From: Pseudomonas iranensis
Lineage (GTDB): Bacteria; Pseudomonadota; Gammaproteobacteria; Pseudomonadales; Pseudomonadaceae
Assembly (NCBI RefSeq): GCF_014268585.2
Contig: NZ_CP077092.1
Location: forward strand, 930,001 to 994,000
Direction of reading: 5' to 3'
DNA: 64,000 nt
In this document: positions 1-64,000 of the stretch, one piece after another
Layout: every line of letters starts with the position of its first letter
Position numbering within the stretch: position 1 is the first letter of the stretch
The notes under the pieces: model-generated
What the model was told of the DNA's origin: nothing
Seen by the model: the letters and a program-made list of their open reading frames with translations, nothing else
Databases searched by the model: none
Made by a program: the position numbers and the translations under genes

Positions 1-1316
1 AGCGCCAGGCTCTTGATCACCCGGTCACCCATCGGGTGGCCATGGCTGTCGTTGACGCGTTTAAAGTGGTCGATGTCGAGCATGGCAAAGCTCAGCGGTT
101 TGTTCTCGCGGCGGGCGCGGAACGAGCAGTCTTCGAGCAATTGCAGGATGTGCGTGTGGTTGTACAGGCCGGTGAGGCTGTCGCGAACCATCCGCGCTTT
201 CAGATTGCGTGCCCGCGCGGCGCGGTTGCGCACGGTGGTGATCAGGTGTCGCGGTTTGATCGGCTTGGTCAGGAAGTCATCGCCGCCCTCGCTCATGGCG
301 TCGAGCTGCTTGTCCAGATCGTCCTCGGCCGACAGGTAAATGATCGGCACGCTGACGTAGCGGTCGTTGTGACGGATGACTTTGGCCAGCTCGGTGCCGG
401 TGCAGGCCGGCATGTACATGTCGAGGATGATCAGGTCCGGCTGGAAATCCGCCAGCTCGGCCATTGCCTGAATCGGTTCGATCAGGGTGCGGGTGACAAT
501 CCCGGCGCTGTTGAGCAGGCGCTCGGTGTGCAAGGCCTGGGCGCGCGAGTCGTCGATGATCAGCACTTTATAAGGCTCGTACTGGGCGACGCAGGTCAGC
601 ACTTCGATTTTTTCCAGCAGGCTCGAGGCTTCAAGGGTGCCGGTGAGGAATTCCTGGCCACCGGCGCGCACGGCGGCGAGGCGGGTCGGAGTGTCGGTTT
701 CGTGCAGGCTGAAGAACAGCAGCGGCAGCGGTTCTTCGAGGCCGACCTGAGCTTCGGCGGCGAGTTTCAGGCCGATGCCGGGGCCACTGAAATCCACGTC
801 CATGACAATCGCCGCGGGTAAGCGCTCGACCATCGACGAGCGAAACGCGGCGACACTGTCCAGTGCCTGCGCGCTGAGGCCAAAGAATTCGAGCTGCTTG
901 GCCAGGCGTTCGGCGCGGTCGTGATCCTGCAACATTACGTAGATCGGCTTGCGCAGCGGCGGCAGGAACGTCTGGTCGAGCTGATCACCATGGCGCAGGC
1001 CGGTGCGCGACAGGCGCTGCATCAAGCGATTCAGATCAGTGATCAGGCCGCTGCTGAGGCGCCCACGGTTGGCATCCACCGCTTGCAACGATTGGCTGAT
1101 GTGGTGCGCCAACTGAGTGTGTTCCGGCTGTTCGAAACGCTCGGCAAAACGCAGCAGACGCAGATTCGCCTCGCTCAGTTCGGCGAGATCGACGGTGGAC
1201 CACTCGCTACGTTGCAGGCGCTGCCATATCTCAAGAATCTGACGTGCCTGATGAATTACCCGCTGGGCAAAGTGGTGCTTGAGACGCTCACGGCTGGGGT
1301 CTTCTGGCTCGGTCAT
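1..1316 (-). CDS. Response regulator / diguanylate cyclase (GGDEF), 3' part cut by window edge
   Basis: Reading leftward from ATG at 1316 the frame stays open to base 1. The N-terminal ~110 residues are helical and of unclear family. A degenerate receiver-like domain follows, then a canonical receiver (VLIIDDS near its start, phosphoacceptor in LIILDMYMP, lysine in LTKPIKP), then the start of a GGDEF domain (DSLTGLYNH, then DIDHFKRVND and GHPMGD). The GGDEF signature itself lies beyond the window, so catalytic competence cannot be judged. By family it should be a cytoplasmic c-di-GMP synthase controlled by phosphorylation. It is divergent from the DUF2333 gene, with a ~415-bp intergenic region between them. 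Confidence 0.85.
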   Translation of the reverse strand, partial: MTEPEDPSRERLKHHFAQRVIHQARQILEIWQRLQRSEWSTVDLAELSEANLRLLRFAERFEQPEHTQLAHHISQSLQAVDANRGRLSSGLITDLNRLMQRLSRTGLRHGDQLDQTFLPPLRKPIYVMLQDHDRAERLAKQLEFFGLSAQALDSVAAFRSSMVERLPAAIVMDVDFSGPGIGLKLAAEAQVGLEEPLPLLFFSLHETDTPTRLAAVRAGGQEFLTGTLEASSLLEKIEVLTCVAQYEPYKVLIIDDSRAQALHTERLLNSAGIVTRTLIEPIQAMAELADFQPDLIILDMYMPACTGTELAKVIRHNDRYVSVPIIYLSAEDDLDKQLDAMSEGGDDFLTKPIKPRHLITTVRNRAARARNLKARMVRDSLTGLYNHTHILQLLEDCSFRARRENKPLSFAMLDIDHFKRVNDSHGHPMGDRVIKSLA

Positions 1317-1731
1317 ATCCTGACTACTAGTTAGGGTGCATGCTGAGATCGACTGGTGGCTCTATGCTAGCACCTCTTTTCCCTTAGACGAGTGTCGTAC
1401 GTCAATAATCTGCTGGACGACACGATTCAGTTTCTGACCGGGTGGTTTTCTCATGCACTTGCAGGTCAGTCAGATGCCCGAAATCCGGACGCTTGCCTTG
1501 AAGGGCAGGGCAGAACAGTCGGGAATTTGTACATCGCTGCTCGGGCCGAACCCGGATCAGAGTTCACTACGTTGCTGGCGTTGCCCTATCAGGGAATCCC
1601 TTAGTGTGTCGCGAAGCGTCATCGGGCCGCACCATTTGCGGCTTATCGTTAGCGACGGGTGCCCGGCCTTGGCACGTTGTTGTATGGTTGTGGTCGAACC
1701 GTTGAACCCAAGTGATTGAAAGGATATCGCC
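1317..1731. other. Intergenic region between GGDEF gene and DUF2333 gene
   Basis: About 415 bp separate the two divergent genes. Small ORFs here lack convincing ribosome binding sites and recognisable products. One inverted repeat is visible at about 1392-1423 (GTGTCGT at one end, ACGACAC at the other). The stretch most likely holds both divergent promoters; I cannot place the -10/-35 boxes with confidence. Confidence 0.4.
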
Positions 1732-2799
1732 ATGCTGGACTGGAAAAACCGCGCGGGCAGCGCGCCTGAACGTGCCGCCGAGCCCAAGTCGGCCACCCGC
1801 AGCTATGTCGGCGGGCTGCTGTTCAGCCGGGCGCTGGCCACAGTGGTCGGTCTGTATTTGCTGGTCACCATCGCGCTGGGCTGGTACTGGAGCCAGGAAC
1901 CGGAGCTGTTTCCGGTGGCGCAGAACGCCCAGGTCGCTGCCGAGAAAGAAGGCAAGCAAATGGTGGTCGGCTACACCACGGTCGAGACCCTGAAGACCGT
2001 TGCCGGCACCTTGCTCAACAAGCCGGGCGGTTACATTTCCAATGACCGTTTCCCGCCGGGTCTGTGGATGGACAACACGCCGAGCTGGGAATATGGCGTG
2101 CTGGTGCAGGTGCGTGACCTGACCCGCGCCCTGCGCAAGGATTTTGCCCGTTCGCAATCGCAGTCGGCCGAAGACGCCGATCTGGCCAAGGCCGAACCAC
2201 GCTTCAACTTCGACAACAAGAGCTGGGTGCTGCCGTCCAGCGAGTCGGAATACCAGGAAGGCATCAACTCCCTGAGCCGTTATCAGTCGCGCTTGTCGGA
2301 TCCGAATCAGAAAAACGCGCTGTTCTATGCGCGCGCCGACAACCTCAACAACTGGCTGGGCGATGTCGGCACCCGTCTCGGTTCGTTGTCGCAACGCCTG
2401 TCGGCCAGTGTCGGCCGGGTCAAGCTCAATACTGCGCTGAAGACCGAAGTTCCGGCGGTCGGCGAAGTGCCGCAGGTTGACGAAGAAGTTGTGGAAACCC
2501 CGTGGATGCAGATTGACAACGTGTTCTACGAAGCACGCGGTCAGGCTTGGGCGCTGTCGCATTTGCTGCGCGCCATCGAAGTCGACTTCGCCGATGTGCT
2601 GGCAAAGAAGAACGCCACCGTCAGCGTGCGTCAGATCATCCGTGAACTGGAGGCTTCGCAGGAGCCGGTGTGGAGCCCGATGATCCTCAATGGCAGCGGT
2701 TTCGGCGTATTGGCCAACCACTCGCTGGTCATGGCCAACTACATTTCCCGGGCCAACGCTGCGGTGATCGATTTGCGTCAACTGCTCAATCAGGGCTGA
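1732..2799 (+). CDS. DUF2333 family membrane-anchored protein
   Basis: 355 residues starting at ATG 1732, preceded by a purine-rich RBS (gaaaggat). One hydrophobic segment at about residues 35-55 suggests an N-terminal inner-membrane anchor. The rest is soluble and presumably periplasmic, with conserved-looking stretches such as NRFPPGLWMDN-like and SWEYGVLVQ. The length and sequence fit DUF2333, a conserved pseudomonad family of unknown function. The NUDIX gene follows after 3 bp, so the two are probably co-transcribed. The assignment comes from sequence recognition; no catalytic motif is visible. Confidence 0.85.
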   Translation: MLDWKNRAGSAPERAAEPKSATRSYVGGLLFSRALATVVGLYLLVTIALGWYWSQEPELFPVAQNAQVAAEKEGKQMVVGYTTVETLKTVAGTLLNKPGGYISNDRFPPGLWMDNTPSWEYGVLVQVRDLTRALRKDFARSQSQSAEDADLAKAEPRFNFDNKSWVLPSSESEYQEGINSLSRYQSRLSDPNQKNALFYARADNLNNWLGDVGTRLGSLSQRLSASVGRVKLNTALKTEVPAVGEVPQVDEEVVETPWMQIDNVFYEARGQAWALSHLLRAIEVDFADVLAKKNATVSVRQIIRELEASQEPVWSPMILNGSGFGVLANHSLVMANYISRANAAVIDLRQLLNQG

Positions 2800-2802
2800 T
2801 AC

Positions 2803-3360
2803 GTGAGCCAGAGCACAAGAGAGGCGGCCCATCGCGCCGCCTCGGACGCCGAACAGATCGCCTGGGTCGACGAGCAGGACAACTTGCTCGGCGCGCTGGT
2901 GCGCTCCGATTTGCGCGAGCGCGGGCTGATTGGCCGTGGCACCTACATTATGCTGTTCAATTCCGCCGGTGAGCTGTGCGTGCACCGGCGCACGTTGAGC
3001 AAGGCGATTTACCCCGGTTACTGGGATGTTGCCGCAGGCGGCATGGTCCAGGCTGACGAAAGCTACGCCGAGTCGGCGGCGCGCGAGCTTGCAGAAGAGC
3101 TGGGCGTCAGCGGCGTCGAACTCACCGCTCACGATCACTTCTACTTCGAAGACACCGGCAACCGTCTGTGGTGTTCGGCGTTTTCCGCCGTGTGGGACGG
3201 GCCGCTGAAATTGCAGCCGGAAGAAGTCCTCGAAGCGCGATTCATCCCCGTCGAACAGGTCATGCGCGAAATCAGCGAAAAGCCTTATTGCCCGGACTCT
3301 CTGGCCGCGCTGAAGCGCTATCTCAAGGCGCAGCAAAGCAACGTCGCAAAGAACACATGA
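2803..3360 (+). CDS. NUDIX hydrolase (YfcD-like)
   Basis: 185 residues from GTG 2803, 3 bp after the DUF2333 stop. The NUDIX box is intact at residues 80-102 (G80, E86, R94, E95, E98, E99, G101), so a divalent-metal-dependent nucleoside-diphosphate-X hydrolase is expected. Features typical of the YfcD/IDI-like subgroup are visible: a short N-terminal strand (WVDEQDN) and HRRTLSKAIYPGYWD just before the box. The substrate cannot be read from sequence. It is a cytoplasmic housekeeping-type enzyme, probably in an operon with the upstream gene. Confidence 0.88.
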   Translation: MSQSTREAAHRAASDAEQIAWVDEQDNLLGALVRSDLRERGLIGRGTYIMLFNSAGELCVHRRTLSKAIYPGYWDVAAGGMVQADESYAESAARELAEELGVSGVELTAHDHFYFEDTGNRLWCSAFSAVWDGPLKLQPEEVLEARFIPVEQVMREISEKPYCPDSLAALKRYLKAQQSNVAKNT

Positions 3361-3546
3361 ATTGGCGCCGATTGGCACTTAGCAATCGCGATTTTTGCCG
3401 TTACACTGCGCGACCTTTTCAAACTGCACCGAACGCTTCCCAAAAAGCGCCGATGCAGTAGCGCTGCCCCTGCCTGAGTGGGGCTTCGCGGTCGCTGACC
3501 TTGCCCAAGGTTGCGATCAGTCTTTGTCCTCCCGAGAGGATTGCCG

Positions 3547-3918
3547 GTGGCCAAGAAAGCCGCATCCTTCGCCGCCCTGGGCGGCCTGGTATTTTCCACC
3601 GACGCAGGTCGTCATTGCCCGGAATGCAGCAAGCCGGTGGACGCCTGTATCTGCAAACAAACCGTGATCCCGGCCGGTGACGGCATTGCCCGCGTGCGTC
3701 GCGAAAGCAAGGGCCGTGGCGGCAAGACGGTGACCACCATCACCGGCGTGCCTCTGGCCGAAGACGCGCTCAAGGAGCTGGCGACGACGTTGAAGAAACG
3801 TTGTGGCACCGGCGGGGCGTTGAAGGACGGCATCATCGAAATCCAGGGCGATCACGTCGAGCTACTCTTGGCAGAGCTGATCAAGCACGGTTTCAAAGCG
3901 AAGAAATCCGGCGGCTAG
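3547..3918 (+). CDS. yciH: Translation initiation factor SUI1 / YciH family
   Basis: 123 residues from GTG 3547, chosen because a purine-rich RBS (cgagagga) lies 6-13 bp upstream and the protein then begins VAKKAASFAALGGLVFS. An N-terminal zinc-ribbon-like CxxC...CxC segment (CPECSKPVDACIC) precedes the SUI1/eIF1 fold, which contains GGKTVTTITGVPL and the C-terminal IEIQGDH...LIKHGFKAKKSGG. Bacterial YciH proteins bind the small ribosomal subunit and can influence initiation fidelity; that role is known for E. coli and inferred here. It stands alone between the NUDIX gene and speA. Confidence 0.9.
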   Translation: MAKKAASFAALGGLVFSTDAGRHCPECSKPVDACICKQTVIPAGDGIARVRRESKGRGGKTVTTITGVPLAEDALKELATTLKKRCGTGGALKDGIIEIQGDHVELLLAELIKHGFKAKKSGG

Positions 3919-4006
3919 CAGCCTCTGTGAAACCCTCCGGCGGCTTGATCCGGCTTCGAGTGTTCTCGGATCCGGCGTCGTCGCCATGGTTTTCACAGAG
4001 CCTGTT
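3918..4006. repeat. Long imperfect inverted repeat after yciH
   Basis: The arms CTCTGTGAAACC (about 3925-3936) and GGTTTTCACAGAG (about 3988-4000) face each other. An inner inverted repeat, GATCCG...CGGATC, lies between them. The ~85-bp structure starts at the yciH stop codon and lacks a U-tract, so it resembles a processed or Rho-type 3' end, or a small repeat, rather than an intrinsic terminator. Confidence 0.5.
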
Positions 4007-4033
4007 CATGACCGGTTTCTAAACTCCACGCAG

Positions 4034-4058
4034 TCAGTGCGGTCTACCGCCGCACTGA
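4034..4058 (+). promoter_or_regulatory. Perfect 9-bp hairpin in the speA leader
   Basis: TCAGTGCGG at 4034-4042 pairs perfectly with CCGCACTGA at 4050-4058 around a 7-nt loop, about 80 bp before the speA start. A weakly T-rich stretch follows. It may be a terminator for upstream transcription or a structured part of the speA leader; the sequence does not decide between these. Confidence 0.5.
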
Positions 4059-4138
4059 CGAACCGTCATTTTCATTCTTTAGACTGCGCCGGCCTGAACG
4101 TCAGGCGACGCACTCTGACTTCTTTATAGGGGACTTCG

Positions 4139-6052
4139 ATGTCCGTACGACGCACACGTAAAGACGATGGCAGCCAATGGACAGTTGCGGACAGCCGCAG
4201 CGTTTACGGGATTCGCCATTGGGGGGCCGGGTATTTCGCGATCAATGAAGCCGGTCGCGTCGAAGTACGTCCGAACGGCCCGAGCAGCTCGCCTATCGAC
4301 CTGTTCGAACAAGTCGACCAACTGCGCAAGAGCGGTTTGTCCTTGCCGCTGCTGGTGCGGTTCCCCGACATCCTGCAAGACCGTGTCCGTCAGTTGACCG
4401 GCGCTTTCGATTCCAACATCGAGCGCCTGGAATACCAGAGCAAATACACCGCGCTGTACCCGATCAAGGTCAACCAGCAAGAAGCGGTGATCGAGAACAT
4501 CATCGCCACCCAGAACGTTTCCATCGGTCTGGAAGCCGGCTCCAAGCCTGAGCTGCTGGCGGTGCTGGCGCTGGCGCCGAAGGGCGGCACCATCGTCTGC
4601 AACGGTTACAAGGACCGCGAGTTCATCCGTCTGGCGCTGATGGGCCAGAAGCTCGGCCACAACGTGTTCATCGTCATCGAAAAAGAATCCGAAGTCGGCC
4701 TGGTGATCGAAGAAGCCGCCTCGCTGAAGGTCAAGCCGCAGGTGGGTCTGCGCGTGCGCCTGTCCTCGCTGGCCTCGTCGAAGTGGGCGGACACCGGTGG
4801 CGAGAAATCCAAATTCGGTCTGTCGGCGGCGCAACTGCTGTCGGTGGTCGAGCGCTTCCGTGGCGCCGGCCTCGATCAGGGCATCCGCCTGCTGCACTTC
4901 CACATGGGTTCGCAGATCGCCAACCTCGCTGACTACCAGCACGGCTTCAAGGAAGCGATCCGTTACTACGGCGAATTGCGCAACCTCGGTCTGCCGGTGG
5001 ATCACATCGACGTCGGCGGCGGCCTCGGTGTCGACTACGACGGTACCCACTCGCGCAACGCCAGTTCGATCAACTACGACATGGACGATTACGCCGGTGT
5101 CGTGGTCGGCATGCTCAAGGAATTCTGCGACGCGCAGAGCCTGCCTCATCCGCACATCTTCTCCGAGAGTGGCCGTTCGCTGACCGCGCACCACGCAATG
5201 CTGGTGGTGCAGGTCACCGACGTCGAGAAACACAACGACGAAATCCCGCTGATCGAGAACAAAGAGAGCCTGCCGGAAACCGTGCAGTGGCTGGTCGATC
5301 TGCTCGGCCCGACCGACATCGAAATGGTCACCGAAACCTACTGGCGCGCCACCCACTACATGAGCGACGTGGCCGCGCAGTATGCCGATGGCAAGCTGAC
5401 CCTGGCGGAAAAAGCCCTCGCCGAGCAGTGCTACTTCGCCGTGTGCCGTCGCCTGCACAACTCGCTGAAGGCGCGTCAGCGTTCGCACCGCCAGGTGCTC
5501 GACGAACTCAACGACAAGCTGGCCGACAAGTACATCTGCAACTTCTCGGTGTTCCAGAGCCTGCCGGACACCTGGGCGATCGATCAGGTGTTGCCGATCA
5601 TCCCGCTGCATCGCCTCGACGAAGAGCCGCTGCGCCGCGCGGTGCTGCAGGATCTGACCTGCGACTCCGACGGCAAGATCAACCAGTACGTCGACGAGCA
5701 GAGCATCGAAACCAGCCTGCCGGTGCACGCGTTGAATGAAGGCGAAGATTACCTGCTGGGCGTGTTCCTGGTCGGCGCCTATCAGGAAATCCTCGGTGAC
5801 ATGCACAACCTGTTCGGTGACACCGACTCGGTGAACATCTACCAGAACGCCGATGGCAGCGTGTACCACGCCGGTATCGAGACCCACGACACCATCGAAG
5901 ACATGCTGCGTTACGTGCACTTGTCGCCGGAAGAACTGATGACTCACTACCGCGACAAGTGCGCCAGTGCCCGCATCAGTGCCAGCGAGCGCACGCAGTT
6001 CCTCGATGCCTTGCGTCTGGGCCTGACCCGCTCCTCCTATCTGTCTTCCTGA
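4139..6052 (+). CDS. speA: Biosynthetic arginine decarboxylase
   Basis: 637 residues from ATG 4139 after a ggggac RBS. It is a PLP-dependent fold-III decarboxylase converting L-arginine to agmatine, the first step of the agmatine route to putrescine. The PLP lysine is K110 in YPIKVNQQ. The glycine-rich phosphate-binding segment [19 protein letters not shown] is present, as is the C-terminal [12 protein letters not shown] typical of SpeA. The length matches the family (about 630-660). It is monocistronic, followed by a strong hairpin at 6071-6121. Mg2+ and PLP dependence are family knowledge. Confidence 0.96.
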
Positions 6053-6070
6053 GACCCGATAGCGCTCCGG

Positions 6071-6121
6071 CCGGGTTGTCTGATTTTTTTCCGCAAGCTG
6101 TGGAAAAGTCGGACAACCCGG
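6071..6121 (+). terminator. Long hairpin terminator downstream of speA
   Basis: CCGGGTTGTC at 6071-6080 pairs with GACAACCCGG at 6112-6121. The inner T-run and A-run (about 6084-6090 and 6103-6107) extend the stem with minor mismatches around AAGCTGT. It lies about 20 bp after the speA stop. There is no long U-tract after the stem, though T-rich DNA follows at about 6135-6145. Confidence 0.65.
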
Positions 6122-6285
6122 TGGGACATCTCCTGATTTTTTCTCGAAAACCTGTGCTATCACGGTCAGCAAACTCATCTGGTCTGCTTTTCGCGTAGGT
6201 CATTTCCTAAGTTGTACTTCGCCTCTCTACTCGGCCATGCCTCTCGGCGAGAATCCCCGGCCGCCCCTCCTGTAGAGATCCGCCC

Positions 6286-7632
6286 ATGTTCGATCCAGTC
6301 AACGAGCCGTCGTTTCGTCTCGATGTAGCGGGCCTGTCCGACCCCTTCGAAGTTCTCGCCTTTACCGGAAGGGAAGCGCTCAGCGAACCCTTCGCCTTCG
6401 AGATCGATGTGGTGATCGACGATCCGCATCTGGATCTCGCCGGCCTGCTGCACCGTTCCGCGTTCCTGTGTTTCGGCGCGCCCGACCAGGGTGTGCACGG
6501 GCAATTGCACAGCCTTGTCCAGCACGAGCACGGCCATGGCTTGCGTTTGTGCCGAGTACGTCTCGGGCCGAGGCTCGACTGCCTCGACCTGCGTTTGAGC
6601 CAGCGCATCTTCAGCGGCCGCTGCGTGCCGCAGATCATCGAACAGGTGCTGCGCGAACATGGCATCGTCGGCCTGCAACGACGTTACGAGTTGCACAGCG
6701 ACTACCCGGCCCGCACCTTCTGCACGCAATACCGCGAATCCGATCTGCAACTGCTTCAGCGTCTGTGCGCAGAGGCGCGCATTCACTACTACTTCGAACA
6801 TCACCGCGACAGGCACTGCCTGGTGTTCGGCGACGATCCGACGCAGATGCCCCATGCAGACGTCGCGCACTATCAGGGCGAGCATGACCAGCATGGCGTC
6901 GCTCCAGCCGTCCGCCAATGGCGACTGCGCGAAGACTCGCAGGCCAGCCAGCGAGGCCCCGATGCCGAAGGCCACAGTGATCTGCCGGCCTTGCGCAGTG
7001 GTCAGTGGTTGCCGCTGGACGGCCATCCTTTCCTCGAATGCAACCGCCCATGGCTGCTGACCCGCATCGAGCACCGTGCCGATCAATCTCTCGAATCGCC
7101 CTATTGCAATCGCCTGTTCGCGGCCGCGCGGGTACCCGTCTGTGTGCCCGCCGCTGCGCAGTCCAAGCAGCGCATGCACAGCTTGCAGCGTGCCTGGGTG
7201 GTCAGCGTCGATGAGCCGCAGCCGGATCGCGCGCGGCCGGTGGCGGTGCAATTCGACTGGCTGTATCAGGGCGAAGGCGCAGCGCCGAGCCATTGCTGGC
7301 TGCCCCTCGCGCCTGACCTGAACGAGCTGCCCTCGGCGGCACTCGCCGATGGCGTGGAAGTGGTGGTGAGTTTTCTAGAGGGCGATCCCGATCAGCCGGT
7401 GGTCAGTGGCGTGCTCCAGCCCTCGGTGTTGCCAGAGGCTGCGGTCGAGGACGATGAACCGGTATCGCTCCCCGAACTGCTGGTGAGCGATGGGTTGCAG
7501 CAATCGTTGCAGTCTGGCGAGCCGTTGCTGTTGCTGTGCCTGATGCCGGGCGGTGGCAGCTTCAACCACTGCGCCGAGTCCGTGTGCAGTTGCCGGCTGC
7601 TCACCGCGCTCGATCAGAGCAGCGCACGATGA
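6286..7632 (+). CDS. vgrG: Type VI secretion tip protein VgrG, short form
   Basis: 448 residues. The N-terminal two thirds has the gp27-like VgrG fold: LDVAGLSDPFEVLAFTGREALSEPFAFEIDV at the start and YPARTFCTQYRESDLQLLQRL near residues 142-165. A degenerate gp5-like OB region follows (about 300-385, ending FLEGDPDQPVVSGVLQP). The C-terminal beta-helical needle of full VgrGs (650 residues or more) is absent. The end, with GGGSFNHCAESVCSCR, is cysteine-rich instead. Together with PAAR and Hcp, VgrG forms the puncturing tip of the type VI apparatus. It overlaps the DUF4123 gene by ATGA, implying translational coupling. No hcp or structural T6SS genes are nearby. Confidence 0.85.
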   Translation: MFDPVNEPSFRLDVAGLSDPFEVLAFTGREALSEPFAFEIDVVIDDPHLDLAGLLHRSAFLCFGAPDQGVHGQLHSLVQHEHGHGLRLCRVRLGPRLDCLDLRLSQRIFSGRCVPQIIEQVLREHGIVGLQRRYELHSDYPARTFCTQYRESDLQLLQRLCAEARIHYYFEHHRDRHCLVFGDDPTQMPHADVAHYQGEHDQHGVAPAVRQWRLREDSQASQRGPDAEGHSDLPALRSGQWLPLDGHPFLECNRPWLLTRIEHRADQSLESPYCNRLFAAARVPVCVPAAAQSKQRMHSLQRAWVVSVDEPQPDRARPVAVQFDWLYQGEGAAPSHCWLPLAPDLNELPSAALADGVEVVVSFLEGDPDQPVVSGVLQPSVLPEAAVEDDEPVSLPELLVSDGLQQSLQSGEPLLLLCLMPGGGSFNHCAESVCSCRLLTALDQSSAR

Positions 7633-8420
7633 GCGGCGCGGCGCTTGAGCCCATGGCGCAATGGCTGTTGCTCGACACCCCGGACGCGGCACGCGCCCTG
7701 CTGACCTTGCGCCAGGGCTTTGCCGATGTGCAGCGGCACCGGTTGTTCGACGGCACCGAATTTCAGCCGGTCAGTGAGCACGGTCCGGTCCTCGTCGATT
7801 TGCGCGAGAGCCCGGCATTGACCGCCCTGTGCCTGCGCGACCCGGACACCTGGCGCGGCCTGTTGCTGAGCTGCGAAATACCGGCGCAGCAGCTGCTCAG
7901 CCACTTGCAGCGCATGCTTACCGTCTCGTTCGGTTTGAATCATCGGGCCTTGCTCAGCTATTACAACCGCCAGACCGCCAGCTATTTCTTCGACGCCTGT
8001 GACGCCACGCAGCTGAGTCGCTGGCTCGGGCCGATTCGCCAGTTGCGCTGGTTTGGTGGTACCTGGGCGGACCGCGCCATCGGCAGTCAGGGCTGGCAAC
8101 AGCTGCGCAATCCCGGCCTGCTCGTCGAACCTTTGGGCATCGAAGAAAGCCTGACCCGGCGCCAGCGCGAACGCTTGCAAACCTGTCTGCTGGAGCAGCA
8201 CATCTGGCGCTGGTGCCAGTCTCTGAGGGTTGATTACCAGACGATTGCTGTGCATGTGCAACAAGGTCTGGCGCTGGGTTTCAGTGACCGTGCCGTGCTG
8301 GATGGCTGGCTGTGGCTGCGCCTGCTCAATCCGCGCGCCGTGCTGGTCGTGCCGCCGGCCGGACTGACCCAGCCGGAACGGCTCGATTTTTTGCGTCGGC
8401 AGTGGGGCGCGGCGGACTGA
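7629..8420 (+). CDS. DUF4123 type VI adaptor/chaperone (Tap/TEC-like)
   Basis: 263 residues from ATG 7629, which overlaps the vgrG stop by 4 bp. The sequence resembles DUF4123: QWLLLDTPDA at the start, then SPALTALCLRD, and LRWFGGTWADRA mid-protein. DUF4123 proteins load cognate effectors onto VgrG and are normally followed by the effector gene. Here the next gene is a convergent MATE exporter only 9 bp away, so no cargo gene is present. Either the effector is encoded elsewhere or it was lost. Confidence 0.82.
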   Translation: MSGAALEPMAQWLLLDTPDAARALLTLRQGFADVQRHRLFDGTEFQPVSEHGPVLVDLRESPALTALCLRDPDTWRGLLLSCEIPAQQLLSHLQRMLTVSFGLNHRALLSYYNRQTASYFFDACDATQLSRWLGPIRQLRWFGGTWADRAIGSQGWQQLRNPGLLVEPLGIEESLTRRQRERLQTCLLEQHIWRWCQSLRVDYQTIAVHVQQGLALGFSDRAVLDGWLWLRLLNPRAVLVVPPAGLTQPERLDFLRRQWGAAD

Positions 8421-8429
8421 CTTTTCTGA

Positions 8430-9779
8430 TCAGTGAGCCTTGCCGCTGAACCAGCCATCGCTGCGCTTGAGCCACAAGGCTTGCGCGCCAAGGGTCACGC
8501 TGCGCAAGACCATGAACAGCAGAAAAGATATCCACAGGCCGTGATTGCCCAAGGCCTGCAAAAACCAGGCGAACGGCAGCAACAGCAGCACCGTCAGCAG
8601 CATGCCGTTGCGCATTTCCCGCGCACGGGTGGCGCCGATGAACAGGCCGTCGAGCAGGTAACTCCACACCGCAATCAGCGGCAGCACGGCGAGGTAGGGC
8701 AGATAGATGAACGCCGTGTCGCGCACGCTCTGAATATCGGTCTGCATCTCGATGAACAGGTGCCCGGCCAGCAGAAACAGCACGGCAAACCCGAGGCTGG
8801 CAATCAGCGACCAGCCGCCGGCCACCACCAGCGATCGACGCAAGGCCAAGCGATCCCGCGCGCCAATGGCATGGCCGCACAAGGCTTCGACTGCGTGGGC
8901 CAGTCCGTCCAGTGCATGGGCTGTCAGCAGCAGGCCGTTGAGCAGCAGCGCGTTGGCCGCTACGGTCGCATCGCCGAGCCGCGCGCCTTGCACGGTGATC
9001 AGGAAAAACACCGATTGCAGGGCGAGGCTGCGGATGAAAATGTCACGGTTGACTGCCAGCAGCGGGCGCCAACTCTGCCAGACTTTCAGCGCCGACCAGA
9101 TGATCTGCCCCGGATAGGCGCGCAACGCCGTGCGCGTCAGCCACAGGCCGAGCAGGGCGCCGCTCCATTCGGCGATTACCGAAGCGCGCGCCGAGCCGAC
9201 CACGCCCCAGTCCAGGCCGATGACAAACCACAGATTGAGGACGATGTTTATCAGATTGGTGCTCAGCAGAATCGCCAGCGGCGCCCGCGCGTTCTGCGTG
9301 CCGAGGAACCAGCCGACCAGCGCATACGTCGCCAGCGCTGCGGGCAGGCCAAACAGACGCGTGTGGAAAAACTCCCGGGTCAGTTGATCCAGCTCCGCCG
9401 ACGGCTGCATGAAGTGCAGGGCAACGCCGCTGAGCGGCACGCCAAGAGTGCCGAGCACGACGGCCAGCCCCATCGCCAGCAGCAGGCCCTGCAAGAGAAT
9501 CTGCCGCAACGCCGCGCCATCGCTGCGCCCGGCAGCCTGCGCGGCAAAACCGGTGGTGCCCATGCGTAGAAAACCCATCGCCCAGGCGAGAAAGGTGTAC
9601 AGACTGGCGCCGACCGCCACCGCGCCGAGTTGATGGGCATGCGGCAGGTGACCGATGACAGTGCTGTCGACCAGCGCCACCAGCGGCACGGAAATATTGG
9701 AAAGAATCATCGGCGCGGCGAGTGCCCAGACCTTGCGGTGAGTCGGGCGATCGCGCCAGTCGGTAATCAGAGAGGACAT
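8430..9779 (-). CDS. MATE family efflux transporter (DinF-like)
   Basis: 449 residues from ATG 9779, chosen because AAGGAG lies 5-11 bp upstream. A longer in-frame reading to 9932 would translate an extragenic repeat. About 12 hydrophobic segments are visible. N-terminal MATE features include RKVWALAAPMILSNISVPLVALVDSTVIGHL, with a second-half repeat starting near RSLALQSVFFLIT. MATE proteins of this DinF/NorM group export organic cations or drugs in exchange for H+ or Na+. The substrate is unknown. It is convergent with the vgrG pair. Confidence 0.92.
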   Translation of the reverse strand: MSSLITDWRDRPTHRKVWALAAPMILSNISVPLVALVDSTVIGHLPHAHQLGAVAVGASLYTFLAWAMGFLRMGTTGFAAQAAGRSDGAALRQILLQGLLLAMGLAVVLGTLGVPLSGVALHFMQPSAELDQLTREFFHTRLFGLPAALATYALVGWFLGTQNARAPLAILLSTNLINIVLNLWFVIGLDWGVVGSARASVIAEWSGALLGLWLTRTALRAYPGQIIWSALKVWQSWRPLLAVNRDIFIRSLALQSVFFLITVQGARLGDATVAANALLLNGLLLTAHALDGLAHAVEALCGHAIGARDRLALRRSLVVAGGWSLIASLGFAVLFLLAGHLFIEMQTDIQSVRDTAFIYLPYLAVLPLIAVWSYLLDGLFIGATRAREMRNGMLLTVLLLLPFAWFLQALGNHGLWISFLLFMVLRSVTLGAQALWLKRSDGWFSGKAH

Positions 9780-9820
9780 GCAGGCTCCTTGGGGGAGCGG
9801 GGATTGTAGCGGCAGAAACA

Positions 9821-9994
9821 CCCTCATCGGAACGCCGCCCGCCCAGCCCTCTCCCAGAGGGAGAGGGGGCCGATCTTCGTCGCTCTCAAGCGTGAGTTCG
9901 TCTCGATATTCCAGGTCGGTGGAGAATTTCAAAGCAACGCGGTCAGCTCCCTCTCCCTCTGGGAGAGGGATGGGCGGGCGGCGTTCCGATGAGG
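9821..9994. repeat. 174-bp inverted-repeat element of the CCCTCTCCC/GGGAGAGGG family
   Basis: The outer ends 9821-9845 and 9970-9994 are perfect 25-bp inverted repeats. Inside each end sits a CCCTCTCCC-(3 nt)-GGGAGAGGG palindrome, and the central spacer contains the AGGTCGGTG motif also found at 20160, 20271, 20382 and 41552. The element lies between the MATE gene and the 97-residue membrane protein, with no coding function. Confidence 0.85.
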
Positions 9995-10007
9995 GGCTTT
10001 TGAAGCG

Positions 10008-10301
10008 CTAGTGAATAATCCAGCTCAACAACCACAACCCCAGCAGCAACCAGATGATCCCGGCAATGATCGACGCGTTCATGAACGCCCGGATCGCCGA
10101 CCACAGCAGCATCAGGCCAACGATCAGGGCGATGATGCTGATGATCGAAGTATCCATCCCCAGCGTTTGCGCCAGGCCGTCGACAAAGTTGCTGCCGGCA
10201 TTGCTGAGCATATTGAACAGGCCGCTGAGGCCATCGACGATAAAGCGGATGACCGAACCGAGTGCCTGGCCGAGCCATTCGAAAAAGCTTTCTACGCGCA
10301 T
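10008..10301 (-). CDS. Small two-helix membrane protein, unknown function
   Basis: 97 residues from ATG 10301, giving MRVESFFEWLGQALGSVIRF. Two strongly hydrophobic segments span about residues 51-68 and 77-95, so it is a small inner-membrane protein with an amphipathic N-terminus. A longer reading to 10364 would run back towards the neighbouring REP and has no better RBS. I do not recognise a named family. Its orientation and position just after the MATE gene's repeat do not indicate a function. Confidence 0.65.
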   Translation of the reverse strand: MRVESFFEWLGQALGSVIRFIVDGLSGLFNMLSNAGSNFVDGLAQTLGMDTSIISIIALIVGLMLLWSAIRAFMNASIIAGIIWLLLGLWLLSWIIH

Positions 10302-10389
10302 GTGTGCATCCCGATGAAAGAGCTGAGCCTTGGGCCACGCCGAGGGCGGCCGAGTTCCCTGCATGATAGAAGGTTTGCCCGGATCATGT

Positions 10390-10475
10390 TTGGGAGCGAG
10401 CCTGCTCGCGAAGGGGGCGTGTCAGGCAAATCCGGTCTGGATGATCCACCGCCTTCGCGAGCAGGCTCGCTCCAC
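10390..10475. repeat. REP pair (GCGAG/CTCGC class), head to head
   Basis: Two REP units face each other: GGGAGCGAGCCTGCTCGCGA on the left and TCGCGAGCAGGCTCGCTCC on the right. They separate the membrane-protein promoter region from the mazG-like gene. Confidence 0.9.
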
Positions 10476-10544
10476 AATTGATCATCTGCGCTGCTTGCCT
10501 TCAGCCCGCATCCCCCCGAAGCTATGCGTCTTCAGGAGAGCCCG

Positions 10545-10847
10545 ATGAACCTTGTAGAACTGACCGAACGCCTGCACGCCATTCGCGACCGCAATGACTG
10601 GCGGCAATTTCACAGCCCGAAAAACCTCGCCATGGCCGCCAGCGTGGAAATGGCCGAGCTGGTGGAAATCTTCCAGTGGCTGACAGAAGACCAGTCGCGC
10701 CAGTTGTCGGCTGAAAAACTCGCGCATGCCGGGCAGGAAGTCGGCGATATCGTCTTGTACTTGTTGCTGCTGTGCAGCGAGCTGGGTCTGGACATGAATG
10801 AAGTGGTGCGCGCCAAGCTCGCCGACAGCGAACGGCGGTTCAGCTGA
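10545..10847 (+). CDS. MazG-like nucleotide pyrophosphohydrolase
   Basis: 100 residues from ATG 10545, with an upstream AGGAG at about 10534. The all-alpha NTP-PPase signature is complete: E35 and E38 in VEMAELVEIFQWL, plus E65 and D68 in QEVGDIVLYLLLL, which coordinate Mg2+. The family hydrolyses nucleoside triphosphates, often non-canonical ones, to monophosphate and pyrophosphate. Its stop overlaps the cmoM start by one base (TGATG), so the two genes are translationally coupled. Confidence 0.9.
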   Translation: MNLVELTERLHAIRDRNDWRQFHSPKNLAMAASVEMAELVEIFQWLTEDQSRQLSAEKLAHAGQEVGDIVLYLLLLCSELGLDMNEVVRAKLADSERRFS

Positions 10848-11596
10848 TGAGCGACCGTCATTTCGATCAGTTGGCCACGCGCTTCGCCGAAAAAATCTAC
10901 GGCGGCGCCAAAGGCGCGATTCGCCTCGCGGTATTACAGGCCGATCTGACCGAGGCCTTGCCGGATCGTCCGCTGCGCGTGCTGGATATCGGCGGGGGCC
11001 TGGGGCATATGTCGCTGTGGCTGGCCGAGCGCGGCCATGACGTCACCTTCACCGAGCCGGCCGAACCGATGCTCGAGGGTGCGCGCCAGCGTTTTGCCGA
11101 AGCCGGACACACCGCGACATTCATACAGGCGCCGTGGCAGGAACTGCCCGGTCAGCTCACCGAGCCCTACGATCTGGTGATCTGCCACGCCGTGCTGGAA
11201 TGGCTCGCCGAGCCCCACGCGATCCTGCCGGTGCTGCACCAGTTGACCAAGCCCGGCGGCTGGCTGTCGCTGGCGTTCTACAACCGTGATGCGCTGATTT
11301 ATCGCAATCTGCTCAAGGGCCATTTCAAGAAAATGCGCAAGAACGTCATGGCCGGCGAGAAGCAGAGCCTGACCCCGCAGCAACCTCTCGACCCACGGGA
11401 ATTGGCAACGCAACTCGCCGGTATGTGGCAGGTCGAAAGTCAGAGCGGCGTACGGGTATTTCACGATTACATGCCGGTGGAATTCCAGGCCCGCGCCGAA
11501 CTGGCGGATTTGCTGGAAATGGAACTCGCACACCGTCGTCACCCAGGCTTCGCCGGGCTTGGGCGTTACTTGCACTGGATCTGCCGGCCGATCTGA
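10847..11596 (+). CDS. cmoM: tRNA 5-carboxymethoxyuridine methyltransferase CmoM
   Basis: 249 residues. It is a class I SAM methyltransferase with motif I at residues 46-56 (LDIGGGLGHMS), the acidic residue of motif II in TFTEPAEPM, and CHAVLEWL later. CmoM (SmtA) methylates the carboxymethoxy group at U34 of certain tRNAs. The start MSDRHFDQLATRFAEKIYGG and the ending GLGRYLHWICRP match pseudomonad CmoM as I remember it. It is coupled to the upstream mazG-like gene and followed 12 bp later by a lipoprotein gene. Confidence 0.9.
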   Translation: MSDRHFDQLATRFAEKIYGGAKGAIRLAVLQADLTEALPDRPLRVLDIGGGLGHMSLWLAERGHDVTFTEPAEPMLEGARQRFAEAGHTATFIQAPWQELPGQLTEPYDLVICHAVLEWLAEPHAILPVLHQLTKPGGWLSLAFYNRDALIYRNLLKGHFKKMRKNVMAGEKQSLTPQQPLDPRELATQLAGMWQVESQSGVRVFHDYMPVEFQARAELADLLEMELAHRRHPGFAGLGRYLHWICRPI

Positions 11597-11608
11597 GCGG
11601 AGCGCGAC

Positions 11609-12220
11609 ATGAAAGCTCAATGCGGGTTATTGCTGATAAGTCTGGGGTTGGCCGCTTGCCAAGGCAGCAACCCCTACGTGGCCCAGTCACGGCCGTTGCC
11701 GCCGGCACCGCCGCAAGCCGCCACCACCTTCGACCGCAGCGCCTACCCGGCGCCGCCGCGGGATTACGGACGCTACCGCAATTGGGCCTGGCGCGACGGG
11801 CAGTTGCCGCCGGGCACGGCGTGGGCCGATTCGGCGCAAGTGGCCGAGGCGGTCAGCAACGCCCTCGACCAACGCGGCTTGCGGCCGATGCGCGACAACC
11901 GCCCGGCCGACCTGCTGGTCAGCGCCGACCTGCGTCTGGAAACCCGTTTGCGTCAGGTGCGCGACGACTACGGCTACTACGGCGGATACGGCGGCTATGA
12001 TCGTTATGGTCGCGGTTACGGCATGTACAACAGCGTGCCGGTCATGCGCACTTATCAGGAGCAGGTCGTGGTGGTGCGGGTCGATCTGTTCGATGCCGGC
12101 AATGGTCAGCCAGTGTGGAGCGCCAGCGCCGAGACCGGCACCCAGGGCAATCAGATCGAACGCGCCGATGCGATCCGCGAGGCTGTGGAAAAAGCCATGG
12201 CGGCGTATCCTCCCAGCTGA
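11609..12220 (+). CDS. DUF4136 lipoprotein, first copy
   Basis: 203 residues. The lipobox LAAC ends at Cys17 after a short hydrophobic signal, so the mature protein should be lipid-anchored. The mature part has the DUF4136 pattern: [37 protein letters not shown] and [20 protein letters not shown] Gly/Tyr-rich insert (residues about 122-142, [20 protein letters not shown]) sits in the middle. The function of DUF4136 is unknown. The downstream neighbour is a paralogue, suggesting tandem duplication. Confidence 0.88.
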
Positions 12221-12261
12221 CGTCGTGTCAGCAGGTTCATGTCTTCACCCGGAGAAAAATC

Positions 12262-12819
12262 ATGTTCCGCCGTCTCGCTCTACTCGCTGTTGCCGCGCTG
12301 CTCAGTGCCTGCGCTGCCAACCAGGTCAATCACGATTTCGACGCCAGCCGCGATTTTGCCGCTTATCGCAGCTGGAGCTGGAAAGACCCGGCCCTGCAAT
12401 ATCGCCCCGATGATCCGCGCATCAAAAGCGACCTCACCGAACAGCGCATCCGCCAGGCGGTGGCCGATCAACTCGATCAGCGCGGTTTGCGTCCGGCTGC
12501 CGGCGGCGGCAAAGGTGATCTGAGCGTGCAGACCTACCTGATCGTCGAGGACCGTCAGCAGCAGGTGACGACCAATTACGGCGGCGGTTGGGGCGGCCCG
12601 TGGAACGGCTACTGGGGCGCACCGATGTACAACGAAACGCGCAACATCACCTACAAGGTCGCGACCATTCAGATCGACCTGCTCGACGGCAAGGACGGCA
12701 AACTGGTCTGGCGCGGCAGCGATGAGCAAATGCTCAGCAACCGCCCGAATCCGGCCGATCGAAGCAATGCCATTCGCGAGACCGTCGCGCGGATCCTGGC
12801 CAACTATCCACCGCGCTGA
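12262..12819 (+). CDS. DUF4136 lipoprotein, second copy
   Basis: 185 residues from ATG 12262, with RBS GGAGAA 9 bp upstream. Lipobox LSAC ends at Cys16. It shares the DUF4136 layout with the gene 41 bp upstream ([58 protein letters not shown]), so the two are paralogues. A Gly/Trp-rich loop (YGGGWGGPWNGYWG) replaces the Gly/Tyr loop of the first copy. It is probably an outer-membrane lipoprotein because the residue after Cys is not Asp. Function unknown. Confidence 0.88.
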   Translation: MFRRLALLAVAALLSACAANQVNHDFDASRDFAAYRSWSWKDPALQYRPDDPRIKSDLTEQRIRQAVADQLDQRGLRPAAGGGKGDLSVQTYLIVEDRQQQVTTNYGGGWGGPWNGYWGAPMYNETRNITYKVATIQIDLLDGKDGKLVWRGSDEQMLSNRPNPADRSNAIRETVARILANYPPR

Positions 12820-12848
12820 TTATTTATTCATCCCCCAGCACAAATCCC

Positions 12849-12939
12849 TGTGGGAGTGAGCTTGCTCACGAAGGCGGCGATACATTCAACATCCTGATCG
12901 CTTGACCCGACGCCTTCGCGAGCAAGCTCGCTCCCACAG
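12849..12939. repeat. REP pair with two stem variants
   Basis: The left unit has the stem GTGAGC-TT-GCTCAC and the right unit has GCGAGCAAGCTCGC, in inverted orientation. The left stem keeps pairing although both sides differ from the common GCGAGC/GCTCGC type. The pair lies in the gap before tadG. Confidence 0.85.
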
Positions 12940-13049
12940 TAGGCGGTGGCGCCCTAAGTGGCGCAACGCCAGCGCGCTTGCTCCACCGCGTCTACACTCA
13001 CTCTCACCAACGCAGGTAGCTCGGCACTGCGCCGGCAAAGGAGTGCGCC

Positions 13050-15047
13050 ATGTCGCCAGGATCGCAAGGCAACGGCCCGGCCCGGCAACGCGGGGCGATC
13101 GGCTTGATGGCGGCTGCCACCCTGAGTCTGGCGCTGGTGATGATGTTGCTGGTGGTCGATAGCGGTCGCTTGTACATGGAACAGCGCAAATTGCAGCGGG
13201 TGGTGGATACCGCCGCCCTCGAAGCGGTCAGTCGCGGTGGCAATTGCCTGCCCGGGCTGACCGCCGCCAGTTATGCCGGGCAAAGTGCGCTGCGCAATGG
13301 CTACGTGGTGGATGCCGCCAATACGCTCGCGACCACCTGCGGCACCCTGGCCACCGCTGCCAGCGGTGTGCGCAGTTTCACTGTCGATGCCACGCAATCA
13401 AGCGCAGTCAAAGTCGCTGCCAGTCGTACGGTCACCAGCAGTTTTGCTGGTGGTGTGCAGGCGCTGTTCAGCGCCACGCCGGTCAGCCTCAATACCACAC
13501 TCAATGCGTCGGCAGTTGCCGCGAAACCGCAGCCGACCGTCGCCCAACTGAATATTCGCAGCACCCTCGCCAGCATCGACACGGCGCAGTCGAACATCCT
13601 CAATCCGCTGTTTTCCGGGTTGCTCGGCGGCAACGTCAACCTCTCGGCGGTGGGCTGGGACGGTTTGCTGCACACCGATATCAACCTGCTCAAATACCTC
13701 GATCAACTGGCCATCGACCTCAACGTCGGCGCCGGCAACTACACGCAATTGCTCAACACCCAGGCGACCGTGACGCAGTTGATTCAGGCCGCCGCGACGG
13801 TAGTGCAACTCAACGGTGCGACCGCGCAAGTGGTCACCGCGCTGGGCCAGTTGCAGGCCGCCGCCATCAATGCGGCGCCGGTCAGACTCGGCGAGATCCT
13901 GCAGCTGCAAACCGGCACCACGGCGGCGGGGCTGGATGCCAATCTGCAATTGCTGCAACTGGTGCAGGGCGTGGTGCAACTGGCCAACAGCAAGAGCGCG
14001 GTGGCGGCGACCTTGCCGGTCAACGTGCTGGGGCTGGCCGGTGTCACGGTGCGGGTGAAGGTGATCGAACCGCCGCAGTTCTCGGCGATTGGCGACCCGG
14101 CGCGGGCCAAGGCCGATCCGTTGGGACCGGACCGGATTTATGTGCGCACTGCGCAGGTGCGCACGCTGCTGTCGGTGAATCTGCCGGTGCTCACGGGGGT
14201 GACGGGGCTGACCAATGCGGTGCTGGGCCTGGTCGGTACGCTGACGCCGACGCTCAATGCGCTGTTGAGCCTGAATCTGGTGGACACAATCAATTCAGTG
14301 TTCTGCCTGTTGGGCGCCGGCTGCCAACAGCTCGATCCGAAGCTGCTGCCCTCACCGCAGATCGACATCGCGCTGGATGCCGGCGGGGCGAAAAGCTATG
14401 TCACCGATTACCGCTGCCCGACCGACGACAGCGGCAGCAAAAGCCTGACTGCCGCCACAACAACCTCTCTGGCAGATCTCAAACTCGGCAAGATCGATCC
14501 TGTCGCGGCGTTCTCTTCAGTCGCCGAACCAACGGTGGCGCCGCTGCCGCTGGTCGATCTCGGCATCATCACCTGCCACAGGATTCTCGGCATCGGCAGT
14601 TGCGATGCCGCCTCCCACGTGCAATACGGCGCCGGCGGCATCGCCATCAAACTCGACACCAGCGTCGCGCAGACCACGCAGAATCTGCTGTTCTCCAGCA
14701 CCACACCCTTCGCCACCCCGGCCAATCTGAAACTGCCGCCGAGCGTGCTGCCGGCCGCGCCGACCAGCAACATCGTCGGCAGCCTGGCAAACACGCTGTC
14801 CGGCATCAACCTGATCGTCTACAAACCCGTGGGTAGCAATCCGCTGGGCGCCATCGTCACCGGTGTGGCTTCGTTGATCAGCGACGTCAGCAACCGCTTG
14901 TTGCCGGTGGTCACCGGTTTGATCAGTCCCTTGCTCGACCCGTTGTTGAACAATTTGCTCAAAGGCCTGGGCATCAATCTGATGAACACCGAGGTGGGCG
15001 CCAACATGACCTGCGGGCAGACCGGCAAGGCTTATCTAGTGATCTGA
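13050..15047 (+). CDS. tadG: TadG-like pilus assembly protein (pseudopilin-related, Tad locus)
   Basis: 665 residues from ATG 13050. The N-terminus has the TadE/TadG pattern: a short basic leader ending in RQRGAIGLMAAATLSLAL, then one membrane helix (residues about 16-40), then DSGRLYMEQRKLQRVVDTAALEA. The large remaining part is exported, rich in Val/Leu/Asn/Thr and contains few charges. The position corresponds to PA4297 in P. aeruginosa. Tad proteins of this type are thought to be envelope components of the Flp pilus machine. It converges with pprA and the two overlap by 16 bp at their 3' ends. Confidence 0.85.
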   Translation: MSPGSQGNGPARQRGAIGLMAAATLSLALVMMLLVVDSGRLYMEQRKLQRVVDTAALEAVSRGGNCLPGLTAASYAGQSALRNGYVVDAANTLATTCGTLATAASGVRSFTVDATQSSAVKVAASRTVTSSFAGGVQALFSATPVSLNTTLNASAVAAKPQPTVAQLNIRSTLASIDTAQSNILNPLFSGLLGGNVNLSAVGWDGLLHTDINLLKYLDQLAIDLNVGAGNYTQLLNTQATVTQLIQAAATVVQLNGATAQVVTALGQLQAAAINAAPVRLGEILQLQTGTTAAGLDANLQLLQLVQGVVQLANSKSAVAATLPVNVLGLAGVTVRVKVIEPPQFSAIGDPARAKADPLGPDRIYVRTAQVRTLLSVNLPVLTGVTGLTNAVLGLVGTLTPTLNALLSLNLVDTINSVFCLLGAGCQQLDPKLLPSPQIDIALDAGGAKSYVTDYRCPTDDSGSKSLTAATTTSLADLKLGKIDPVAAFSSVAEPTVAPLPLVDLGIITCHRILGIGSCDAASHVQYGAGGIAIKLDTSVAQTTQNLLFSSTTPFATPANLKLPPSVLPAAPTSNIVGSLANTLSGINLIVYKPVGSNPLGAIVTGVASLISDVSNRLLPVVTGLISPLLDPLLNNLLKGLGINLMNTEVGANMTCGQTGKAYLVI

Positions 15048-17794
15048 TCATCCGTGGCAATCGGCAATTCGATGCAGAACCGTGCGCCCTCCGTGGAGTT
15101 GCGCACGCTCAATTGCCCGCCCATGTTGGCGATGATGCCGTAGCTCACCGACAGGCCCAGGCCGGTGCCGACGCCGATCGGCTTGGTGGTGAAGAACGGC
15201 TCGAAGATCCGCTCCAGCAAACGCGGATCGATACCGCCGCCATTGTCCTCGACCCACAGCCGCACGCTTTCCTCGTCGCGCTCGGCGTAGATCGAAATCC
15301 ACGGTTTGAACGCTGTGTCGTTATCGCGTTTGCCAAGCAGGGCGTCGCGGGCGTTGACCATCAGGTTGATCAGCACCTGCTCCAACTGATCGACGTAGCC
15401 GCGCACCTGCGCCTCGAAACCGGTCTCGCTGATGCGCAGATCGACACCTTTGCCGCGCATGCCTTCGGCCAGTAGCGACAGGGTGCCTTCGATGGCTTGG
15501 GCCGGATTGAACAACTGTTGTTCGATTTCCGAGCGCCGGCCGAACACACGCATGTGGTCGACCACCTTAGCCGCGCGTTGAACCTGAGCGTCGATGCGGT
15601 TGAGTTTGTCGGTCAGGTAATCGACCTGCACATCACCGTTGCCGAGGCGCTTGAGCACGTTGACGATGGCCATGCGCATGACGTTCAGCGGTTGATTGAT
15701 CTCGTGGGCAAGGCCGGTGGCCATTTCGCCGAGGGTGGCCATTTTCGCGCTTTGGGTGAGTTGCTGTTGCGAGCGGCGCACCTCGGTGTTGTCGCGGCCC
15801 ACCGCTTGCACTTCGATCAACTGTCCCTGCTCATCGAACACGCCGCGATCCGACCAGACCCACCAAGCGTGTTCGCGTCCGGGCAGTTGCAGGCTGATTT
15901 CGGTGGTGCTCACCGGTTGTTCCGGGGTCAGTTGGCTCAAGCGCTGAACGAACGCTGCGCGCTGTTCATCGGACATCCAGCCACCCAGATCAACCCCGGG
16001 CAGTTGTTGCGGGGTGCATTCCAGATAAGTCGCCAAAGGTCGGTTGCCAAAGATCAGCGTCAGGTCCGGGCGATAGCGGCAGATCATCGCCGGCGAATCC
16101 TCGACCAGAATCCGATAGCGCTCCTCGCTCTGCCGCACCTGCTCGGCGGCAAGCGTCGCGTCGGTGACATCCAGCCACAAGCCCACCGCCTCGACCGGCA
16201 GGCCGAGATCGTTGCGCAGCAGTTTTGCCTCATCGAGCAGCCAGTGATAGTCGCCACCGCTGTCGCGCAGACGATAACGCGCGCGCACCGAGCCTTCGCG
16301 CAACAACTGGCGGTTGCGCTGGAAATACAGTTCGCGGTCGTCGGGATGGACGCGCTCGACCAGTGTTGCTGCATCGCAATCTTCCAGCGTCCAGCCCAGC
16401 AAGGGTTGCAGGCTGGCGCTGAAAAACGCCGGGATCAGCGCGCCTTCTGCATAGCGCTGCACGTAGATCACCGCCGGTGAACTGGCAATCAGATTATCCA
16501 GCCGCGCATGGGCGGCAGCGGCGCGCTGTTGTTGATTCTGGATGTCGCTGATGTCGAGCATGAACCCGACCAGACGCCGATGCTCACCGGTGCCGCTGAC
16601 CTGGCCCTGAATCCGATACCACGTCGCTGCTGCGCCGACCTCCGCGCGGTGCAGACGCACGCTCAGGGTCAGCGCTTCTCCTTGCAGTTGCAGGGCGCGC
16701 AGGCGGCTGCGCAACTCGGCGCGATCGGCGGGATGAAACAGCGACAGCCAGTCTTCTACCGGCAGCAGGCGATCGCTGAGATTCAGTGCCGAGGCCAGCG
16801 TCGGCGCCAGCGCAATCTGCTCTTCGGCAGTGATTTCCCACCAGCCGGTGCCGAGCAGGTTTTGCAGCGAGTCCAGGCGCTCCATCGATTGCACATGGCG
16901 CTGCTCGCGCAAGCGGCTGAGCAGCGGCCCGGCCAGCGCGCCGGCCAGGGTCAGCCAGTCGCGATCGGTCAGCCATGGCGCCACGTTGTCGACCGTATAA
17001 AACCCGCAGAGCAGCCACGCGACCACGCCCTGGTCATTGCTGTAGGGCACGGCGAAACCGTTGGCGTTGCCGAACGTGGCCTGCAATCGCGAGTGCTCAT
17101 AGCGGCCCTGCGGGCCGACGAGGCGTTGCGGCGCGCTGCCGTTGAGGCTGTCCAGCGGCGTGCCCAGCGGCTGGCCGTCCTCCCACAGTTGCGGGGCATC
17201 GTGGCCGCGAAACTGTTGATGAATCTGCCAGCCCTGGGCCTGTTCATCCAGCAACGCCACGGCGAGGCAGGGGATATGCCAGCGCTGGGCGATGGCCTGC
17301 AATTGTTCGCCAAGCACCGTCGGCAGACGCGTCAGGCTGCACGTGCGCAGACGATCGCTGACCTGCGCGGCGAGGGTCTGGCAGGCGTCGCGGTCGCGCG
17401 CTTGCTGACGTTCGAGCAACAGGTCGGCGATGTCGAGCATCTGCAATCGCCAGCCATCCTCCAGCGGCTGCACCCAGCCGCGCAGGTGCAGCGGCTGATC
17501 ATTCAGGCCGCTGAAATCCAGATCGAGCAATTGCCCTTGCCAGTCTCGCGGCTGACCTTCGACGCTCAACAGGCTATGCGGCAGCAGATAGGCGCGGAGC
17601 GGCAGCGGCTGACCCTGAGGTTTGTGCTGGGCGAGCAAATGCCGCAGCGGGCCGGCGATCTGCAACACGGCGCCGTTGCCATCCAGATAAAAATGCAGGC
17701 CGATGGGCGGCGCGCCGAGATGGTCCGGCAGGTCGTGGGCTGCGGTGGGGGCGCGCATGAGCAAGCGCCCGAAAAACTTATCGCCGGCGGTCAA
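15032..17794 (-). CDS. pprA: PAS-domain sensor histidine kinase PprA
   Basis: About 920 residues. An N-terminal sensor part and several PAS/PAC segments (for example [26 protein letters not shown] and the PAS around [21 protein letters not shown]) precede the HisKA domain ([20 protein letters not shown], phospho-His in AHEINQ) and a HATPase_c domain (N box [11 protein letters not shown] boxes DNGGGI and [14 protein letters not shown]). No receiver domain is present. Gene order equals PA4293; PprA/PprB control Flp pilus genes in P. aeruginosa. I chose TTG 17794 because it overlaps the TadE/F stop by 4 bp. ATG 17758 is the alternative start and gives 908 residues. Confidence 0.85.
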
Positions 17795-18237
17795 AATTGC
17801 AGGCTCGAGCGGGCGGTGAGGTGCGTGGGCAGATTGGGCACCGTGCCGATCCCGGGCAGCACCAGAAACGGCATGATCTGATTGAGCTTGCTGACCGGGT
17901 AATTGACGCTGACGGTCAGGGTGCCAGTCCCCGCATCGTACGCCGCACTGGTGTCGGTGCCGACCACCAGATTCAAGGCCGAGGGCAGCCATTGCAGTTG
18001 TTGGGTCAGCGCGGCATTGGCGGTGTTGACCACCACCGTCGAATAGTTCGGCGTGGTCGGGTCCACCGCAACGCTGCGGCGCACCGCCTCAGCGGTGGCC
18101 TGGTTGAACGATTGCATCATCACGAAGGGCAGGCCGTAGCTGACCAGCCCGTAAAACACTGCGAAAAAGATGATGAACACCAAGGCGAATTCGATCGCCA
18201 CCGCACCTTTTTGCGACCTGCGAAAGCCGTTTTTCAT
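17791..18237 (-). CDS. TadE/TadF-like pseudopilin
   Basis: 148 residues from ATG 18237 (a GTG at 18261 is a longer alternative). The N-terminus MKNGFRRSQKGAVAIEFALV shows a prepilin-type site: basic leader, then G^AVAIEF with Glu at mature position 5, then a hydrophobic helix. It fits TadE/F, minor pseudopilins of the Flp pilus processed by the locus's own prepilin peptidase. It corresponds to PA4294 by position. The gene is coupled to pprA downstream and diverges from fppA, with 75 bp between starts. Confidence 0.85.
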   Translation of the reverse strand: MKNGFRRSQKGAVAIEFALVFIIFFAVFYGLVSYGLPFVMMQSFNQATAEAVRRSVAVDPTTPNYSTVVVNTANAALTQQLQWLPSALNLVVGTDTSAAYDAGTGTLTVSVNYPVSKLNQIMPFLVLPGIGTVPNLPTHLTARSSLQF

Positions 18238-18312
18238 GCGTGCGTCTACCCTGACAGTCACTGCGTAGTATCAGCATAGAATCAATCAGGCAAAACGGAC
18301 GGCTTTCAGCGG

Positions 18313-18783
18313 ATGCAGATTTCCCTTGTTCTGATCTGGCTGGCGATCTGCGCCGCGCAAGATGCCCGGCAGCGGCGCATTTCCAACATGTTGACCTTGG
18401 GCGCAGGTGCGCTGGCGCTGGTCTGGTTGTTGGCGACTGGCACTACTTGGCTGGGCGCCAACGCGGCGCAAGGCGGCTGGGCCTGCCTGATCGCTCTGCT
18501 ACTGACGCTGCCGGGGTATTTCTTGGGCCGCATGGGCGCTGGTGATGTGAAATTAATGACAGCCCTGGGTCTTGCGACGAACGGCATATTCGTTCTTGGC
18601 GCGTTTATCGGCGCGGGCGTGGCCAGCGTGCTGTGGCTGCTGCTCGCGCCAAAAGTCTGGCCTCATATGGCTCAAGGAGTTAGAGAGCATGTGCGTCATC
18701 TGGCCCCGGACAAGTCAAAAAAGCTGCCATTTGCGCCGTTCGTGTGGGTAGGTGTATTGCTTTCGCTGTACTGGATCACCTGA
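18313..18783 (+). CDS. fppA: Type IVb prepilin peptidase FppA (A24 family)
   Basis: 156 residues and strongly hydrophobic, with about five membrane segments. The two catalytic aspartates of the A24 aspartic peptidases are visible: D17 in QDARQRRISN and D78 in GRMGAGDVKLM. It lacks the N-terminal methylase domain of PilD, as expected for TadV/FppA enzymes dedicated to Flp and TadE/F precursors. Position corresponds to PA4295. It lies between the divergent TadE/F gene and pprB. Confidence 0.92.
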   Translation: MQISLVLIWLAICAAQDARQRRISNMLTLGAGALALVWLLATGTTWLGANAAQGGWACLIALLLTLPGYFLGRMGAGDVKLMTALGLATNGIFVLGAFIGAGVASVLWLLLAPKVWPHMAQGVREHVRHLAPDKSKKLPFAPFVWVGVLLSLYWIT

Positions 18784-18802
18784 TCGCGGGGTGCCACTAG
18801 TT

Positions 18803-18835
18803 CTATGTACATAGTCGGAAAGTGGGTCTACTTTC
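18803..18835 (+). promoter_or_regulatory. Two inverted repeats upstream of pprB
   Basis: A perfect 12-bp palindrome CTATGTACATAG (18803-18814) is followed after 3 bp by GAAAGT-N6-ACTTTC (18818-18835). Both lie in the 118-bp gap before pprB, so they are candidate operator sites. No binding protein can be named from sequence alone. Confidence 0.45.
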
Positions 18836-18901
18836 AATTCAGGCGAATACGCCACCAAAGTGCAGGAATCGTCAGCGTTGGCCGAGCAAATGGAGTGGTT
18901 C

Positions 18902-19669
18902 GTGAACAAGCCTAATTCGGTAAAAATCCTCGTGGTCGATGATCAGCCGCTGATCGTCGAAGAACTCTGTGAGTTTCTCGAGAGCAGTGGCTACCGTTGC
19001 GTGCCGTGCGACTCGAGTCTTGAAGCCATCGAGCTGTTCAGGGCGGACCCGGACATCGGTCTGGTGCTGAGTGATTTGCACATGCCGGACATGGACGGCA
19101 TCGAGTTGATCCAGGCGTTGCAGCGGCTGGCCGGCAAGCAGCGGGTGTTCGAGGCGATCATGCTCACCGGCCGCGCTGACAAGCAGGATGTGATCAAGGC
19201 GTTGCGCGCGGGGATTGCCGATTACTATCAGAAGCCGATCGATCTGGCAGAGTTGCTTGAGGGTGTGCAGCGCCAGGAACTGGCTTTGCAGGAGCGGCAG
19301 AAGAATCTGCATCTGGGGCATTTGAATCAGAAGTTGCAGTTTTTGTCCGAGTCGATTGATGACCTTTATCAGGATCTGGACAAGGTGCGGCGCTCGCCCG
19401 TGCCGGTGGTGAGTGATGGTGAGCCTGAGTCCGTGGAGATGCCGGCGGTGTTCAGTCAGTTGTCGCCCCGGCAGTTGGATGTGGCGCGGTTGGTGGGCAA
19501 GGGGCAGACCAATTATCAGATTGCCTGTGAGTTGGGGATTACCGAGAACACGGTGAAGTTGTATGTGTCGCAGGTGTTGCGGTTGACGCATATGCATAAT
19601 CGGACGCAGTTGGCTTTGGCGCTTTCTCCTGGTAGTTCGGCGGGGCGGCAGCGGGTTACTGCGCATTGA
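18902..19669 (+). CDS. pprB: Response regulator PprB (REC + LuxR-type HTH)
   Basis: 255 residues from GTG 18902, which has GGAG 6 bp upstream; upstream in-frame starts at 18860 (GTG) and 18890 (ATG) cannot be excluded. The receiver domain spans roughly residues 7-120 (ILVVDDQ, phosphoacceptor in VLSDLHMPD, TGRAD, YYQKP). A coiled linker follows (residues about 125-175), then a LuxR/GerE helix-turn-helix (LSPRQLDVARLVGKGQTNYQ, ITENTVKLYVSQVL). PprB is the activator of flp/tad genes in P. aeruginosa. Its gene order and partner kinase are conserved here. Confidence 0.9.
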   Translation: MNKPNSVKILVVDDQPLIVEELCEFLESSGYRCVPCDSSLEAIELFRADPDIGLVLSDLHMPDMDGIELIQALQRLAGKQRVFEAIMLTGRADKQDVIKALRAGIADYYQKPIDLAELLEGVQRQELALQERQKNLHLGHLNQKLQFLSESIDDLYQDLDKVRRSPVPVVSDGEPESVEMPAVFSQLSPRQLDVARLVGKGQTNYQIACELGITENTVKLYVSQVLRLTHMHNRTQLALALSPGSSAGRQRVTAH

Positions 19670-19672
19670 CTT

Positions 19673-20041
19673 GGCGGCCTTTGGGCCGACCATGCTTTGG
19701 GTGGTTGGGGTGAATATCCGTTTCTTCGGGTGTTGCGGCTGGCGGTTTCGCCCTTACGGCGAGTCACTTTTTCAAACGCCGGAATGCCGGCCCAGCAAAA
19801 AGTAACCAAAAGGCTGTGCCCTGACGTTCGGCCCCTCGCTGGGGCTCGGGGTTCCTTCGCTCCGGGATCGATCCTGGCGCAGCGGCTACGGTTTGCTTCG
19901 CTGCACCTCCTTCCGCTGTGTCTGGCTGCGCCAGACGGTCGCTGCGCTCCCACGCCCGGATCAATCCCTCCACTCAGCCTGCCGACGGGCTCCCAGATCA
20001 AGATCAAAAGCTACTCGAGCTTGCGCTCATTGTTGAGTGGT
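19673..20041 (+). repeat. Long dispersed repeat, copy 1 (about 369 bp)
   Basis: It begins right after pprB with a short GGCGGCCTTTGGGCCGACC hairpin. It continues through blocks nearly identical to 29742-30088, including GGTGTTGCGGCTGGCGG, CTCCGGGATCGATCC and GCTTGCGCTCATTGTTGAG. Both copies are in the same orientation. Small ORFs inside are not supported. It resembles the dispersed intergenic repeats described in P. fluorescens genomes. Confidence 0.85.
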
Positions 20042-20084
20042 GAAAAGCATGCGGTGTCTGGCTTTTGTTATGCGCTGGATTCGC

Positions 20085-20460
20085 CCCTCACCCCAGCCCT
20101 CTCCCGAGGGAGAGGGAGCCGATTTGCGGGTTGTTCAAAATTTGTGTTCGACTCGGTATTTCAGGTCGGTGTACTTCGCCCAAACAACTCGGTCGGTCCC
20201 CTCTCCCCTGGGAGAGGGCTAGGGTGAGGGTGCTTTTGATCTGCTTCAAAATCTGTGTTCGACTCGGTATTTCAGGTCGGTGTACTTCGCCCAAACAACT
20301 CGGTCGGTCCCCTCTCCTCTGGGAGAGGGCTAGGGTGAGGGTGCTTTTGATCTGCTTCAAAATCTGTATTCGACTCGGTATTTCAGGTCGGTGTACTTCG
20401 CCCAAACAACTCGGTCGGTCCCCTCTCCCTCTGGGAGAGGGCTAGGGTGAGGGTGCTTTT
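20085..20460 (+). repeat. Array of CCCTCTCCC/GGGAGAGGG palindromes with 111-bp tandem copies
   Basis: It starts with an inverted palindrome unit (CCCTCTCCCGAGGGAGAGGG, about 20096-20115). Three direct units follow whose ACTCGGTATTTCAGGTCGG motifs begin at 20151, 20262 and 20373, an exact 111-bp period. Each unit ends with a CCCTCTCCC...GGGAGAGGG stem. Apparent ORFs through it reflect the period being a multiple of 3. Confidence 0.9.
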
Positions 20461-20556
20461 GATTTTGATTGTTTAAATCTGTGTCTGATTTGCCAGAACC
20501 TTCCCACAAGGTTTTCAGGTTGTCCGTCGGACGTCGGGTCACTAGTCTCTGGCTGT

Positions 20557-20793
20557 CGCTGACAACTCAGCGGCCAGGTGTGGAAACCTGAAATTCAAGT
20601 AGTTGCTGTGCATTGCTACCGTAATCGTTGTCGGCGTGTTCGTTCGTCTGCAAACTGTGTCGCGGCGGCTGTGCGTGGGCAGACTTTGGTCTGGCCGGTT
20701 GCCTACTTATCGGTTTTCCACCCTGCGTACAGCTGCCACCTTTTGTCGTGTGGAAACGACAGAAGAGGGCGTCATAGCCAAGTAGGAGTTCTC
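20557..20793 (+). promoter_or_regulatory. Structured leader RNA of the first DUF6124 gene
   Basis: Helices read by eye, in order: P0 CGCTGA/TCAGCG (20557-20572); L1 CAGG-[TGTGGAAA]-CCTG (20575-20590); a 16-bp helix P2 (20664-20679 with 20722-20737, G-U pairs allowed); inside it P3 CAGAC-TTTG-GTCTG (20680-20693) and P4 CCGGT/ATCGG (20695-20713); then the single-stranded 7-mer TTTCCAC (20715-20721). Last comes L3 GTCG-[TGTGGAAA]-CGAC (20745-20760). The 7-mer is complementary to 7 nt of both loops. The RBS AGGAG and ATG follow 25-38 nt later. The same arrangement with different bases precedes the second DUF6124 gene. Confidence 0.75.
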
Positions 20794-21156
20794 ATGGACA
20801 AACTGATCCCAGACCCACCCCCATCCCCTACCACCCCGCTCGAAGACGCCATGCGCGCCGACGATCTTGTGAAAAACCGCGAAGCGATAAAACGCGCGCT
20901 CGATTTCTATCTCTGCCCCGAACCCGCAAAACCGCACCCGCCCAGCACGCTGTTCATGGTGGTGCCCAATGTCGATACCGAAAGCCTGTTGGCGCATGCC
21001 TGTGAGTCGCTGGCGTCAGCGAGTGCGATGGCGAGTAATTTCGCTGGCGAGTTGAGCGGGTTTCAGCGCAGCACGGCGTTGGCGATTCAGCAGATTGTCA
21101 TGCTGGCCGAGCTGGCGGTGAATCGGGCGCTGGATCGGGTTGATCCGCAGCGTTGA
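20794..21156 (+). CDS. DUF6124 family protein, first copy
   Basis: 120 residues from ATG 20794, with AGGAG 5-9 bp upstream. It starts with a Pro-rich segment (MDKLIPDPPPSPTTPLE), then an amphipathic helix ending in RALDFYL. The conserved core follows: PSTLFMV, LLAHACESLASASAMASNFA and IQQIVMLAELAVNRALD. The protein is soluble with no signal or membrane segment. DUF6124 is a pseudomonad family without known function; I assign it from remembered family sequences. A paralogue of identical length is at 30511-30873. The gene is preceded by the structured leader. Confidence 0.8.
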   Translation: MDKLIPDPPPSPTTPLEDAMRADDLVKNREAIKRALDFYLCPEPAKPHPPSTLFMVVPNVDTESLLAHACESLASASAMASNFAGELSGFQRSTALAIQQIVMLAELAVNRALDRVDPQR

Positions 21157-21171
21157 AACCGCGTTATCGTT

Positions 21172-21240
21172 CTTCGCGAGCAGGCTCGCTCCCACAGGGG
21201 AAATGCATTGCAAACTGTGGGAGCGAGCCTGCTCGCGAAG
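21172..21240. repeat. REP pair (GCGAG/CTCGC class)
   Basis: TTCGCGAGCAGGCTCGCTCC and GGAGCGAGCCTGCTCGCGAA face each other with a ~30-bp spacer, between the convergent DUF6124 and DUF3613 genes. It probably serves as the common 3' end of both transcripts. Confidence 0.9.
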
Positions 21241-21263
21241 GGGCCTTCAAGAACACCACCAGA

Positions 21264-21536
21264 CTAGTTCTTGCTCTCGATCTTCCCGCCCGCATCCGGA
21301 TCGTAAAAATCCGGGATCTCGTACTGGTATTTCTTCAGCCAGCGCTGCATCGCCAGTTCGCGTTCGGTGGCTGTTGCACTCTGAGGTTTCGGCGAGGCGG
21401 CTTTGTTGCGGCTTTGCAGGACCAGCCAGCCTTCGGTTTCCTGTTGTTGCGCCGAGGCCGGGCCGGTGTCGATGGCTTGGGCGCCGAGGGGTAGGGTGAG
21501 CAGGGTCAGGTAGCACAGGCCTTTGCGGATGGTCAT
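21264..21536 (-). CDS. DUF3613 family secreted small protein of the Tad locus
   Basis: 90 residues from ATG 21536. A signal peptide is clear: MTIRKGLCYLTLLTLPLGAQA with cleavage likely after AQA. The short mature part includes TEGWLVLQSRNKAAS and WLKKYQYEIPDFYDPDAGGK. This fits DUF3613, and the position equals PA4298 between tadG/pprB and tadD in P. aeruginosa. It is the last gene of the rcpC-to-tadD series, 9 bp after the tadD stop, so it is co-transcribed. Its role in pilus assembly is inferred only from context. Confidence 0.8.
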   Translation of the reverse strand: MTIRKGLCYLTLLTLPLGAQAIDTGPASAQQQETEGWLVLQSRNKAASPKPQSATATERELAMQRWLKKYQYEIPDFYDPDAGGKIESKN

Positions 21537-21545
21537 GGCTGTCTC

Positions 21546-22268
21546 CTATTCGAGCGTCGGCGGTAGCGGGTCGATGAAGGCGGCGACGCGGTCGCCGGGT
21601 GTGGCTTTGGCGTGGGTCGGGGCTTTGAGCTTTTCTGCGCGTTGCTGCGCTTCGGTGAATTGTTCCGGGGTCAGTTTCGAGCGGCTGACGATTTCCGCAG
21701 CTTGCGGCCAGTCGTTCTGGTAGAGCAGCAGGGTGACCATGTTCAGCGTCGCCAGTTGATTGTTCTGGCTCAGCTCGATGGCGGTGAGGAATTCGAATTT
21801 CGCTTCGTTGAGGCGCAGTTGGTTGAGGTAGACCACGCCGAGGTCATTGCGAATTTTTTCGTCGGTGGGCGCCAGGCGCGCGGCGCGTTGCAGGTGGGCC
21901 TGGGCCTGGCCGTTGTCGCCACGGGCGGCGTAGACCTGGCCCAGGCCATGTTCGGCCTGGGCGGTGAGGCAGCCGCCAAGCAGGCTGCGGTAGAGCGGCT
22001 CGGCTTCGCTGCGACCGAGCAGGCGATAGACCTTGGCTTTGCGCAGGCGCACTTCGCTGAGGTTGTCCGGCAGGCTTTGCAGGTTGGCGAGGCTGGCGTG
22101 GAGCTTGCCGTCGCTGGCCAGATCATCGGCGAGGTTCAGCGACAGCTCCTGCTCCGACGTGAGTTTGCTGCAGCTGGACGGCGACAGCAGCGAGGTCCAC
22201 GGCGCCTGGCCATCCGTGGCGCAGCCGCTGAGCAGCAACAGACTTGCCATGACTATCAGTACTTTCAT
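21546..22268 (-). CDS. tadD: TadD, TPR lipoprotein of the Flp pilus system
   Basis: 240 residues from ATG 22268, with GGAGAG 7-12 bp upstream; the TTG at 22289 is rejected. Lipobox LSGC ends at Cys15. Tetratricopeptide-like helices occupy residues about 85-200 (GLGQVYAARGDNGQAQAHLQRAARLAPTDEK is one full repeat). TadD proteins are periplasmic or outer-membrane lipoproteins thought to pilot assembly of the secretin. It follows tadC by 23 bp in the same operon. Confidence 0.9.
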   Translation of the reverse strand: MKVLIVMASLLLLSGCATDGQAPWTSLLSPSSCSKLTSEQELSLNLADDLASDGKLHASLANLQSLPDNLSEVRLRKAKVYRLLGRSEAEPLYRSLLGGCLTAQAEHGLGQVYAARGDNGQAQAHLQRAARLAPTDEKIRNDLGVVYLNQLRLNEAKFEFLTAIELSQNNQLATLNMVTLLLYQNDWPQAAEIVSRSKLTPEQFTEAQQRAEKLKAPTHAKATPGDRVAAFIDPLPPTLE

Positions 22269-22291
22269 CAAACGCTCTCCATGAGCCAAGG

Positions 22292-23176
22292 TCAGTTTGC
22301 GAACGCGCGAGCAATGGCGGTGAAGCCCGGGCCGGCCAGTACGATCAGCAGGGCAGGAAACAGAAACAGCATCATCACCACCGACATCTTCGCCGACATT
22401 TTCGAGATGTATTCCTGCAGCCGGGTCAGGCGTCGGTCGTCCAGTAATTGCTTGAGCGCCAGCAGTGATTTCATCGCACCGCCGCCCTGGTGGATCAGTT
22501 GCTGGAGGATCACGCAGGTGTCGGTGAATTCGTCCACCGCGAGCATCACTGCGGTCTTGTTCAGCTCCTGCCCCAGCTCCAGACCGGAGTCGACGCGGCT
22601 GAGGATCAGGCGCAGTTCGCTGGTCAGTTCCGGCAGCAGTTTCTGCGCTTCGACGCTGAGCACGCGCAACGCTTGTTCCACGGCCATGCCGGATTCGAAG
22701 AGGATGCGCAGCAGCGGTATGAACGTGGAAATTTCCACGGCGATGGTTTTCTGTCGGCGGGCGGCGGCGTAGGCGAGCAGGCGTTTGGGCAGCAGATAAC
22801 CGCCGCCCGCAGCGAACATCGGCGCCATCCAGCGGTGACTGGTCTGCGGGAAAAACACTTCCTGCAAAAAGATCGCCAGCCCCAGAGCGAGCAGCGGCGT
22901 GCCGATCTGGCAGGCGGCGAAGAGCGCGCGTTCGTTGGCGCGGCGCCAGCCGAGGCGGCCGAGCAGGGTCTGGGTTTCGCTGTCGATGCTCACCGAGCCC
23001 CGGCCGAAACGGCTGTTGCCCAGCGCGCGCAGCCAGTGGCCGAAACGGTTCTCCCGGACCAATTGGCCGTGCAAGCGCTGATGCACCTGACGCACGCGGC
23101 GGCGCTCGGTGAGCAGGTGATTGCCCAGCAATAACAGCGCACCGAGGAGCAACAGCAACGCCGCGAGCCAGACCAT
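22292..23176 (-). CDS. tadC: TadC, inner-membrane platform protein (T2SF domain)
   Basis: 294 residues with a GspF/T2SF cytoplasmic segment (EISTFIPLLRILFESGMAVEQALRVLS) bounded by hydrophobic helices near both ends. TadB and TadC together form the membrane platform that couples the TadA ATPase to pilin polymerisation. The start ATG 23176 is 1 bp after the tadB stop, implying coupling. The length is typical of the family (about 290-320). Confidence 0.92.
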   Translation of the reverse strand: MVWLAALLLLLGALLLLGNHLLTERRRVRQVHQRLHGQLVRENRFGHWLRALGNSRFGRGSVSIDSETQTLLGRLGWRRANERALFAACQIGTPLLALGLAIFLQEVFFPQTSHRWMAPMFAAGGGYLLPKRLLAYAAARRQKTIAVEISTFIPLLRILFESGMAVEQALRVLSVEAQKLLPELTSELRLILSRVDSGLELGQELNKTAVMLAVDEFTDTCVILQQLIHQGGGAMKSLLALKQLLDDRRLTRLQEYISKMSAKMSVVMMLFLFPALLIVLAGPGFTAIARAFAN

Positions 23177-23177
23177 C

Positions 23178-24062
23178 TCAAACGCTCCGCAACATGCGCC
23201 ACAGCGCCAGACTGCCGAGCACCTGCAACGCGGCGGCGCTGAGCAGCATGGTCTGGCCGCTTTCGTCGTGCCACATGTCGAGCATGTAGCCGGGGTTGGT
23301 CAGCATGAAATAGCTCACCAGAATCAGCGGCAGCAAACCCAAGACCCAAGCGGTCATGCGTGTTTCCCCGGTAAGGGCGCGCAACTGCCGCGCGCCCTGG
23401 TCGCGCTCGCGGATAAGTTTGATCAGATTCTCCAGCAGCTCACTGGCGTTGCCGCCGTAGCGGTGATTGACCTTCAGGCCGAGGGCGAACATGCGCAGTT
23501 CGTCCTGCTCGTAGAGTTCGGCAAAATCGCTGACCGCATCGGGCAGGTTCACCCCCAATTGCACGTTGCGCTGCACCCGGCCCATGGCCGCTTTCAACGG
23601 ATCTTCACTGGCTTCGATGCCGCCCAGCACCGCATCGCTGAGCGTGCGCCCGGACTTGAGACTGCGCACGGTGTGGTCGAGCAATTGCGGCAGTTGTTCG
23701 ATCATGCGGCGGATCCGCCGTCGGTAGCGAATGGCGATGTACAGCCGCAACGCCACGGGCGGGACGAGCAACATGATCAGCAAACCAACCCAGCTCCCGA
23801 GCAGAAATCCCAGGCCCATGGCCGCCGCCCACCGGCTCAGCCACAGGCCGAAGCGCTCGCTCGGCTGACCGAGGCCGGCACGCAGAAACATGCGCTCCAA
23901 TCCCACCCATTTCGTCTGTTCCACGGCCAATTGCGGTTGCCCCGCAGCGAGTCGATTGAGGACTTTTTCCGTCGCGGTCTTGCGCAGCCCTTGCAGGAAC
24001 AGATAGATCGACAGCCCCAGCAGCATCAGGCAAATGGCGATGAGAATGATCGGTCCCAGCAT
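23178..24062 (-). CDS. tadB: TadB, inner-membrane platform protein (T2SF domain)
   Basis: 294 residues. An N-terminal helix (LGPIILIAICLMLLGLSIYLF), two mid-protein helices and a C-terminal pair bracket the T2SF segment (IEQLPQLLDHTVRSLKSGRTLSDAV). It is a paralogue of TadC and its likely partner in the Flp pilus platform. It starts 17 bp after tadA and ends 1 bp before tadC. Confidence 0.92.
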   Translation of the reverse strand: MLGPIILIAICLMLLGLSIYLFLQGLRKTATEKVLNRLAAGQPQLAVEQTKWVGLERMFLRAGLGQPSERFGLWLSRWAAAMGLGFLLGSWVGLLIMLLVPPVALRLYIAIRYRRRIRRMIEQLPQLLDHTVRSLKSGRTLSDAVLGGIEASEDPLKAAMGRVQRNVQLGVNLPDAVSDFAELYEQDELRMFALGLKVNHRYGGNASELLENLIKLIRERDQGARQLRALTGETRMTAWVLGLLPLILVSYFMLTNPGYMLDMWHDESGQTMLLSAAALQVLGSLALWRMLRSV

Positions 24063-24079
24063 CTGCGTGCTCCTCGCCG

Positions 24080-25348
24080 TCAGCCCAGGTGAGCGTCGTG
24101 GCGCAGCTTGTCGCCGGCCGGGTTGACCGCTTCGCGCACAAAGCCGAACCCCGTGCGGCGGTCGAGGCGGAACAGGGTGTTGGTGACGTAGACGTCCTCG
24201 CGGATGCCGACCACTTCCACCACTTCACTGACGCAGCGCCGGCCATCGGGCATGCGCGTCAGTTGAATGATCACGTCGAGGGCGGCGCAGATCATCTGGC
24301 GCAAGGTGCGTTCGGCGATCGAGCGCCCGGTCAGGCCGACCAGCGTCTCCAGACGCAGCAACGCGTCCTGGGCATTGTTGGCATGCACGGTGCTCATCGA
24401 ACCGTCGTGGCCGGTGTTCATCGCGGTGAGCACGTCGACCACTTCGACGCCACGGATCTCGCCAAGAATGATCCGGTCGGGACGCATGCGCAGGGCGTTG
24501 CGAATCAGGTCGCTGGCCTTGACCTCGCCATGACCCTCGGCATTCGGCGGACGGGTTTCCAGACGCACCACATGCGGATGGCCGAGCTGCAGTTCGGCGA
24601 CGTCTTCGATGGTCACCAGCCGTTCGTGCGGGTTGATCAACTGGCTGAGGATGTTCAGCAGCGTGGTCTTGCCGGTGCCGGTGCCGCCGCTGATCAGGAT
24701 GTTGCAGCGCTTGCCCACGGCGTTCTGCAGGAATTCGAAAATCGCCAGATCAATGGTCTGCATCGCCATCAGGTCGGTGCTCTTGAGCATGTCCTTGCGG
24801 AACTTGCGGATCGACAGGCACGGGCCGTCGAGGGCAATCGGCGGGATGATCGCGTTGACCCGGCTGCCATCGGGCAGGCGCGCATCGACCATCGGCGAGG
24901 ACTCATCGAGGCGGCGCCCGAGCGGCGCAAGAATGCGCTGCATGACCCGCTCGACGTGATGCGCATCGATAAAACGCAGATCGCTCTGATGCAGTACGCC
25001 GTCGCGCTCGATGAACACCCGGTGCGGGCCGTTGACCAGAATCTCCGTCACCGACGGATCGCGCAGCAGGACTTCCAGCGGGCCGAAACCGGTGAGTTCG
25101 TCGACGATTTCCTCGCCCAGGCGCTCCATCTCGTAGCGCGAGATCGCCAGGTGCAAACGCGCGATGTATTCGGCAACCTTGTCGGTGACGAACTGCGCCA
25201 GTTGCTGGCGCGAACCTTCCAGCAGGTTTTTCCCTGACTCCTCGATGGCGTCGATGATGTAGCGGTGCAGCACCAGTTTCAGGCCTTCGTGATCGCTGTT
25301 GCCGATCGCTCCACGTGGCGTCGCGCCAAAGAGTTTTTCTGCGCTCAT
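24080..25348 (-). CDS. tadA: TadA/CpaF family secretion ATPase
   Basis: 422 residues from ATG 25348, which overlaps the tadZ stop by 4 bp; longer upstream frames are read-through of tadZ. The N-terminal domain (LLRDPSVTEILVNGP) is followed by the type II/IV secretion ATPase core: Walker A GGTGTGKTT, Asp box GHDGSMSTVHANN, Walker B RIILGEIRG. It powers assembly of the Flp pilus in the cytoplasm at the inner membrane. Length and motifs are complete. Confidence 0.95.
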   Translation of the reverse strand: MSAEKLFGATPRGAIGNSDHEGLKLVLHRYIIDAIEESGKNLLEGSRQQLAQFVTDKVAEYIARLHLAISRYEMERLGEEIVDELTGFGPLEVLLRDPSVTEILVNGPHRVFIERDGVLHQSDLRFIDAHHVERVMQRILAPLGRRLDESSPMVDARLPDGSRVNAIIPPIALDGPCLSIRKFRKDMLKSTDLMAMQTIDLAIFEFLQNAVGKRCNILISGGTGTGKTTLLNILSQLINPHERLVTIEDVAELQLGHPHVVRLETRPPNAEGHGEVKASDLIRNALRMRPDRIILGEIRGVEVVDVLTAMNTGHDGSMSTVHANNAQDALLRLETLVGLTGRSIAERTLRQMICAALDVIIQLTRMPDGRRCVSEVVEVVGIREDVYVTNTLFRLDRRTGFGFVREAVNPAGDKLRHDAHLG

Positions 25349-26538
25349 GAGTGGCCTCGCAGACGATCGAACCAGGTGACTTTCGGTTTGCTCATCAGGC
25401 CTTCGGAACGCTTGGCCAGCCGCTCGCCGAGGGCGCGCAGGCTCTGGGTGAGTTTCTCCCGGGGCGCCAGTTCGAACAGACTCACGCCCTGGTTTTTCGC
25501 GTTCAGGCGCACGTCGGGACTGAACGCCAGCACGGCGATGACTTCCAGATTGAAAGTCTTGCCCAGGGTCTCGGCATCCGGCGCGACGTTGCTCAGGTAG
25601 CGATCGATCAGCAAGCGCCCGTGCTCGAGTTTCATGCCTTTCTCGCGCCACTGGTTGAGCACGGCGAGGTTGCGTCTGCAGTTGAGGACGTTCTGGTCGG
25701 TGTACCAGAGCAGTTTGTCGCAATGGCTGACGAAGGTGCGCAACGCCTCACTGTCGGCCTGCCCGGTGAGGTTCACGACAATGTGCTGAAAGTGCTGGCG
25801 CAGGGCGCTGAGGAGCATGTACAGCTCGGCGGCGCTGGTGGTTTCCAGCGGCTCGTCAGTGTTGGCGTAGGCAAGAATGCGCAGGCCGTGGTCGGCGCTG
25901 GTGAATGCGCTGTCGATCAGCGTCGCGTCGAGCCGGCGCAAATGACGCAGGGCATCGCCGAAGTGAAACGAACTCTCCAGACCCAACAGCGCCAGACTAT
26001 CGCCACGCGGCAGACCGAGGTCGAGCAGCAGGGTTTGCTGGCCGCTTTTCTGCACGACCATGGCCATGTGATTGGCGATCAAGGCGCCGTCCGACGCGCC
26101 TTGCACACCGTACAGAACGGTGAGGCCGCCGAGCTGCGTGCTCGGGGTGACGGTGGGCAGGCGTTTGCTCAGGCGCCGCACCAGCCCAGCAACTTCGCTG
26201 GAGCGCGAGCCATAGGCGACAAAATCCCGCGCACCGGCGCGCATCGCATTGAGCACAAGCTGATTGTCCATGCCGTCGCCGAGAGCAACGATCGCCAGCA
26301 TCGGCTTGGCTTCCAGCGCACCTTCGATCAGCGCGCTCTGCGCGACGACGTGCTCGCGGTCGAGACCGACGAAGACCAGATTGGCGAACGTTACATCGAC
26401 CAGTGCGAGCAATTCGTCGAGGCTGCCGGCACCGGCGCTGATGACCTGGCCGAGTGGCGCGAGGGCGCTTTGCAGCCATTCCAGATCGGTGCTGTTGCGG
26501 GTGATGGCGAGGAAGGTCTGACTGAGATTCTGGTTCAT
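25345..26538 (-). CDS. tadZ: TadZ/CpaE-like localisation protein with atypical Walker region
   Basis: 397 residues. The N-terminal receiver-like domain (residues about 1-130) is followed by a MinD/ParA-like fold. Where MinD has a KGGxGKT P-loop this protein reads YGVQGASDGALIANHMAM, so the usual P-loop lysines are missing. The Walker B-like LLLDLGLPRGD is present. TadZ proteins place the Tad machine at its cell position. Both gene ends overlap neighbours by ATGA (rcpA upstream, tadA downstream), so the three are translationally coupled. Confidence 0.88.
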   Translation of the reverse strand: MNQNLSQTFLAITRNSTDLEWLQSALAPLGQVISAGAGSLDELLALVDVTFANLVFVGLDREHVVAQSALIEGALEAKPMLAIVALGDGMDNQLVLNAMRAGARDFVAYGSRSSEVAGLVRRLSKRLPTVTPSTQLGGLTVLYGVQGASDGALIANHMAMVVQKSGQQTLLLDLGLPRGDSLALLGLESSFHFGDALRHLRRLDATLIDSAFTSADHGLRILAYANTDEPLETTSAAELYMLLSALRQHFQHIVVNLTGQADSEALRTFVSHCDKLLWYTDQNVLNCRRNLAVLNQWREKGMKLEHGRLLIDRYLSNVAPDAETLGKTFNLEVIAVLAFSPDVRLNAKNQGVSLFELAPREKLTQSLRALGERLAKRSEGLMSKPKVTWFDRLRGHS

Positions 26539-27776
26539 TGCGACAACCCGCTGCGCTTGTCGAAGTTGCCGTTCTCGAGGAAGAACATGCGATAGAAATT
26601 CGGGTCGTAATTGCGCAGTTTCTCTCCCGGCAACGACGGCAGTCGCGCGTCCGCCGCCAATGGCTGGACCAGGTGCGGGGTGACGATCATCAGCAGCTCG
26701 CGCTCTTCGCGTTTGATCTGCGAACCCTTGAAAAAGGCCCCGAGTATGGGAATGTCGCCCAGGCCGGGAAACTTGTTCACTTGCGAGCTGTTGGTGGTGC
26801 TGATCAAACCGCTGATGACAAAACTTTCGCCATCACCCAGCGACACGCTGGTGTCGGTACGGCGGATGGTCAGCGCCGGAACGGTGGTGCCGGCGATGTT
26901 CACCGCGTTGGCAAAATCCAGTTCGCTGACCTCCGGGGCGACCTTCAGCGCGATGCGGTCGCGGCCGATGATGGTTGGCGTCAGGGTCAGGCGGATGCCG
27001 AATTCCTTGTACTCGATCGACACGCTGTCGCTGCCGGAACTGGGCACCGGAATCGGGATTTCCCCGCCGGCCAGGAAGCTCGCACTTTGCCCGTTCAGTG
27101 CCACCAGACTTGGTCGCGCCAGGGTGTAGGCGAAGCCGCTGGTTTCCAGGGCGTTGATGATCGCCATGGTTTTGCCGCCGACCCAGGAGAAGTTGAACAG
27201 CGAGTTATCCACCGGCAGGCGCGGCTGCGGTACGCCGTCAATCGGTGGCAGCGTGCCGGGCGAGCCGAACAGAAAATTACCGCGCGTGCCGATCAGCGAC
27301 GCGGTGGCTTCCTTGAGTTTGGTGCGGCTGACTTCGACGAAGCGGATGTCGGTCTGCACCTGCGACGGCAGGGTCGGATCGTCCGATGGCACGCTGCTGG
27401 TCAGCGCCGTGGTCGCCGCACCCTGGACGAAGACCATGGCTTGCTGCGGCTGCGCCGAACACGCAGTCCAGACCATCAGGCTGGTCGCGCCGGGGCCGAC
27501 GCCCGTGAGCAAAAAGGACGAACCGCCATTGGCATGCACGTCGGCAATTTTTGGGTCGCCCACTGCCAGCCGAGTGATTGCCACCGGTGACTGCATGTCC
27601 TGCTGGAAGCCTTCACCGATCTCGATCACCGAGGGCAGGCGCGGCAGTGCCGAGCAATTGCCCACCGCCGCGAGGGCGGTATCCATCGTCAATGCCAACA
27701 ACAGCAAGGCCCGGAGCGCCGGTTTCAATGTCGGTCTGAGTCGACTCTGCATGCACGTGAATCCTTGCGCAGTCAT
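26535..27776 (-). CDS. rcpA: RcpA/CpaC outer-membrane secretin of the Flp pilus
   Basis: 413 residues from ATG 27776, which overlaps the rcpC stop by 4 bp. A signal peptide lies at residues about 10-36 (ALRALLLLALTMDTALA). A BON/N-domain follows (IEIGEGFQQDM...PKIADVHANGGSSFLLTGVGPG), then the secretin C-domain with FLAGGEIPIPVPSSGSDSVS and VSLGDGESFVISGL. It forms the channel through which the pilus leaves the cell. Confidence 0.93.
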   Translation of the reverse strand: MTAQGFTCMQSRLRPTLKPALRALLLLALTMDTALAAVGNCSALPRLPSVIEIGEGFQQDMQSPVAITRLAVGDPKIADVHANGGSSFLLTGVGPGATSLMVWTACSAQPQQAMVFVQGAATTALTSSVPSDDPTLPSQVQTDIRFVEVSRTKLKEATASLIGTRGNFLFGSPGTLPPIDGVPQPRLPVDNSLFNFSWVGGKTMAIINALETSGFAYTLARPSLVALNGQSASFLAGGEIPIPVPSSGSDSVSIEYKEFGIRLTLTPTIIGRDRIALKVAPEVSELDFANAVNIAGTTVPALTIRRTDTSVSLGDGESFVISGLISTTNSSQVNKFPGLGDIPILGAFFKGSQIKREERELLMIVTPHLVQPLAADARLPSLPGEKLRNYDPNFYRMFFLENGNFDKRSGLSQ

Positions 27777-28714
27777 GGGGTTTGTTGGCTGATCTGGTTG
27801 CCGCGAATGATTTCCACCGCAGGCCTGGGCGCCGCGCTGGCACTGGCGGTGGCAGGTGTTTTTTGGGCGCTGCCCAGGGCGAGTTGAGTGAACTGGAAGA
27901 GCTGGCTGTTGGCGCGATCCAGATGCGCGGGCGATTGCGCTTCGCCGGCCCAGTATTTGGCCAGCCGCTGTTCTTCGCTGCTGCGCACCGCGAGACGCAA
28001 CGTGCCGACCTGGGTGGCGAGCATCAGGCGGCTGAGCAGTTGTTCCGGCACCGCCAGCACCGCAGTCCGCGCGGCGATGCGGCGCTGGTCCTGTTTGAGT
28101 TTTTCTTCGGCGCTGAGGCTCGGCGATGCCGGTTGGCCGTCGTTGGTCAGGCCGTACTGATCACCGATCCCGAGCACGCGCAGGGCGGGAACGGCGATCT
28201 GCGCCGACTGCTGCAGGTTACTGGCGTCCTCGCGCAGATACAGCAGCACATCAACGTAATCGCCCGGCAGCAACTGCCCGGCGGCACCGATCACTTCATC
28301 GACGGCCACGGTCAGTGCGCGCTCGTCGCGGCGAATCATCCGCGCCAGCGCACCGCCAGCCTGGAAGCTTTCGTCATTCAGCCAGGTGCCGGCGCTGAGG
28401 TGGCGCCAAGGTGTGCGGCCGACTGCTTGTTCAATGCTGGTCAGGCTGCCGGCCGGCGCGCTGCGCAGTTTTTCCACGGTCACATCGGCGGCGGTCAACG
28501 GCGTGAACGGCGCTACATCGTGGAGCAGCACCACCACCGGTTGGCGGGTCTGGTCTTCGGCAATCGCGACAGTCTGTTCAATGCTGACCGCTGGGGCGAC
28601 GGGCGCCTCGGCGACCGGGGCCGGCTGACGACTGAGCACCAGCCCCCAGTAACCGACAAAAACCGCGCCGAGCAACAGCAGCGCGGCAAGGCCCATGGTG
28701 ACGCGACTGTTCAT
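27773..28714 (-). CDS. rcpC: RcpC/CpaB pilus assembly protein (SAF domain)
   Basis: 313 residues from ATG 28714, with RBS AGGGAGAG about 8 bp upstream; the frame open to 28795 has no support. An N-terminal membrane helix (MGLAALLLLGAVFVGYWGLVL) precedes a SAF-like domain (DVAPFTPLTAADVTVEKL) and the RcpC/CpaB core (DYVDVLLYLRE). CpaB proteins are periplasmic components tied to the secretin and possibly to peptidoglycan. It is the first gene of the coupled rcpC-rcpA-tadZ-tadA series, divergent from flp. Confidence 0.9.
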   Translation of the reverse strand: MNSRVTMGLAALLLLGAVFVGYWGLVLSRQPAPVAEAPVAPAVSIEQTVAIAEDQTRQPVVVLLHDVAPFTPLTAADVTVEKLRSAPAGSLTSIEQAVGRTPWRHLSAGTWLNDESFQAGGALARMIRRDERALTVAVDEVIGAAGQLLPGDYVDVLLYLREDASNLQQSAQIAVPALRVLGIGDQYGLTNDGQPASPSLSAEEKLKQDQRRIAARTAVLAVPEQLLSRLMLATQVGTLRLAVRSSEEQRLAKYWAGEAQSPAHLDRANSQLFQFTQLALGSAQKTPATASASAAPRPAVEIIRGNQISQQTP

Positions 28715-28914
28715 GACGGCTCTCCCTTTCCTGCTGCACAACCGACTGCATTTGCTTGCGAAAGGCGGACTGAATCGGCAGCTATGAACATGCAACTATT
28801 TCGCTATTTCCAAGCTAGCTGATCCAAGCAAAAGCGCCATTAGTGACAGGCAAATAACCCACCAAAAGTATGAGTCCTGGCCAATTTACGGCAGGAAGTG
28901 GCCGAGACACATTG

Positions 28915-28938
28915 GCATTAATGCTTTGTGATTAATGC
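28915..28938. promoter_or_regulatory. Perfect inverted repeat GCATTAAT-N8-ATTAATGC between rcpC and flp
   Basis: The 8-bp arms at 28915-28922 and 28931-28938 are perfect and AT-rich, in the 329-bp region between the divergent rcpC and flp genes. It is a candidate operator, possibly for PprB. It is not followed by a T-tract, so it is not terminator-like. The binding factor is inference. Confidence 0.5.
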
Positions 28939-29043
28939 GTTCTTACAGTTGTTGGGTGGGGGTTTGTTGACAATGCTCAAGTGGCCCGGTGGAACCTTGC
29001 CGCGGTGGTGATGTCGGCGCCAGAGGCGCGAAGGAGTGGAGCT

Positions 29044-29259
29044 ATGTTTGGTATGACTTTTGATTATCTGATGGCCAAGGCTCGCGCATTTGCCCGCAGT
29101 GAAGAGGGTGCTTCGGCGATCGAGTATGCGATTGTGGTGGCGATGGTGGCGGTGGTGGTTGTGGCGTTCGTCACTCCGCTTGGAGACAGGGTCTTGGCGA
29201 TCTTCAACAATATTCTGACCTCGCTCGATGGTACGGCTGTGACTCGGCCAACGCCTTGA
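29044..29259 (+). CDS. flp: Flp type IVb major prepilin
   Basis: 71 residues from ATG 29044, with AAGGAG 8 bp upstream. The short leader ends at Gly22. Cleavage by FppA would give a mature protein starting ASAIEYAIVVAMVAVVVVAF, with Glu at +5 and Tyr at +6, the Flp signature. The mature pilin is about 49 residues with a single hydrophobic helix. It is transcribed away from the rest of the tad operon, as is common for flp. Confidence 0.95.
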   Translation: MFGMTFDYLMAKARAFARSEEGASAIEYAIVVAMVAVVVVAFVTPLGDRVLAIFNNILTSLDGTAVTRPTP

Positions 29260-29329
29260 TCTTGTGAACACTGCATCTGGCTGATATCGCACTACACTGG
29301 ATTTACCTTTCAGTATTCAGGTATTGCCT

Positions 29330-29737
29330 ATGAACGCGTCTTCGTCGTCCCGCCAACAACTGCTTCTGGTTGATGATGAAGAAGACGCGTTGCTGGAGTT
29401 GGCGGAGTTGCTGGAGGGAGAGGGGTTTACCTGTCATACCGCGACGTCGGTGAAGCTGGCGTTGCATCTGTTGACCCGGCATCCGGATATTGCTTTGGTG
29501 ATTACTGATCTGCGTATGCCCGAGGAGTCGGGCATGTCGCTGATCAGGCGATTGCGCGAGCATACGTCGCGGGCGCATTTGCCGGTGATTGTGATGTCGG
29601 CACATGCGGATATGGAGGATGTCAGCGATATGTTGCGGTTGCAGGTGCTGGATCTTTTTCGCAAGCCGATTTATCACGTCAGGTTGTTGGAGACTCTCGA
29701 TAATTTGTTTCCCAAGCCTCGGGTTGAGGCTGGGTGA
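29330..29737 (+). CDS. Single-domain response regulator
   Basis: 135 residues from ATG 29330. One receiver domain only: LLVDDEED (acidic pair), phosphoacceptor in LVITDLRMPEE, the Ser/Thr-type switch in VIVMSAHAD, and the Lys in FRKPI. No output domain follows, so it acts by protein contact or as a phosphate sink. It lies 70 bp after flp and may belong to the Flp-pilus regulon. A kinase partner is not visible; PprA at 15-17.8 kb is the nearest candidate. Confidence 0.9.
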   Translation: MNASSSSRQQLLLVDDEEDALLELAELLEGEGFTCHTATSVKLALHLLTRHPDIALVITDLRMPEESGMSLIRRLREHTSRAHLPVIVMSAHADMEDVSDMLRLQVLDLFRKPIYHVRLLETLDNLFPKPRVEAG

Positions 29738-29741
29738 ACTC

Positions 29742-30088
29742 GGCGGCCTTTGGGCCGACCGTGTTCTTGGGGGGGGGGTGAATATCCGTTGCTGCGGGTG
29801 TTGCGGCTGGCGGTTTCGCCCTTACGGCGACTTACTTTTTTACAAGCGCCTAAAAAAGTAAGCAAAAAACGCTTGCTCCTACGTTCGGCCCTCGCAGGCT
29901 CGGGTTCCTTCGCTCCGGGATCGATCCGGGCGCAGCGGCTACGGTTTGCTTCGCTGCACCTCCTTCCGCTGTGTCTGGCTGCGCCAGACGGTCGCTGCGC
30001 TCCCACGCCCGGATCAATCCCTCCACTCAGCCTTCCGACGTCGCCGGTGGATCAAAAGCACTCGAGCTTGCGCTCATTGTTGAGTGGT
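29742..30088 (+). repeat. Long dispersed repeat, copy 2 (about 347 bp)
   Basis: Nearly identical to 19673-20041 and in the same orientation. It also starts immediately after a response-regulator gene with the GGCGGCCTTTGGGCCGACC hairpin and ends at the TTGTTGAGTGGTG block. The two copies are about 10 kb apart and bracket DUF6124 copy 1, the tadD-flp block and the single-domain regulator. Confidence 0.85.
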
Positions 30089-30142
30089 GCGGCTTCGCCG
30101 CGGGCAGCTGCGCTGCTTTGATGTTGATGTTGCTGTTGCTTT

Positions 30143-30475
30143 TGTGGGAGCGAGCCTGCTCGCGAAAGCGGCCTGCCAGCCGACCAATTTCTTCCTGATG
30201 TACATCAATCCTGTGGAAGCTGGCTTGCCAGCGAAGGCGGCCTGCCAGCCGACCTGTTTCTCGCTGATGTACTCGATTCAAACTGTGGGAGCGAGCCTGC
30301 TCGCGAAGGCGGCCTGCCAGCCAACCATTTTCTTCCTGATGTACATCAGTCCTGTGGGAGCTGGCTTGCCAGCGAAGGCGGCCTGCCAGCCGACCAATTT
30401 CTTCCTGATGTACATCAATCCTGTGGGAGCTGGCTTGCCAGCGAAGGCGGCCAGTCAGCCAACAACGCTCTGCCT
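30143..30475 (+). repeat. Five tandem REP units with alternating stem types
   Basis: TGTGG starts at 30143, 30212, 30284, 30353 and 30422 (periods 69, 72, 69, 69). Units 1 and 3 carry GCGAGCCTGCTCGCG; units 2, 4 and 5 carry GCTGGCTTGCCAGCG. The stem remains paired in both types. Spacers share GGCCTGCCAGCC and TTCCTGATGTACATCA motifs. This is not a CRISPR array, because the spacers are near-identical. Confidence 0.92.
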
Positions 30476-30510
30476 GACTCACCACCTGCGCAATCAACCT
30501 CTTGCTCTTG

Positions 30511-30873
30511 TCACTCCGGCACAAGCCTGTCCAGTACGCGGTTGACTGCCAGTTCGCCCAGCATGATCACCTGTTGTATTCCCAACAGGGAGCTGCGCTG
30601 TGGTCCATCGATAAATCCGGCGAGGTCGCTGGCCATGATGCTTGCCGAGGCCAGTGATTCGCAGGCATGGACCAACAGGGTTTCGTTGTCCGCAGCCGGG
30701 TCGACGATGAACAGGGTGCTGGGTTTGCGCGGTGCGCCGGGGTCTTTGATGAGGCGGGGGTTGAGGTAGTAATCGATGGCGCGGTCGGCGGCTTCCTTGA
30801 GTTTTTGCGCTTCGAGGAGCGGGTCGGCGAAAGTCGGATCGGCAAGGGGTGGATCGGGCGTTATCTTTTTCAC
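30511..30873 (-). CDS. DUF6124 family protein, second copy
   Basis: 120 residues from GTG 30873, chosen because AGGAG lies about 9 bp upstream and the length then equals that of the copy at 20794. The order of elements is the same: KKITPDPP start, helix ending RAIDYYLNPR, PSTLFIV, LLVHACESLASASIMASDLAG, and IQQVIMLGELAVNRVLD. A frame extending to 31128 would translate the structured leader and is not credible. Function unknown. Confidence 0.8.
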   Translation of the reverse strand: MKKITPDPPLADPTFADPLLEAQKLKEAADRAIDYYLNPRLIKDPGAPRKPSTLFIVDPAADNETLLVHACESLASASIMASDLAGFIDGPQRSSLLGIQQVIMLGELAVNRVLDRLVPE

Positions 30874-31094
30874 GGGCTCAGTCTCCTGATGGAGTAGGGC
30901 CGCAACCCGTTCGCGACTAAACGAAAGGGAGGCAGCTGCACGCAGGTTAGTCGACCGATGAGCCACGAAATCGGCGCGCCCGGAGGCGCCCTGCGCACAG
31001 CCACCATCAAGTGCAGGTATGCAATACCTGGCTGACAGGAACCTGTGCGTCGTGGACAAGCGGGCGACTAAACCCGACCACTGATGAGCAGTGG
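30874..31094 (-). promoter_or_regulatory. Structured leader RNA of the second DUF6124 gene
   Basis: On the minus strand, by eye: P0 CCACTG/CAGTGG (31094-31078); L1 CGGG-[TTTAGTCG]-CCCG (31076-31061); P2, 16 pairs (31005-30990 with 30946-30931, G-U allowed); P3 GCGCC-TCCG-GGCGC (30989-30976); P4 CCGAT/ATCGG (30974-30955); the 7-mer CGACTAA (30953-30947); L3 TTCG-[TTTAGTCG]-CGAA (30925-30910). The 7-mer is complementary to 7 nt of both loops. Order and spacing match 20557-20793 although most stem bases differ, which is compensatory change. Confidence 0.75.
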
Positions 31095-31254
31095 CAGGCA
31101 AACGATAGAACCCGCGCCCCAGGCGCACAAGCCGGCGGATTCTGGCGTAGCCGTAGGCAACGGCGCAAGGATTTGTGGGCTGTTGCGAGGTAACGGGGCG
31201 TGTGTTTAAACGGCTGGTTTAAAGCGCTGCGATAAATCGGTTGAATAGCCGAAC

Positions 31255-31352
31255 GCTTTCGCGAGCAGGCTCGCTCACACAGCGACGGCGGTTGTACTGA
31301 GGAACCGTGAACACCGCCGAATCTGTGGGAGCGAGCCTGCTCGCGAAGGCGG
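31255..31352. repeat. REP pair (GCGAG/CTCGC class)
   Basis: TTCGCGAGCAGGCTCGCTC and GGAGCGAGCCTGCTCGCGAA in inverted orientation, separated by about 45 bp, between the second DUF6124 leader and the 3' end of the TpsB gene. Confidence 0.9.
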
Positions 31353-31393
31353 TGCGTCAGTCAAAAAATCCTGACTGACACACCGCTCGGCCA

Positions 31394-33064
31394 TCACAAC
31401 TGATAACTGAAACTGATGCTGTACCGAGGCTTGCGGTTCAACGTATCCAGCGCTTCATCCGACATGGCCTTCGCCACTTCCAGGGCGACGTTGTAGTACT
31501 TGGCATCGCCGAACCTCAGTCCGAGCGCGGTGGATGACAGGTTGTTGGCCTGCACCGGCAGTTGGTTGAACCAGCTGCGCGAGCGGTCGACGACGACGTA
31601 GGGTTGCAGGATGCGCACCCAGTTGCCGTCGCGGTTGAAGCTGTAGTTGACCTCGTAGGCCACCCCCCAACCCTTGTCGCCCGAGGCCTGGTCGTCGGGG
31701 TAGCCACGGCCGAAGTTCTGCCCGCCGAACACCGCGCGTTCGCTGTCGGGCAAGGTGTCGTCGCTCCAGTACAGCGCCGCCGAGAGCACGCCTTGCCAGT
31801 TGTCGAGGAACTTGTCGCTCTGCACGCCGGACAGTCTGACGCGGAAGAAATCCAGGTCGATGTCGTCGTAGTTGGTGTGCGCGCCGAGGCTGTCGAAGCC
31901 CTGGTAGACGCCGGCACTGAGGATGCGCAGTTGGCGGGCGTCGGCCTTGCGCCAGTCGCCTTCGAAAGCCAGGGCGCGGACGTCGGTGCGCAGTTCGGTG
32001 CTGAAGGGAAAGTTGATGCCGTCATAGCGCGTCTTGTCGTCGACCGCATACAGGCGCGAGCCGGCGGTCAGCAGTTCGTTGGCGGAGGCGATCAGGGGCG
32101 CGCTGAAGCCGATCGAGTAGCGATCGTTCTCGCGGTGGGTACTCAGGCGTCCGCCACCGCCGACCAGCACTTCGGTGTCCGGGTCGGCGCGGTAACGCGA
32201 GGCCGAGACGTTGAGTTGCGTGCCTTCGGTATCGAGGAACTGGCTGTAGTCGAGACGGTAGTAATGCTCTTTGTCGTCGCCCGGTGGGAACAGGCCGCTG
32301 AGGCTCAACTGTTCGCCCATCGACGTCTGCGAATTGCTGCTGACACCGAGCAACGCCTGCGGGCCGTTACGGTTGTCTTCGGTGGTGCTCAGGGTGCTGG
32401 TGAACGGTTTGCGACTGGCCTGGGCGACCAGAGTGGTCGCGCCATCGGTGGTGCCCGGCGGTGGCACTTGCGCTTGAATGGTTACGCCGGGAATGCGGCT
32501 CATAAGCGTGGTGTAACGCTCGAAGGTCTTGCGCGTCAGCGGGCGTTCGGCCTGGATTTTCGCGGCGAGTTTGTCGAGCAGACTTTTGACCCGGCCGATG
32601 TCGCCCTGCATCAGGATATCGCGCACGTAGCCCTCGACCAGCACCACCCGCGCCACGCCGTCATCGAAGTTCTGTTGCGGCAGGAACGCGTAGGACAACA
32701 GATAGCCGTCCTGCTGATAGCGACGGGTGATGTTGCGCGTGGCTTCGATCAGTTCGGCAAGGCTGGCCTGGCGGCCGATCAGGGGCTTGTAGATTTCCGC
32801 GAGTTCGTTGAGCGGGTAGATCGTACCGCCTTCGATCTGCACGGTCTTCAGGTTGACCTTGGTTTCCATCAGCAATGGCTGCGCGGCGGTCGCACCCGGG
32901 TCCGGTACCTGCAGCGGTGCCGCGCTCGGGCGATAGGCGTCGGCGGGCAGGTTGGGTACGGGGAGGTTGCGGATGGTTTCGTTACTGTTGAGAAAGCTGG
33001 GCAAGGTGTCGGCGAGGGCAGCGGAACTGAGGCTCAGGCACAGCAGGGATGCCAGTACGCGCAT
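31394..33064 (-). CDS. ShlB/FhaC/HecB-type two-partner-secretion transporter (TpsB)
   Basis: 556 residues from ATG 33064, with GGAG 7-11 bp upstream. A signal peptide ends near AALA (residues about 15-19). A POTRA-like region (VQIEGGTIYPLNELAEIYKPLIGRQASLAELIEATRNITRRYQQDGYLLSYAFLP region) is followed by a second one and a 16-strand barrel with the ShlB-type motif SERAVFGGQNFGRGY. The C-terminus ISFSYQL ends in an aromatic-rich beta-strand, typical of outer-membrane barrels. It secretes a partner protein across the outer membrane; the candidate cargo is the gene just upstream in the same direction. Confidence 0.9.
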   Translation of the reverse strand: MRVLASLLCLSLSSAALADTLPSFLNSNETIRNLPVPNLPADAYRPSAAPLQVPDPGATAAQPLLMETKVNLKTVQIEGGTIYPLNELAEIYKPLIGRQASLAELIEATRNITRRYQQDGYLLSYAFLPQQNFDDGVARVVLVEGYVRDILMQGDIGRVKSLLDKLAAKIQAERPLTRKTFERYTTLMSRIPGVTIQAQVPPPGTTDGATTLVAQASRKPFTSTLSTTEDNRNGPQALLGVSSNSQTSMGEQLSLSGLFPPGDDKEHYYRLDYSQFLDTEGTQLNVSASRYRADPDTEVLVGGGGRLSTHRENDRYSIGFSAPLIASANELLTAGSRLYAVDDKTRYDGINFPFSTELRTDVRALAFEGDWRKADARQLRILSAGVYQGFDSLGAHTNYDDIDLDFFRVRLSGVQSDKFLDNWQGVLSAALYWSDDTLPDSERAVFGGQNFGRGYPDDQASGDKGWGVAYEVNYSFNRDGNWVRILQPYVVVDRSRSWFNQLPVQANNLSSTALGLRFGDAKYYNVALEVAKAMSDEALDTLNRKPRYSISFSYQL

Positions 33065-33111
33065 AGGACACTCCATGGTCAGAACACAGCACAGGGCAAG
33101 TTTTTCCTTAG

Positions 33112-33145
33112 AAAAAAGGCGGAAGACTCGTGGGAATCTTCCGCC
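33112..33145 (-). terminator. Intrinsic terminator between cargo gene and tpsB
   Basis: On the minus strand GGCGGAAGA (33145-33137) pairs with TCTTCCGCC (33126-33118) around a 10-nt loop, followed directly by six Ts (33117-33112). It sits 54 bp after the cargo stop and 48 bp before the transporter start, so it should reduce readthrough into tpsB. Confidence 0.85.
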
Positions 33146-33198
33146 CTCAACCAAGCGTAGGCGCTGTAGGTAAGGCCGTCGAATCGGCCAGGTGCAAT

Positions 33199-34755
33199 TT
33201 AGCGTTTGTTGCCGCCCAGCGCGCCGGTCAGGCCGCCGAGTACCCCGCCCAGACCGCCAGTTGTGCCGCCAGTGGCAGTGCCGCTGTTGACCAGACCACC
33301 GACCGCTGCCACGGTGCCGCCGACGTTGGTAACCAGACCGCCGACAGCAGTGGTGACCGGGTTGTTGGTGGCGGCAATCGCTCCGCCGAGATTGCCGACG
33401 GCGGCGCCCACCTGATTTGTAAGACCAGCGACCGGAGTGCCGAGACCGGTAGCGGCGCCGACTTGTTGAGTGACAGTGGTGACCGCGCTGGTGACCGGAT
33501 TGAGGCCCGCACCGACTGCGGCGCCGACACTGGCCAGCGGCGACGTGGTTGCAGTGATCGGTGTGCCCGAGCCGCCAAGTACGGTGTTGATCGACGCAAT
33601 CGTGGTGCCCAGCCCGCCAGCGGTGACGCCGCCCGCACTGACCACGCCGCTGGTGCTGCCGGCATTCAGACCGCTGCCGACGTTGACCACGGCGCCGCCC
33701 ACGGTTTGCAGCAGACCGGTGCCGCCCAGCCCGCCACCGATGCCGCCAGTACCCGAGCCAGTGCCATTGGACACCAGGCCGCCCGCTTTGCCGACCGCCG
33801 TGCCGGTGTTGCTCAGGGCGCCGCCAAGGGTGTTGGTCAGGGCATTGCCGCTGCCTGCGTCGGTAACTTTGCCGCCGAGGCTGTTCACCGTGCCGCCCAC
33901 TTTCGAGATCACCCCTTTGAGCGGATCACCCAGGCCGGTGGCATCGCCGAGCTTGTCGGTGGTGCTCTCGACCATGGCGATCACCGGCACCAGGCCGCTG
34001 CCGACCTTGTTGGTCAACTGGCTGGTCGGGCCGCTGGTCAGTGAGGTGTTGAGGGTGTCGCCAAGCATGGTGACTTTTTCACCGATGCCATCGACCAGCG
34101 GCGCCACCCGGGTGACTACACCGCCAACGACGGGAACGCTACGGGTCGCGGTGTTCAGTTTGACGCTGAGGTCCGACACGCCGTCGCCAACATCGGAAAC
34201 CACGCCGCCAACCGAAGCGACGGTGGTGGTCAGGCCATTGGGGTCAGTGGCCAGTTTGCCGATGCCATCAGTGACGCCATCGCCCAGGGTGCTGACCACG
34301 TTGCCGGTGGTGTTGGCCACGCTTTGCACGATGCCGCCAGCGACCGGAACAGTGCTCAGCGAATCGCCGATCTGGCCGACGCCATCGCCGACACCGCTGA
34401 CGGTTTTGCCGACATCCTGAACAAGTGTTGTGGTCACCAGCGAAGGTGCAGCGGGATTGGTCGGGTTGGTGGGATCGGTCGGGTCTGTCGGATTGCTTGG
34501 GTTGGTCGGATCGGTGCCGCCGCCGGTACCGCCAGTGCCACCGGTTCCGCCGCCAGTGCCGCCAGTGCCGGCAGTATCGCCGCCGGTTCCGCCGCCCGCG
34601 CCACCGCTGCCATCGGTGCCCGCCGTGCCGTCCGCCGTCGAGCTGCCCGAACTGCTGCGATGGCCGCCACCGCCGCTGCTGCAGCCGACGAGGCCGACCG
34701 AAAGAATCAGTGCCAGAGCGATTGCCGATTTGGACCACATCACTTGAGTTTTCAT
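33199..34755 (-). CDS. Glycine-rich repetitive lipoprotein, candidate TPS cargo
   Basis: 518 residues from ATG 34755 (AGGAAT upstream). Lipobox LVGC with Cys25, then a Gly/Ser/Thr-rich linker (residues about 26-85) and a short Asp/Pro/Thr/Asn repeat (DPTNPSNPTDPTDP). The remaining ~420 residues repeat short units of the type VGGxVxxVGxxV (for example VPVVGGVVTRVAPLVDGIG), nearly free of aromatics. Automatic annotation may call such a protein collagen-like. I see no classical TPS domain. It is the first gene of a cargo-transporter pair and is probably a surface-exposed adhesin or matrix protein; that function is inference. Confidence 0.75.
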   Translation of the reverse strand: MKTQVMWSKSAIALALILSVGLVGCSSGGGGHRSSSGSSTADGTAGTDGSGGAGGGTGGDTAGTGGTGGGTGGTGGTGGGTDPTNPSNPTDPTDPTNPTNPAAPSLVTTTLVQDVGKTVSGVGDGVGQIGDSLSTVPVAGGIVQSVANTTGNVVSTLGDGVTDGIGKLATDPNGLTTTVASVGGVVSDVGDGVSDLSVKLNTATRSVPVVGGVVTRVAPLVDGIGEKVTMLGDTLNTSLTSGPTSQLTNKVGSGLVPVIAMVESTTDKLGDATGLGDPLKGVISKVGGTVNSLGGKVTDAGSGNALTNTLGGALSNTGTAVGKAGGLVSNGTGSGTGGIGGGLGGTGLLQTVGGAVVNVGSGLNAGSTSGVVSAGGVTAGGLGTTIASINTVLGGSGTPITATTSPLASVGAAVGAGLNPVTSAVTTVTQQVGAATGLGTPVAGLTNQVGAAVGNLGGAIAATNNPVTTAVGGLVTNVGGTVAAVGGLVNSGTATGGTTGGLGGVLGGLTGALGGNKR

Positions 34756-35058
34756 GATTGAGATTCCTGCACCTGTCACAACGTTACGTTGCCTTCGATG
34801 GCTCGCCGATCTGTCGTCGGCGATGCCTCGTCCGTGGCTGTAATCTCAGTCGAGGGCAGGTTTTTCACCATTCTCAAGTTGGTATTAACCCCTTTATATA
34901 GAGGGCTCGGCGCTACGCCGAAGGACTAATGCCCAGGTAATAAACGGGCAAAAAAAAGCCTTGAAATTCAAGGCTCGGTTTTTTCCAAAGCGGCGGGCAG
35001 GGCGCGGAAAAACTTAAGTGATATATACACAATTAACGGGTTTTTCCGCCCCGCCAGA
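34756..35058. other. Intergenic region holding the cargo promoter and a bidirectional terminator
   Basis: A TATATA box lies at about 34898 on the minus strand, upstream of the lipoprotein gene, and could be its -10; no clear -35 was found. The MaoC gene ends at 35059. The terminator at 34951-34985 is listed separately. No ORF of substance is present. Confidence 0.5.
34951..34985. terminator. Bidirectional intrinsic terminator
   Basis: AGCCTTGAA and TTCAAGGCT pair perfectly (34957-34975). The stem is bounded by seven As on the left and, after CGG, six Ts on the right. It can end the MaoC operon on the minus strand and any plus-strand transcript. Confidence 0.85.
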
Positions 35059-35913
35059 TCAGGCGATCGGTTGCCACTGACCGACCATATGTTCCAGGTC
35101 GCCGGCACCGACCAGGCCCAGTTCACCGCTGGAGCCCGCTGCACTGGCCAGTAACGTCACCTCGCTGGGCAGACGCACCGGTTTGCGAAAGTGCACGGCG
35201 ATTTCCAGGTTGGCTTTGGGCAGGTGATCGGAGAGTGCCGCCAGTGTCCGCGCCTTGTTCCACAGTCCATGGGCAATCGCGGTGGGAAAACCGAACATTT
35301 TGGCGCTCGCCGCACTGAGGTGAATCGGGTTGTAGTCGCCGGAGACTTTCGCATACTGGCGACCGATATCGGCCGGCGCAGTCCAGCGCGTCACCTCAAG
35401 CAAATCCTGCGACGGCTGCCAGTCCTGTGCCAGCGCCTCGCCCTCGAGTTTTACCCCGCGACAGAGCATCTGGCTTTCGGCTTCCCACAGCGGCCCGAGC
35501 TGATCGTCGAGGGTGGTCAACAGATCGAACGTCGCGCCCTTGGCATGTGGTTGCAGGTTGTGCACGCGCACGCTGACTTGCGCGCGACTGATCGCGCCCA
35601 TCGGCCGCAGCACGCGGATGCGGTTTCTCAGGTGAATCAGCCCCAGCAGCGGGAACGGAAAATCCCTGGCCGTGAGCAATTGCATCTGCAAGGCGAAGGC
35701 GAGGATGTGTGGATAGGTCGGCGGCAGCAGGCCGTCATCGACGAAACCGCAGACCTTGCGATAGGCTGCCAGCCGTTTGTTGTCGATATCGACCCAGCAA
35801 CGCAGGCCGCTATCGGGCAGTTGCGTACCGGTGATTTTGCGTCGCGTCGCTGCGCGCGAATAAAGCCCCGGCAGACTCGGTTCGCGATCCAGCGTGTGCC
35901 ATTCGATGCTCAT
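35059..35913 (-). CDS. MaoC-like dehydratase/hydratase
   Basis: 284 residues from ATG 35913, 2 bp after the FabG-like stop. The C-terminal half holds the hot-dog hydratase motif: Asp and His in YAKVSGDYNPIHLSAASAKMFGFPTAIAHGLW. The N-terminal half is a degenerate hot-dog, giving the double-hot-dog layout of (R)-specific enoyl-CoA or acyl-ACP hydratases. With the FabG-like reductase and the divergent thiolase it could form a short fatty-acyl module. The substrate length is not readable. Confidence 0.88.
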   Translation of the reverse strand: MSIEWHTLDREPSLPGLYSRAATRRKITGTQLPDSGLRCWVDIDNKRLAAYRKVCGFVDDGLLPPTYPHILAFALQMQLLTARDFPFPLLGLIHLRNRIRVLRPMGAISRAQVSVRVHNLQPHAKGATFDLLTTLDDQLGPLWEAESQMLCRGVKLEGEALAQDWQPSQDLLEVTRWTAPADIGRQYAKVSGDYNPIHLSAASAKMFGFPTAIAHGLWNKARTLAALSDHLPKANLEIAVHFRKPVRLPSEVTLLASAAGSSGELGLVGAGDLEHMVGQWQPIA

Positions 35914-35915
35914 GC

Positions 35916-37268
35916 TCAAGCCCCCAGAACACTTTGCCCACAGACCCGCAACGCCTGCCCGGTGAACGCGCCCGTGCCCGGTTGCGCCAGCCACGCCACG
36001 GCTTCGGCGACGTCTTGCGGCAAGCCGCCCTGGCCCAGCGAACTCATGCGCCGCCCGGCTTCGCGCAGGCCGAATGGAATGTGCGCAGTCATTTGCGTTT
36101 CGATGAAACCCGGGGCGACGGCGTTGATGCTGATGCCGCGTTCCAGCAGCGTCGGCGCCCAGGCCTGGGCCAGACCGATCAGGCCAGCCTTGCTCGCCGC
36201 GTAGTTGGTTTGCCCGCGATTGCCGGCGATGCCGCTGATCGAGGCGAGCAGGACCACCCGTGCGTTGTCGCGCAGGGTGCCGCTGTCGAGCAGCGCCTTG
36301 GTCAGCACTTGCGGCGCGTTGAGGTTGACGGCCAGCACCGCGTCCCAGAATTCCGGGGTCATATTGGCCAGGGTTTTGTCACGGGTGATGCCGGCGTTGT
36401 GCACGAGGATGTCGAGGCCGTCGGGCAGCTGTTCGATCAAGTGCGCGGCGGCGTCATCGGCGCAGATATCGAGTGTGATCGCCCGGCCACCGAGGCGCGC
36501 GGCGAGGGCCTCGAGGTCGGTCTTGGCCGGCGGTACATCGAGCAGAATCACCTCTGCGCCATCGCGGGCGAGGGTTTCGGCAATCGACGCGCCAATGCCG
36601 CGCGCGGCACCGGTGACCAGCGCCTTGCGCCCGGCCAGCGGTCGGGTCCAGTCGGTCACTGGCGTGGCGCACGCGGTCAGGCGAATCACCTGGCCGGAAA
36701 CGAATGCGCTTTTCGGCGAGAGGAAGAATCGCAGCGGGCCTTCCAGTTGATCTTCGGCACCTTCGCCGACGTAGATCAACTGCAACGTACCACCGCCGCG
36801 CAGCTCCTTGGCCAGCGAGCGCGAAAAGCCTTCAAGTGCTCGCTGCGCGCTGGAGGCGAACGGGTCGCCCAGGCTTTCCGGCGCGCGGCCGAGAATCACC
36901 AGATGCGCGCTATGGTCGAGATTCTTCATCAATGGCTGGAAGAATTCGCGCAACTGCTTGAGCTGGTCGGTGTGTTGCAGAGCGCTGGCGTCGAACACCA
37001 CCGCTTTGATTTTCGGCCCGTGGCCGGGGATCCACGCGGTGGCCAGCGAGGGCTCGGTGCCGTAGCTGTAGATTGCATCGGTCAAGCGGTTGGCAAACAC
37101 GCCGATCCGTTCGGCCAGCGGCCCGCCACCGAGCAACAGGGCGCCCTCGATCGGCCGCAGACGCCCCGCCTGCCAGCGTTCCAGCCGCACCGGCGACGGC
37201 AGGCCCAAGGCCCCGACCAGACGATGGCCGAAGGATGAGTTGGCGAAGTCGATATAGCGGTCAGACAT
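35916..37268 (-). CDS. 3-oxoacyl-ACP reductase, two-domain FabG (FabG4-like)
   Basis: 450 residues, longer than ordinary FabG (about 245). The first ~200 residues are a degenerate Rossmann domain (ALLLGGGPLAERIG). The second domain is a complete SDR: ALVTGAARGIGAS, NAGITRDKTLANM, catalytic Ser in LASISGIAGNRGQTNYAASKAG with the YxxxK pair, and APGFIETQMT. Such high-molecular-weight FabGs reduce 3-oxoacyl-CoA or -ACP with NAD(P)H. It is co-transcribed with the MaoC gene and divergent from the thiolase. Confidence 0.9.
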   Translation of the reverse strand: MSDRYIDFANSSFGHRLVGALGLPSPVRLERWQAGRLRPIEGALLLGGGPLAERIGVFANRLTDAIYSYGTEPSLATAWIPGHGPKIKAVVFDASALQHTDQLKQLREFFQPLMKNLDHSAHLVILGRAPESLGDPFASSAQRALEGFSRSLAKELRGGGTLQLIYVGEGAEDQLEGPLRFFLSPKSAFVSGQVIRLTACATPVTDWTRPLAGRKALVTGAARGIGASIAETLARDGAEVILLDVPPAKTDLEALAARLGGRAITLDICADDAAAHLIEQLPDGLDILVHNAGITRDKTLANMTPEFWDAVLAVNLNAPQVLTKALLDSGTLRDNARVVLLASISGIAGNRGQTNYAASKAGLIGLAQAWAPTLLERGISINAVAPGFIETQMTAHIPFGLREAGRRMSSLGQGGLPQDVAEAVAWLAQPGTGAFTGQALRVCGQSVLGA

Positions 37269-37394
37269 GGAACGCTCTCCAGAAGTTGGGGTTCAAAGTG
37301 TGGACTGTCTACGGCAATCAATCGTTCGATCGGCGCAATAAGGCCTACGCTTGAACACTCAGGTTTAGCAGGTCTTGCAGATAAATGCGGTTCA

Positions 37395-37486
37395 TGTGGG
37401 AGCGAGCCTGCTCGCGAAGGCGCTGTATCAGGCGCTGAAGAGGCTGAATGTGCCGGCCTCTTCGCGAGCAGGCTCGCTTCCACAGG
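37395..37486. repeat. REP pair (GCGAG/CTCGC class)
   Basis: GGAGCGAGCCTGCTCGCGAA and TTCGCGAGCAGGCTCGCTTCC face each other. The pair sits in the divergent promoter region between the FabG-like gene and the thiolase, which is an unusual place for REPs. Confidence 0.9.
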
Positions 37487-37525
37487 GATTGGGCAAATTT
37501 CGACCATTTGGAACAGGAGCTTTTC

Positions 37526-38803
37526 ATGACCCAGCTGCGCCGCGTCGCGATCATTGGCGGTAACCGCATCCCTTTCGCCCGCTCCAACGGGCCGTACGCC
37601 ACCGCAAGCAATCAGGCGATGCTCACCGCCGCGCTGGAAGGCCTGATCGAACGCTACAACCTGCATGGCCAGCGCATCGGCGAAGTGGTGGCGGGCGCGG
37701 TGCTTAAATTGTCACGGGATATGAACCTGACCCGCGAATGCGTGCTCGGCTCGCGCTTGTCTCCGATGACGCCGGCCTATGACATCCAGCAAGCCTGCGG
37801 CACCGGTCTGGAAGCGGCGCTGCTGGTGGCGAATAAAATCGCCCTCGGCCAGATCGACTGCGGCATTGCCGGCGGCGTCGACACCACTTCCGATGCGCCG
37901 ATCAGCGTCAGCGAAGGCCTGCGCAGGATTCTTCTGCAGGCCAACCGCGCCAAGAGCACCGGCGACAAACTGAAAACCCTTTTGCAGTTGCGGCCCCAGC
38001 ATCTTATTCCCGAATTCCCGCGCAACGGCGAGCCGCGCACCGGCCTGTCGATGGGCGAGCACTGTGAGCTGATGGCGCAGACTTGGAATATCCCCCGCGA
38101 AGAACAGGATCAACTTGCCCTCGAAAGCCATCACAAACTCGCCGCTTCCTACAGCGAAGGCTGGCACAACGATCTGATGACGCCGTTTCTTGGCCTGACC
38201 CGCGACAACAATCTGCGCCCGGACCTGACCCTGGAAAAACTCGCCACGCTGAAACCGGCCTTCGAGAAAAGCGCCAAGGGCACGCTGACGGCCGGCAATT
38301 CCACGCCGCTCACCGATGGCGCGTCGGTGGTGTTGCTGGGAAGTGAGGAATGGGCCAAAGCGCGCGGCTTGCCGATCCTCGCTTATCTGCGCGACGGCGA
38401 AGCGGCGGCGGTGGATTTCGTCAACGGTGCCGAGGGCCTGCTGATGGCGCCGGTGTACGCCGTGCCACGCTTGCTGGCGCGCAACGGCCTGACCTTGCAG
38501 GATTTTGATTACTACGAAATCCACGAAGCCTTCGCCGCGCAGGTCTTGTGCACGCTCAAGGCCTGGGAAGATCCGGAATATTGCAAAACCCGCTTGGGGC
38601 TCGATGCACCGTTGGGTTCGATTGATCGCAGTCGGCTCAATGTAAAAGGCAGTTCGCTGGCGGCGGGGCATCCGTTCGCCGCGACGGGCGGGCGCATTGT
38701 CGCGAACCTGGCCAAACTGCTGGATGCGGCGGGCAAGGGCCGAGGCTTGATTTCGATCTGTGCGGCGGGCGGGCAGGGTGTCACCGCGATCATTGAACGC
38801 TGA
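37526..38803 (+). CDS. Acetyl-CoA C-acetyltransferase (thiolase)
   Basis: 425 residues from ATG 37526, with CAGGAG 9 bp upstream. The nucleophile is Cys91 in QQACGTGLEAA. The second half has NVKGSSLAAGHPFAATGGR (catalytic His) and the C-terminal CAAGGQGVTAI (second Cys), so the enzyme is complete. Its size and NGPYATASNQ start resemble FadI-type thiolases. It condenses or cleaves 3-oxoacyl-CoA and is divergent from the reductase-hydratase pair. Confidence 0.93.
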   Translation: MTQLRRVAIIGGNRIPFARSNGPYATASNQAMLTAALEGLIERYNLHGQRIGEVVAGAVLKLSRDMNLTRECVLGSRLSPMTPAYDIQQACGTGLEAALLVANKIALGQIDCGIAGGVDTTSDAPISVSEGLRRILLQANRAKSTGDKLKTLLQLRPQHLIPEFPRNGEPRTGLSMGEHCELMAQTWNIPREEQDQLALESHHKLAASYSEGWHNDLMTPFLGLTRDNNLRPDLTLEKLATLKPAFEKSAKGTLTAGNSTPLTDGASVVLLGSEEWAKARGLPILAYLRDGEAAAVDFVNGAEGLLMAPVYAVPRLLARNGLTLQDFDYYEIHEAFAAQVLCTLKAWEDPEYCKTRLGLDAPLGSIDRSRLNVKGSSLAAGHPFAATGGRIVANLAKLLDAAGKGRGLISICAAGGQGVTAIIER

Positions 38804-38805
38804 AA

Positions 38806-38873
38806 AAGCCCCTCACCCTAACCCTCTCCCAAAGGGAGAGGGGACTGATGGGGGGATGCTCGAAATCGACGCC
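38806..38873. repeat. Left part of a CCCTCTCCC-family repeat split by the IS3 element
   Basis: CCCTCACCCTAACCCTCTCCC followed by AAAGGGAGAGGGG marks one end of the repeat. It continues to GACGCC, where the insertion begins. The matching right end is 40130-40262. It also forms the 3' hairpin of the thiolase transcript. Confidence 0.85.
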
Positions 38874-38881
38874 TGCAGTGG

Positions 38882-39727
38882 TCAACTAATTCCGGACACC
38901 TCGATAGGTGGTTTTGACGCCATCGCCCGCTCATAGACGGTCGGTGGCAGATAGCCCAGTTTCGAGTGCAGCCGTTCGTTGTTGTAAAACCCAACGATGT
39001 ACTCGGTGATGTCGCGGATCGCTTCAGCATGGTTCGCGTAGTCACGTCGCCATACCCGTTCCATTTTCAAACTCAGGAAGAAGCGCTCCATCACGGCATT
39101 GTCCCAGCAATTACCTTTACGGCTCATGCTCTGCTGCATGTCGTTTCTTGCCAATAACTCTCTGTAAGTTGCGCTCGCGTATTGGCTGCCACGATCCGAG
39201 TGGGCAATCAGTCCTGGCGGTGGTTGACGTTGCGCGATGGCCAGCTGCATTGCGGTGCACACCAGCTCTGCCGGCATGTTGGGAGCCATCGACCAGCCCA
39301 CGATCTTGCGTGAAAACAAGTCCAATACCACGGCCAGGTACAGCCAGCCACTGCGGGTGCGGATGTAGGTGATGTCAGCCACCCATGCCTTGTTTGGTGC
39401 CGCTGGATCAAATTTTCGGTTCAGCACATTCCCAGCAATCGGCAGGTCATGATTGCTATCGGTCGTGTGTACAAACTTGCGCTTCCATGCCGAGCGTAGG
39501 CCGTTGGCACGCATCAGACGGCGGATTTTATACAGCCCAACAGACAAGCCTTTGCCACGCAAAGCGTCGCGCAATGGGCGGCTGCCGTAGCAGCCACCAC
39601 TCTCGGCAAAAGAAGCCTTGAGCTGCACAACGACAGGGCAACTCTGCCGAACGGGCGCATCAACCCGCTTCTGAGACTCATAGAAGCCCGAACGGCTAAT
39701 GCTCAGTAGTCGACAGACATGTGCCAC
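38882..39727 (-). CDS. IS3-family transposase OrfB (DDE domain)
   Basis: 281 residues reading from GTG 39727, though the real product is probably an OrfAB fusion made by -1 frameshifting. An HTH_21-like segment (CYGSRPLRDALRGKGLSVGLYKIRRLM) precedes the rve integrase core. The first Asp is in WVADITYIRTRSGWLYLAVV, the second in HSDRGSQYAS, and the Glu in NAVMERFFLSLK. The stop codon lies inside the terminal inverted repeat. Confidence 0.93.
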   Translation of the reverse strand: MAHVCRLLSISRSGFYESQKRVDAPVRQSCPVVVQLKASFAESGGCYGSRPLRDALRGKGLSVGLYKIRRLMRANGLRSAWKRKFVHTTDSNHDLPIAGNVLNRKFDPAAPNKAWVADITYIRTRSGWLYLAVVLDLFSRKIVGWSMAPNMPAELVCTAMQLAIAQRQPPPGLIAHSDRGSQYASATYRELLARNDMQQSMSRKGNCWDNAVMERFFLSLKMERVWRRDYANHAEAIRDITEYIVGFYNNERLHSKLGYLPPTVYERAMASKPPIEVSGIS

Positions 39728-39768
39728 TGAGTAAGCCTTCTCTTGCAGCTGCCGAACCAGTCGATACC

Positions 39769-40095
<327 letters not shown>

Positions 40096-40129
40096 CTATC
40101 GGGGTGTCCGGGGAAATTAGACCACTGCA

Positions 40130-40262
40130 GCCGACCTGAGCGCCCTTCACCGAATCCAAAGCTGCGATTCAAACCAGAAGCGCTGCGGTCTCTCAGGTCG
40201 ATGCATTACGGGAGACACCGCAGTCGGCCCCCTCTCCCTCTGGGAGAGGGCTGGGGTGAGGG
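40130..40262. repeat. Right part of the repeat split by the IS3 element
   Basis: It begins with the GCC target duplicate. It contains CTCAGGTCGATG, related to the CAGGTCGGTG motif of the other family members, and ends with CCCTCTCCCTCTGGGAGAGGG and GGGGTGAGGGC. Joined to 38806-38873 it would make one intact unit of about 200 bp. Confidence 0.85.
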
Positions 40263-40492
40263 CAACAGAAGTTCACCGACCATGTCAGATTCTGTCGCAA
40301 ATGCCCTTGCCGGCCGATACCAATCAATGCCACGGTCTCGGCTATGATTCGCCCGGGTCGCTGCGATTGATCCGGCACAGTGTGTGCATCCTCAAGGTTC
40401 ACAGGTCGGCAACCCCTCCCCGTCGGGCGAGGATTGCCGTATAACGAGTGACATTCGCGTGTTTGGTAATAAAGGACCCACAATAAAAGCTG

Positions 40493-41389
40493 ATGAAGAC
40501 TCCAAAACGCATTGAACCCCTGATCGAGGACGGTCTGGTCGACGAAGTGCTGCGCCCACTGATGAGTGGCAAAGAGGCAGCTGTTTATGTAGTGCGCTGC
40601 GGCAATCAGTTACGTTGCGCCAAGGTCTACAAGGAGGCGAATAAACGCAGTTTCCGCCAGGCAGCCGAGTATCAGGAAGGCCGCAAGGTTCGTAACAGCC
40701 GTCAGGCGCGGGCCATGGCGAAGGGGTCCAAGTTCGGTCGCAAAGAGACCGAAGACGCCTGGCAGAACGCCGAAGTGGCGGCGCTGTTCCGTCTCGCCGG
40801 CGCCGGTGTGCGAGTGCCCAAACCCTATGACTTCCTCGACGGCGTGCTGTTGATGGAGCTGGTGGCCGACGAATTCGGCGACGCCGCGCCGCGTCTGAAT
40901 GACGTGGTGCTGGAGCCGGATCAGGCGCGCGAATATCACGCGTTCCTGATTTCGCAGATCGTGCTGATGTTGTGTACTGGTCTGGTGCACGGTGACCTCT
41001 CCGAGTTCAACGTGCTGCTGACCCCGACCGGCCCGGTCATCATCGACCTGCCCCAGGCAGTCGACGCTGCGGGCAACAACCACGCGTTCAGCATGCTCGA
41101 GCGTGACGTTGGCAACATGGCTTCGTACTTCGGCCGTTTCGCGCCGGAATTGAAGAAGACCAAGTACGCCAAGGAAATGTGGGCGTTGTACGAAGCCGGC
41201 ACCTTGCACCCGAACAGTGTGCTGACCGGCGAGTTCGACGATCCGGAGGACCTGGCGGATGTCGGCGGGGTGCTGCGCGAAATCGAAGCGGCGCGCCTCG
41301 ACGAGGAACGCAAGCAGGCCATTCGCGCGGCGGACGACGCGCCGAAAGGCAAACCCGAAGAACCGCCTCCACCGCCGTGGATGCAGTGA
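40493..41389 (+). CDS. RIO1-family serine protein kinase
   Basis: 298 residues from ATG 40493. The RIO kinase fold is recognisable: GKEAAVYVVRCG as the flexible P-loop, the ATP-anchoring Lys in CAKVYKEANKRSF, the catalytic loop LVHGDLSEFNVLL, and the metal-binding Asp in VIIDLPQAV. The C-terminal tail is Pro-rich (EEPPPPPWMQ). Bacterial RIO kinases are widespread in gammaproteobacteria but their targets are largely unknown. It is monocistronic and followed by an intrinsic terminator. The gene lies between two IS insertions and is intact. Confidence 0.9.
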   Translation: MKTPKRIEPLIEDGLVDEVLRPLMSGKEAAVYVVRCGNQLRCAKVYKEANKRSFRQAAEYQEGRKVRNSRQARAMAKGSKFGRKETEDAWQNAEVAALFRLAGAGVRVPKPYDFLDGVLLMELVADEFGDAAPRLNDVVLEPDQAREYHAFLISQIVLMLCTGLVHGDLSEFNVLLTPTGPVIIDLPQAVDAAGNNHAFSMLERDVGNMASYFGRFAPELKKTKYAKEMWALYEAGTLHPNSVLTGEFDDPEDLADVGGVLREIEAARLDEERKQAIRAADDAPKGKPEEPPPPPWMQ

Positions 41390-41404
41390 TCGCGTGATGA
41401 AAAA

Positions 41405-41427
41405 GCCCGGCTTCGGCCGGGTTTTTT
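41405..41427 (+). terminator. Intrinsic terminator of the RIO kinase gene
   Basis: CCCGGC (41406-41411), UUCG tetraloop, GCCGGG (41416-41421), then six Ts. It starts 16 bp after the stop codon. Confidence 0.93.
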
Positions 41428-41440
41428 GTTTGAGTCAAAA

Positions 41441-41605
41441 AGCACCCTCACCCCAGCCCTCTCCCGGAGGGAGAGGGGGCCGACCGAGGTGTCTTTAGCC
41501 ATACATCGACCTGAAAAAACCGAGTCGATTATGGATTCAAAGAAAAACGTTCAGGTCGGTGTATCTCCCAAATATCCCCCAATCGGTCCCCTCTCCCTTT
41601 GGGAG
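41441..41605. repeat. Left part of a CCCTCTCCC-family repeat split by the IS481 element
   Basis: It holds the opening palindrome (CCCTCTCCCGGAGGGAGAGGG), the central TTCAGGTCGGTGTA motif, and the first half of the closing palindrome up to CCCTTTGGGAG. The other half resumes at 42891. The last five bases GGGAG are duplicated at 42891-42895. Confidence 0.9.
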
Positions 41606-42890
41606 TGTATGTACCGGAGACATGGTGGACAGGTGTTCGGAGACATGGTGGACACATTTTAATAGACACATTGCTCATCGCGAAGGAGATGGCCTGTGTC
41701 TTGGCAAGAGGTGTCCACCGTGCAGCTTCGTTCGGAATTCGTGCTGTTGGCTCGGCAAGAAGGGGCCAATGTTCGGCAGCTTTGCCGTCGATTCAATATC
41801 AGCCCAAGCACTGCCTACAAATGGCTCAGCAGGTATGAAAATCTCGGTGCGCAAGGGTTGATCGATCAGTCTCGACGACCAAAGACGTCACCCAAACGCT
41901 GCGCTGAAGAGGTTGAGCAGCAGATTTTGACCATGAGTCAGGAGTACGCCGCTTGGGGCGCTCGCAAGCTCAAGCGCGTGTTGGAAGACGACGGCAAGGT
42001 GATGCCCTCTGTCAGCACCGTGCATGCGGTTTTACAGCGTCATTCGCGCGTTGATCCAAAGGCTGCCGAGGTCAAACCGTTTATCCGGTTCGAGCACGAG
42101 GCGCCCAACGATCTTTGGCAGATCGACTTCAAGGGCCATATCAGCCTGAGCCACGGACGTTGCCATCCGCTGACGATACTGGACGATCACTCACGGTTCT
42201 CACTGTGCATCGCTGCGTGCGCCAATGAGCAGCGCCGAACCGTCCAGGATCATCTAATGCGGGCCTTTCGGCTCTACGGTCTGCCTCTGCGCATGACGAT
42301 GGACAACGGTTCGCCATGGGGTGACCAGACCGGCGTTTATACCGCGCTGGAGGTCTGGCTGATGAGCCAGGGCATCAAGGTCGGCCACTCCCGACCTTAT
42401 CACCCGCAAACCCAAGGAAAGCTGGAGCGCTTCCACCGCAGCCTGAAAAATGAAGTCCTGCAAGGCCGGTATTTCACCGATCTCGACGATGCGCAACAGG
42501 CGTTTGATATCTGGCGTGAAATCTACAATCAGAAGCGTCCGCATCAAGCGTTGAACATGCAGGTTCCTGCTACTCGCTACAGCAGCAGCCCACGGGAATA
42601 CCAGGAGCAACCAGCGGCACCGGAGTACGACGATGGGAATGTGGTCAGGAAGGTTCAGGTAAAAGGAGAGATCTACTGGAGGAACCGTGAATACACAGTC
42701 GGAAAGGCTTTTCACGGGAGGTCAGTAGCTATCCGGGAAACGACGGAGGACGGCATCTACGATGTCTACTGGAGTAGACATCGTATCGCCCGAATCGACT
42801 TGAACTTGCAGACCGTTACGGCAGGTAAGAAGATCTAAAACCGTCCACCATGTCTCCGAACATGTGTCCACCATGTCTCCGGTACATACA
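41606..42890 (+). mobile_element. Complete IS481-family insertion sequence, 1285 bp
   Basis: The ends are inverted repeats starting TGTATGTACCGGAGACATGG on the left, with the complement on the right. The motif GGAGACATGGTGGACA occurs twice at each end, likely transposase-binding sites. The flanking 5-bp direct repeat GGGAG is the target duplication. One transposase gene fills the interior on the plus strand. The element has split a REP-like palindrome exactly in its right arm. Confidence 0.93.
41696..42838 (+). CDS. IS481-family transposase
   Basis: 380 residues from GTG 41696 with AGGAG 8 bp upstream. An N-terminal helix-turn-helix (ANVRQLCRRFNISPSTAYKWLSRY) is followed by the rve catalytic core: Asp in NDLWQIDFKGHISLSHG, Asp in LRMTMDNGSPWG, Glu in HPQTQGKLERFHRSL. 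It is complete and looks functional. Confidence 0.95.
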   Translation: MSWQEVSTVQLRSEFVLLARQEGANVRQLCRRFNISPSTAYKWLSRYENLGAQGLIDQSRRPKTSPKRCAEEVEQQILTMSQEYAAWGARKLKRVLEDDGKVMPSVSTVHAVLQRHSRVDPKAAEVKPFIRFEHEAPNDLWQIDFKGHISLSHGRCHPLTILDDHSRFSLCIAACANEQRRTVQDHLMRAFRLYGLPLRMTMDNGSPWGDQTGVYTALEVWLMSQGIKVGHSRPYHPQTQGKLERFHRSLKNEVLQGRYFTDLDDAQQAFDIWREIYNQKRPHQALNMQVPATRYSSSPREYQEQPAAPEYDDGNVVRKVQVKGEIYWRNREYTVGKAFHGRSVAIRETTEDGIYDVYWSRHRIARIDLNLQTVTAGKKI

Positions 42891-42913
42891 GGGAGAGGGC
42901 TAGGGTGAGGGGG
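42891..42913. repeat. Right part of the repeat split by the IS481 element
   Basis: GGGAGAGGGCTAGGGTGAGG completes the palindrome interrupted at 41605. Removing the IS and one GGGAG restores an intact repeat unit of about 180 bp. Confidence 0.88.
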
Positions 42914-42976
42914 CTTTCGGATCCTGGCTTATTCGCGTCTACTGTCCAGCGCTCCAACCACACTCAAGGACTGAAT

Positions 42977-44185
42977 GTGACCACCCCACGCAACACCCAC
43001 CTGATCGTAACCGCCCGGCTGATCTCCGATTTCGGCGCCTTCCTCAACATGGTCGCGCTGGCCACCTACGTCTACCTGCTGAGCAACAGCGCCATGAGCG
43101 TCGGCATTTTCCTTGCCAGCCGTGTCGGTGGCGGAATCTTCGCCAGTCTGATCGGCACACGCTTCTACCGACGCTGGCAGGGCCGCGCGCCGCTGATTGC
43201 GTTCGATCTGTTGCGCGCCGCACTGCTGGGGCTGCTGTTGATCACACCGGCGAGTCAGCAGGCATGGCTGTTGCCGTTGATTGCCTTCGGCCTCGGCCTG
43301 GGCAATTCGATGTTCGCCATCGGCCTCAACAGCCAGTTGCCGCGTTTGATCGCGCCGGCGCAATTGCTCAAGGCCAATGCCTGGATCACTTCAGCTTCTT
43401 CTGCGGCGATGGTTGGCGGCAGTCTGGTGTCGGGGTTGCTGGTGGCTGCTTTCGGTTTTGAAACGGTCTTCGCCCTCAACGCGCTGACCTATTTGCTCGC
43501 CGCGCTGCTGATCGTGCCGCTGCGTTTCGAAAAAACCGATGTCAGCGAACAGCCGCAACGCGGTGAATGGTTTGCGCTGCGGCAGGGCCTGCGTTCGGCG
43601 CCTGTGGTCGCGGCCATGCTCGCGGTGACCATGGCCGACACCTTGGGCAGTGCCGCGCATAACGTCGGCTTCCCGATCATTTCGAAACTGCTCACGCCCG
43701 AGGCGGCGAGTACGACCTTGGGCCTGGCGCTTGCGGTATGGGCCAGCGGCAAACTGCTCGGCGCACGCATCGCCAGTCACCTCAAGGGCTCGGAGAACAG
43801 CCACCTTGAAAGACGATTTTTCTGCGGTGTGGCGCTGATGTCCTGCGGGTTCATTCTGATGTTCCAGCAGCACAGCCTCTACGGTCTGCTGCTGTTCGCC
43901 TTGCCGGCCGGGCTTGGCGACGGGGTTTCCGAAGTCAGCTTGATGTCACGGCTGCAAAGGGAACCTGCGGCGTTGCGCCTGCCGATTTTCAGTGTGCTGA
44001 CCTTGCTGCAGATGAGCGGTTTCGGCATCGGCATGTTGGTCGCCGCACCGTTCTATGCGTGGTGGACGCCGGGGGCCGTGGTCATGCTGTTCCACGGCAT
44101 TCCCCTGGGTACGTTGTGCGTGGTGACGCTGTTGCGGATCAGGCGCGGGCGGGTTGCGCGCAGCAGCCCGACGCCAATTCCTTGA
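42977..44185 (+). CDS. MFS transporter
   Basis: 402 residues from GTG 42977, with AAGGA 8-12 bp upstream; the ATG at 42975 is out of frame. About 12 hydrophobic helices are visible, with the loop RFYRRWQGRAPLIAFD after helix 2. The best guess is a drug or small-molecule exporter of the MFS_3/EntS-like type. The substrate is unknown. The 3' end overlaps the convergent cueR by 47 bp, so part of each coding end is antisense to the other. Confidence 0.85.
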   Translation: MTTPRNTHLIVTARLISDFGAFLNMVALATYVYLLSNSAMSVGIFLASRVGGGIFASLIGTRFYRRWQGRAPLIAFDLLRAALLGLLLITPASQQAWLLPLIAFGLGLGNSMFAIGLNSQLPRLIAPAQLLKANAWITSASSAAMVGGSLVSGLLVAAFGFETVFALNALTYLLAALLIVPLRFEKTDVSEQPQRGEWFALRQGLRSAPVVAAMLAVTMADTLGSAAHNVGFPIISKLLTPEAASTTLGLALAVWASGKLLGARIASHLKGSENSHLERRFFCGVALMSCGFILMFQQHSLYGLLLFALPAGLGDGVSEVSLMSRLQREPAALRLPIFSVLTLLQMSGFGIGMLVAAPFYAWWTPGAVVMLFHGIPLGTLCVVTLLRIRRGRVARSSPTPIP

Positions 44186-44552
44186 GGATCGGGCAGTCCG
44201 GGCGATGGTCGCCGCTGCAATGCTCGACCAGATCCTGCAGGGTGTCCCGCAACTCGCCGAGCTCGCGGATCTTCTGGTTCAGCTCGTCGATGTGCTGGCG
44301 CGCCAGTGCTTTCACATCAGCGCTGGCACGCTGGCGATCCTGCCAGAGGGTCAGCAGCTTGCCGACCTCCTCCAGAGAAAAGCCCAGATCCCGCGAGCGC
44401 TTGATAAACGCCAGCGTGTGCAGGTCATCGCTGCCGTACACGCGGTAACCGCTGTCGGTGCGATTGGCCGCTTTGAGCAGGCCGATCGATTCGTAATAAC
44501 GGATCATTTTTGCACTCAGGCCACTCTGCCGGGCCGCTTGGCCGATGTTCAT
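44139..44552 (-). CDS. cueR: CueR-type copper-responsive MerR-family regulator
   Basis: 137 residues. MerR helix-turn-helix at the start ([25 protein letters not shown]), then the dimerisation helix and the metal loop with C112 and C120 ([12 protein letters not shown]), the positions used by E. coli CueR for Cu+. A short C-terminal CC pair (SGCCAQ) is also seen. Its start overlaps the copA stop by 4 bp. CueR activates copA and copZ through long-spacer operators, two of which are found here. Confidence 0.93.
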
Positions 44553-46942
44553 CGGTGTTCCTCCAGGTCCTTGGGCTTCCAGGTTTTCAACAGTAGCGCA
44601 TTGCTCACCACGCTGACGCTCGACAGCGCCATCGCCGCGCCGGCCAGCACCGGATTGAGGAAGCCGAACACCGCCAGCGGAATGCCGATCAGGTTGTAGA
44701 CAAAGGCCCAGAACAGGTTCTGGCGAATCTTTGCGTAGGTCTTGCGGCTGATCTCCAGCGCTGCCGGCACCAGTCGCGGATCGCCGCGCATCAAGGTGAT
44801 GCCGGCCGCGTGCATGGCGACGTCGGTGCCGCCGCCCATGGCGATGCCGATGTCTGCGGCGGCGAGGGCCGGGGCGTCGTTGATGCCATCGCCGACCATG
44901 GCGACCACGCCGGTTTTCTTCAGCTGGGCCACCGTCGCGGCTTTGTCGGCAGGCAGCACTTCGGCGTGGACATTTTGGATGCCCAGAGCCTCGGCCACCA
45001 CCCGTGCGCTGCCACGATTGTCGCCGGTCAGCAGGTGGCTCTGGATATCCCGCGCGGCGAGTTGTTGCACCGCTTGCAGAGCGCCTGATTTCAGCGTGTC
45101 ACCGAAGGCGAACAGGCCCAGCACCTTCGGCTGAGGACTTTGTTCGATCAGCCACGACAATGTGCGGCCTTCGCGTTCCCACGCTTCGGCGGATGTGCTC
45201 AATTCACCGGCACTCAAGGCGCTTTCGTCGAGCATCCGCCGATTGCCCAGCGCCAGGCGCCGGCCATCCAGCGTGCCGGCGATGCCGCGTCCGGTCAGCG
45301 ACTGGCTGTCGCTGACATCGGGCACGTTCAAGCCGCGTTCAGCGGCTGCATCCAGTACCGCTTTGGCCAAAGGATGCTCGCTGCCACGCTGCAACGCACC
45401 GGCCAAGGTCAGCAGATTATTTTCGTCACCATCGACCGCGCTGAAGTGCGCGATTCGCGGCGTGCCAGAGGTCAGCGTGCCGGTCTTGTCGAACACCACG
45501 CTGCTGACTTCATGGGCGCGCTCCAGCGCTTCGGCGTCCTTGATCAGAATGCCGTGGCGCGCGGCGACGCCGGTGCCGGCCATGATCGCCGTCGGAGTGG
45601 CGAGGCCGAGGGCGCACGGGCAGGCGATCACCAGCACGGCGACGGCATTGATCACCGCAATTTCCAGCGGTGCGCCGTACAGCCACCAGCCGATCAGCGT
45701 GGCCAGGGCGATCAGCAATACGGTAGGCACGAAGATCTGGCTGACCTTGTCCACCAGTTTCTGGATCGGCGCTTTCGCTGCTTGCGCGTCTTCGACCAGA
45801 CGAATGATGCGCGCCAGCACGGTTTCCGCGCCGAGCGCCTGGGTGCGCACCAGCAAACGACCTTCACCATTGATCGCGCCGCCGGTGACCTTGTCGCCCG
45901 GTTGTTTCGGCACCGGCAGGCTTTCGCCGCTGATCAGCGCTTCGTCGGCGTGGCTCTGGCCTTCGACGACTTCGCCATCCACCGGGAAGCGTTCGCCGGG
46001 TTTGACCAGCACCAGATCGTCGAGGCGCAGGGCGCTGATCGCAACGTCCTGCTCACGCCCGTCGATGACTTGAATCGCCCGCTCCGGCCGCAACGCTTCA
46101 AGAGCGCGAATGGCGCTGGCGGTCTGACGTTTGGCGCGGCTTTCGAGATATTTGCCGAGCAATACCAAAGCGATGACCACCGCCGAGGCCTCGAAATACA
46201 GATGCGGCATGCGTCCGGCGGCGCTGGCCCATTCATAGACACTCAGGCCATAACCGGCGCTGGTGCCGAGGGCGACGAGCAGGTCCATGTTGCCGGCACC
46301 GGCGCGCACGGCTTTCCACGCCGCCACATAAAAGCGTGCGCCGAAGATGAATTGCACGGGGGTGGCGAGGGCGAATTGCGCCCAGGCCGGGAGCATCCAG
46401 TGAATGCCGAACGGCTGCAGTAACATCGGCAGCACCAGCGGCAGAGCGAGGGCGATCGCACAGATCAATGCCCACCGCTCGCGATGCAGGCGTTTTTGCT
46501 GGTCATCGGACTGTGGCCGTTCAGCTTGCCAGACGCTGGCCGAGTAACCGGCCTTGCTCACCGCGTCGAGCAGGGTTTGCGTATCGACCTGGCCGAGCAA
46601 TTCGATGTGCGCACGTTCATTGGCCAGATTGACGCTGACGCTGCTCACGCCTGGGACTTTGTTCAGGGCGCGTTCGACGCGACCGACGCAGGACGCGCAG
46701 GTCATGCCGTCGATGCTCAATTCGACGGTTTGCCGGGGCACGCTGTAACCGGCGCGCTCCACGGCTTGCATCAGCGCCGGCAGGCTGTCGCCGGGCGCCT
46801 GTACCCGGGCCTGTTCGGTGGCGAGGTTGACGCTGACGGCACTGGCGCCGCTGACCTTGCGCAGCGCCCGCTCGACACGCCCGGCGCAACTGGCGCAGGT
46901 CATGCCGGCAATCGGCAGATCGAAAGTGGTGGATTCGGACAT
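44549..46942 (-). CDS. copA: Cu+-exporting P1B-type ATPase CopA
   Basis: 797 residues. Two N-terminal heavy-metal-associated domains carry GMTCASC (C16/C19 and C82/C85). Eight membrane helices contain the CPC motif in [15 protein letters not shown]. The phosphorylation motif DKTGTLTSG, the actuator loop ISGESLP and the hinge [11 protein letters not shown] are all present. It pumps Cu+ from cytoplasm to periplasm using ATP. It is in an operon with cueR and preceded by a CueR operator at 46979-46999. Confidence 0.97.
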
Positions 46943-46976
46943 CGGTCGCGCTCCCTGTAGTGGATGTCTACAGGAT

Positions 46977-47002
46977 CAACCTTGCCATGCGGGCAAGGTC
47001 AA
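46977..47002 (-). promoter_or_regulatory. CueR operator/promoter of copA
   Basis: On the minus strand TTGACC (47002-46997) is followed by a 19-bp spacer containing the palindrome ACCTTGCC-cgcat-GGCAAGGT (46979-46999) and then GATCCT as the -10 region. The 19-bp spacing is the hallmark of MerR-family activated promoters and matches the E. coli copA layout. Confidence 0.88.
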
Positions 47003-47022
47003 GCACCATTCCGCAAGATGTT

Positions 47023-47129
47023 GATCGTTCCCACGCTCAGCGTGGGAATGCCTCCTGTGACGCTCCGCGTCACGCTTCGGGACGCAGAGCGTCCATGGCT
47101 GCATTCCCACGCAGAGCGTGGGAACGATC
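47023..47129. repeat. 107-bp nested inverted-repeat element
   Basis: The 16-bp ends GATCGTTCCCACGCTC (47023-47038) and GAGCGTGGGAACGATC (47114-47129) are perfectly complementary. Inside, GCGTGGGAATGC faces GCATTCCCACGC, and two small hairpins (GACGC-tcc-GCGTC and GGACGC-aga-GCGTCC) sit at the tip. It is a dispersed-repeat type, 21 bp from the copA operator. Confidence 0.85.
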
Positions 47130-47138
47130 GGCGATTCT

Positions 47139-47166
47139 TGTGGGAGCGAGCAGGCTCGCTCCCACA
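47139..47166. repeat. Collapsed REP pair
   Basis: TGTGGGAGCGAGC-AG-GCTCGCTCCCACA, a perfect 13-bp inverted repeat. It equals the outer halves of a head-to-head REP pair with the inner halves and spacer missing. It lies at the 3' end of the gene at 47181-47564. Confidence 0.85.
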
Positions 47167-47180
47167 GGTTAGGAATTTGC

Positions 47181-47564
47181 TCAATAACCGAGATCGGCGC
47201 GCTTCAGATACATGCCGTCCTGCGTCATCGCTATCCGGTACTTCTGGATCTCACCAGCTTGCAGTTTAATTTCCTGCGAGCCCGGTGCGAGCATGCCGGG
47301 ATTGCAACCCGGTGCCTGGCCCGGCAGCAGTTTCAAGCGCAGCGATACCTTGCCCGGCGGCAAGTTGAACGAAGTGCTCTGCTCCTGGAACAGGCGCGCC
47401 GAGAGCTGGTCCTGGATGTACACGCCGATTTCGCACGAGGTCGCCACTTCGAGGCGCTCGCGGGAAATGATCAGTACCGCGTAATCCTCGCCGGCGGCTT
47501 GCACCTGCGGGACGGCGGCGAAAAGGCTGAGCAAGCCAAACAGGCCCAAAGCTGACCAGCGCAT
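47181..47564 (-). CDS. Secreted conserved protein of unknown function next to copZ
   Basis: 127 residues from ATG 47564 with AGGAGA about 7-12 bp upstream. A signal peptide is clear (MRWSALGLFGLLSLFAAVPQVQA). The mature part has two cysteines (TSCEIGVYI and APGCNPGML) that could form a disulfide, and beta-rich patterns (VSLRLKLLPGQ, QEIKLQAGEIQKYRI). I do not recognise a family with certainty. It is probably periplasmic. It diverges from copZ with a CueR operator between, so copper control is possible but unproven. Confidence 0.75.
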   Translation of the reverse strand: MRWSALGLFGLLSLFAAVPQVQAAGEDYAVLIISRERLEVATSCEIGVYIQDQLSARLFQEQSTSFNLPPGKVSLRLKLLPGQAPGCNPGMLAPGSQEIKLQAGEIQKYRIAMTQDGMYLKRADLGY

Positions 47565-47651
47565 GGCTGAATCTCCTGAATTCCAGTCATAGATGCATGC
47601 AGCTTGGCCGAGCGCGGCGCCGAATGCCAGCCCGGCAGTTTTTCGCAGAAC

Positions 47652-47682
47652 TTGACCTTGCCATCGTGGCAAGCTCGAGACT
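47652..47682 (+). promoter_or_regulatory. CueR operator/promoter of copZ
   Basis: TTGACC (47652-47657), a 19-bp spacer overlapping the palindrome CTTGCCA-tcg-TGGCAAG (47657-47673), and GAGACT (47677-47682) as -10. The arrangement matches the copA operator, 31 bp before the copZ start. Confidence 0.85.
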
Positions 47683-47712
47683 GCCGGCAACCTCACTCAA
47701 AGGAGTCTTCCC

Positions 47713-47910
47713 ATGCAAGTGTTCAATGTTCAAGGAATGTCCTGCGGTCATTGCGTCAAAGCCATTACCACTGCGGTGCAGGCGCTGGATACGGCAGCCA
47801 GCGTGCGGGTCGATCTGGCGGCCAAGGAAGTCGGCGTCGAAAGCGCGCTGAGTGCCGATCAGGTCATCGCAGCGATTCGCGAAGAGGGTTATGAGGTGAA
47901 GCTCGTCTGA
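47713..47910 (+). CDS. copZ: Copper chaperone CopZ (HMA domain)
   Basis: 65 residues consisting of one heavy-metal-associated fold with GMSCGHC (C11, C14) and the ferredoxin-like pattern ending EEGYEVKLV. It binds Cu+ in the cytoplasm and passes it to CopA or CueR. An AAAGGAG RBS lies 8 bp before ATG 47713. It has its own CueR-type promoter, forming a copper-homeostasis set with copA-cueR. Confidence 0.95.
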   Translation: MQVFNVQGMSCGHCVKAITTAVQALDTAASVRVDLAAKEVGVESALSADQVIAAIREEGYEVKLV

Positions 47911-47997
47911 AATTGATCGTTAGCGAGCTATCGGAATGTTCAAGGCGTCCGGGCGCGGCTAGACTGTCGGGCTGCGACTTGCCCACCTGGATGCCTG

Positions 47998-49194
47998 ATG
48001 AATTTCCGCACGATTTTGATACTCGGCGCCTTGAGCGCCTTCGGTCCTTTGGCGATCGACTTCTATTTGCCTGCCTTCCCGGCCATGGCGCTGGCGTTCG
48101 GCACCGATGAGCAGCATGTCCAGCTGACGCTGGCGGCGTACTTCCTCGGTCTGTCTCTGGGCCAACTGGCTTACGGGCCGATTTCCGATCGTTTCGGCCG
48201 GCGGCTTCCGCTGCTCAGCGGTGTCGCCCTGTTCACCCTGGCGTCATTGGCCTGCGCCTACGCGCCGAGCCTGGAATGGCTGATCGGCGCGCGCTTCGTC
48301 CAGGCACTCGGTGGTTGCGCGGGCATGGTGATTTCCCGTGCGGTGGTCGCCGACAAGTGCGACGCGGTTGGCTCGGCGAAGGTGTTTTCCCAGTTGATGC
48401 TGGTAATGGGCCTGGCGCCGATTCTGGCGCCGATGCTCGGCGGTCTGCTGGTCAATACCACGGGGTGGCAGTCGATCTTTCTGGTCCTCACCGGGTTCAG
48501 TGCGGCGGCGGGTCTGGCGGTGGCGTTGGGTCTGCCGGAAAGCATGCCGGCCCACGTGCCGCGCCAGCCGTTGTCCGGTGCATTGCGCCAGTACGCGCGC
48601 CTGGTCAAGGATTCGGTCTACCTCGGCCACGCCCTGACCGGCGGCATCGCCATCGCCGGCATGTTCGCTTACATCGCCGGTTCACCGTTTGTGTTCATCA
48701 AGCTCTACGGTGTACCCGCCGAGCATTTTGGCTGGTTGTTCGGCACCAACGCGGCGGGGTTCATTCTGGTGGCGCAGGTCAATGCTCGTTTGCTGGCCAA
48801 GCGTGGTCCGGCGTTTTTGCTGGTGCGCGCGGTGTGGGTGTACTTCCTCGCCGGGCTGACGTTGCTGGCGGTGAGCGCGATGCGTCCAGAGGCATTGTGG
48901 CCGTTGCTGATTCCGCTGTTCATCTGCATTGCCAGCCTCGGCTGCATCATTCCCAACGCCTCGGCTTGCGCAATGAACGGTCAGGGCGCCCGCGCCGGCA
49001 GTGCTTCGGCAATGCTCGGTTGCTTGCAATTCAGCATCGCCGCCGGTGCCGCCGCATTGGTGGGTGTGTTGCACGATGGCAGCGCCGTGCCGATGGCCAT
49101 GGTCATCAGCCTGTGCGGTTTGCTGGTGGTGAGCGTCGCGCTGCTCACCCGGCGCTTGCAGAATGCCCGGGCGCTGGCGCAAGCCCAGGTCTGA
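47998..49194 (+). CDS. Bcr/CflA family drug-resistance MFS transporter
   Basis: 398 residues. The DHA1 Bcr/CflA signature appears early: ALSAFGPLAIDFYLPAFPAMA, then GQLAYGPISDRFGRRLPLL (motif A), and ARFVQALGGCAGMVISRAVVAD after helix 4. Twelve helices are present. It exports drugs such as bicyclomycin, or metabolites, by proton antiport; the exact substrate is unknown. It starts 87 bp after copZ, probably with its own promoter. Confidence 0.93.
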   Translation: MNFRTILILGALSAFGPLAIDFYLPAFPAMALAFGTDEQHVQLTLAAYFLGLSLGQLAYGPISDRFGRRLPLLSGVALFTLASLACAYAPSLEWLIGARFVQALGGCAGMVISRAVVADKCDAVGSAKVFSQLMLVMGLAPILAPMLGGLLVNTTGWQSIFLVLTGFSAAAGLAVALGLPESMPAHVPRQPLSGALRQYARLVKDSVYLGHALTGGIAIAGMFAYIAGSPFVFIKLYGVPAEHFGWLFGTNAAGFILVAQVNARLLAKRGPAFLLVRAVWVYFLAGLTLLAVSAMRPEALWPLLIPLFICIASLGCIIPNASACAMNGQGARAGSASAMLGCLQFSIAAGAAALVGVLHDGSAVPMAMVISLCGLLVVSVALLTRRLQNARALAQAQV

Positions 49195-49211
49195 ACGCTC
49201 GACTTTGGAAC

Positions 49212-49385
49212 TCAGCCGGCGGCGCGCTGCTGGCTGGGTTCGGGAATCCGGTGGGGCGCGCAGAGTCGCGCTTCGAGGGTGCGAGTGAAGGCCAGAGCCT
49301 CGGCTTCACTGCGAAAGGTCACGACGTGCTGGTCCAGACGCACCTGCCATTGGGACTTTGCCACTTCTTTTATCAGGATCTTCAT
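49212..49385 (-). CDS. Small conserved protein, unknown function (57 aa)
   Basis: 57 residues from ATG 49385, with a strong GGGAGG RBS 7-12 bp upstream. Sequence: MKILIKEVAKSQWQVRLDQ at the start, VVTFRSEAEALAFTRTLEAR in the middle and a polar tail. The pattern beta-beta-beta-helix suggests a small soluble fold of the DUF2188-like type. It converges with the Bcr gene 17 bp away. The good RBS supports it as a real gene. Confidence 0.65.
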   Translation of the reverse strand: MKILIKEVAKSQWQVRLDQHVVTFRSEAEALAFTRTLEARLCAPHRIPEPSQQRAAG

Positions 49386-49484
49386 TGCTGACCTCCCTTG
49401 CGTAAAAGATGTATCGCAGAGGCTTCGATTGTAGACCCCGATACCCGCGCAATTATGACAAGGGTCAAGCAACCGACTGACGGC

Positions 49485-49539
49485 AAAAAGCCCCGTAACC
49501 GCTCTGGCATCACGAGCGGTTGCGGGGCTTTATTTTTTT
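49485..49539. terminator. Bidirectional intrinsic terminator
   Basis: GCCCCGTAACCGCTC (49490-49504) pairs with GAGCGGTTGCGGGGC (49514-49528), bounded by five As on the left and TTTATTTTTTT on the right. The oxidoreductase stop codon lies in the right T-run, so this ends that gene on the minus strand. Confidence 0.92.
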
Positions 49540-50551
49540 AGAAACCTTCTAAAACAATTTTCCCCTTGGCCTTGCCGCTTTCCAGCAGCTCATGGGCACG
49601 GCGCAAGTTGGCCGCATTGATTACGCCGAAGTGCTCGCCCAAAGTCGTCTTCAAAGTGCCGGCGTCAATCAGCTCGGCAACGCGGTTGAGCAGCTTGTGC
49701 TGTTCGATCATGTCCGGCGTTTCGAACAGCGAGCGGGTGTACATGAACTCCCAGTGCAGCGACAGGCTCTTGCGCTTGAGCAGGCTGATGTCGAGGGACT
49801 TCGGATCGTCGATCAGCGCCAGTTTGCCTTGCGGCGCGAGGGCTTCGACCAGTTGCGCCAGATGCTGATCGGTCTGGGTCAGGCTCGCGACGTGGGTCAC
49901 GCTGGCGATGCCGGCGCGCTTCAATTCTTCGCTCAGCGGCTGGCTGTGATCGATGACCAGATCGGCACCGAGTGCGCTGACCCAGTCACGGGTTTGCGCA
50001 CGGGAGGCAGTGCCGATGACTTTCAGGCCGGTCAATTGCTTGGCCAATTGAGTGAGGATCGAACCCACGCCGCCCGCCGCACCAACGATCAGCAGGCTCT
50101 GGCCTTGATCATTGCGGCCTTCGCTGATTTGCAGGCGCTCGAAAAGCAATTCCCACGCAGTGATGGCGGTCAGCGGCAGCGCAGCGGCTTCGGCAAAACC
50201 GAGGGACTTGGGCATGTGACCGACGATGCGCTCATCGACCACGTGCAACTCGCTGTTGCCACCGGCCCGGGCAATCGAACCGGCGTAGAACACCTTGTCA
50301 CCGGCCTTGAACAGGGTGACGTCGCTGCCGACCGACTTGACCACACCGGCAACGTCCCAGCCCAGCACTTTCGCCGCGCCGTTTTCCGGCGCCACGTTCT
50401 GCCGCACTTTGGTGTCGACCGGGTTGACCGAGATGGCCTTGACTTCCACCAAGAGGTCGCGCGGGCCGGCGACCGGTTCTGGCAGTTCGATGTCTTGCAG
50501 GGACTTGGCGTCGCTGATCGGCAGGGAAGCGTAATAGGCAATGGCTTTCAT
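49538..50551 (-). CDS. Zinc-binding-type alcohol dehydrogenase / quinone oxidoreductase (MDR)
   Basis: 337 residues. GroES-like N-terminal part (VEVKAISVNPVDTKVR, GWDVAGVVKSVG) and Rossmann NAD(P)H site (LLIVGAAGGVGSILTQLA). The usual structural-zinc cysteines are absent, which fits the zinc-free TIGR02817-like group. Probably NADPH-dependent reduction of quinones or enones. A small ABM monooxygenase is 32 bp upstream in the same direction, and a LysR gene diverges, suggesting a regulated reductive-stress pair. Confidence 0.9.
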   Translation of the reverse strand: MKAIAYYASLPISDAKSLQDIELPEPVAGPRDLLVEVKAISVNPVDTKVRQNVAPENGAAKVLGWDVAGVVKSVGSDVTLFKAGDKVFYAGSIARAGGNSELHVVDERIVGHMPKSLGFAEAAALPLTAITAWELLFERLQISEGRNDQGQSLLIVGAAGGVGSILTQLAKQLTGLKVIGTASRAQTRDWVSALGADLVIDHSQPLSEELKRAGIASVTHVASLTQTDQHLAQLVEALAPQGKLALIDDPKSLDISLLKRKSLSLHWEFMYTRSLFETPDMIEQHKLLNRVAELIDAGTLKTTLGEHFGVINAANLRRAHELLESGKAKGKIVLEGF

Positions 50552-50583
50552 AAGTGGCTCCGTACAGTTGATAGAAGGAGGAA

Positions 50584-50877
50584 TCAGGCAATTTTGCCGA
50601 GGCGTTTGAGCTGGAAGTGTTCGATGGTGTGGCCGGCGCTGGCCTGAAACTTCTGAAAATGCGCGCTGGCGTTGTGCGTCTCAAGAATCTCGTCACTGGC
50701 CCACTGTTCGATGACATAAAAAACCTGCGGATCGGCAAGGTCGCGGTGCAGGTCGTACTGGCCACAACCGGGCTCGGCGCGGCTCGGTTCGACAAGGGCA
50801 CGCAGGGCCTGTTCGAGAACGTCCTGCTGGCCGGATTTAGCGGTCAGGGTGGCGATAGCGGTAAAGGGCTGGGACAT
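50584..50877 (-). CDS. Putative quinol monooxygenase (ABM family)
   Basis: 97 residues. Typical antibiotic-biosynthesis-monooxygenase fold of YgiN type: TAIATLTAKSGQQDVLEQALRALV, EPGCGQYDLHRDLADP, FYVIEQWASDEILETHNAS. Cofactor-free enzymes of this family oxidise quinols. First gene of a two-gene unit with the MDR oxidoreductase. The RBS is GGAGTCCGCGC just before ATG 50877. Confidence 0.9.
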   Translation of the reverse strand: MSQPFTAIATLTAKSGQQDVLEQALRALVEPSRAEPGCGQYDLHRDLADPQVFYVIEQWASDEILETHNASAHFQKFQASAGHTIEHFQLKRLGKIA

Positions 50878-50996
50878 GCGCGGACTCCTGAATCGGGGTG
50901 AATTCGATGGAGGCCATCATTGGCTATTTCTCTGCGCGATAAAACCGGCTAAAAGAGCAGTCTCTTTCAATATTTTTTTGATAATCGAGGCTGCGC

Positions 50997-51926
50997 ATGC
51001 TGCGTTTTGATGACTTGCAGTTGTTTGTTCGCGCGGCGGATCTGGGCAGCCTGTCGGCGGCGGCACGGGTGATGGACATGTCTGCGGCGGTGGCCAGCGC
51101 GGCGTTGAAGCGCATTGAGCAACAACTCGGTGCAAGGCTGCTGGCGCGGTCGACCCGCAGCCTGCGCCTGACCGCCGAGGGCGAAGGCTTTCTCGAATAT
51201 GCCCGCGCCGCCCTGAGCAATCTCGACGAAGGCCGTCGACTGCTCGCCAGCGGTCAGGATCAGGTCAGCGGGATTTTGCAGCTTTCGGCGCCCTCGGACT
51301 TCGGCCGCAATCTGCTGCTGCCGTGGCTCGACGCGTTCCAGCGTGAACATCCGAAACTGACGGTGCGCCTGCTGCTTGGCGACCGCATCGCCGACCTGTT
51401 CCGGCAACCGGTGGACATCGCCCTGCGCTACGGCGAGCCGGAAGATTCCAGCCTGATCGCCTTGCCCATCGCGCCACACAATCGCCGCGTGTTGTGCGCA
51501 TCTCCGGACTATCTGGCCCGGCATGGCGAACCGCGCCAGCTTGAGCAACTGGCCCAGCACAACTGCCTTTTGTACATGCTCGGCAGCCGCGTCCACGACC
51601 ACTGGAGTTTTCACGATGGCAAGCGCGAAGTCGGCCTGACCGTCAGCGGCGACCGCTTCAGCGATGACGCCGACGTCGTGCGGCTATGGGCGTTGGCCGG
51701 TGCCGGTATCGCCTACAAATCCTGGCTCGACGTCGGCGCCGATGTGCTCGCCGGACGCCTCAAAGTGCTGATGCCGGAACTGCTGTGTGAGCGCGCACCG
51801 CTGAATCTGTTGTGCGCCCATCGCGCACAGTTGAGTAAGCCGGTGAACCTGTTGAGGGAGATGCTCGCCAGCCGATGCGCCGAATTGAGTAGCCAATTTC
51901 CCGGTTTCCTCAAAGTTGATCATTAG
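50997..51926 (+). CDS. LysR-type transcriptional regulator
   Basis: 309 residues from ATG 50997. Winged HTH at residues 1-60 (LQLFVRAADLGSLSAAARVMDMSAAVASAALKRIEQQLG region) and a LysR substrate domain (GILQLSAPSDFGRNLLLPWL, PVDIALRYGEPEDSSLIA). The ABM/MDR pair is divergently transcribed 119 bp away, the usual arrangement of a LysR regulator with its target operon. The inducer is unknown. Confidence 0.93.
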   Translation: MLRFDDLQLFVRAADLGSLSAAARVMDMSAAVASAALKRIEQQLGARLLARSTRSLRLTAEGEGFLEYARAALSNLDEGRRLLASGQDQVSGILQLSAPSDFGRNLLLPWLDAFQREHPKLTVRLLLGDRIADLFRQPVDIALRYGEPEDSSLIALPIAPHNRRVLCASPDYLARHGEPRQLEQLAQHNCLLYMLGSRVHDHWSFHDGKREVGLTVSGDRFSDDADVVRLWALAGAGIAYKSWLDVGADVLAGRLKVLMPELLCERAPLNLLCAHRAQLSKPVNLLREMLASRCAELSSQFPGFLKVDH

Positions 51927-52242
51927 TCGCAGGCAATTAGAGAAATTTCTGTCAGGAACAATCGCCACCTGCCCAGGCCCAGGCGCAGGACGTCTGGCTT
52001 AACCCGCTTATACTAGCGCCCGCCTCATGCCTGCACTGACACCCGGCGCGCAGACCCCGTAACGCGTTGCCGGCTTTTGGTGACGGTTGCTATTTCTGCT
52101 TCCAGGTTGTGTGCCGGAGCAGCTGGTGTGGTGGCATCCCTTGCCACCGATCCAGGGCGATTTTCGCGTGTTGGCCGATGCCCCATAACCGGCCAGGATG
52201 TCTCCGAGCGGTAGACGATACGATTCAACAGGGAGTGAACAT
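51927..52242 (+). other. Intergenic region between LysR gene and ArsR-type gene
   Basis: 316 bp. A possible -10 box TATACT is seen at about 52009-52014. Small ORFs here lack support. No palindrome of the REP families and no clear operator was found. Confidence 0.4.
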
Positions 52243-52977
52243 ATGGAACATGCACCGTGCATCAGCCAGATCGCGACATTGCTGGCCGACCCCAAGCGCA
52301 GCGCGATGATGTGGGCGTTGATGGATGGCTCGGCCCGGCAAGCCGAAGAGCTGGCGCTGCTGGCCGGGCTCTCGCCGTCGTCGGCCAGTGCGCATCTGGG
52401 ACGCCTGTCCGCAGGGGGGCTGTTGAACATCGAAATGCGTGGGCGCAAACGCTTCTTTCGCCTGGCGGCACCGGAAATCGGCGCGGCGATCGAAGCACTG
52501 GCCAGCGCCACCATTGCCAGCGCGCCACGGCAAATCCCTGATGCGCTGAAACGCACGACTCCCATGGTCAGGCCGCAGGCGGCGCCGTCTTCGCTGTTGC
52601 GCGCGCGGTTCTGCGACGATCATCTGGGCGGTACCCTGGCGGCCGACCTGTATCAGCGCCTGCTCGATGCCGGCTGGATCGAACAGCTTGAGCAGCGGGT
52701 GGTGGTGACGCACAAGGGCTCCACCCGACTGGCCCAGCGCGGTGTGTTCATCCAGGCCCTGGCCCACCGCAACGTGCAGGTCGCCTGCGCCTGCCCGGAC
52801 TGGAGCGAGCGCCGTCCGCACATGGGCGGCTCACTGGGCGCGGCGCTGTTGCAGTTGTTCATGCAGTCCGGCTGGCTGACCTTGCCCAACGATTCCCGCG
52901 CCTTGCAGTTGACCGCCACCGGCCAGCGCGAAATCCATCGCTTTGCCAAGGAAACCGAGCTGGAAACAGCGTTCTAG
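52243..52977 (+). CDS. ArsR-type winged-helix transcriptional regulator, long form
   Basis: 244 residues from ATG 52243 with AGGGAG 8 bp upstream. The first ~95 residues are an ArsR HTH (ADPKRSAMMWALMDGSARQAEELALLAGLSPSSASAHL region, then MRGRKRFFRLA). A ~130-residue second domain follows, with CACPDWSERRPHMGGSLGAALL and ending QREIHRFAKE. Ordinary ArsR proteins are about 100 residues, so this belongs to a longer group with an effector-like C-terminal part. It probably controls the MFS gene 126 bp downstream. Confidence 0.88.
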   Translation: MEHAPCISQIATLLADPKRSAMMWALMDGSARQAEELALLAGLSPSSASAHLGRLSAGGLLNIEMRGRKRFFRLAAPEIGAAIEALASATIASAPRQIPDALKRTTPMVRPQAAPSSLLRARFCDDHLGGTLAADLYQRLLDAGWIEQLEQRVVVTHKGSTRLAQRGVFIQALAHRNVQVACACPDWSERRPHMGGSLGAALLQLFMQSGWLTLPNDSRALQLTATGQREIHRFAKETELETAF

Positions 52978-53103
52978 AGCGTTGCTCGGCGATGAGCTGA
53001 AGGCTGACGTCGTCCACGGCTGTGAACAGGTCGCATCCAGTACGACCTCTGAATGACCATCGCGCACACTCGATCCGGGGATTTTCCGGATGGGGAGCAC
53101 AAC

Positions 53104-54486
53104 ATGAATACACAACGCTCTAGTGCGGCTGAGCGCCTGGAACGGCTGCCGCTCAGCGGTTATCACCGCGTCATTTTCATCATCATCGCCTTGGCGTTTT
53201 TCTTCGACTCCATGGATCTGGCGATGATGACTTTCCTGCTCGGCTCGATCAAAGCCGAGTTCGGCCTGAGCAGTGCGCAAGCAGGGTTGCTGGCCAGTTC
53301 GAGCTTCTTCGGCATGGTGCTCGGGGCGTCGTTGTCAGGGATGCTCGCCGACCGCTTCGGGCGCAAACCGGTGTTTCAGTGGAGCATCGTGTTGTGGGGT
53401 GTGGCCAGTTACCTGTGTTCGACGGCGCAGACGGTGGAGACGCTGACGCTGTTTCGCATCCTGCTCGGAATCGGCATGGGCATGGAGTTTCCCATCGCAC
53501 AGTCGATGCTGTCGGAGCTGATTCCAGCACAACGGCGCGGGCGCTACATCGCCCTGATGGACGGCTTCTGGCCGCTGGGGTTTGTCGCGGCGGGCGTGCT
53601 CTCGTACTTCCTGCTGCCGCTGATTGGCTGGCGCGATATCTTCCTGGTACTGGCGGTGCCTGCGGTATTTGTCCTGGCGATCCGCTTTTTCATCCCTGAG
53701 TCGCCGCGCTGGCTGGAACAGGCCGGGCGCGAAGCCGACGCGGACAAAGTGTTGAACGGCATTGAAGCGCGGGTGCGTGCTTCGCTGGGCGGTGCGGCGT
53801 TACCGGAACCGGTTCGTTTGCCACGCACGGTGACGCCACCGGGCAATTTCTTCTCGGCGCTCAAGCAGATCTGGTCGCCGCAATATCGCCAGCGCACGAC
53901 GATGATCTGGAGCCTGTGGTTCTTCGCATTGCTGGGTTTCTACGGGCTGACTTCCTGGCTCAGCGCATTGCTGCAGCAGTCGGGTTTCGCCGTGACGCAA
54001 TCGGTGTATTACACCGTGCTGATCTCGCTCGGCGGGATTCCCGGCTTCCTCATGGCGGCGTGGCTGGTCGAGCGTTGGGGGCGTAAACCGGTGTGCATCG
54101 TCACCCTGCTCGGCGGCGGGGTGATGGCGTTTCTGTATGGGCAGAGCGCGGTGTTCGGCGGCAACGTGGCGCTGCTGATCGGTACCGGATTGTTGATGCA
54201 GTTTTTCCTGTTCGGCATGTGGGCGGTGCTCTACACCTACACGCCGGAGCTGTACCCGACTTCGGCACGGGCAACCGGCTCGGGATTCGCTTCGGCGATC
54301 GGCCGCGTCGGCTCGCTGCTCGGGCCACTGGTGACCGGGCTGGTGTTCCCGATTACCGGGCAGGGCGGGGTGTTCGCGCTGGGCGCGGCGTGCTTTGCGA
54401 TTGCGGCGGGCGTGGTGTGGCTGTTCGGGATGGAGACGCGGGGCAAGACCCTGGAAGAGCTGACCGAAGCGCAGCTATTCAAATAA
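53104..54486 (+). CDS. MFS transporter (aromatic acid / sugar porter type)
   Basis: 460 residues from ATG 53104 with GGGGAG 8 bp upstream. Twelve helices. Motif A is GMLADRFGRKPVFQWS; RGRYIALMDGFWPLGF and FIPESPRWLEQAGRE are characteristic of the SP/AAHS group; a second motif-A copy is WLVERWGRKPVCIV. Likely H+-coupled import of an organic acid or sugar. Same direction as the ArsR-type gene. Confidence 0.9.
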   Translation: MNTQRSSAAERLERLPLSGYHRVIFIIIALAFFFDSMDLAMMTFLLGSIKAEFGLSSAQAGLLASSSFFGMVLGASLSGMLADRFGRKPVFQWSIVLWGVASYLCSTAQTVETLTLFRILLGIGMGMEFPIAQSMLSELIPAQRRGRYIALMDGFWPLGFVAAGVLSYFLLPLIGWRDIFLVLAVPAVFVLAIRFFIPESPRWLEQAGREADADKVLNGIEARVRASLGGAALPEPVRLPRTVTPPGNFFSALKQIWSPQYRQRTTMIWSLWFFALLGFYGLTSWLSALLQQSGFAVTQSVYYTVLISLGGIPGFLMAAWLVERWGRKPVCIVTLLGGGVMAFLYGQSAVFGGNVALLIGTGLLMQFFLFGMWAVLYTYTPELYPTSARATGSGFASAIGRVGSLLGPLVTGLVFPITGQGGVFALGAACFAIAAGVVWLFGMETRGKTLEELTEAQLFK

Positions 54487-54497
54487 ACGCAGTACCC

Positions 54498-54588
54498 TGT
54501 GGGAGCGGGCTTGCCCGCGATGGGGCCAGCAAATTCAACATCTATGTTGACTGACAATCCGCTATCGCGGGCAAGCCCGCTCCCACAG
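54498..54588. repeat. REP pair, CGGGC/GCCCG stem type
   Basis: GGGAGCGGGCTTGCCCGCGA and TCGCGGGCAAGCCCGCTCCC face each other. The stem GCGGGC/GCCCGC differs from the GCGAGC/GCTCGC type by a paired change. It lies between the convergent MFS and deaminase genes. Confidence 0.9.
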
Positions 54589-54612
54589 GTATTGATGTGA
54601 TTTTGCAGTTGC

Positions 54613-55575
<963 letters not shown>

Positions 55576-55646
55576 TCATCAGGTGCAATGCCGGCATTCT
55601 ACAGAGGCTGGCCGCAACAATTGGCAAAACCTGACCAGGTGATCGA

Positions 55647-56612
55647 TCAAACCGCCTCTTGCTCGCGACGATAGGCATAGGTATCGGCGAAGCGCGACAG
55701 CAGGAATTGCGCACAGGTGGTGGTCGGATATTTCGCCGGATGCTGTGCGTCCTGGCAACCGGGCAGGCATTCGATTCGCGTGTCCGGGTGCGGTTCGGCG
55801 AAGAACGGCATCGAATAGCGATCCACGCCCAGCGGGCTGATCACCCGGTGCGGCGTCGAGCGATAACGGTCGTTGCTCCAGCGCGCCATCATGTCGCCGA
55901 GGTTGACCACGAACGTGCCGTCAATCGGTGGCGCGTCGATCCATTCGCCATTGACGTTCTTCACCTGCAAACCGCCGGCGCTGTCCTGATAGAGCAGGGT
56001 GATGCAGCCGTAATCGGTATGGGCGCCGGCACCTTGTTGCTCGGCGGAGCTGGCGGTGTGACGCGGCGGATAATGGATCATGCGCAACACGCTGACCGGG
56101 TCGACAAAGCGCGAATCGAAGAAGTCGCGCTCGATGCCCAGCGCAATGGTCATCGCCCGCAACAGGGTTTGCGCCAGCGCCTGCATGTCGAGGTAATGCT
56201 GCTCCATCAGCGTTTCCCAGCCGGGTTGCGCCGGATGCCGATTGGGGCCGCGCAAGGGTTTTTCCGCGAGCACCTCGGGATGTTCGTTCGGCAGGTGCAG
56301 GCCCATGTCGAAGGTTTCTTTGAGGTCACTGGGTTTGTCCGGGTCCAGTTGCTCTGTGGCAATCGCGCCGTAGCCGCGATGGTGGCGGGTCTGAGTAATG
56401 TCGATCTTCAGTTTTTCTGCGGCTGGCAATGCAAAGAAGCGCTGGGCGTGATCGAGCAGGGCGTCGATGCGCTGCGCCGAGATCGGATGGCCCTTGATGT
56501 AGAAAAAGCCCCACTCGCGACAGGCTTGGTCGATTTGTTCGGCCACCGCAGGCCAGGCGTTTTCGTCGTCGCTATAGAGTGGGCTGATATCAATGATCGG
56601 AAGCTGATCCAT
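55647..56612 (-). CDS. Isopenicillin-N-synthase-like 2-oxoglutarate/Fe(II) oxygenase
   Basis: 321 residues from ATG 56612, preceded by AAGGA; ATG 56642 is a longer in-frame option. N-terminal DIOX_N domain (PIIDISPLY, CREWGFFYIKGHPI) and the jelly-roll core with HTDYGCITLLYQD (His and Asp Fe ligands) and STPHRVISP (third His), plus the RYS motif binding 2-oxoglutarate. Corresponds to PA0147 by context. Its substrate is unknown, perhaps a modified purine or related catabolite. Confidence 0.9.
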   Translation of the reverse strand: MDQLPIIDISPLYSDDENAWPAVAEQIDQACREWGFFYIKGHPISAQRIDALLDHAQRFFALPAAEKLKIDITQTRHHRGYGAIATEQLDPDKPSDLKETFDMGLHLPNEHPEVLAEKPLRGPNRHPAQPGWETLMEQHYLDMQALAQTLLRAMTIALGIERDFFDSRFVDPVSVLRMIHYPPRHTASSAEQQGAGAHTDYGCITLLYQDSAGGLQVKNVNGEWIDAPPIDGTFVVNLGDMMARWSNDRYRSTPHRVISPLGVDRYSMPFFAEPHPDTRIECLPGCQDAQHPAKYPTTTCAQFLLSRFADTYAYRREQEAV

Positions 56613-56642
56613 ACACAATCCTTGAATACGCTGTGTTTCCAA

Positions 56643-56732
56643 TGTGGGAGCGAGCCTGCTCGCGAAGAGGGAGTGTCAGACAGCATTTTTGTTTAATGAC
56701 ACACCGCTTTCGCGAGCAGGCTCGCTCCCACA
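56643..56732. repeat. REP pair (GCGAG/CTCGC class)
   Basis: GGAGCGAGCCTGCTCGCGAA and TTCGCGAGCAGGCTCGCTCC face each other with about 40 bp between, separating the oxygenase gene and the BMP-type binding protein gene. Confidence 0.9.
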
Positions 56733-56757
56733 GGGTTTTGTGTGGTGAATCGGGGGA

Positions 56758-57831
56758 CTACTTCGGCATCTCGGCCTTCATGCCCTCAACGTAATAATTC
56801 ATCGAAGCCAGTTCCGCATTGGTCGCGCTCACGCCCGCCGGGATTTTTTCCACACCGGCCTGATCCTTGATCGGCCCGGTAAACGGCTGCAATGCGCCGC
56901 TCTTGATGTCGGCAATCAACTGCTCGGCTTCGGCTTTCACCGGCGCTGGCACCAGATCGCTGATCGGCAGCTCCACTGTGCCTTCCTTCAACCCGCCCCA
57001 GTAATCCTGGGATTTCCAGGTGTGATCGATCACGCTCTGCGTCGCCTGAATGTAGTGTGGCGCCCAGTCGTTGACGATCGAGGTCAGCACCGCTTTCGGG
57101 CCGAAGTGGGCCATGTCCGAGGCGTAGCCCACGGCATACACGCCACGCCGTTCGGCAGCCTGGATCGGCGCCGGGCTGTCGGTGTGCTGGAACACCACGT
57201 CGACGCCCTGATCGATCAGCGCGTTGGCGGCGTCGGCTTCCTTGCCCGGATCGAACCAGGAGTTGACCCACACCACTTTGATTTCGGTGCCAGGGTTGTA
57301 CTTGTTCAAAGCCAGCTGGATGGCGTTGATGTCGCGGATCACTTCCGGAATCGGGAACGAGGCGACGTAGCCGATCTTCTTGGTCTTGGTCATCTTCGCC
57401 GCGAGGAAACCGCCGACGTAACGGCCCTCGTAAGTGCGCGCCAGGTAGGTGCCGAGGTTTTTGTCCTGCTTGTAACCGGTGGCGTGTTCGAAAGTGACCT
57501 TGGGGAATTGCCTGGCGACTTTCACTGTCGGGTTCATGTAGCCGAAAGACGTGGTGAAGATCAGGTCATATTTGTCCTTGGCCATGTTGCGGATCACCCG
57601 CTCGGCGTCGGCGCCCTCGGCGACGTTTTCCACGTAGTTGGTGGTGATCTGCGTGCCGAGTTTTTCCGCCAGGGCCTTGCGCCCCTGTTCGTGCTGATAC
57701 GTCCAGCCGTGGTCACCGATCGGGCCGATGTAGACGAAACCGACCTTCAGCGGATCGGCAGCGCTGGCGCTCAGGCTGATTCCCAGACCGATGGCGGCGT
57801 ACAGCAGTTTGTGCAGCGGACGTATTGGCAT
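56758..57831 (-). CDS. BMP-family ABC transporter substrate-binding protein (nucleoside/purine type)
   Basis: 357 residues from ATG 57831 with GGAG upstream. A signal peptide is clear (LLYAAIGLGISLSASA). The BMP/PnrA fold is recognisable: LKVGFVYIGPIGDHGWTYQHEQGR, TTSFGYMNPTVKVARQFP, VDVVFQHTDSPAPIQAAERRG. BMP-type proteins bind purine nucleosides or bases. The matching permeases lie at 61947-63979, separated by ChaA, the deaminase and an SDR. It is likely part of the same purine uptake system. Confidence 0.92.
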   Translation of the reverse strand: MPIRPLHKLLYAAIGLGISLSASAADPLKVGFVYIGPIGDHGWTYQHEQGRKALAEKLGTQITTNYVENVAEGADAERVIRNMAKDKYDLIFTTSFGYMNPTVKVARQFPKVTFEHATGYKQDKNLGTYLARTYEGRYVGGFLAAKMTKTKKIGYVASFPIPEVIRDINAIQLALNKYNPGTEIKVVWVNSWFDPGKEADAANALIDQGVDVVFQHTDSPAPIQAAERRGVYAVGYASDMAHFGPKAVLTSIVNDWAPHYIQATQSVIDHTWKSQDYWGGLKEGTVELPISDLVPAPVKAEAEQLIADIKSGALQPFTGPIKDQAGVEKIPAGVSATNAELASMNYYVEGMKAEMPK

Positions 57832-57918
57832 GAACCCGAACTCCATTTTGTTGTGTGTGCTCAGGGCCAATGCAAATTGCTGACCAACAGGACAATAAAT
57901 AATCCACAACCGCAGTGC

Positions 57919-57993
57919 GGCCTTCGCGCGCAGGCTCGCTCCCACAGGGGGATCGCAGTTCAATGTGGGAGCGAGCCTGTTCGCGAAGAGGCC
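57919..57993. repeat. REP pair (GCGAG/CTCGC class, one stem imperfect)
   Basis: CTTCGCGCGCAGGCTCGCTCC and GGAGCGAGCCTGTTCGCGAA face each other. Both carry single changes in the inner arm that weaken the short stem. Located upstream of the BMP binding protein gene. Confidence 0.85.
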
Positions 57994-58119
57994 GGTATGG
58001 CCAATAAATGTGCATGCCTGAAATCAGTCGCCATGGTTTGGTGCGCAAAGATGTAACGAAACGTTAGCGGCGCGCGGCAGTCAGTAGCTTCATCAGCTCT
58101 TTTCGGCAAAAGGCCCGTC

Positions 58120-59211
58120 ATGCTCTCGATTCTCAAGCAAGAAAGCTTCCTGCTGCTGGCAGTCCTTGCCGCGTGCGTCGCTTATCCACTGGAACACTGG
58201 CTGCTGCACAGCGGCCAGATCGTCGCGCTGGGCGGCGGTCTGCTGCTGATCGCCTTTATCGTCGCCGCTTCGATGCGCGTCGCTCATCACGCCGAACTGC
58301 TGGCGGAAAAGGTCGGCGACCCCTACGGCACGATGATCCTCACGCTCTCGGCGGTGCTTGTCGAAGTGGTCATCCTGGCTATCATGATGAGCAACGAAGC
58401 CTCGGCAACGCTGGTGCGCGACACGATTTATTCAGCGGTCATGCTCGACATCAACGGCATCCTCGGCCTCGCCGCTTTGATGGGCGGGATCAAACACGGC
58501 GAGCAGTCCTACAACGACGACTCGGCGCGCAGCTACAGCGTGATGATCCTCACTGCGATGGGCGTGTCGATGGTGGTCCCGGAGTTTATTCCCGAGGCCA
58601 ACTGGAAGATGTATTCGGCGTTCACCATTGGCGCGATGATGGTGCTCTACGCGCTGTTCCTGCGCATGCAGGTCGGCCCGCACAGTTACTTTTTCAGCTA
58701 CAGCTATCCGGACAAACGGCGCAAGAAGGAGCCGGTCGAGCAGGAGCCGAAGCCGGTAAGCCTGGCGCTGTCGATCGGCATTCTGGTGTCGGGGGTAGTG
58801 ATCATCGGCGCACTGGCCGAGGTGATGTCCAAGACTCTCGATCTGGGCCTGGAAGGCACGGGCGCGCCGCCGGTGATCACGGCGATTCTGGTGGCAGCGA
58901 TTTCCGCCGCGCCGGAGATTCTCACCGCACTGCGTGCGGCACTGGCCAATCGCATGCAGTCGGTGGTCAACATTGCGATGGGCGCGTCACTGTCGACGGT
59001 GATTCTGACCGTACCGGTGATGGAAGCGATGGCGCTGTACACCGGCCAGCCGTTTCAAATGGCGATGACCCCAGTGCAAACGGTGATGATCTTCATCACC
59101 CTGATCGTCAGCGCGATCAACCTCAATGACGGCGAGACCAACGCCATTGAGGGCATGACGCACTTTGTGCTGTTTGCCACGTTCATCATGCTGTCGCTAC
59201 TGGGCCTTTAG
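58120..59211 (+). CDS. Ca2+/H+ antiporter, ChaA-like (CaCA family)
   Basis: 363 residues and eleven or so hydrophobic helices. The two alpha-repeat motifs of cation/Ca2+ exchangers are visible: GDPYGTMILTLSAVLVEVVILAIMM and AAISAAPEILTALRAALANRMQSVVNIAMGAS. An acidic pair lies in SYNDDSARSY. A cytoplasmic Lys/Glu-rich loop (PDKRRKKEPVEQEPKP) divides the halves. Probable exchange of Ca2+, Na+ or K+ for H+. It is monocistronic between REP pairs, and not obviously linked to the purine genes. Confidence 0.9.
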   Translation: MLSILKQESFLLLAVLAACVAYPLEHWLLHSGQIVALGGGLLLIAFIVAASMRVAHHAELLAEKVGDPYGTMILTLSAVLVEVVILAIMMSNEASATLVRDTIYSAVMLDINGILGLAALMGGIKHGEQSYNDDSARSYSVMILTAMGVSMVVPEFIPEANWKMYSAFTIGAMMVLYALFLRMQVGPHSYFFSYSYPDKRRKKEPVEQEPKPVSLALSIGILVSGVVIIGALAEVMSKTLDLGLEGTGAPPVITAILVAAISAAPEILTALRAALANRMQSVVNIAMGASLSTVILTVPVMEAMALYTGQPFQMAMTPVQTVMIFITLIVSAINLNDGETNAIEGMTHFVLFATFIMLSLLGL

Positions 59212-59227
59212 GGCTGGCAGATACCCA

Positions 59228-59318
59228 TGTGGGAGCGAGCCTGCTCGCGAAAACGATGTGTCATCCAACAAACATGTTGTCTGACACTCCCTCTTCGCGA
59301 GCAGGCTCGCTCCCACAG
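59228..59318. repeat. REP pair (GCGAG/CTCGC class)
   Basis: GGAGCGAGCCTGCTCGCGAA and TTCGCGAGCAGGCTCGCTCC, about 45 bp apart, between the convergent chaA-like and 8-oxoguanine deaminase genes. Confidence 0.9.
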
Positions 59319-59335
59319 TTTTCAACGGCGGTTAG

Positions 59336-60694
59336 TCAGGTACCGGCAATCAACTGCCGGGCCGCCTGGCTGTGATCGGCAATCAGCCCTTTCAGATCCA
59401 ACCCTTCAACCTGACCACCAACCACACGCCACTTGCCGCCAATCATCACTCGATCCGCCCGATCCGCGCCGCACAACAACAGCGCCGAAATCGGATCATG
59501 GCTACCGGAGAAACGCAGTTCATCGAGCTTGAACAACGCGAGATCCGCCTGTTTGCCGACGGCGATTTCGCCGATGTCAGTGCGACCGAGCAGGCTCGCC
59601 GAACCTTTGGTCGCCCAGCCCAGCACGCGCTCCGGGGTGATCTTTTCGGCGCCGTAACGCAGGCGCTGGATGTACAGAGCCTGACGCGCTTCGAGGATCA
59701 TGTTCGAGGCATCGTTGGACGCCGAACCGTCGACGCCAAGGCCGAACAGCGCGCCGGCGTCGGTCAGCTCGATGCTCGGGCAGATGCCGGACGCCAGGCG
59801 CATGTTCGAGCTTGGGCAGTGGCAGATGCCGGTACCGGCCTGGCCGAGGCGGGCGATTTCGTCGGGGTTGAAATGGATGCCGTGGGCCAGCCAGGTACGT
59901 GGGCCGAGCCAGCCGACGCTGTCCAGATAATCGACGGTGCGCAGACCGAAACGTTGCAGGCAGAAGTCTTCTTCATCAAGGGTTTCAGCGAGATGGGTGT
60001 GCAGACGCACATCGAGTTTGTTCGCCAGATCAGCGCTGGCCGACATGATTTCCGGGGTCACCGAAAATGGCGAACATGGCGCCAGGGCGATCTGGATCTG
60101 CGCGCCGTCGCCACGCTCGTGATACTCGTGAATCAGCCGCTGGCTGTCGTCGAGAATCACCTGACCTTCCTGCACCGTTTGTTGCGGAGGCAGGCCGCCG
60201 TCCTTCTCGCCAAGGCTCATCGAGCCGCGCGTGAGCATGGCGCGCATACCCAGTTCACGCACCGTTTCGACCTGCACGTCGATGGCATTTTCCAGACCAT
60301 CCGGGAACAGATAGTGATGGTCGGCAGCGGTGGTGCAACCCGAGAGCAGCAATTCGGCCAGCGCCACTTTGGTGGCGAGGGCGAGTTTTTCCGGGGTCAG
60401 CCGCGCCCATACCGGGTACAGGGTTTTCAGCCACGGGAACAGCGGCTGATTGACCACCGGCGCCCAGGCGCGGGTCAGGGTTTGATAGAAGTGATGGTGG
60501 GTGTTGATCAGGCCCGGCAGGATCACATGCTCGCGGGCATCGAACACTTCATTGCACGGCGCCGACGGCTGCTGACCGGCAGCGAGGACTTCGACGATGA
60601 CACCGTCTTGCACGACTAAACCGCCACGGGCATCAAGCTCGTTGGAGGTGAAAATGGCGAGGGGATTTTTTAACCAGGTACGGGTCGCAGGCAT
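59336..60694 (-). CDS. 8-oxoguanine deaminase (amidohydrolase)
   Basis: 452 residues. Amidohydrolase metal ligands: LPGLINTHHHFYQTLTRA near residue 65, RLHTHLAETLDE mid-protein, and GLGVDGSASNDAS with the C-terminal Asp. The sequence resembles P. aeruginosa PA0142, biochemically shown to deaminate 8-oxoguanine to uric acid. It connects oxidised-purine detoxification with purine catabolism. It is close to the BMP-type transport genes, as in PAO1. Confidence 0.92.
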   Translation of the reverse strand: MPATRTWLKNPLAIFTSNELDARGGLVVQDGVIVEVLAAGQQPSAPCNEVFDAREHVILPGLINTHHHFYQTLTRAWAPVVNQPLFPWLKTLYPVWARLTPEKLALATKVALAELLLSGCTTAADHHYLFPDGLENAIDVQVETVRELGMRAMLTRGSMSLGEKDGGLPPQQTVQEGQVILDDSQRLIHEYHERGDGAQIQIALAPCSPFSVTPEIMSASADLANKLDVRLHTHLAETLDEEDFCLQRFGLRTVDYLDSVGWLGPRTWLAHGIHFNPDEIARLGQAGTGICHCPSSNMRLASGICPSIELTDAGALFGLGVDGSASNDASNMILEARQALYIQRLRYGAEKITPERVLGWATKGSASLLGRTDIGEIAVGKQADLALFKLDELRFSGSHDPISALLLCGADRADRVMIGGKWRVVGGQVEGLDLKGLIADHSQAARQLIAGT

Positions 60695-60846
60695 TGTGGC
60701 CGGCTCCTCTGAAAGTTGGGTTCAGGGTTGCCAGCTCAGTGTTGCCCTGTCTGCTGATCCAGGGTCGCCGCGAACGACGAGGCGCGCAGTTTCAAACAAA
60801 TCGCCGCGCCGGGCAAGCGCCACCCGACCATTCACCATCATCCCCC

Positions 60847-60935
60847 TGTGGGAGCGAGCCTGCTCGCGAAGGCGTCCTGTCAGTCGATACAGATTTACCT
60901 GACAGATCGTATTCGCGAGCAGGCTCGCTCCCACA
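60847..60935. repeat. REP pair (GCGAG/CTCGC class)
   Basis: GGAGCGAGCCTGCTCGCGAA and TTCGCGAGCAGGCTCGCTCC face each other between the SDR stop and the deaminase promoter region. Confidence 0.9.
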
Positions 60936-60951
60936 TCGGGATTTTCAGTGC

Positions 60952-61638
60952 TTACCAGGGAATGGTTTCACCCTTGTAATTGACGAAGTGATGCCCGCCC
61001 TTGCCGGTGAATGCATTGACCTGGTCAATCAGCCCGCGAGTGCTGGTCTCTACATCCAAGTCAGCACCTTCGCCGCCCATGTCGGTCTTCACCCAGCCCG
61101 GGTGCAACGACAGTACGGTGAGTTTCTGTTCACCCAGTTGCGTGACAAAACTGTTGGTCATCGAATTCAGCGCCGCCTTGCTCGCCTTGTACAACGCCAG
61201 CTCCGGCGCGTCGGGCATGGTCACGCTGCCGAGCACCGAACTCATGAACGCCAGCACGCCGCTGCCGTCGCGGATCTGCCCGACGAAACGCTGGGCCAGA
61301 TTGATCGGCGCCACCGCGTTGGTGAAAAACAGTTGCCCGACCTCGGCCAGGGTCGCGCCGCCCGGCGTCTGCACGTCCGGGCCTTTGACCCCGGCGTTGA
61401 CGAACAACAGATCGAAGGTTTCGCCCTTGAGTTTCTGGCTCAGAGCGATCACCGCTTGCTGATCATCCATGTCGAGCTTCTCGATGCGCACGTCACCCAG
61501 CGCTTGCAGCGCCTCGGCCTTCTGCGGATTGCGCACCGTCGCGGTGACCTGCCAGCCATCGCCCAGCAGGGTCTTCACCAGACCGAGGCCCAAGCCGCGG
61601 GAGGCGCCGATGATCAGTGCGTTTTTTGCCTGAGACAT
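60952..61638 (-). CDS. Short-chain dehydrogenase/reductase (SDR), C-factor-like
   Basis: 228 residues from ATG 61638 with AAGGAA 9 bp upstream. NAD(P) motif LIIGASRGLGLGLVKTLL, NAG motif FVNAGVKGPD, catalytic Ser in FMSSVLGSV and YxxxK in LALYKASKAALNSM. The ending HPGWVKTDMGGEGADLDVETSTRG is typical of the CsgA/YciK-like group. Substrate unknown. The gene interrupts the purine transport cluster and may be unrelated to it. Confidence 0.9.
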   Translation of the reverse strand: MSQAKNALIIGASRGLGLGLVKTLLGDGWQVTATVRNPQKAEALQALGDVRIEKLDMDDQQAVIALSQKLKGETFDLLFVNAGVKGPDVQTPGGATLAEVGQLFFTNAVAPINLAQRFVGQIRDGSGVLAFMSSVLGSVTMPDAPELALYKASKAALNSMTNSFVTQLGEQKLTVLSLHPGWVKTDMGGEGADLDVETSTRGLIDQVNAFTGKGGHHFVNYKGETIPW

Positions 61639-61670
61639 GATGGGTTTCCTTGAAAGTCAGCATTCAGGAT

Positions 61671-61802
61671 TCAATGGACACGCCTGACCGCGCCACAGTT
61701 GCAGCGCTTGGCGAAAACAGGCTTTGACCCCGGAGCATACTCCAGGCCTTGCCGTGCTTGCTTGCTGAATTGCTCAAGATAGTTTTGCTCGGAAATAGGC
61801 AT
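61671..61802 (-). CDS. Possible 43-aa peptide upstream of the SDR gene
   Basis: ATG 61802 with AGGA about 9 bp upstream opens a frame of 43 codons (MPISEQNYLEQFSKQARQGL at the start, then EYAPGSKPVFAKRCNCGAV). It ends at TGA 61671, 32 bp before the SDR start. Low GC at third positions argues against strong coding selection; the placement and RBS argue for it. I do not recognise the product. The same DNA also resembles a MerR-type operator, described in the findings. Confidence 0.3.
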   Translation of the reverse strand: MPISEQNYLEQFSKQARQGLEYAPGSKPVFAKRCNCGAVRRVH

Positions 61803-61835
61803 GGGTCACAGTCCTGATGTTGCCTTTTTGGGCCT

Positions 61836-61928
61836 CATCGCTGGCAAGCCAGCTCCCACAGGGTTAGCGCTGATCACAAATGTTGTAGATGACCCGGACC
61901 TTGTGGGAGCTGGCTTGCCAGCGATGGG
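61836..61928. repeat. REP pair, GCTGG/CCAGC stem type
   Basis: TCGCTGGCAAGCCAGCTCCC and GGGAGCTGGCTTGCCAGCGA face each other. The stem type is the one used by units 2, 4 and 5 of the array at 30143-30475. It lies at the end of the permease operon. Confidence 0.9.
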
Positions 61929-61946
61929 GACATTGAGGTCAATGCA

Positions 61947-62873
61947 TCAATGTCCCGATTGCCACGGCTGCCCCAACGAAACCGGCGCATACAACCGAGT
62001 GCGCACGGCATCGCGGGACAGCAGCACCAGCACCAAAATCGTCGCCACATACGGCAGCATCGCCAGCAGGCTCGAAGGAATCGCCAGTCCCAATCCCTGT
62101 GCCACCAAGTGCAGGATGCTGGCGAGGCCGAACAGATACGCCCCAAGCAACAACCGCCACACCCGCCAACTGGCAAACACCACCAGCGCCAGGGCAATCC
62201 AGCCGCGCCCGGCGGTCATGTTTTCCGCCCACATCGGCGTGTAGGCCAGCGACAGATACGCCCCGGCCAGTCCGGCCATTGCTCCGCCGAACAACACCGC
62301 CAAGGTGCGTACGGTCAGCACCGGCAAGCCCATGGCGCTGGCCGCATCCGGGTTTTCACCGACCGCTTGAATGATCAGGCCGACACGACTTTTGATGATC
62401 ACCCACGCCACCAGCGCAAACAGGGCGAACGACAGATACACCAGCAGATCCTGGGCAAACAGCATCCGCCCGATCAGCGGGATCTCACTCAGATACGGAG
62501 TCGCCAGAGGCTCGAAACCTGCCAGCGGCTTACCCACCCAGGCCGCGCCGACAAATGTCGACAGGCCCACGCCGAAGATCGTCAGGGCCAAACCGGTGGC
62601 CACCTGATTGGCGTTGAACACCAGCGCGACCAGGGCGAACAGTGACGACAACAACATCCCGGCCAGCATCGCCAGCAGCACACCCAGCCACAGGTTGCCG
62701 CTGTTCAGCGCGACGATAAAACCGATCACCGCACCGAACAGCATCATGCCTTCCTGGCCGAGGTTGAGGACGCCGCTTTTCTCGCAGATCAACTCACCCA
62801 ATGCCACCAGCAGCAGCGGCGTGCCGCAGCGGACCATCGCGTAGAAAATATTGCTCAACAGATCGATATCCAT
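61947..62873 (-). CDS. ABC transporter permease, BMP/nucleoside type (second)
   Basis: 308 residues from ATG 62873, which shares one base with the upstream stop (TGATG); GTG 62876 would be the alternative. About nine hydrophobic helices. The LICEKSGVLNLGQEGMMLFGAV segment is characteristic of BPD_transp_2 permeases of the RbsC/BmpD (YufQ-like) kind. It pairs with the permease immediately upstream to import purines bound by a BMP-type protein. Confidence 0.92.
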   Translation of the reverse strand: MDIDLLSNIFYAMVRCGTPLLLVALGELICEKSGVLNLGQEGMMLFGAVIGFIVALNSGNLWLGVLLAMLAGMLLSSLFALVALVFNANQVATGLALTIFGVGLSTFVGAAWVGKPLAGFEPLATPYLSEIPLIGRMLFAQDLLVYLSFALFALVAWVIIKSRVGLIIQAVGENPDAASAMGLPVLTVRTLAVLFGGAMAGLAGAYLSLAYTPMWAENMTAGRGWIALALVVFASWRVWRLLLGAYLFGLASILHLVAQGLGLAIPSSLLAMLPYVATILVLVLLSRDAVRTRLYAPVSLGQPWQSGH

Positions 62874-63979
62874 CACAGCGCTCCGGCGGTTACGACAGGG
62901 GGCGAGGCGCGCCGGGTCCAGCGCAGTTTCAGGCGTGGCCGATAGACAATCAGCACGTCACAGGCGAGCAGGAAAAACAGCATCATGCCCTGGAACAATT
63001 GGGTGATCGCTTGCGGCAGATTGAGCGACATCTGCGCGCTCTCGCCGCCGATGTACAGCAGCGCCATCAGCAGACTGGAGAACAGAATGCCAAGCGGATT
63101 CAGCCGTCCGAGGAACGCCACGGTGATCGCTGCGTAGCCATAGCCCGGCGACACTTGGGGCACCAATTGGCCGATCGGCCCGGTCACTTCGCAGACCCCG
63201 GCGAGCCCGGCCAGACCACCGCTGATCAACAGCGCCAGCCAGATCAGGCGCTTCTCGCGAAAGCCGACGAAACCTGCCGCACGCTTGTCCAGCCCGAGCA
63301 CTTTGATCTGGAAGCCGATGAAGCTTTTCTGCAACAACACCCACACCGCAACCAGCGCGAGCAGGGCGAAATACACGCCGGCATGCACGCGGCCGTCCTC
63401 CAGCAGCAGCGGCAAACGACTGGCGTCGCCGAACATGGCCGACTCGGGGAAATTGAAGCCCGCCGGATCCTTCAACGGCCCGTGCACGCAGAACAGCAGC
63501 AGGTTCAGCGCGATGTAATTGAGCATGATGCTGGTAAGGATTTCGTTGGCGTTGAAGCGCGTGCGCAGCCATGCGGTGAGTCCGGCCCATGCGGCGCCCG
63601 CCAGCGTCCCGGTCAGCAGAATCAGCACCAGCGCCCAGCGACTTTGCATACCAATAATGTTCACCGCCAGAGCACTGCCGGCCAGGGCGCCAAGTAGAAG
63701 TTGGCCTTCGGCGCCGATATTCCAGATTCGCGCCTGATAGGCCACGGCCAGGCCGAGTGCGCAGAGCAGAATCGGCAGCGCCTTGACCAGCAATTCAGAT
63801 ACGCCATACAGATCGCTGACCGGTGCGATCAGCAGCGTGTGCAAGGTTTGCAGTGGGTCGTGGCCCAGTGCGATGAACAACAGCGAGCCGCAGCCGAGGG
63901 TCAGCGCCGCCGCCAATAACGGCGAGCACCACAGCATCAGGCGCGATTGCTGGCCACGGGGTTCGAGGAAAAGCAGCAT
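62873..63979 (-). CDS. ABC transporter permease, BMP/nucleoside type (first)
   Basis: 368 residues from ATG 63979. BPD_transp_2 family with YQARIWNIGAEGQLLLGAL and FNANEILTSIMLNYIALNLL, matching YufP-like permeases. Ten or so hydrophobic helices. It overlaps the second permease by one base. Upstream on the minus strand a TAA lies at 63992-63994, probably the end of the partner ATPase gene outside the window; only a few bases are visible, so I do not annotate that gene. Confidence 0.92.
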   Translation of the reverse strand: MLLFLEPRGQQSRLMLWCSPLLAAALTLGCGSLLFIALGHDPLQTLHTLLIAPVSDLYGVSELLVKALPILLCALGLAVAYQARIWNIGAEGQLLLGALAGSALAVNIIGMQSRWALVLILLTGTLAGAAWAGLTAWLRTRFNANEILTSIMLNYIALNLLLFCVHGPLKDPAGFNFPESAMFGDASRLPLLLEDGRVHAGVYFALLALVAVWVLLQKSFIGFQIKVLGLDKRAAGFVGFREKRLIWLALLISGGLAGLAGVCEVTGPIGQLVPQVSPGYGYAAITVAFLGRLNPLGILFSSLLMALLYIGGESAQMSLNLPQAITQLFQGMMLFFLLACDVLIVYRPRLKLRWTRRASPPVVTAGAL

Positions 63980-64000
63980 GTTGAAACTCCGTTAAACCGA

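Follow-up and report, generated by a model that had tools for sequence, protein, structure and literature searches.

The window analysed here, a stretch of 64,000 nucleotides from Pseudomonas iranensis (contig NZ_CP077092.1), carries two copies of a structured leader, one on each strand, and each is followed by an open reading frame (ORF) of the DUF6124 family (PF19619). The initial annotation had described in each copy two identical hairpin loops and a free 7-mer complementary to either of them, and the letters and their positions proved to be as claimed. That description was incomplete, since it had not recognised a known RNA class and had missed a second code. Both copies are C4 antisense RNAs (Rfam RF01695; 69.9 bits for copy 2 and 66.1 bits for copy 1 against a threshold of 45 with the covariance model), with a c4-a1b1 target (RF03163) upstream. 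The free 7-mer is the a' strand of the C4 and its two loops are a1 and a2, the complementarity of a' to a1 and a2 being exact in both window copies. The features of the two leaders are as follows.

20542-20594, plus strand: copy 1 upstream target region (c4-a1b1), RF03163, 53.3 bits
20579-20586, plus strand: copy 1 a1 loop TGTGGAAA
20597-20602, plus strand: copy 1 b1, AAGTAG, directly behind a1
20658-20743, plus strand: copy 1 C4 antisense RNA, RF01695, 66.1 bits
20702-20708, plus strand: copy 1 b', CCTACTT
20715-20721, plus strand: copy 1 a' free strand, TTTCCAC
20749-20756, plus strand: copy 1 a2 loop TGTGGAAA
20780-20786, plus strand: copy 1 b2, AAGTAGG, overlapping the Shine-Dalgarno sequence
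20794-21156, plus strand: copy 1 downstream ORF, DUF6124 (PF19619), 90.2 bits
31057-31108, minus strand: copy 2 upstream target region (c4-a1b1), RF03163, 45.4 bits, E 4.7e-10, slightly below the gathering score of 46.7
31065-31072, minus strand: copy 2 a1 loop TTTAGTCG, complementary to a' by its letters
31050-31055, minus strand: copy 2 b1, CCACGA, matching the 5' part of the b' loop and paired with b' in the lowest-energy fold
30925-31011, minus strand: copy 2 C4 antisense RNA, RF01695, 69.9 bits (gathering score 45)
30959-30970, minus strand: copy 2 b', the hairpin 2 loop of the C4, with complementarity to b1 and b2
30947-30953, minus strand: copy 2 a' free strand, CGACTAA, corresponding to the stretch of 7 unpaired nt in RF01695
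30914-30921, minus strand: copy 2 a2 loop TTTAGTCG, by its letters
30887-30883, minus strand: copy 2 Shine-Dalgarno sequence, AGGAG
30875-30880, minus strand: copy 2 b2, TGAGCC, between the Shine-Dalgarno sequence and the GTG start
30511-30873, minus strand: copy 2 downstream ORF, DUF6124 (PF19619), GTG start, 84.4 bits

The order of elements, a1-b1-C4-a2-b2-gene, is the same as in the annotated record of phage P1, where the series a1, b1, c4, a2, b2 leads to the controlled gene icd. There the annotated a1 and a2 are both TTGACAG, and CTGTCAA lies within the C4. Both window copies have, in their sequence, GG at the 5' side of the C4 and GCC(A/T)CC at its 3' end. The isrK sRNA (RF01394) was also considered and rejected, its matches of 29.6 and 22.7 bits, which overlap a1b1, lying below the gathering score of 50. 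C4 RNAs, together with c4-a1b1, have been described from Proteobacteria and phages (PMC2864571). The genome itself (G000, a single contig of 6.07 Mb; modules are labelled with L-numbers and other genomes with G-numbers) holds 25 C4 matches, every one above the cut-off. A search of the literature, with most subscription papers outside its reach, found no title on Pseudomonas modules for "C4 antisense" with Pseudomonas, and nothing combining "C4 antisense", Pseudomonas and "paralog".

Reading the 25 modules of this genome revealed a second triple of complementary segments. Its C4 member, b', forms the loop of hairpin 2 and is complementary both to b1, located behind the a1 hairpin, and to b2, located at the Shine-Dalgarno sequence or immediately ahead of the start codon. 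In copy 1, b' CCTACTT is complementary to AAGTAGG at the ribosome-binding site, and in copy 2 the b' loop is split, with the 5' half TCGTGG pairing with b1 CCACGA and the 3' half GGCTCA pairing with b2 TGAGCC. The lowest-energy fold of the copy 2 leader has a1b1 paired in cis with a'b' (z -3.25), and that of the copy 1 leader has the C4 folded and a1 and a2 as free hairpins (z -3.63). The optimal folds of the two leaders thus happen to show both alternatives of the arrangement noticed at the outset, in which the strand can pair with either loop and not with both, and these predicted whole-leader folds fit two states.

Farther upstream lies a conserved stretch, at 31125-31225 on the minus strand for window copy 2 and in the corresponding position in most modules of this genome. 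TTTAAA(C) occurs about 180 to 227 nt before the C4 in 20 of the 25 modules, and AGAATCCGCCGGC is present in 16 of them. This conserved stretch looks like a shared promoter/operator, so that a common switch may sit atop the private brakes proposed below. A cluster of repeat elements (GCGAGCCTGCTCGCGAAGGCGG / GCTGGCTTGCCAGCGAAGGCGG) lies directly downstream of the copy 2 gene, at 30140-30470 of the window.

Tabulation of the 7-mers in homologous leaders, which the initial annotation had suggested as a check, showed that the three sites vary together. In this genome, the 25 C4 modules gave 47 exact 7-mer matches to their own targets out of 50; when C4s were reassigned to targets at random 10,000 times, the highest count reached was 20. 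When an exact 7-mer at a fixed offset was required, 117 of 142 modules had the code in their upstream target, 115 had it in their downstream target and 111 had it in both, and the 31 modules without an exact match at one target or more missed it, in many cases, by one mismatch or a shifted offset. In the control, which took ordered pairs of modules whose codes differ (19,248 pairs), the code turned up 167 times upstream and 66 times downstream. These 142 modules included 27 loci of the order and 48 other-genus modules, the latter biased to high C4 scores because they were taken from the best approximately 150 C4 matches, prophage-like ones among them. A 6-nt rule free of offset, applied to the modules of six genomes (and, from those 48 and 27 loci, to the ones located in these genomes), matched a' to both targets in 162 of 169 modules; in the other seven, a match of at least 6 nt was absent at one or both targets. 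Its control, pairs with different codes within one genome, gave 609 of 4950 upstream and 507 of 4950 downstream. Among modules related to copy 2, of which L171-L173 were seen to be syntenic with the window, a changes at all three places while b is constant or nearly so: a' CGACTAA goes with loops TTAGTCG (L171-L173 and L175), CTACTAA with TTAGTAG (L176) and CTGCTAA with TTAGCAG (L174 and L183). Lastly, a simple pattern search of 48 named loci found by their DUF6124 protein returned a matched triple in 31 and none in 17, and from these 17 it may be that some DUF6124 genes are without the module.

The second code behaves similarly within modules. A match of at least 6 nt to the own b2 was present in 121 of 142 modules and to the own b1 in 113 of 142. 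Swapped modules matched in 5789 (b2) and 4331 (b1) of 20,022 cases, numbers that are high because of common Shine-Dalgarno and stem letters, and the observed b2 count was never reached in 10,000 reassignments. The 7-mer had been taken to be private to each copy, and this had to be abandoned, as a codes repeat within one genome: only 14 distinct ones occur among the 25 copies, and the TTAGTCG of copy 2 is also found in a copy at 4945715. Over six genomes (25, 42, 42, 21, 22 and 17 modules by their C4 matches), the a code was common to 124 of 2599 same-genome pairs. The b code was common to 1 of the 2599 versus 77 of 11,597 cross-genome pairs, a contrast that we treat as suggestive because orthologues swell the cross-genome number, so that 77 versus 1 overstates it. 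The sole same-genome pair sharing b is a tandem in G005, formed by L077 (G005:C1:3628832-3628919) and its twin L078 with the same a and b code, and L077 is devoid of b2, Shine-Dalgarno sequence and start-codon segment. With the exception of this tandem twin, the b loops of the 124 a-sharing pairs of one genome are at least two edits apart; in the 754 cross-genome a-sharing pairs, 76 have identical b loops and 13 are one edit apart.

The same holds for modules whose proteins are similar. At a protein identity of at least 60% over an alignment of at least 80 amino acids, none of 88 same-genome pairs had a b loop in common, and all 17 pairs with proteins at least 90% identical differed in b (10 of the 17 being at 95% or above), although these are not 17 independent cases because members overlap. 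An ORF was assigned by rule in 112 of the 142 modules, and the pairs came from 91 of these, the genus set; among the 30 modules without a rule-based ORF, some have later starts, some ORFs of 42-58 amino acids and some broken or remote starts. These comparisons suggest that privacy rests on the second code b, which is nearly unique per genome; descent with no recent duplication would likewise leave the modules of one genome with different b codes. In computed duplexes, with scores that ignore target folding, the own downstream target (a2+b2) ranked first for 19 of the 25 C4s of G000, the worst rank being 3 and another module's downstream target scoring better for the other six. In G005 it ranked first for 31 of 42, with two C4s at ranks 26 and 33. 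Discrimination was weaker for the own upstream target (a1+b1), which ranked first for 10 of 25 in G000 and 15 of 42 in G005.

Leaders were also compared between the C4 matches of this genome and those of the near relatives G034, G033 and G355. In a strict set with both flanks syntenic (37 pairs at 13 loci, nine of which had at least two leader types), the pairs fell into two classes with none between: 17 pairs had leaders with identities of at least 0.90 (mean 0.983), exceeding those of their ORFs (0.939), and 20 had leaders at 0.49-0.74 while ORF and flanks were at 0.85 or above. A looser set of 70 pairs had leaders at 0.93 or above in 27, at 0.87 in two and below 0.80 in 41; three of the last (L016/L262, L008/L249 and L015/L258) are non-orthologous modules by ORF or promoter and are outside the strict set. 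Copy 1 and its counterpart in G033 differ over a block that starts within the hairpin preceding a1 and extends to the last base ahead of the ATG, bordered by 80 identical nt on the left and by 100 nt at 96% on the right. Edges were mapped in 14 of the 20 switched strict pairs. The left edge fell at -41 to -123 of the C4, and the right edge was at most 5 bases from the start codon in seven pairs, 12 and 23 bases past it in two and not placed in two. In the L005/L238/L261 set (three pairs with a shared), only a short block on the b1 side was distinct. Modules matching both of their own a targets made up 21 of 22, 20 of 21 and 14 of 17 in the three relatives, so internal matching is mostly preserved in the replacing leaders. 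As read from the aligned sequences, then, the leader up to the start codon was replaced by another internally matched leader, with gene and flanks staying in place. Point mutation in place is an unlikely source of new codes, given block replacement with both flanks intact.

Leader types did not follow relatedness at several loci. At the copy 1 locus, identity of the leader to its counterpart in the distant G019 is 0.90 (ORF 0.78, flanks 77 and 86%), against only 0.62 and 0.61 to those in the close G033 and G034 (ORF 0.95 and 0.96). At the L013 locus, G000 and G034 have a common type (0.99), with G019 at 0.86-0.87 and carrying the same a and b, and G033 and G355 have the other (0.98). The L011 locus has one type in G000, G033 and G355 (0.98-1.00) and another in G034 (0.50). 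The copy 2 leader is kept in both G033 and G034 (0.99-1.00). Recombination between lineages, long-kept alleles, or both would produce such cross-lineage alleles.

At the level of sequence, the fold family, the two complementary triples, the overlap of b2 with the ribosome-binding site, the coupled variation, the rarity of shared b codes within a genome and the replacement of leaders as blocks are established, and the most probable explanation, which we hold with good confidence, is autogenous antisense repression insulated by a two-part a+b code, the alleles of which are exchanged en bloc. Among the meanings proposed initially, attenuation insulated from paralogous leaders is thus the best supported, with the amendment that privacy comes from the b code and not from the 7-mer. 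Transcription from an upstream promoter would yield an a1b1-C4-a2b2-DUF6124 mRNA, from which the C4 would be released, as it is by RNase P in phage P1 (PMC5320573). Judging from the anatomy and from phage P1, a' and the b' loop would then pair with a2 and b2 at the ribosome-binding site and switch off the downstream ORF, DUF6124 being repressed in cis and/or in trans; the contact with b2 would act as an anti-Shine-Dalgarno, the most direct route to translational repression. In a second state, thermodynamically plausible and with a putative regulatory role, the upstream a1b1 would capture the C4 in cis instead. The a+b pair would serve as an address, and since paralogous modules within a genome carry different addresses, each brake would act on its own gene.

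A bolder extension is that this address is an allele of a self-recognition or incompatibility system, with a pan-genus pool of alleles, no more than one live copy of any allele in a genome, balancing selection across species and a cassette that moves between loci and ends at the start codon. We consider this a tentative possibility, with the odds somewhat against it; if true, a gene's brake would be replaced while the gene stays.

An alternative mechanism would be a purely cis-acting attenuator, in which a' and b' pair only within their own transcript, no free C4 exists and codes drift neutrally under internal complementarity. Cis pairing alone accounts for the three sites varying together, and the lowest-energy fold of copy 2 has this very pairing. 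Nevertheless, drift does not account for leaders that are either about 98% identical, above their ORFs, or replaced as a block, nor for the 17 same-genome pairs with closely similar proteins all differing in b. The C4 of phage P1, moreover, is a processed trans-acting RNA, and reads of C4-like RNAs in Acinetobacter baumannii are consistent with processing (PMC5320573). We therefore regard a purely cis attenuator as unlikely.

Ordinary gene conversion among paralogues is slightly less likely still. It would homogenise promoter and ORF and leave the leader behind, with no selection for distinct codes, and divergent leaders between alike promoters and ORFs are indeed found (e.g., L078/L088, with the ORF 100% identical over most windows). 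Likewise, 46 cross-genome pairs have the same leader, and in 15 of these the flanks are unlike, judged on about 1.2-1.5 kb (less at contig ends), so that rearranged orthologues may be among the 15. However, conversion tracts would carry the leader too unless selected against, and the 2599 same-genome pairs include no same-b copies both with intact b2 and start.

The insulated antisense repression favoured here would act mostly on a single protein family. The 25 C4s of this genome precede DUF6124 in 22 cases, DUF3077 in two and an ORF with no Pfam match in one, and the genome has 28 DUF6124 stretches, five of them with no nearby C4 match. By the copy 2 protein, the closest named relatives are Pseudomonas sp. 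CFBP13508 and P. siliginis. In a sample of 299 genomes from the phylum, DUF6124 was found in five, four of the genus (own included) and one with a weak match below the cut-off. Of the 40 genomes sampled from the genus, 36 had C4 matches (35 above the cut-off), ranging from 0 to 42 per genome and summing to 673; under stricter filters, 20 of the 145 genomes sampled from the order had them, and those not belonging to the genus carried 1 to 6 copies. An AlphaFold2 model of DUF6124 has three helices (mean pLDDT 79.6, pTM 0.50). A Foldseek search with this model returned nothing at E <= 0.001 in PDB or viral proteins, and we claim no function for the family for this reason. The literature search, with the coverage given above, likewise found no mention of DUF6124.

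Several loci depart from the usual arrangement. At G000:C1:50830-51250, a c4-a1b1 match and a DUF6124 gene have no C4 match between them, which is maybe a decayed C4. Two consecutive DUF6124 stretches follow one C4 (L019) at G000:C1:3968228-3969091. L005 (G000:C1:2226958-2227046) has matched a and b codes, yet no long frame starts behind its leader, and its DUF6124 frame looks interrupted. Elsewhere in Pseudomonas, some of the best-scoring C4s (L096, L097, L101, L102, L105, L107, L110, L115 and others) precede a similar ORF of 52-57 amino acids and then additional small genes, and these probably represent the module in a prophage form.

Among 50,697 phage records searched by tblastn with the copy 2 protein, a single one contained DUF6124, at its edge (EU982300.1:58-399), perhaps host DNA adjoining a prophage, and no plasmid record contained it; within these phage and plasmid records there was thus no sign of the guide-like mobile RNA that had also been suggested. 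The immI operon of P1/P7, in which C4 is followed by icd and the antirepressor ant, was rejected as a description of these loci, given the 22 of 25 C4s that precede DUF6124. That the modules are prophage remnants, with C4 still serving superinfection immunity and DUF6124 a phage gene, is most improbable: C4 is the immunity RNA of P1/P7 and the C4s with a short ORF and small genes behind them look prophage-like, but DUF6124 is nearly absent from phage and plasmid records and the 22 DUF6124 genes behind C4s are scattered over the chromosome.

If insulated antisense repression is correct, a phage immunity RNA has been turned into up to about 40 parallel antisense brakes per cell, each with a readable two-part address. 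The orthogonality of many near-identical antisense regulators becomes directly testable, and the modules would be ready parts for orthogonal RNA control. They also give a starting point for understanding DUF6124, a Pseudomonas family with no known role that we could find. Should the allele pattern hold, this would be an unusual regulatory RNA code under selection of the incompatibility or recognition type.

The antisense RNAs of plasmid incompatibility recognise their targets through specific loops, which differ between coexisting replicons. The modules described here are alike in their loop-specific antisense recognition, although incompatibility governs plasmid replication and here chromosomal paralogous genes are concerned. 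IsrK-orf45-anrP of the Salmonella prophage Gifsy-1 is similar in that the leader pairs with a downstream segment and alternative structures set translation (PMC4825925), but it is a single locus, and the two window copies score below the isrK gathering score of 50; the main text of that paper has neither "C4 antisense" nor "C4 RNA". The Group 1 C4-like sRNAs of A. baumannii AB5075 come close, with 21 in one genome, a variable a' and reads that fit RNase P processing; PMC5320573, in its section on these RNAs, leaves open what they target, whereas in the present set most C4s are flanked by a matching target on either side and adjoin a downstream gene. The C4 of phages P1 and P7 has the same fold and the same arrangement of a'/b' with two target pairs, a1b1 and then a2b2, and there too b2 lies at the ribosome-binding site of the gene that follows. 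Cross-reaction between P1 and P7 is stopped by a 4-nt change in a' and its targets (Citron & Schuster 1990, cited in PMC5320573). In phage P1, C4 lies upstream of icd/ant, in an immunity operon under C1 (regulation described in PMC8198154), and here it is mostly upstream of DUF6124. Unlike in P1/P7, there are 25 copies in this genome (up to 42 elsewhere), with different addresses that are exchanged en bloc.
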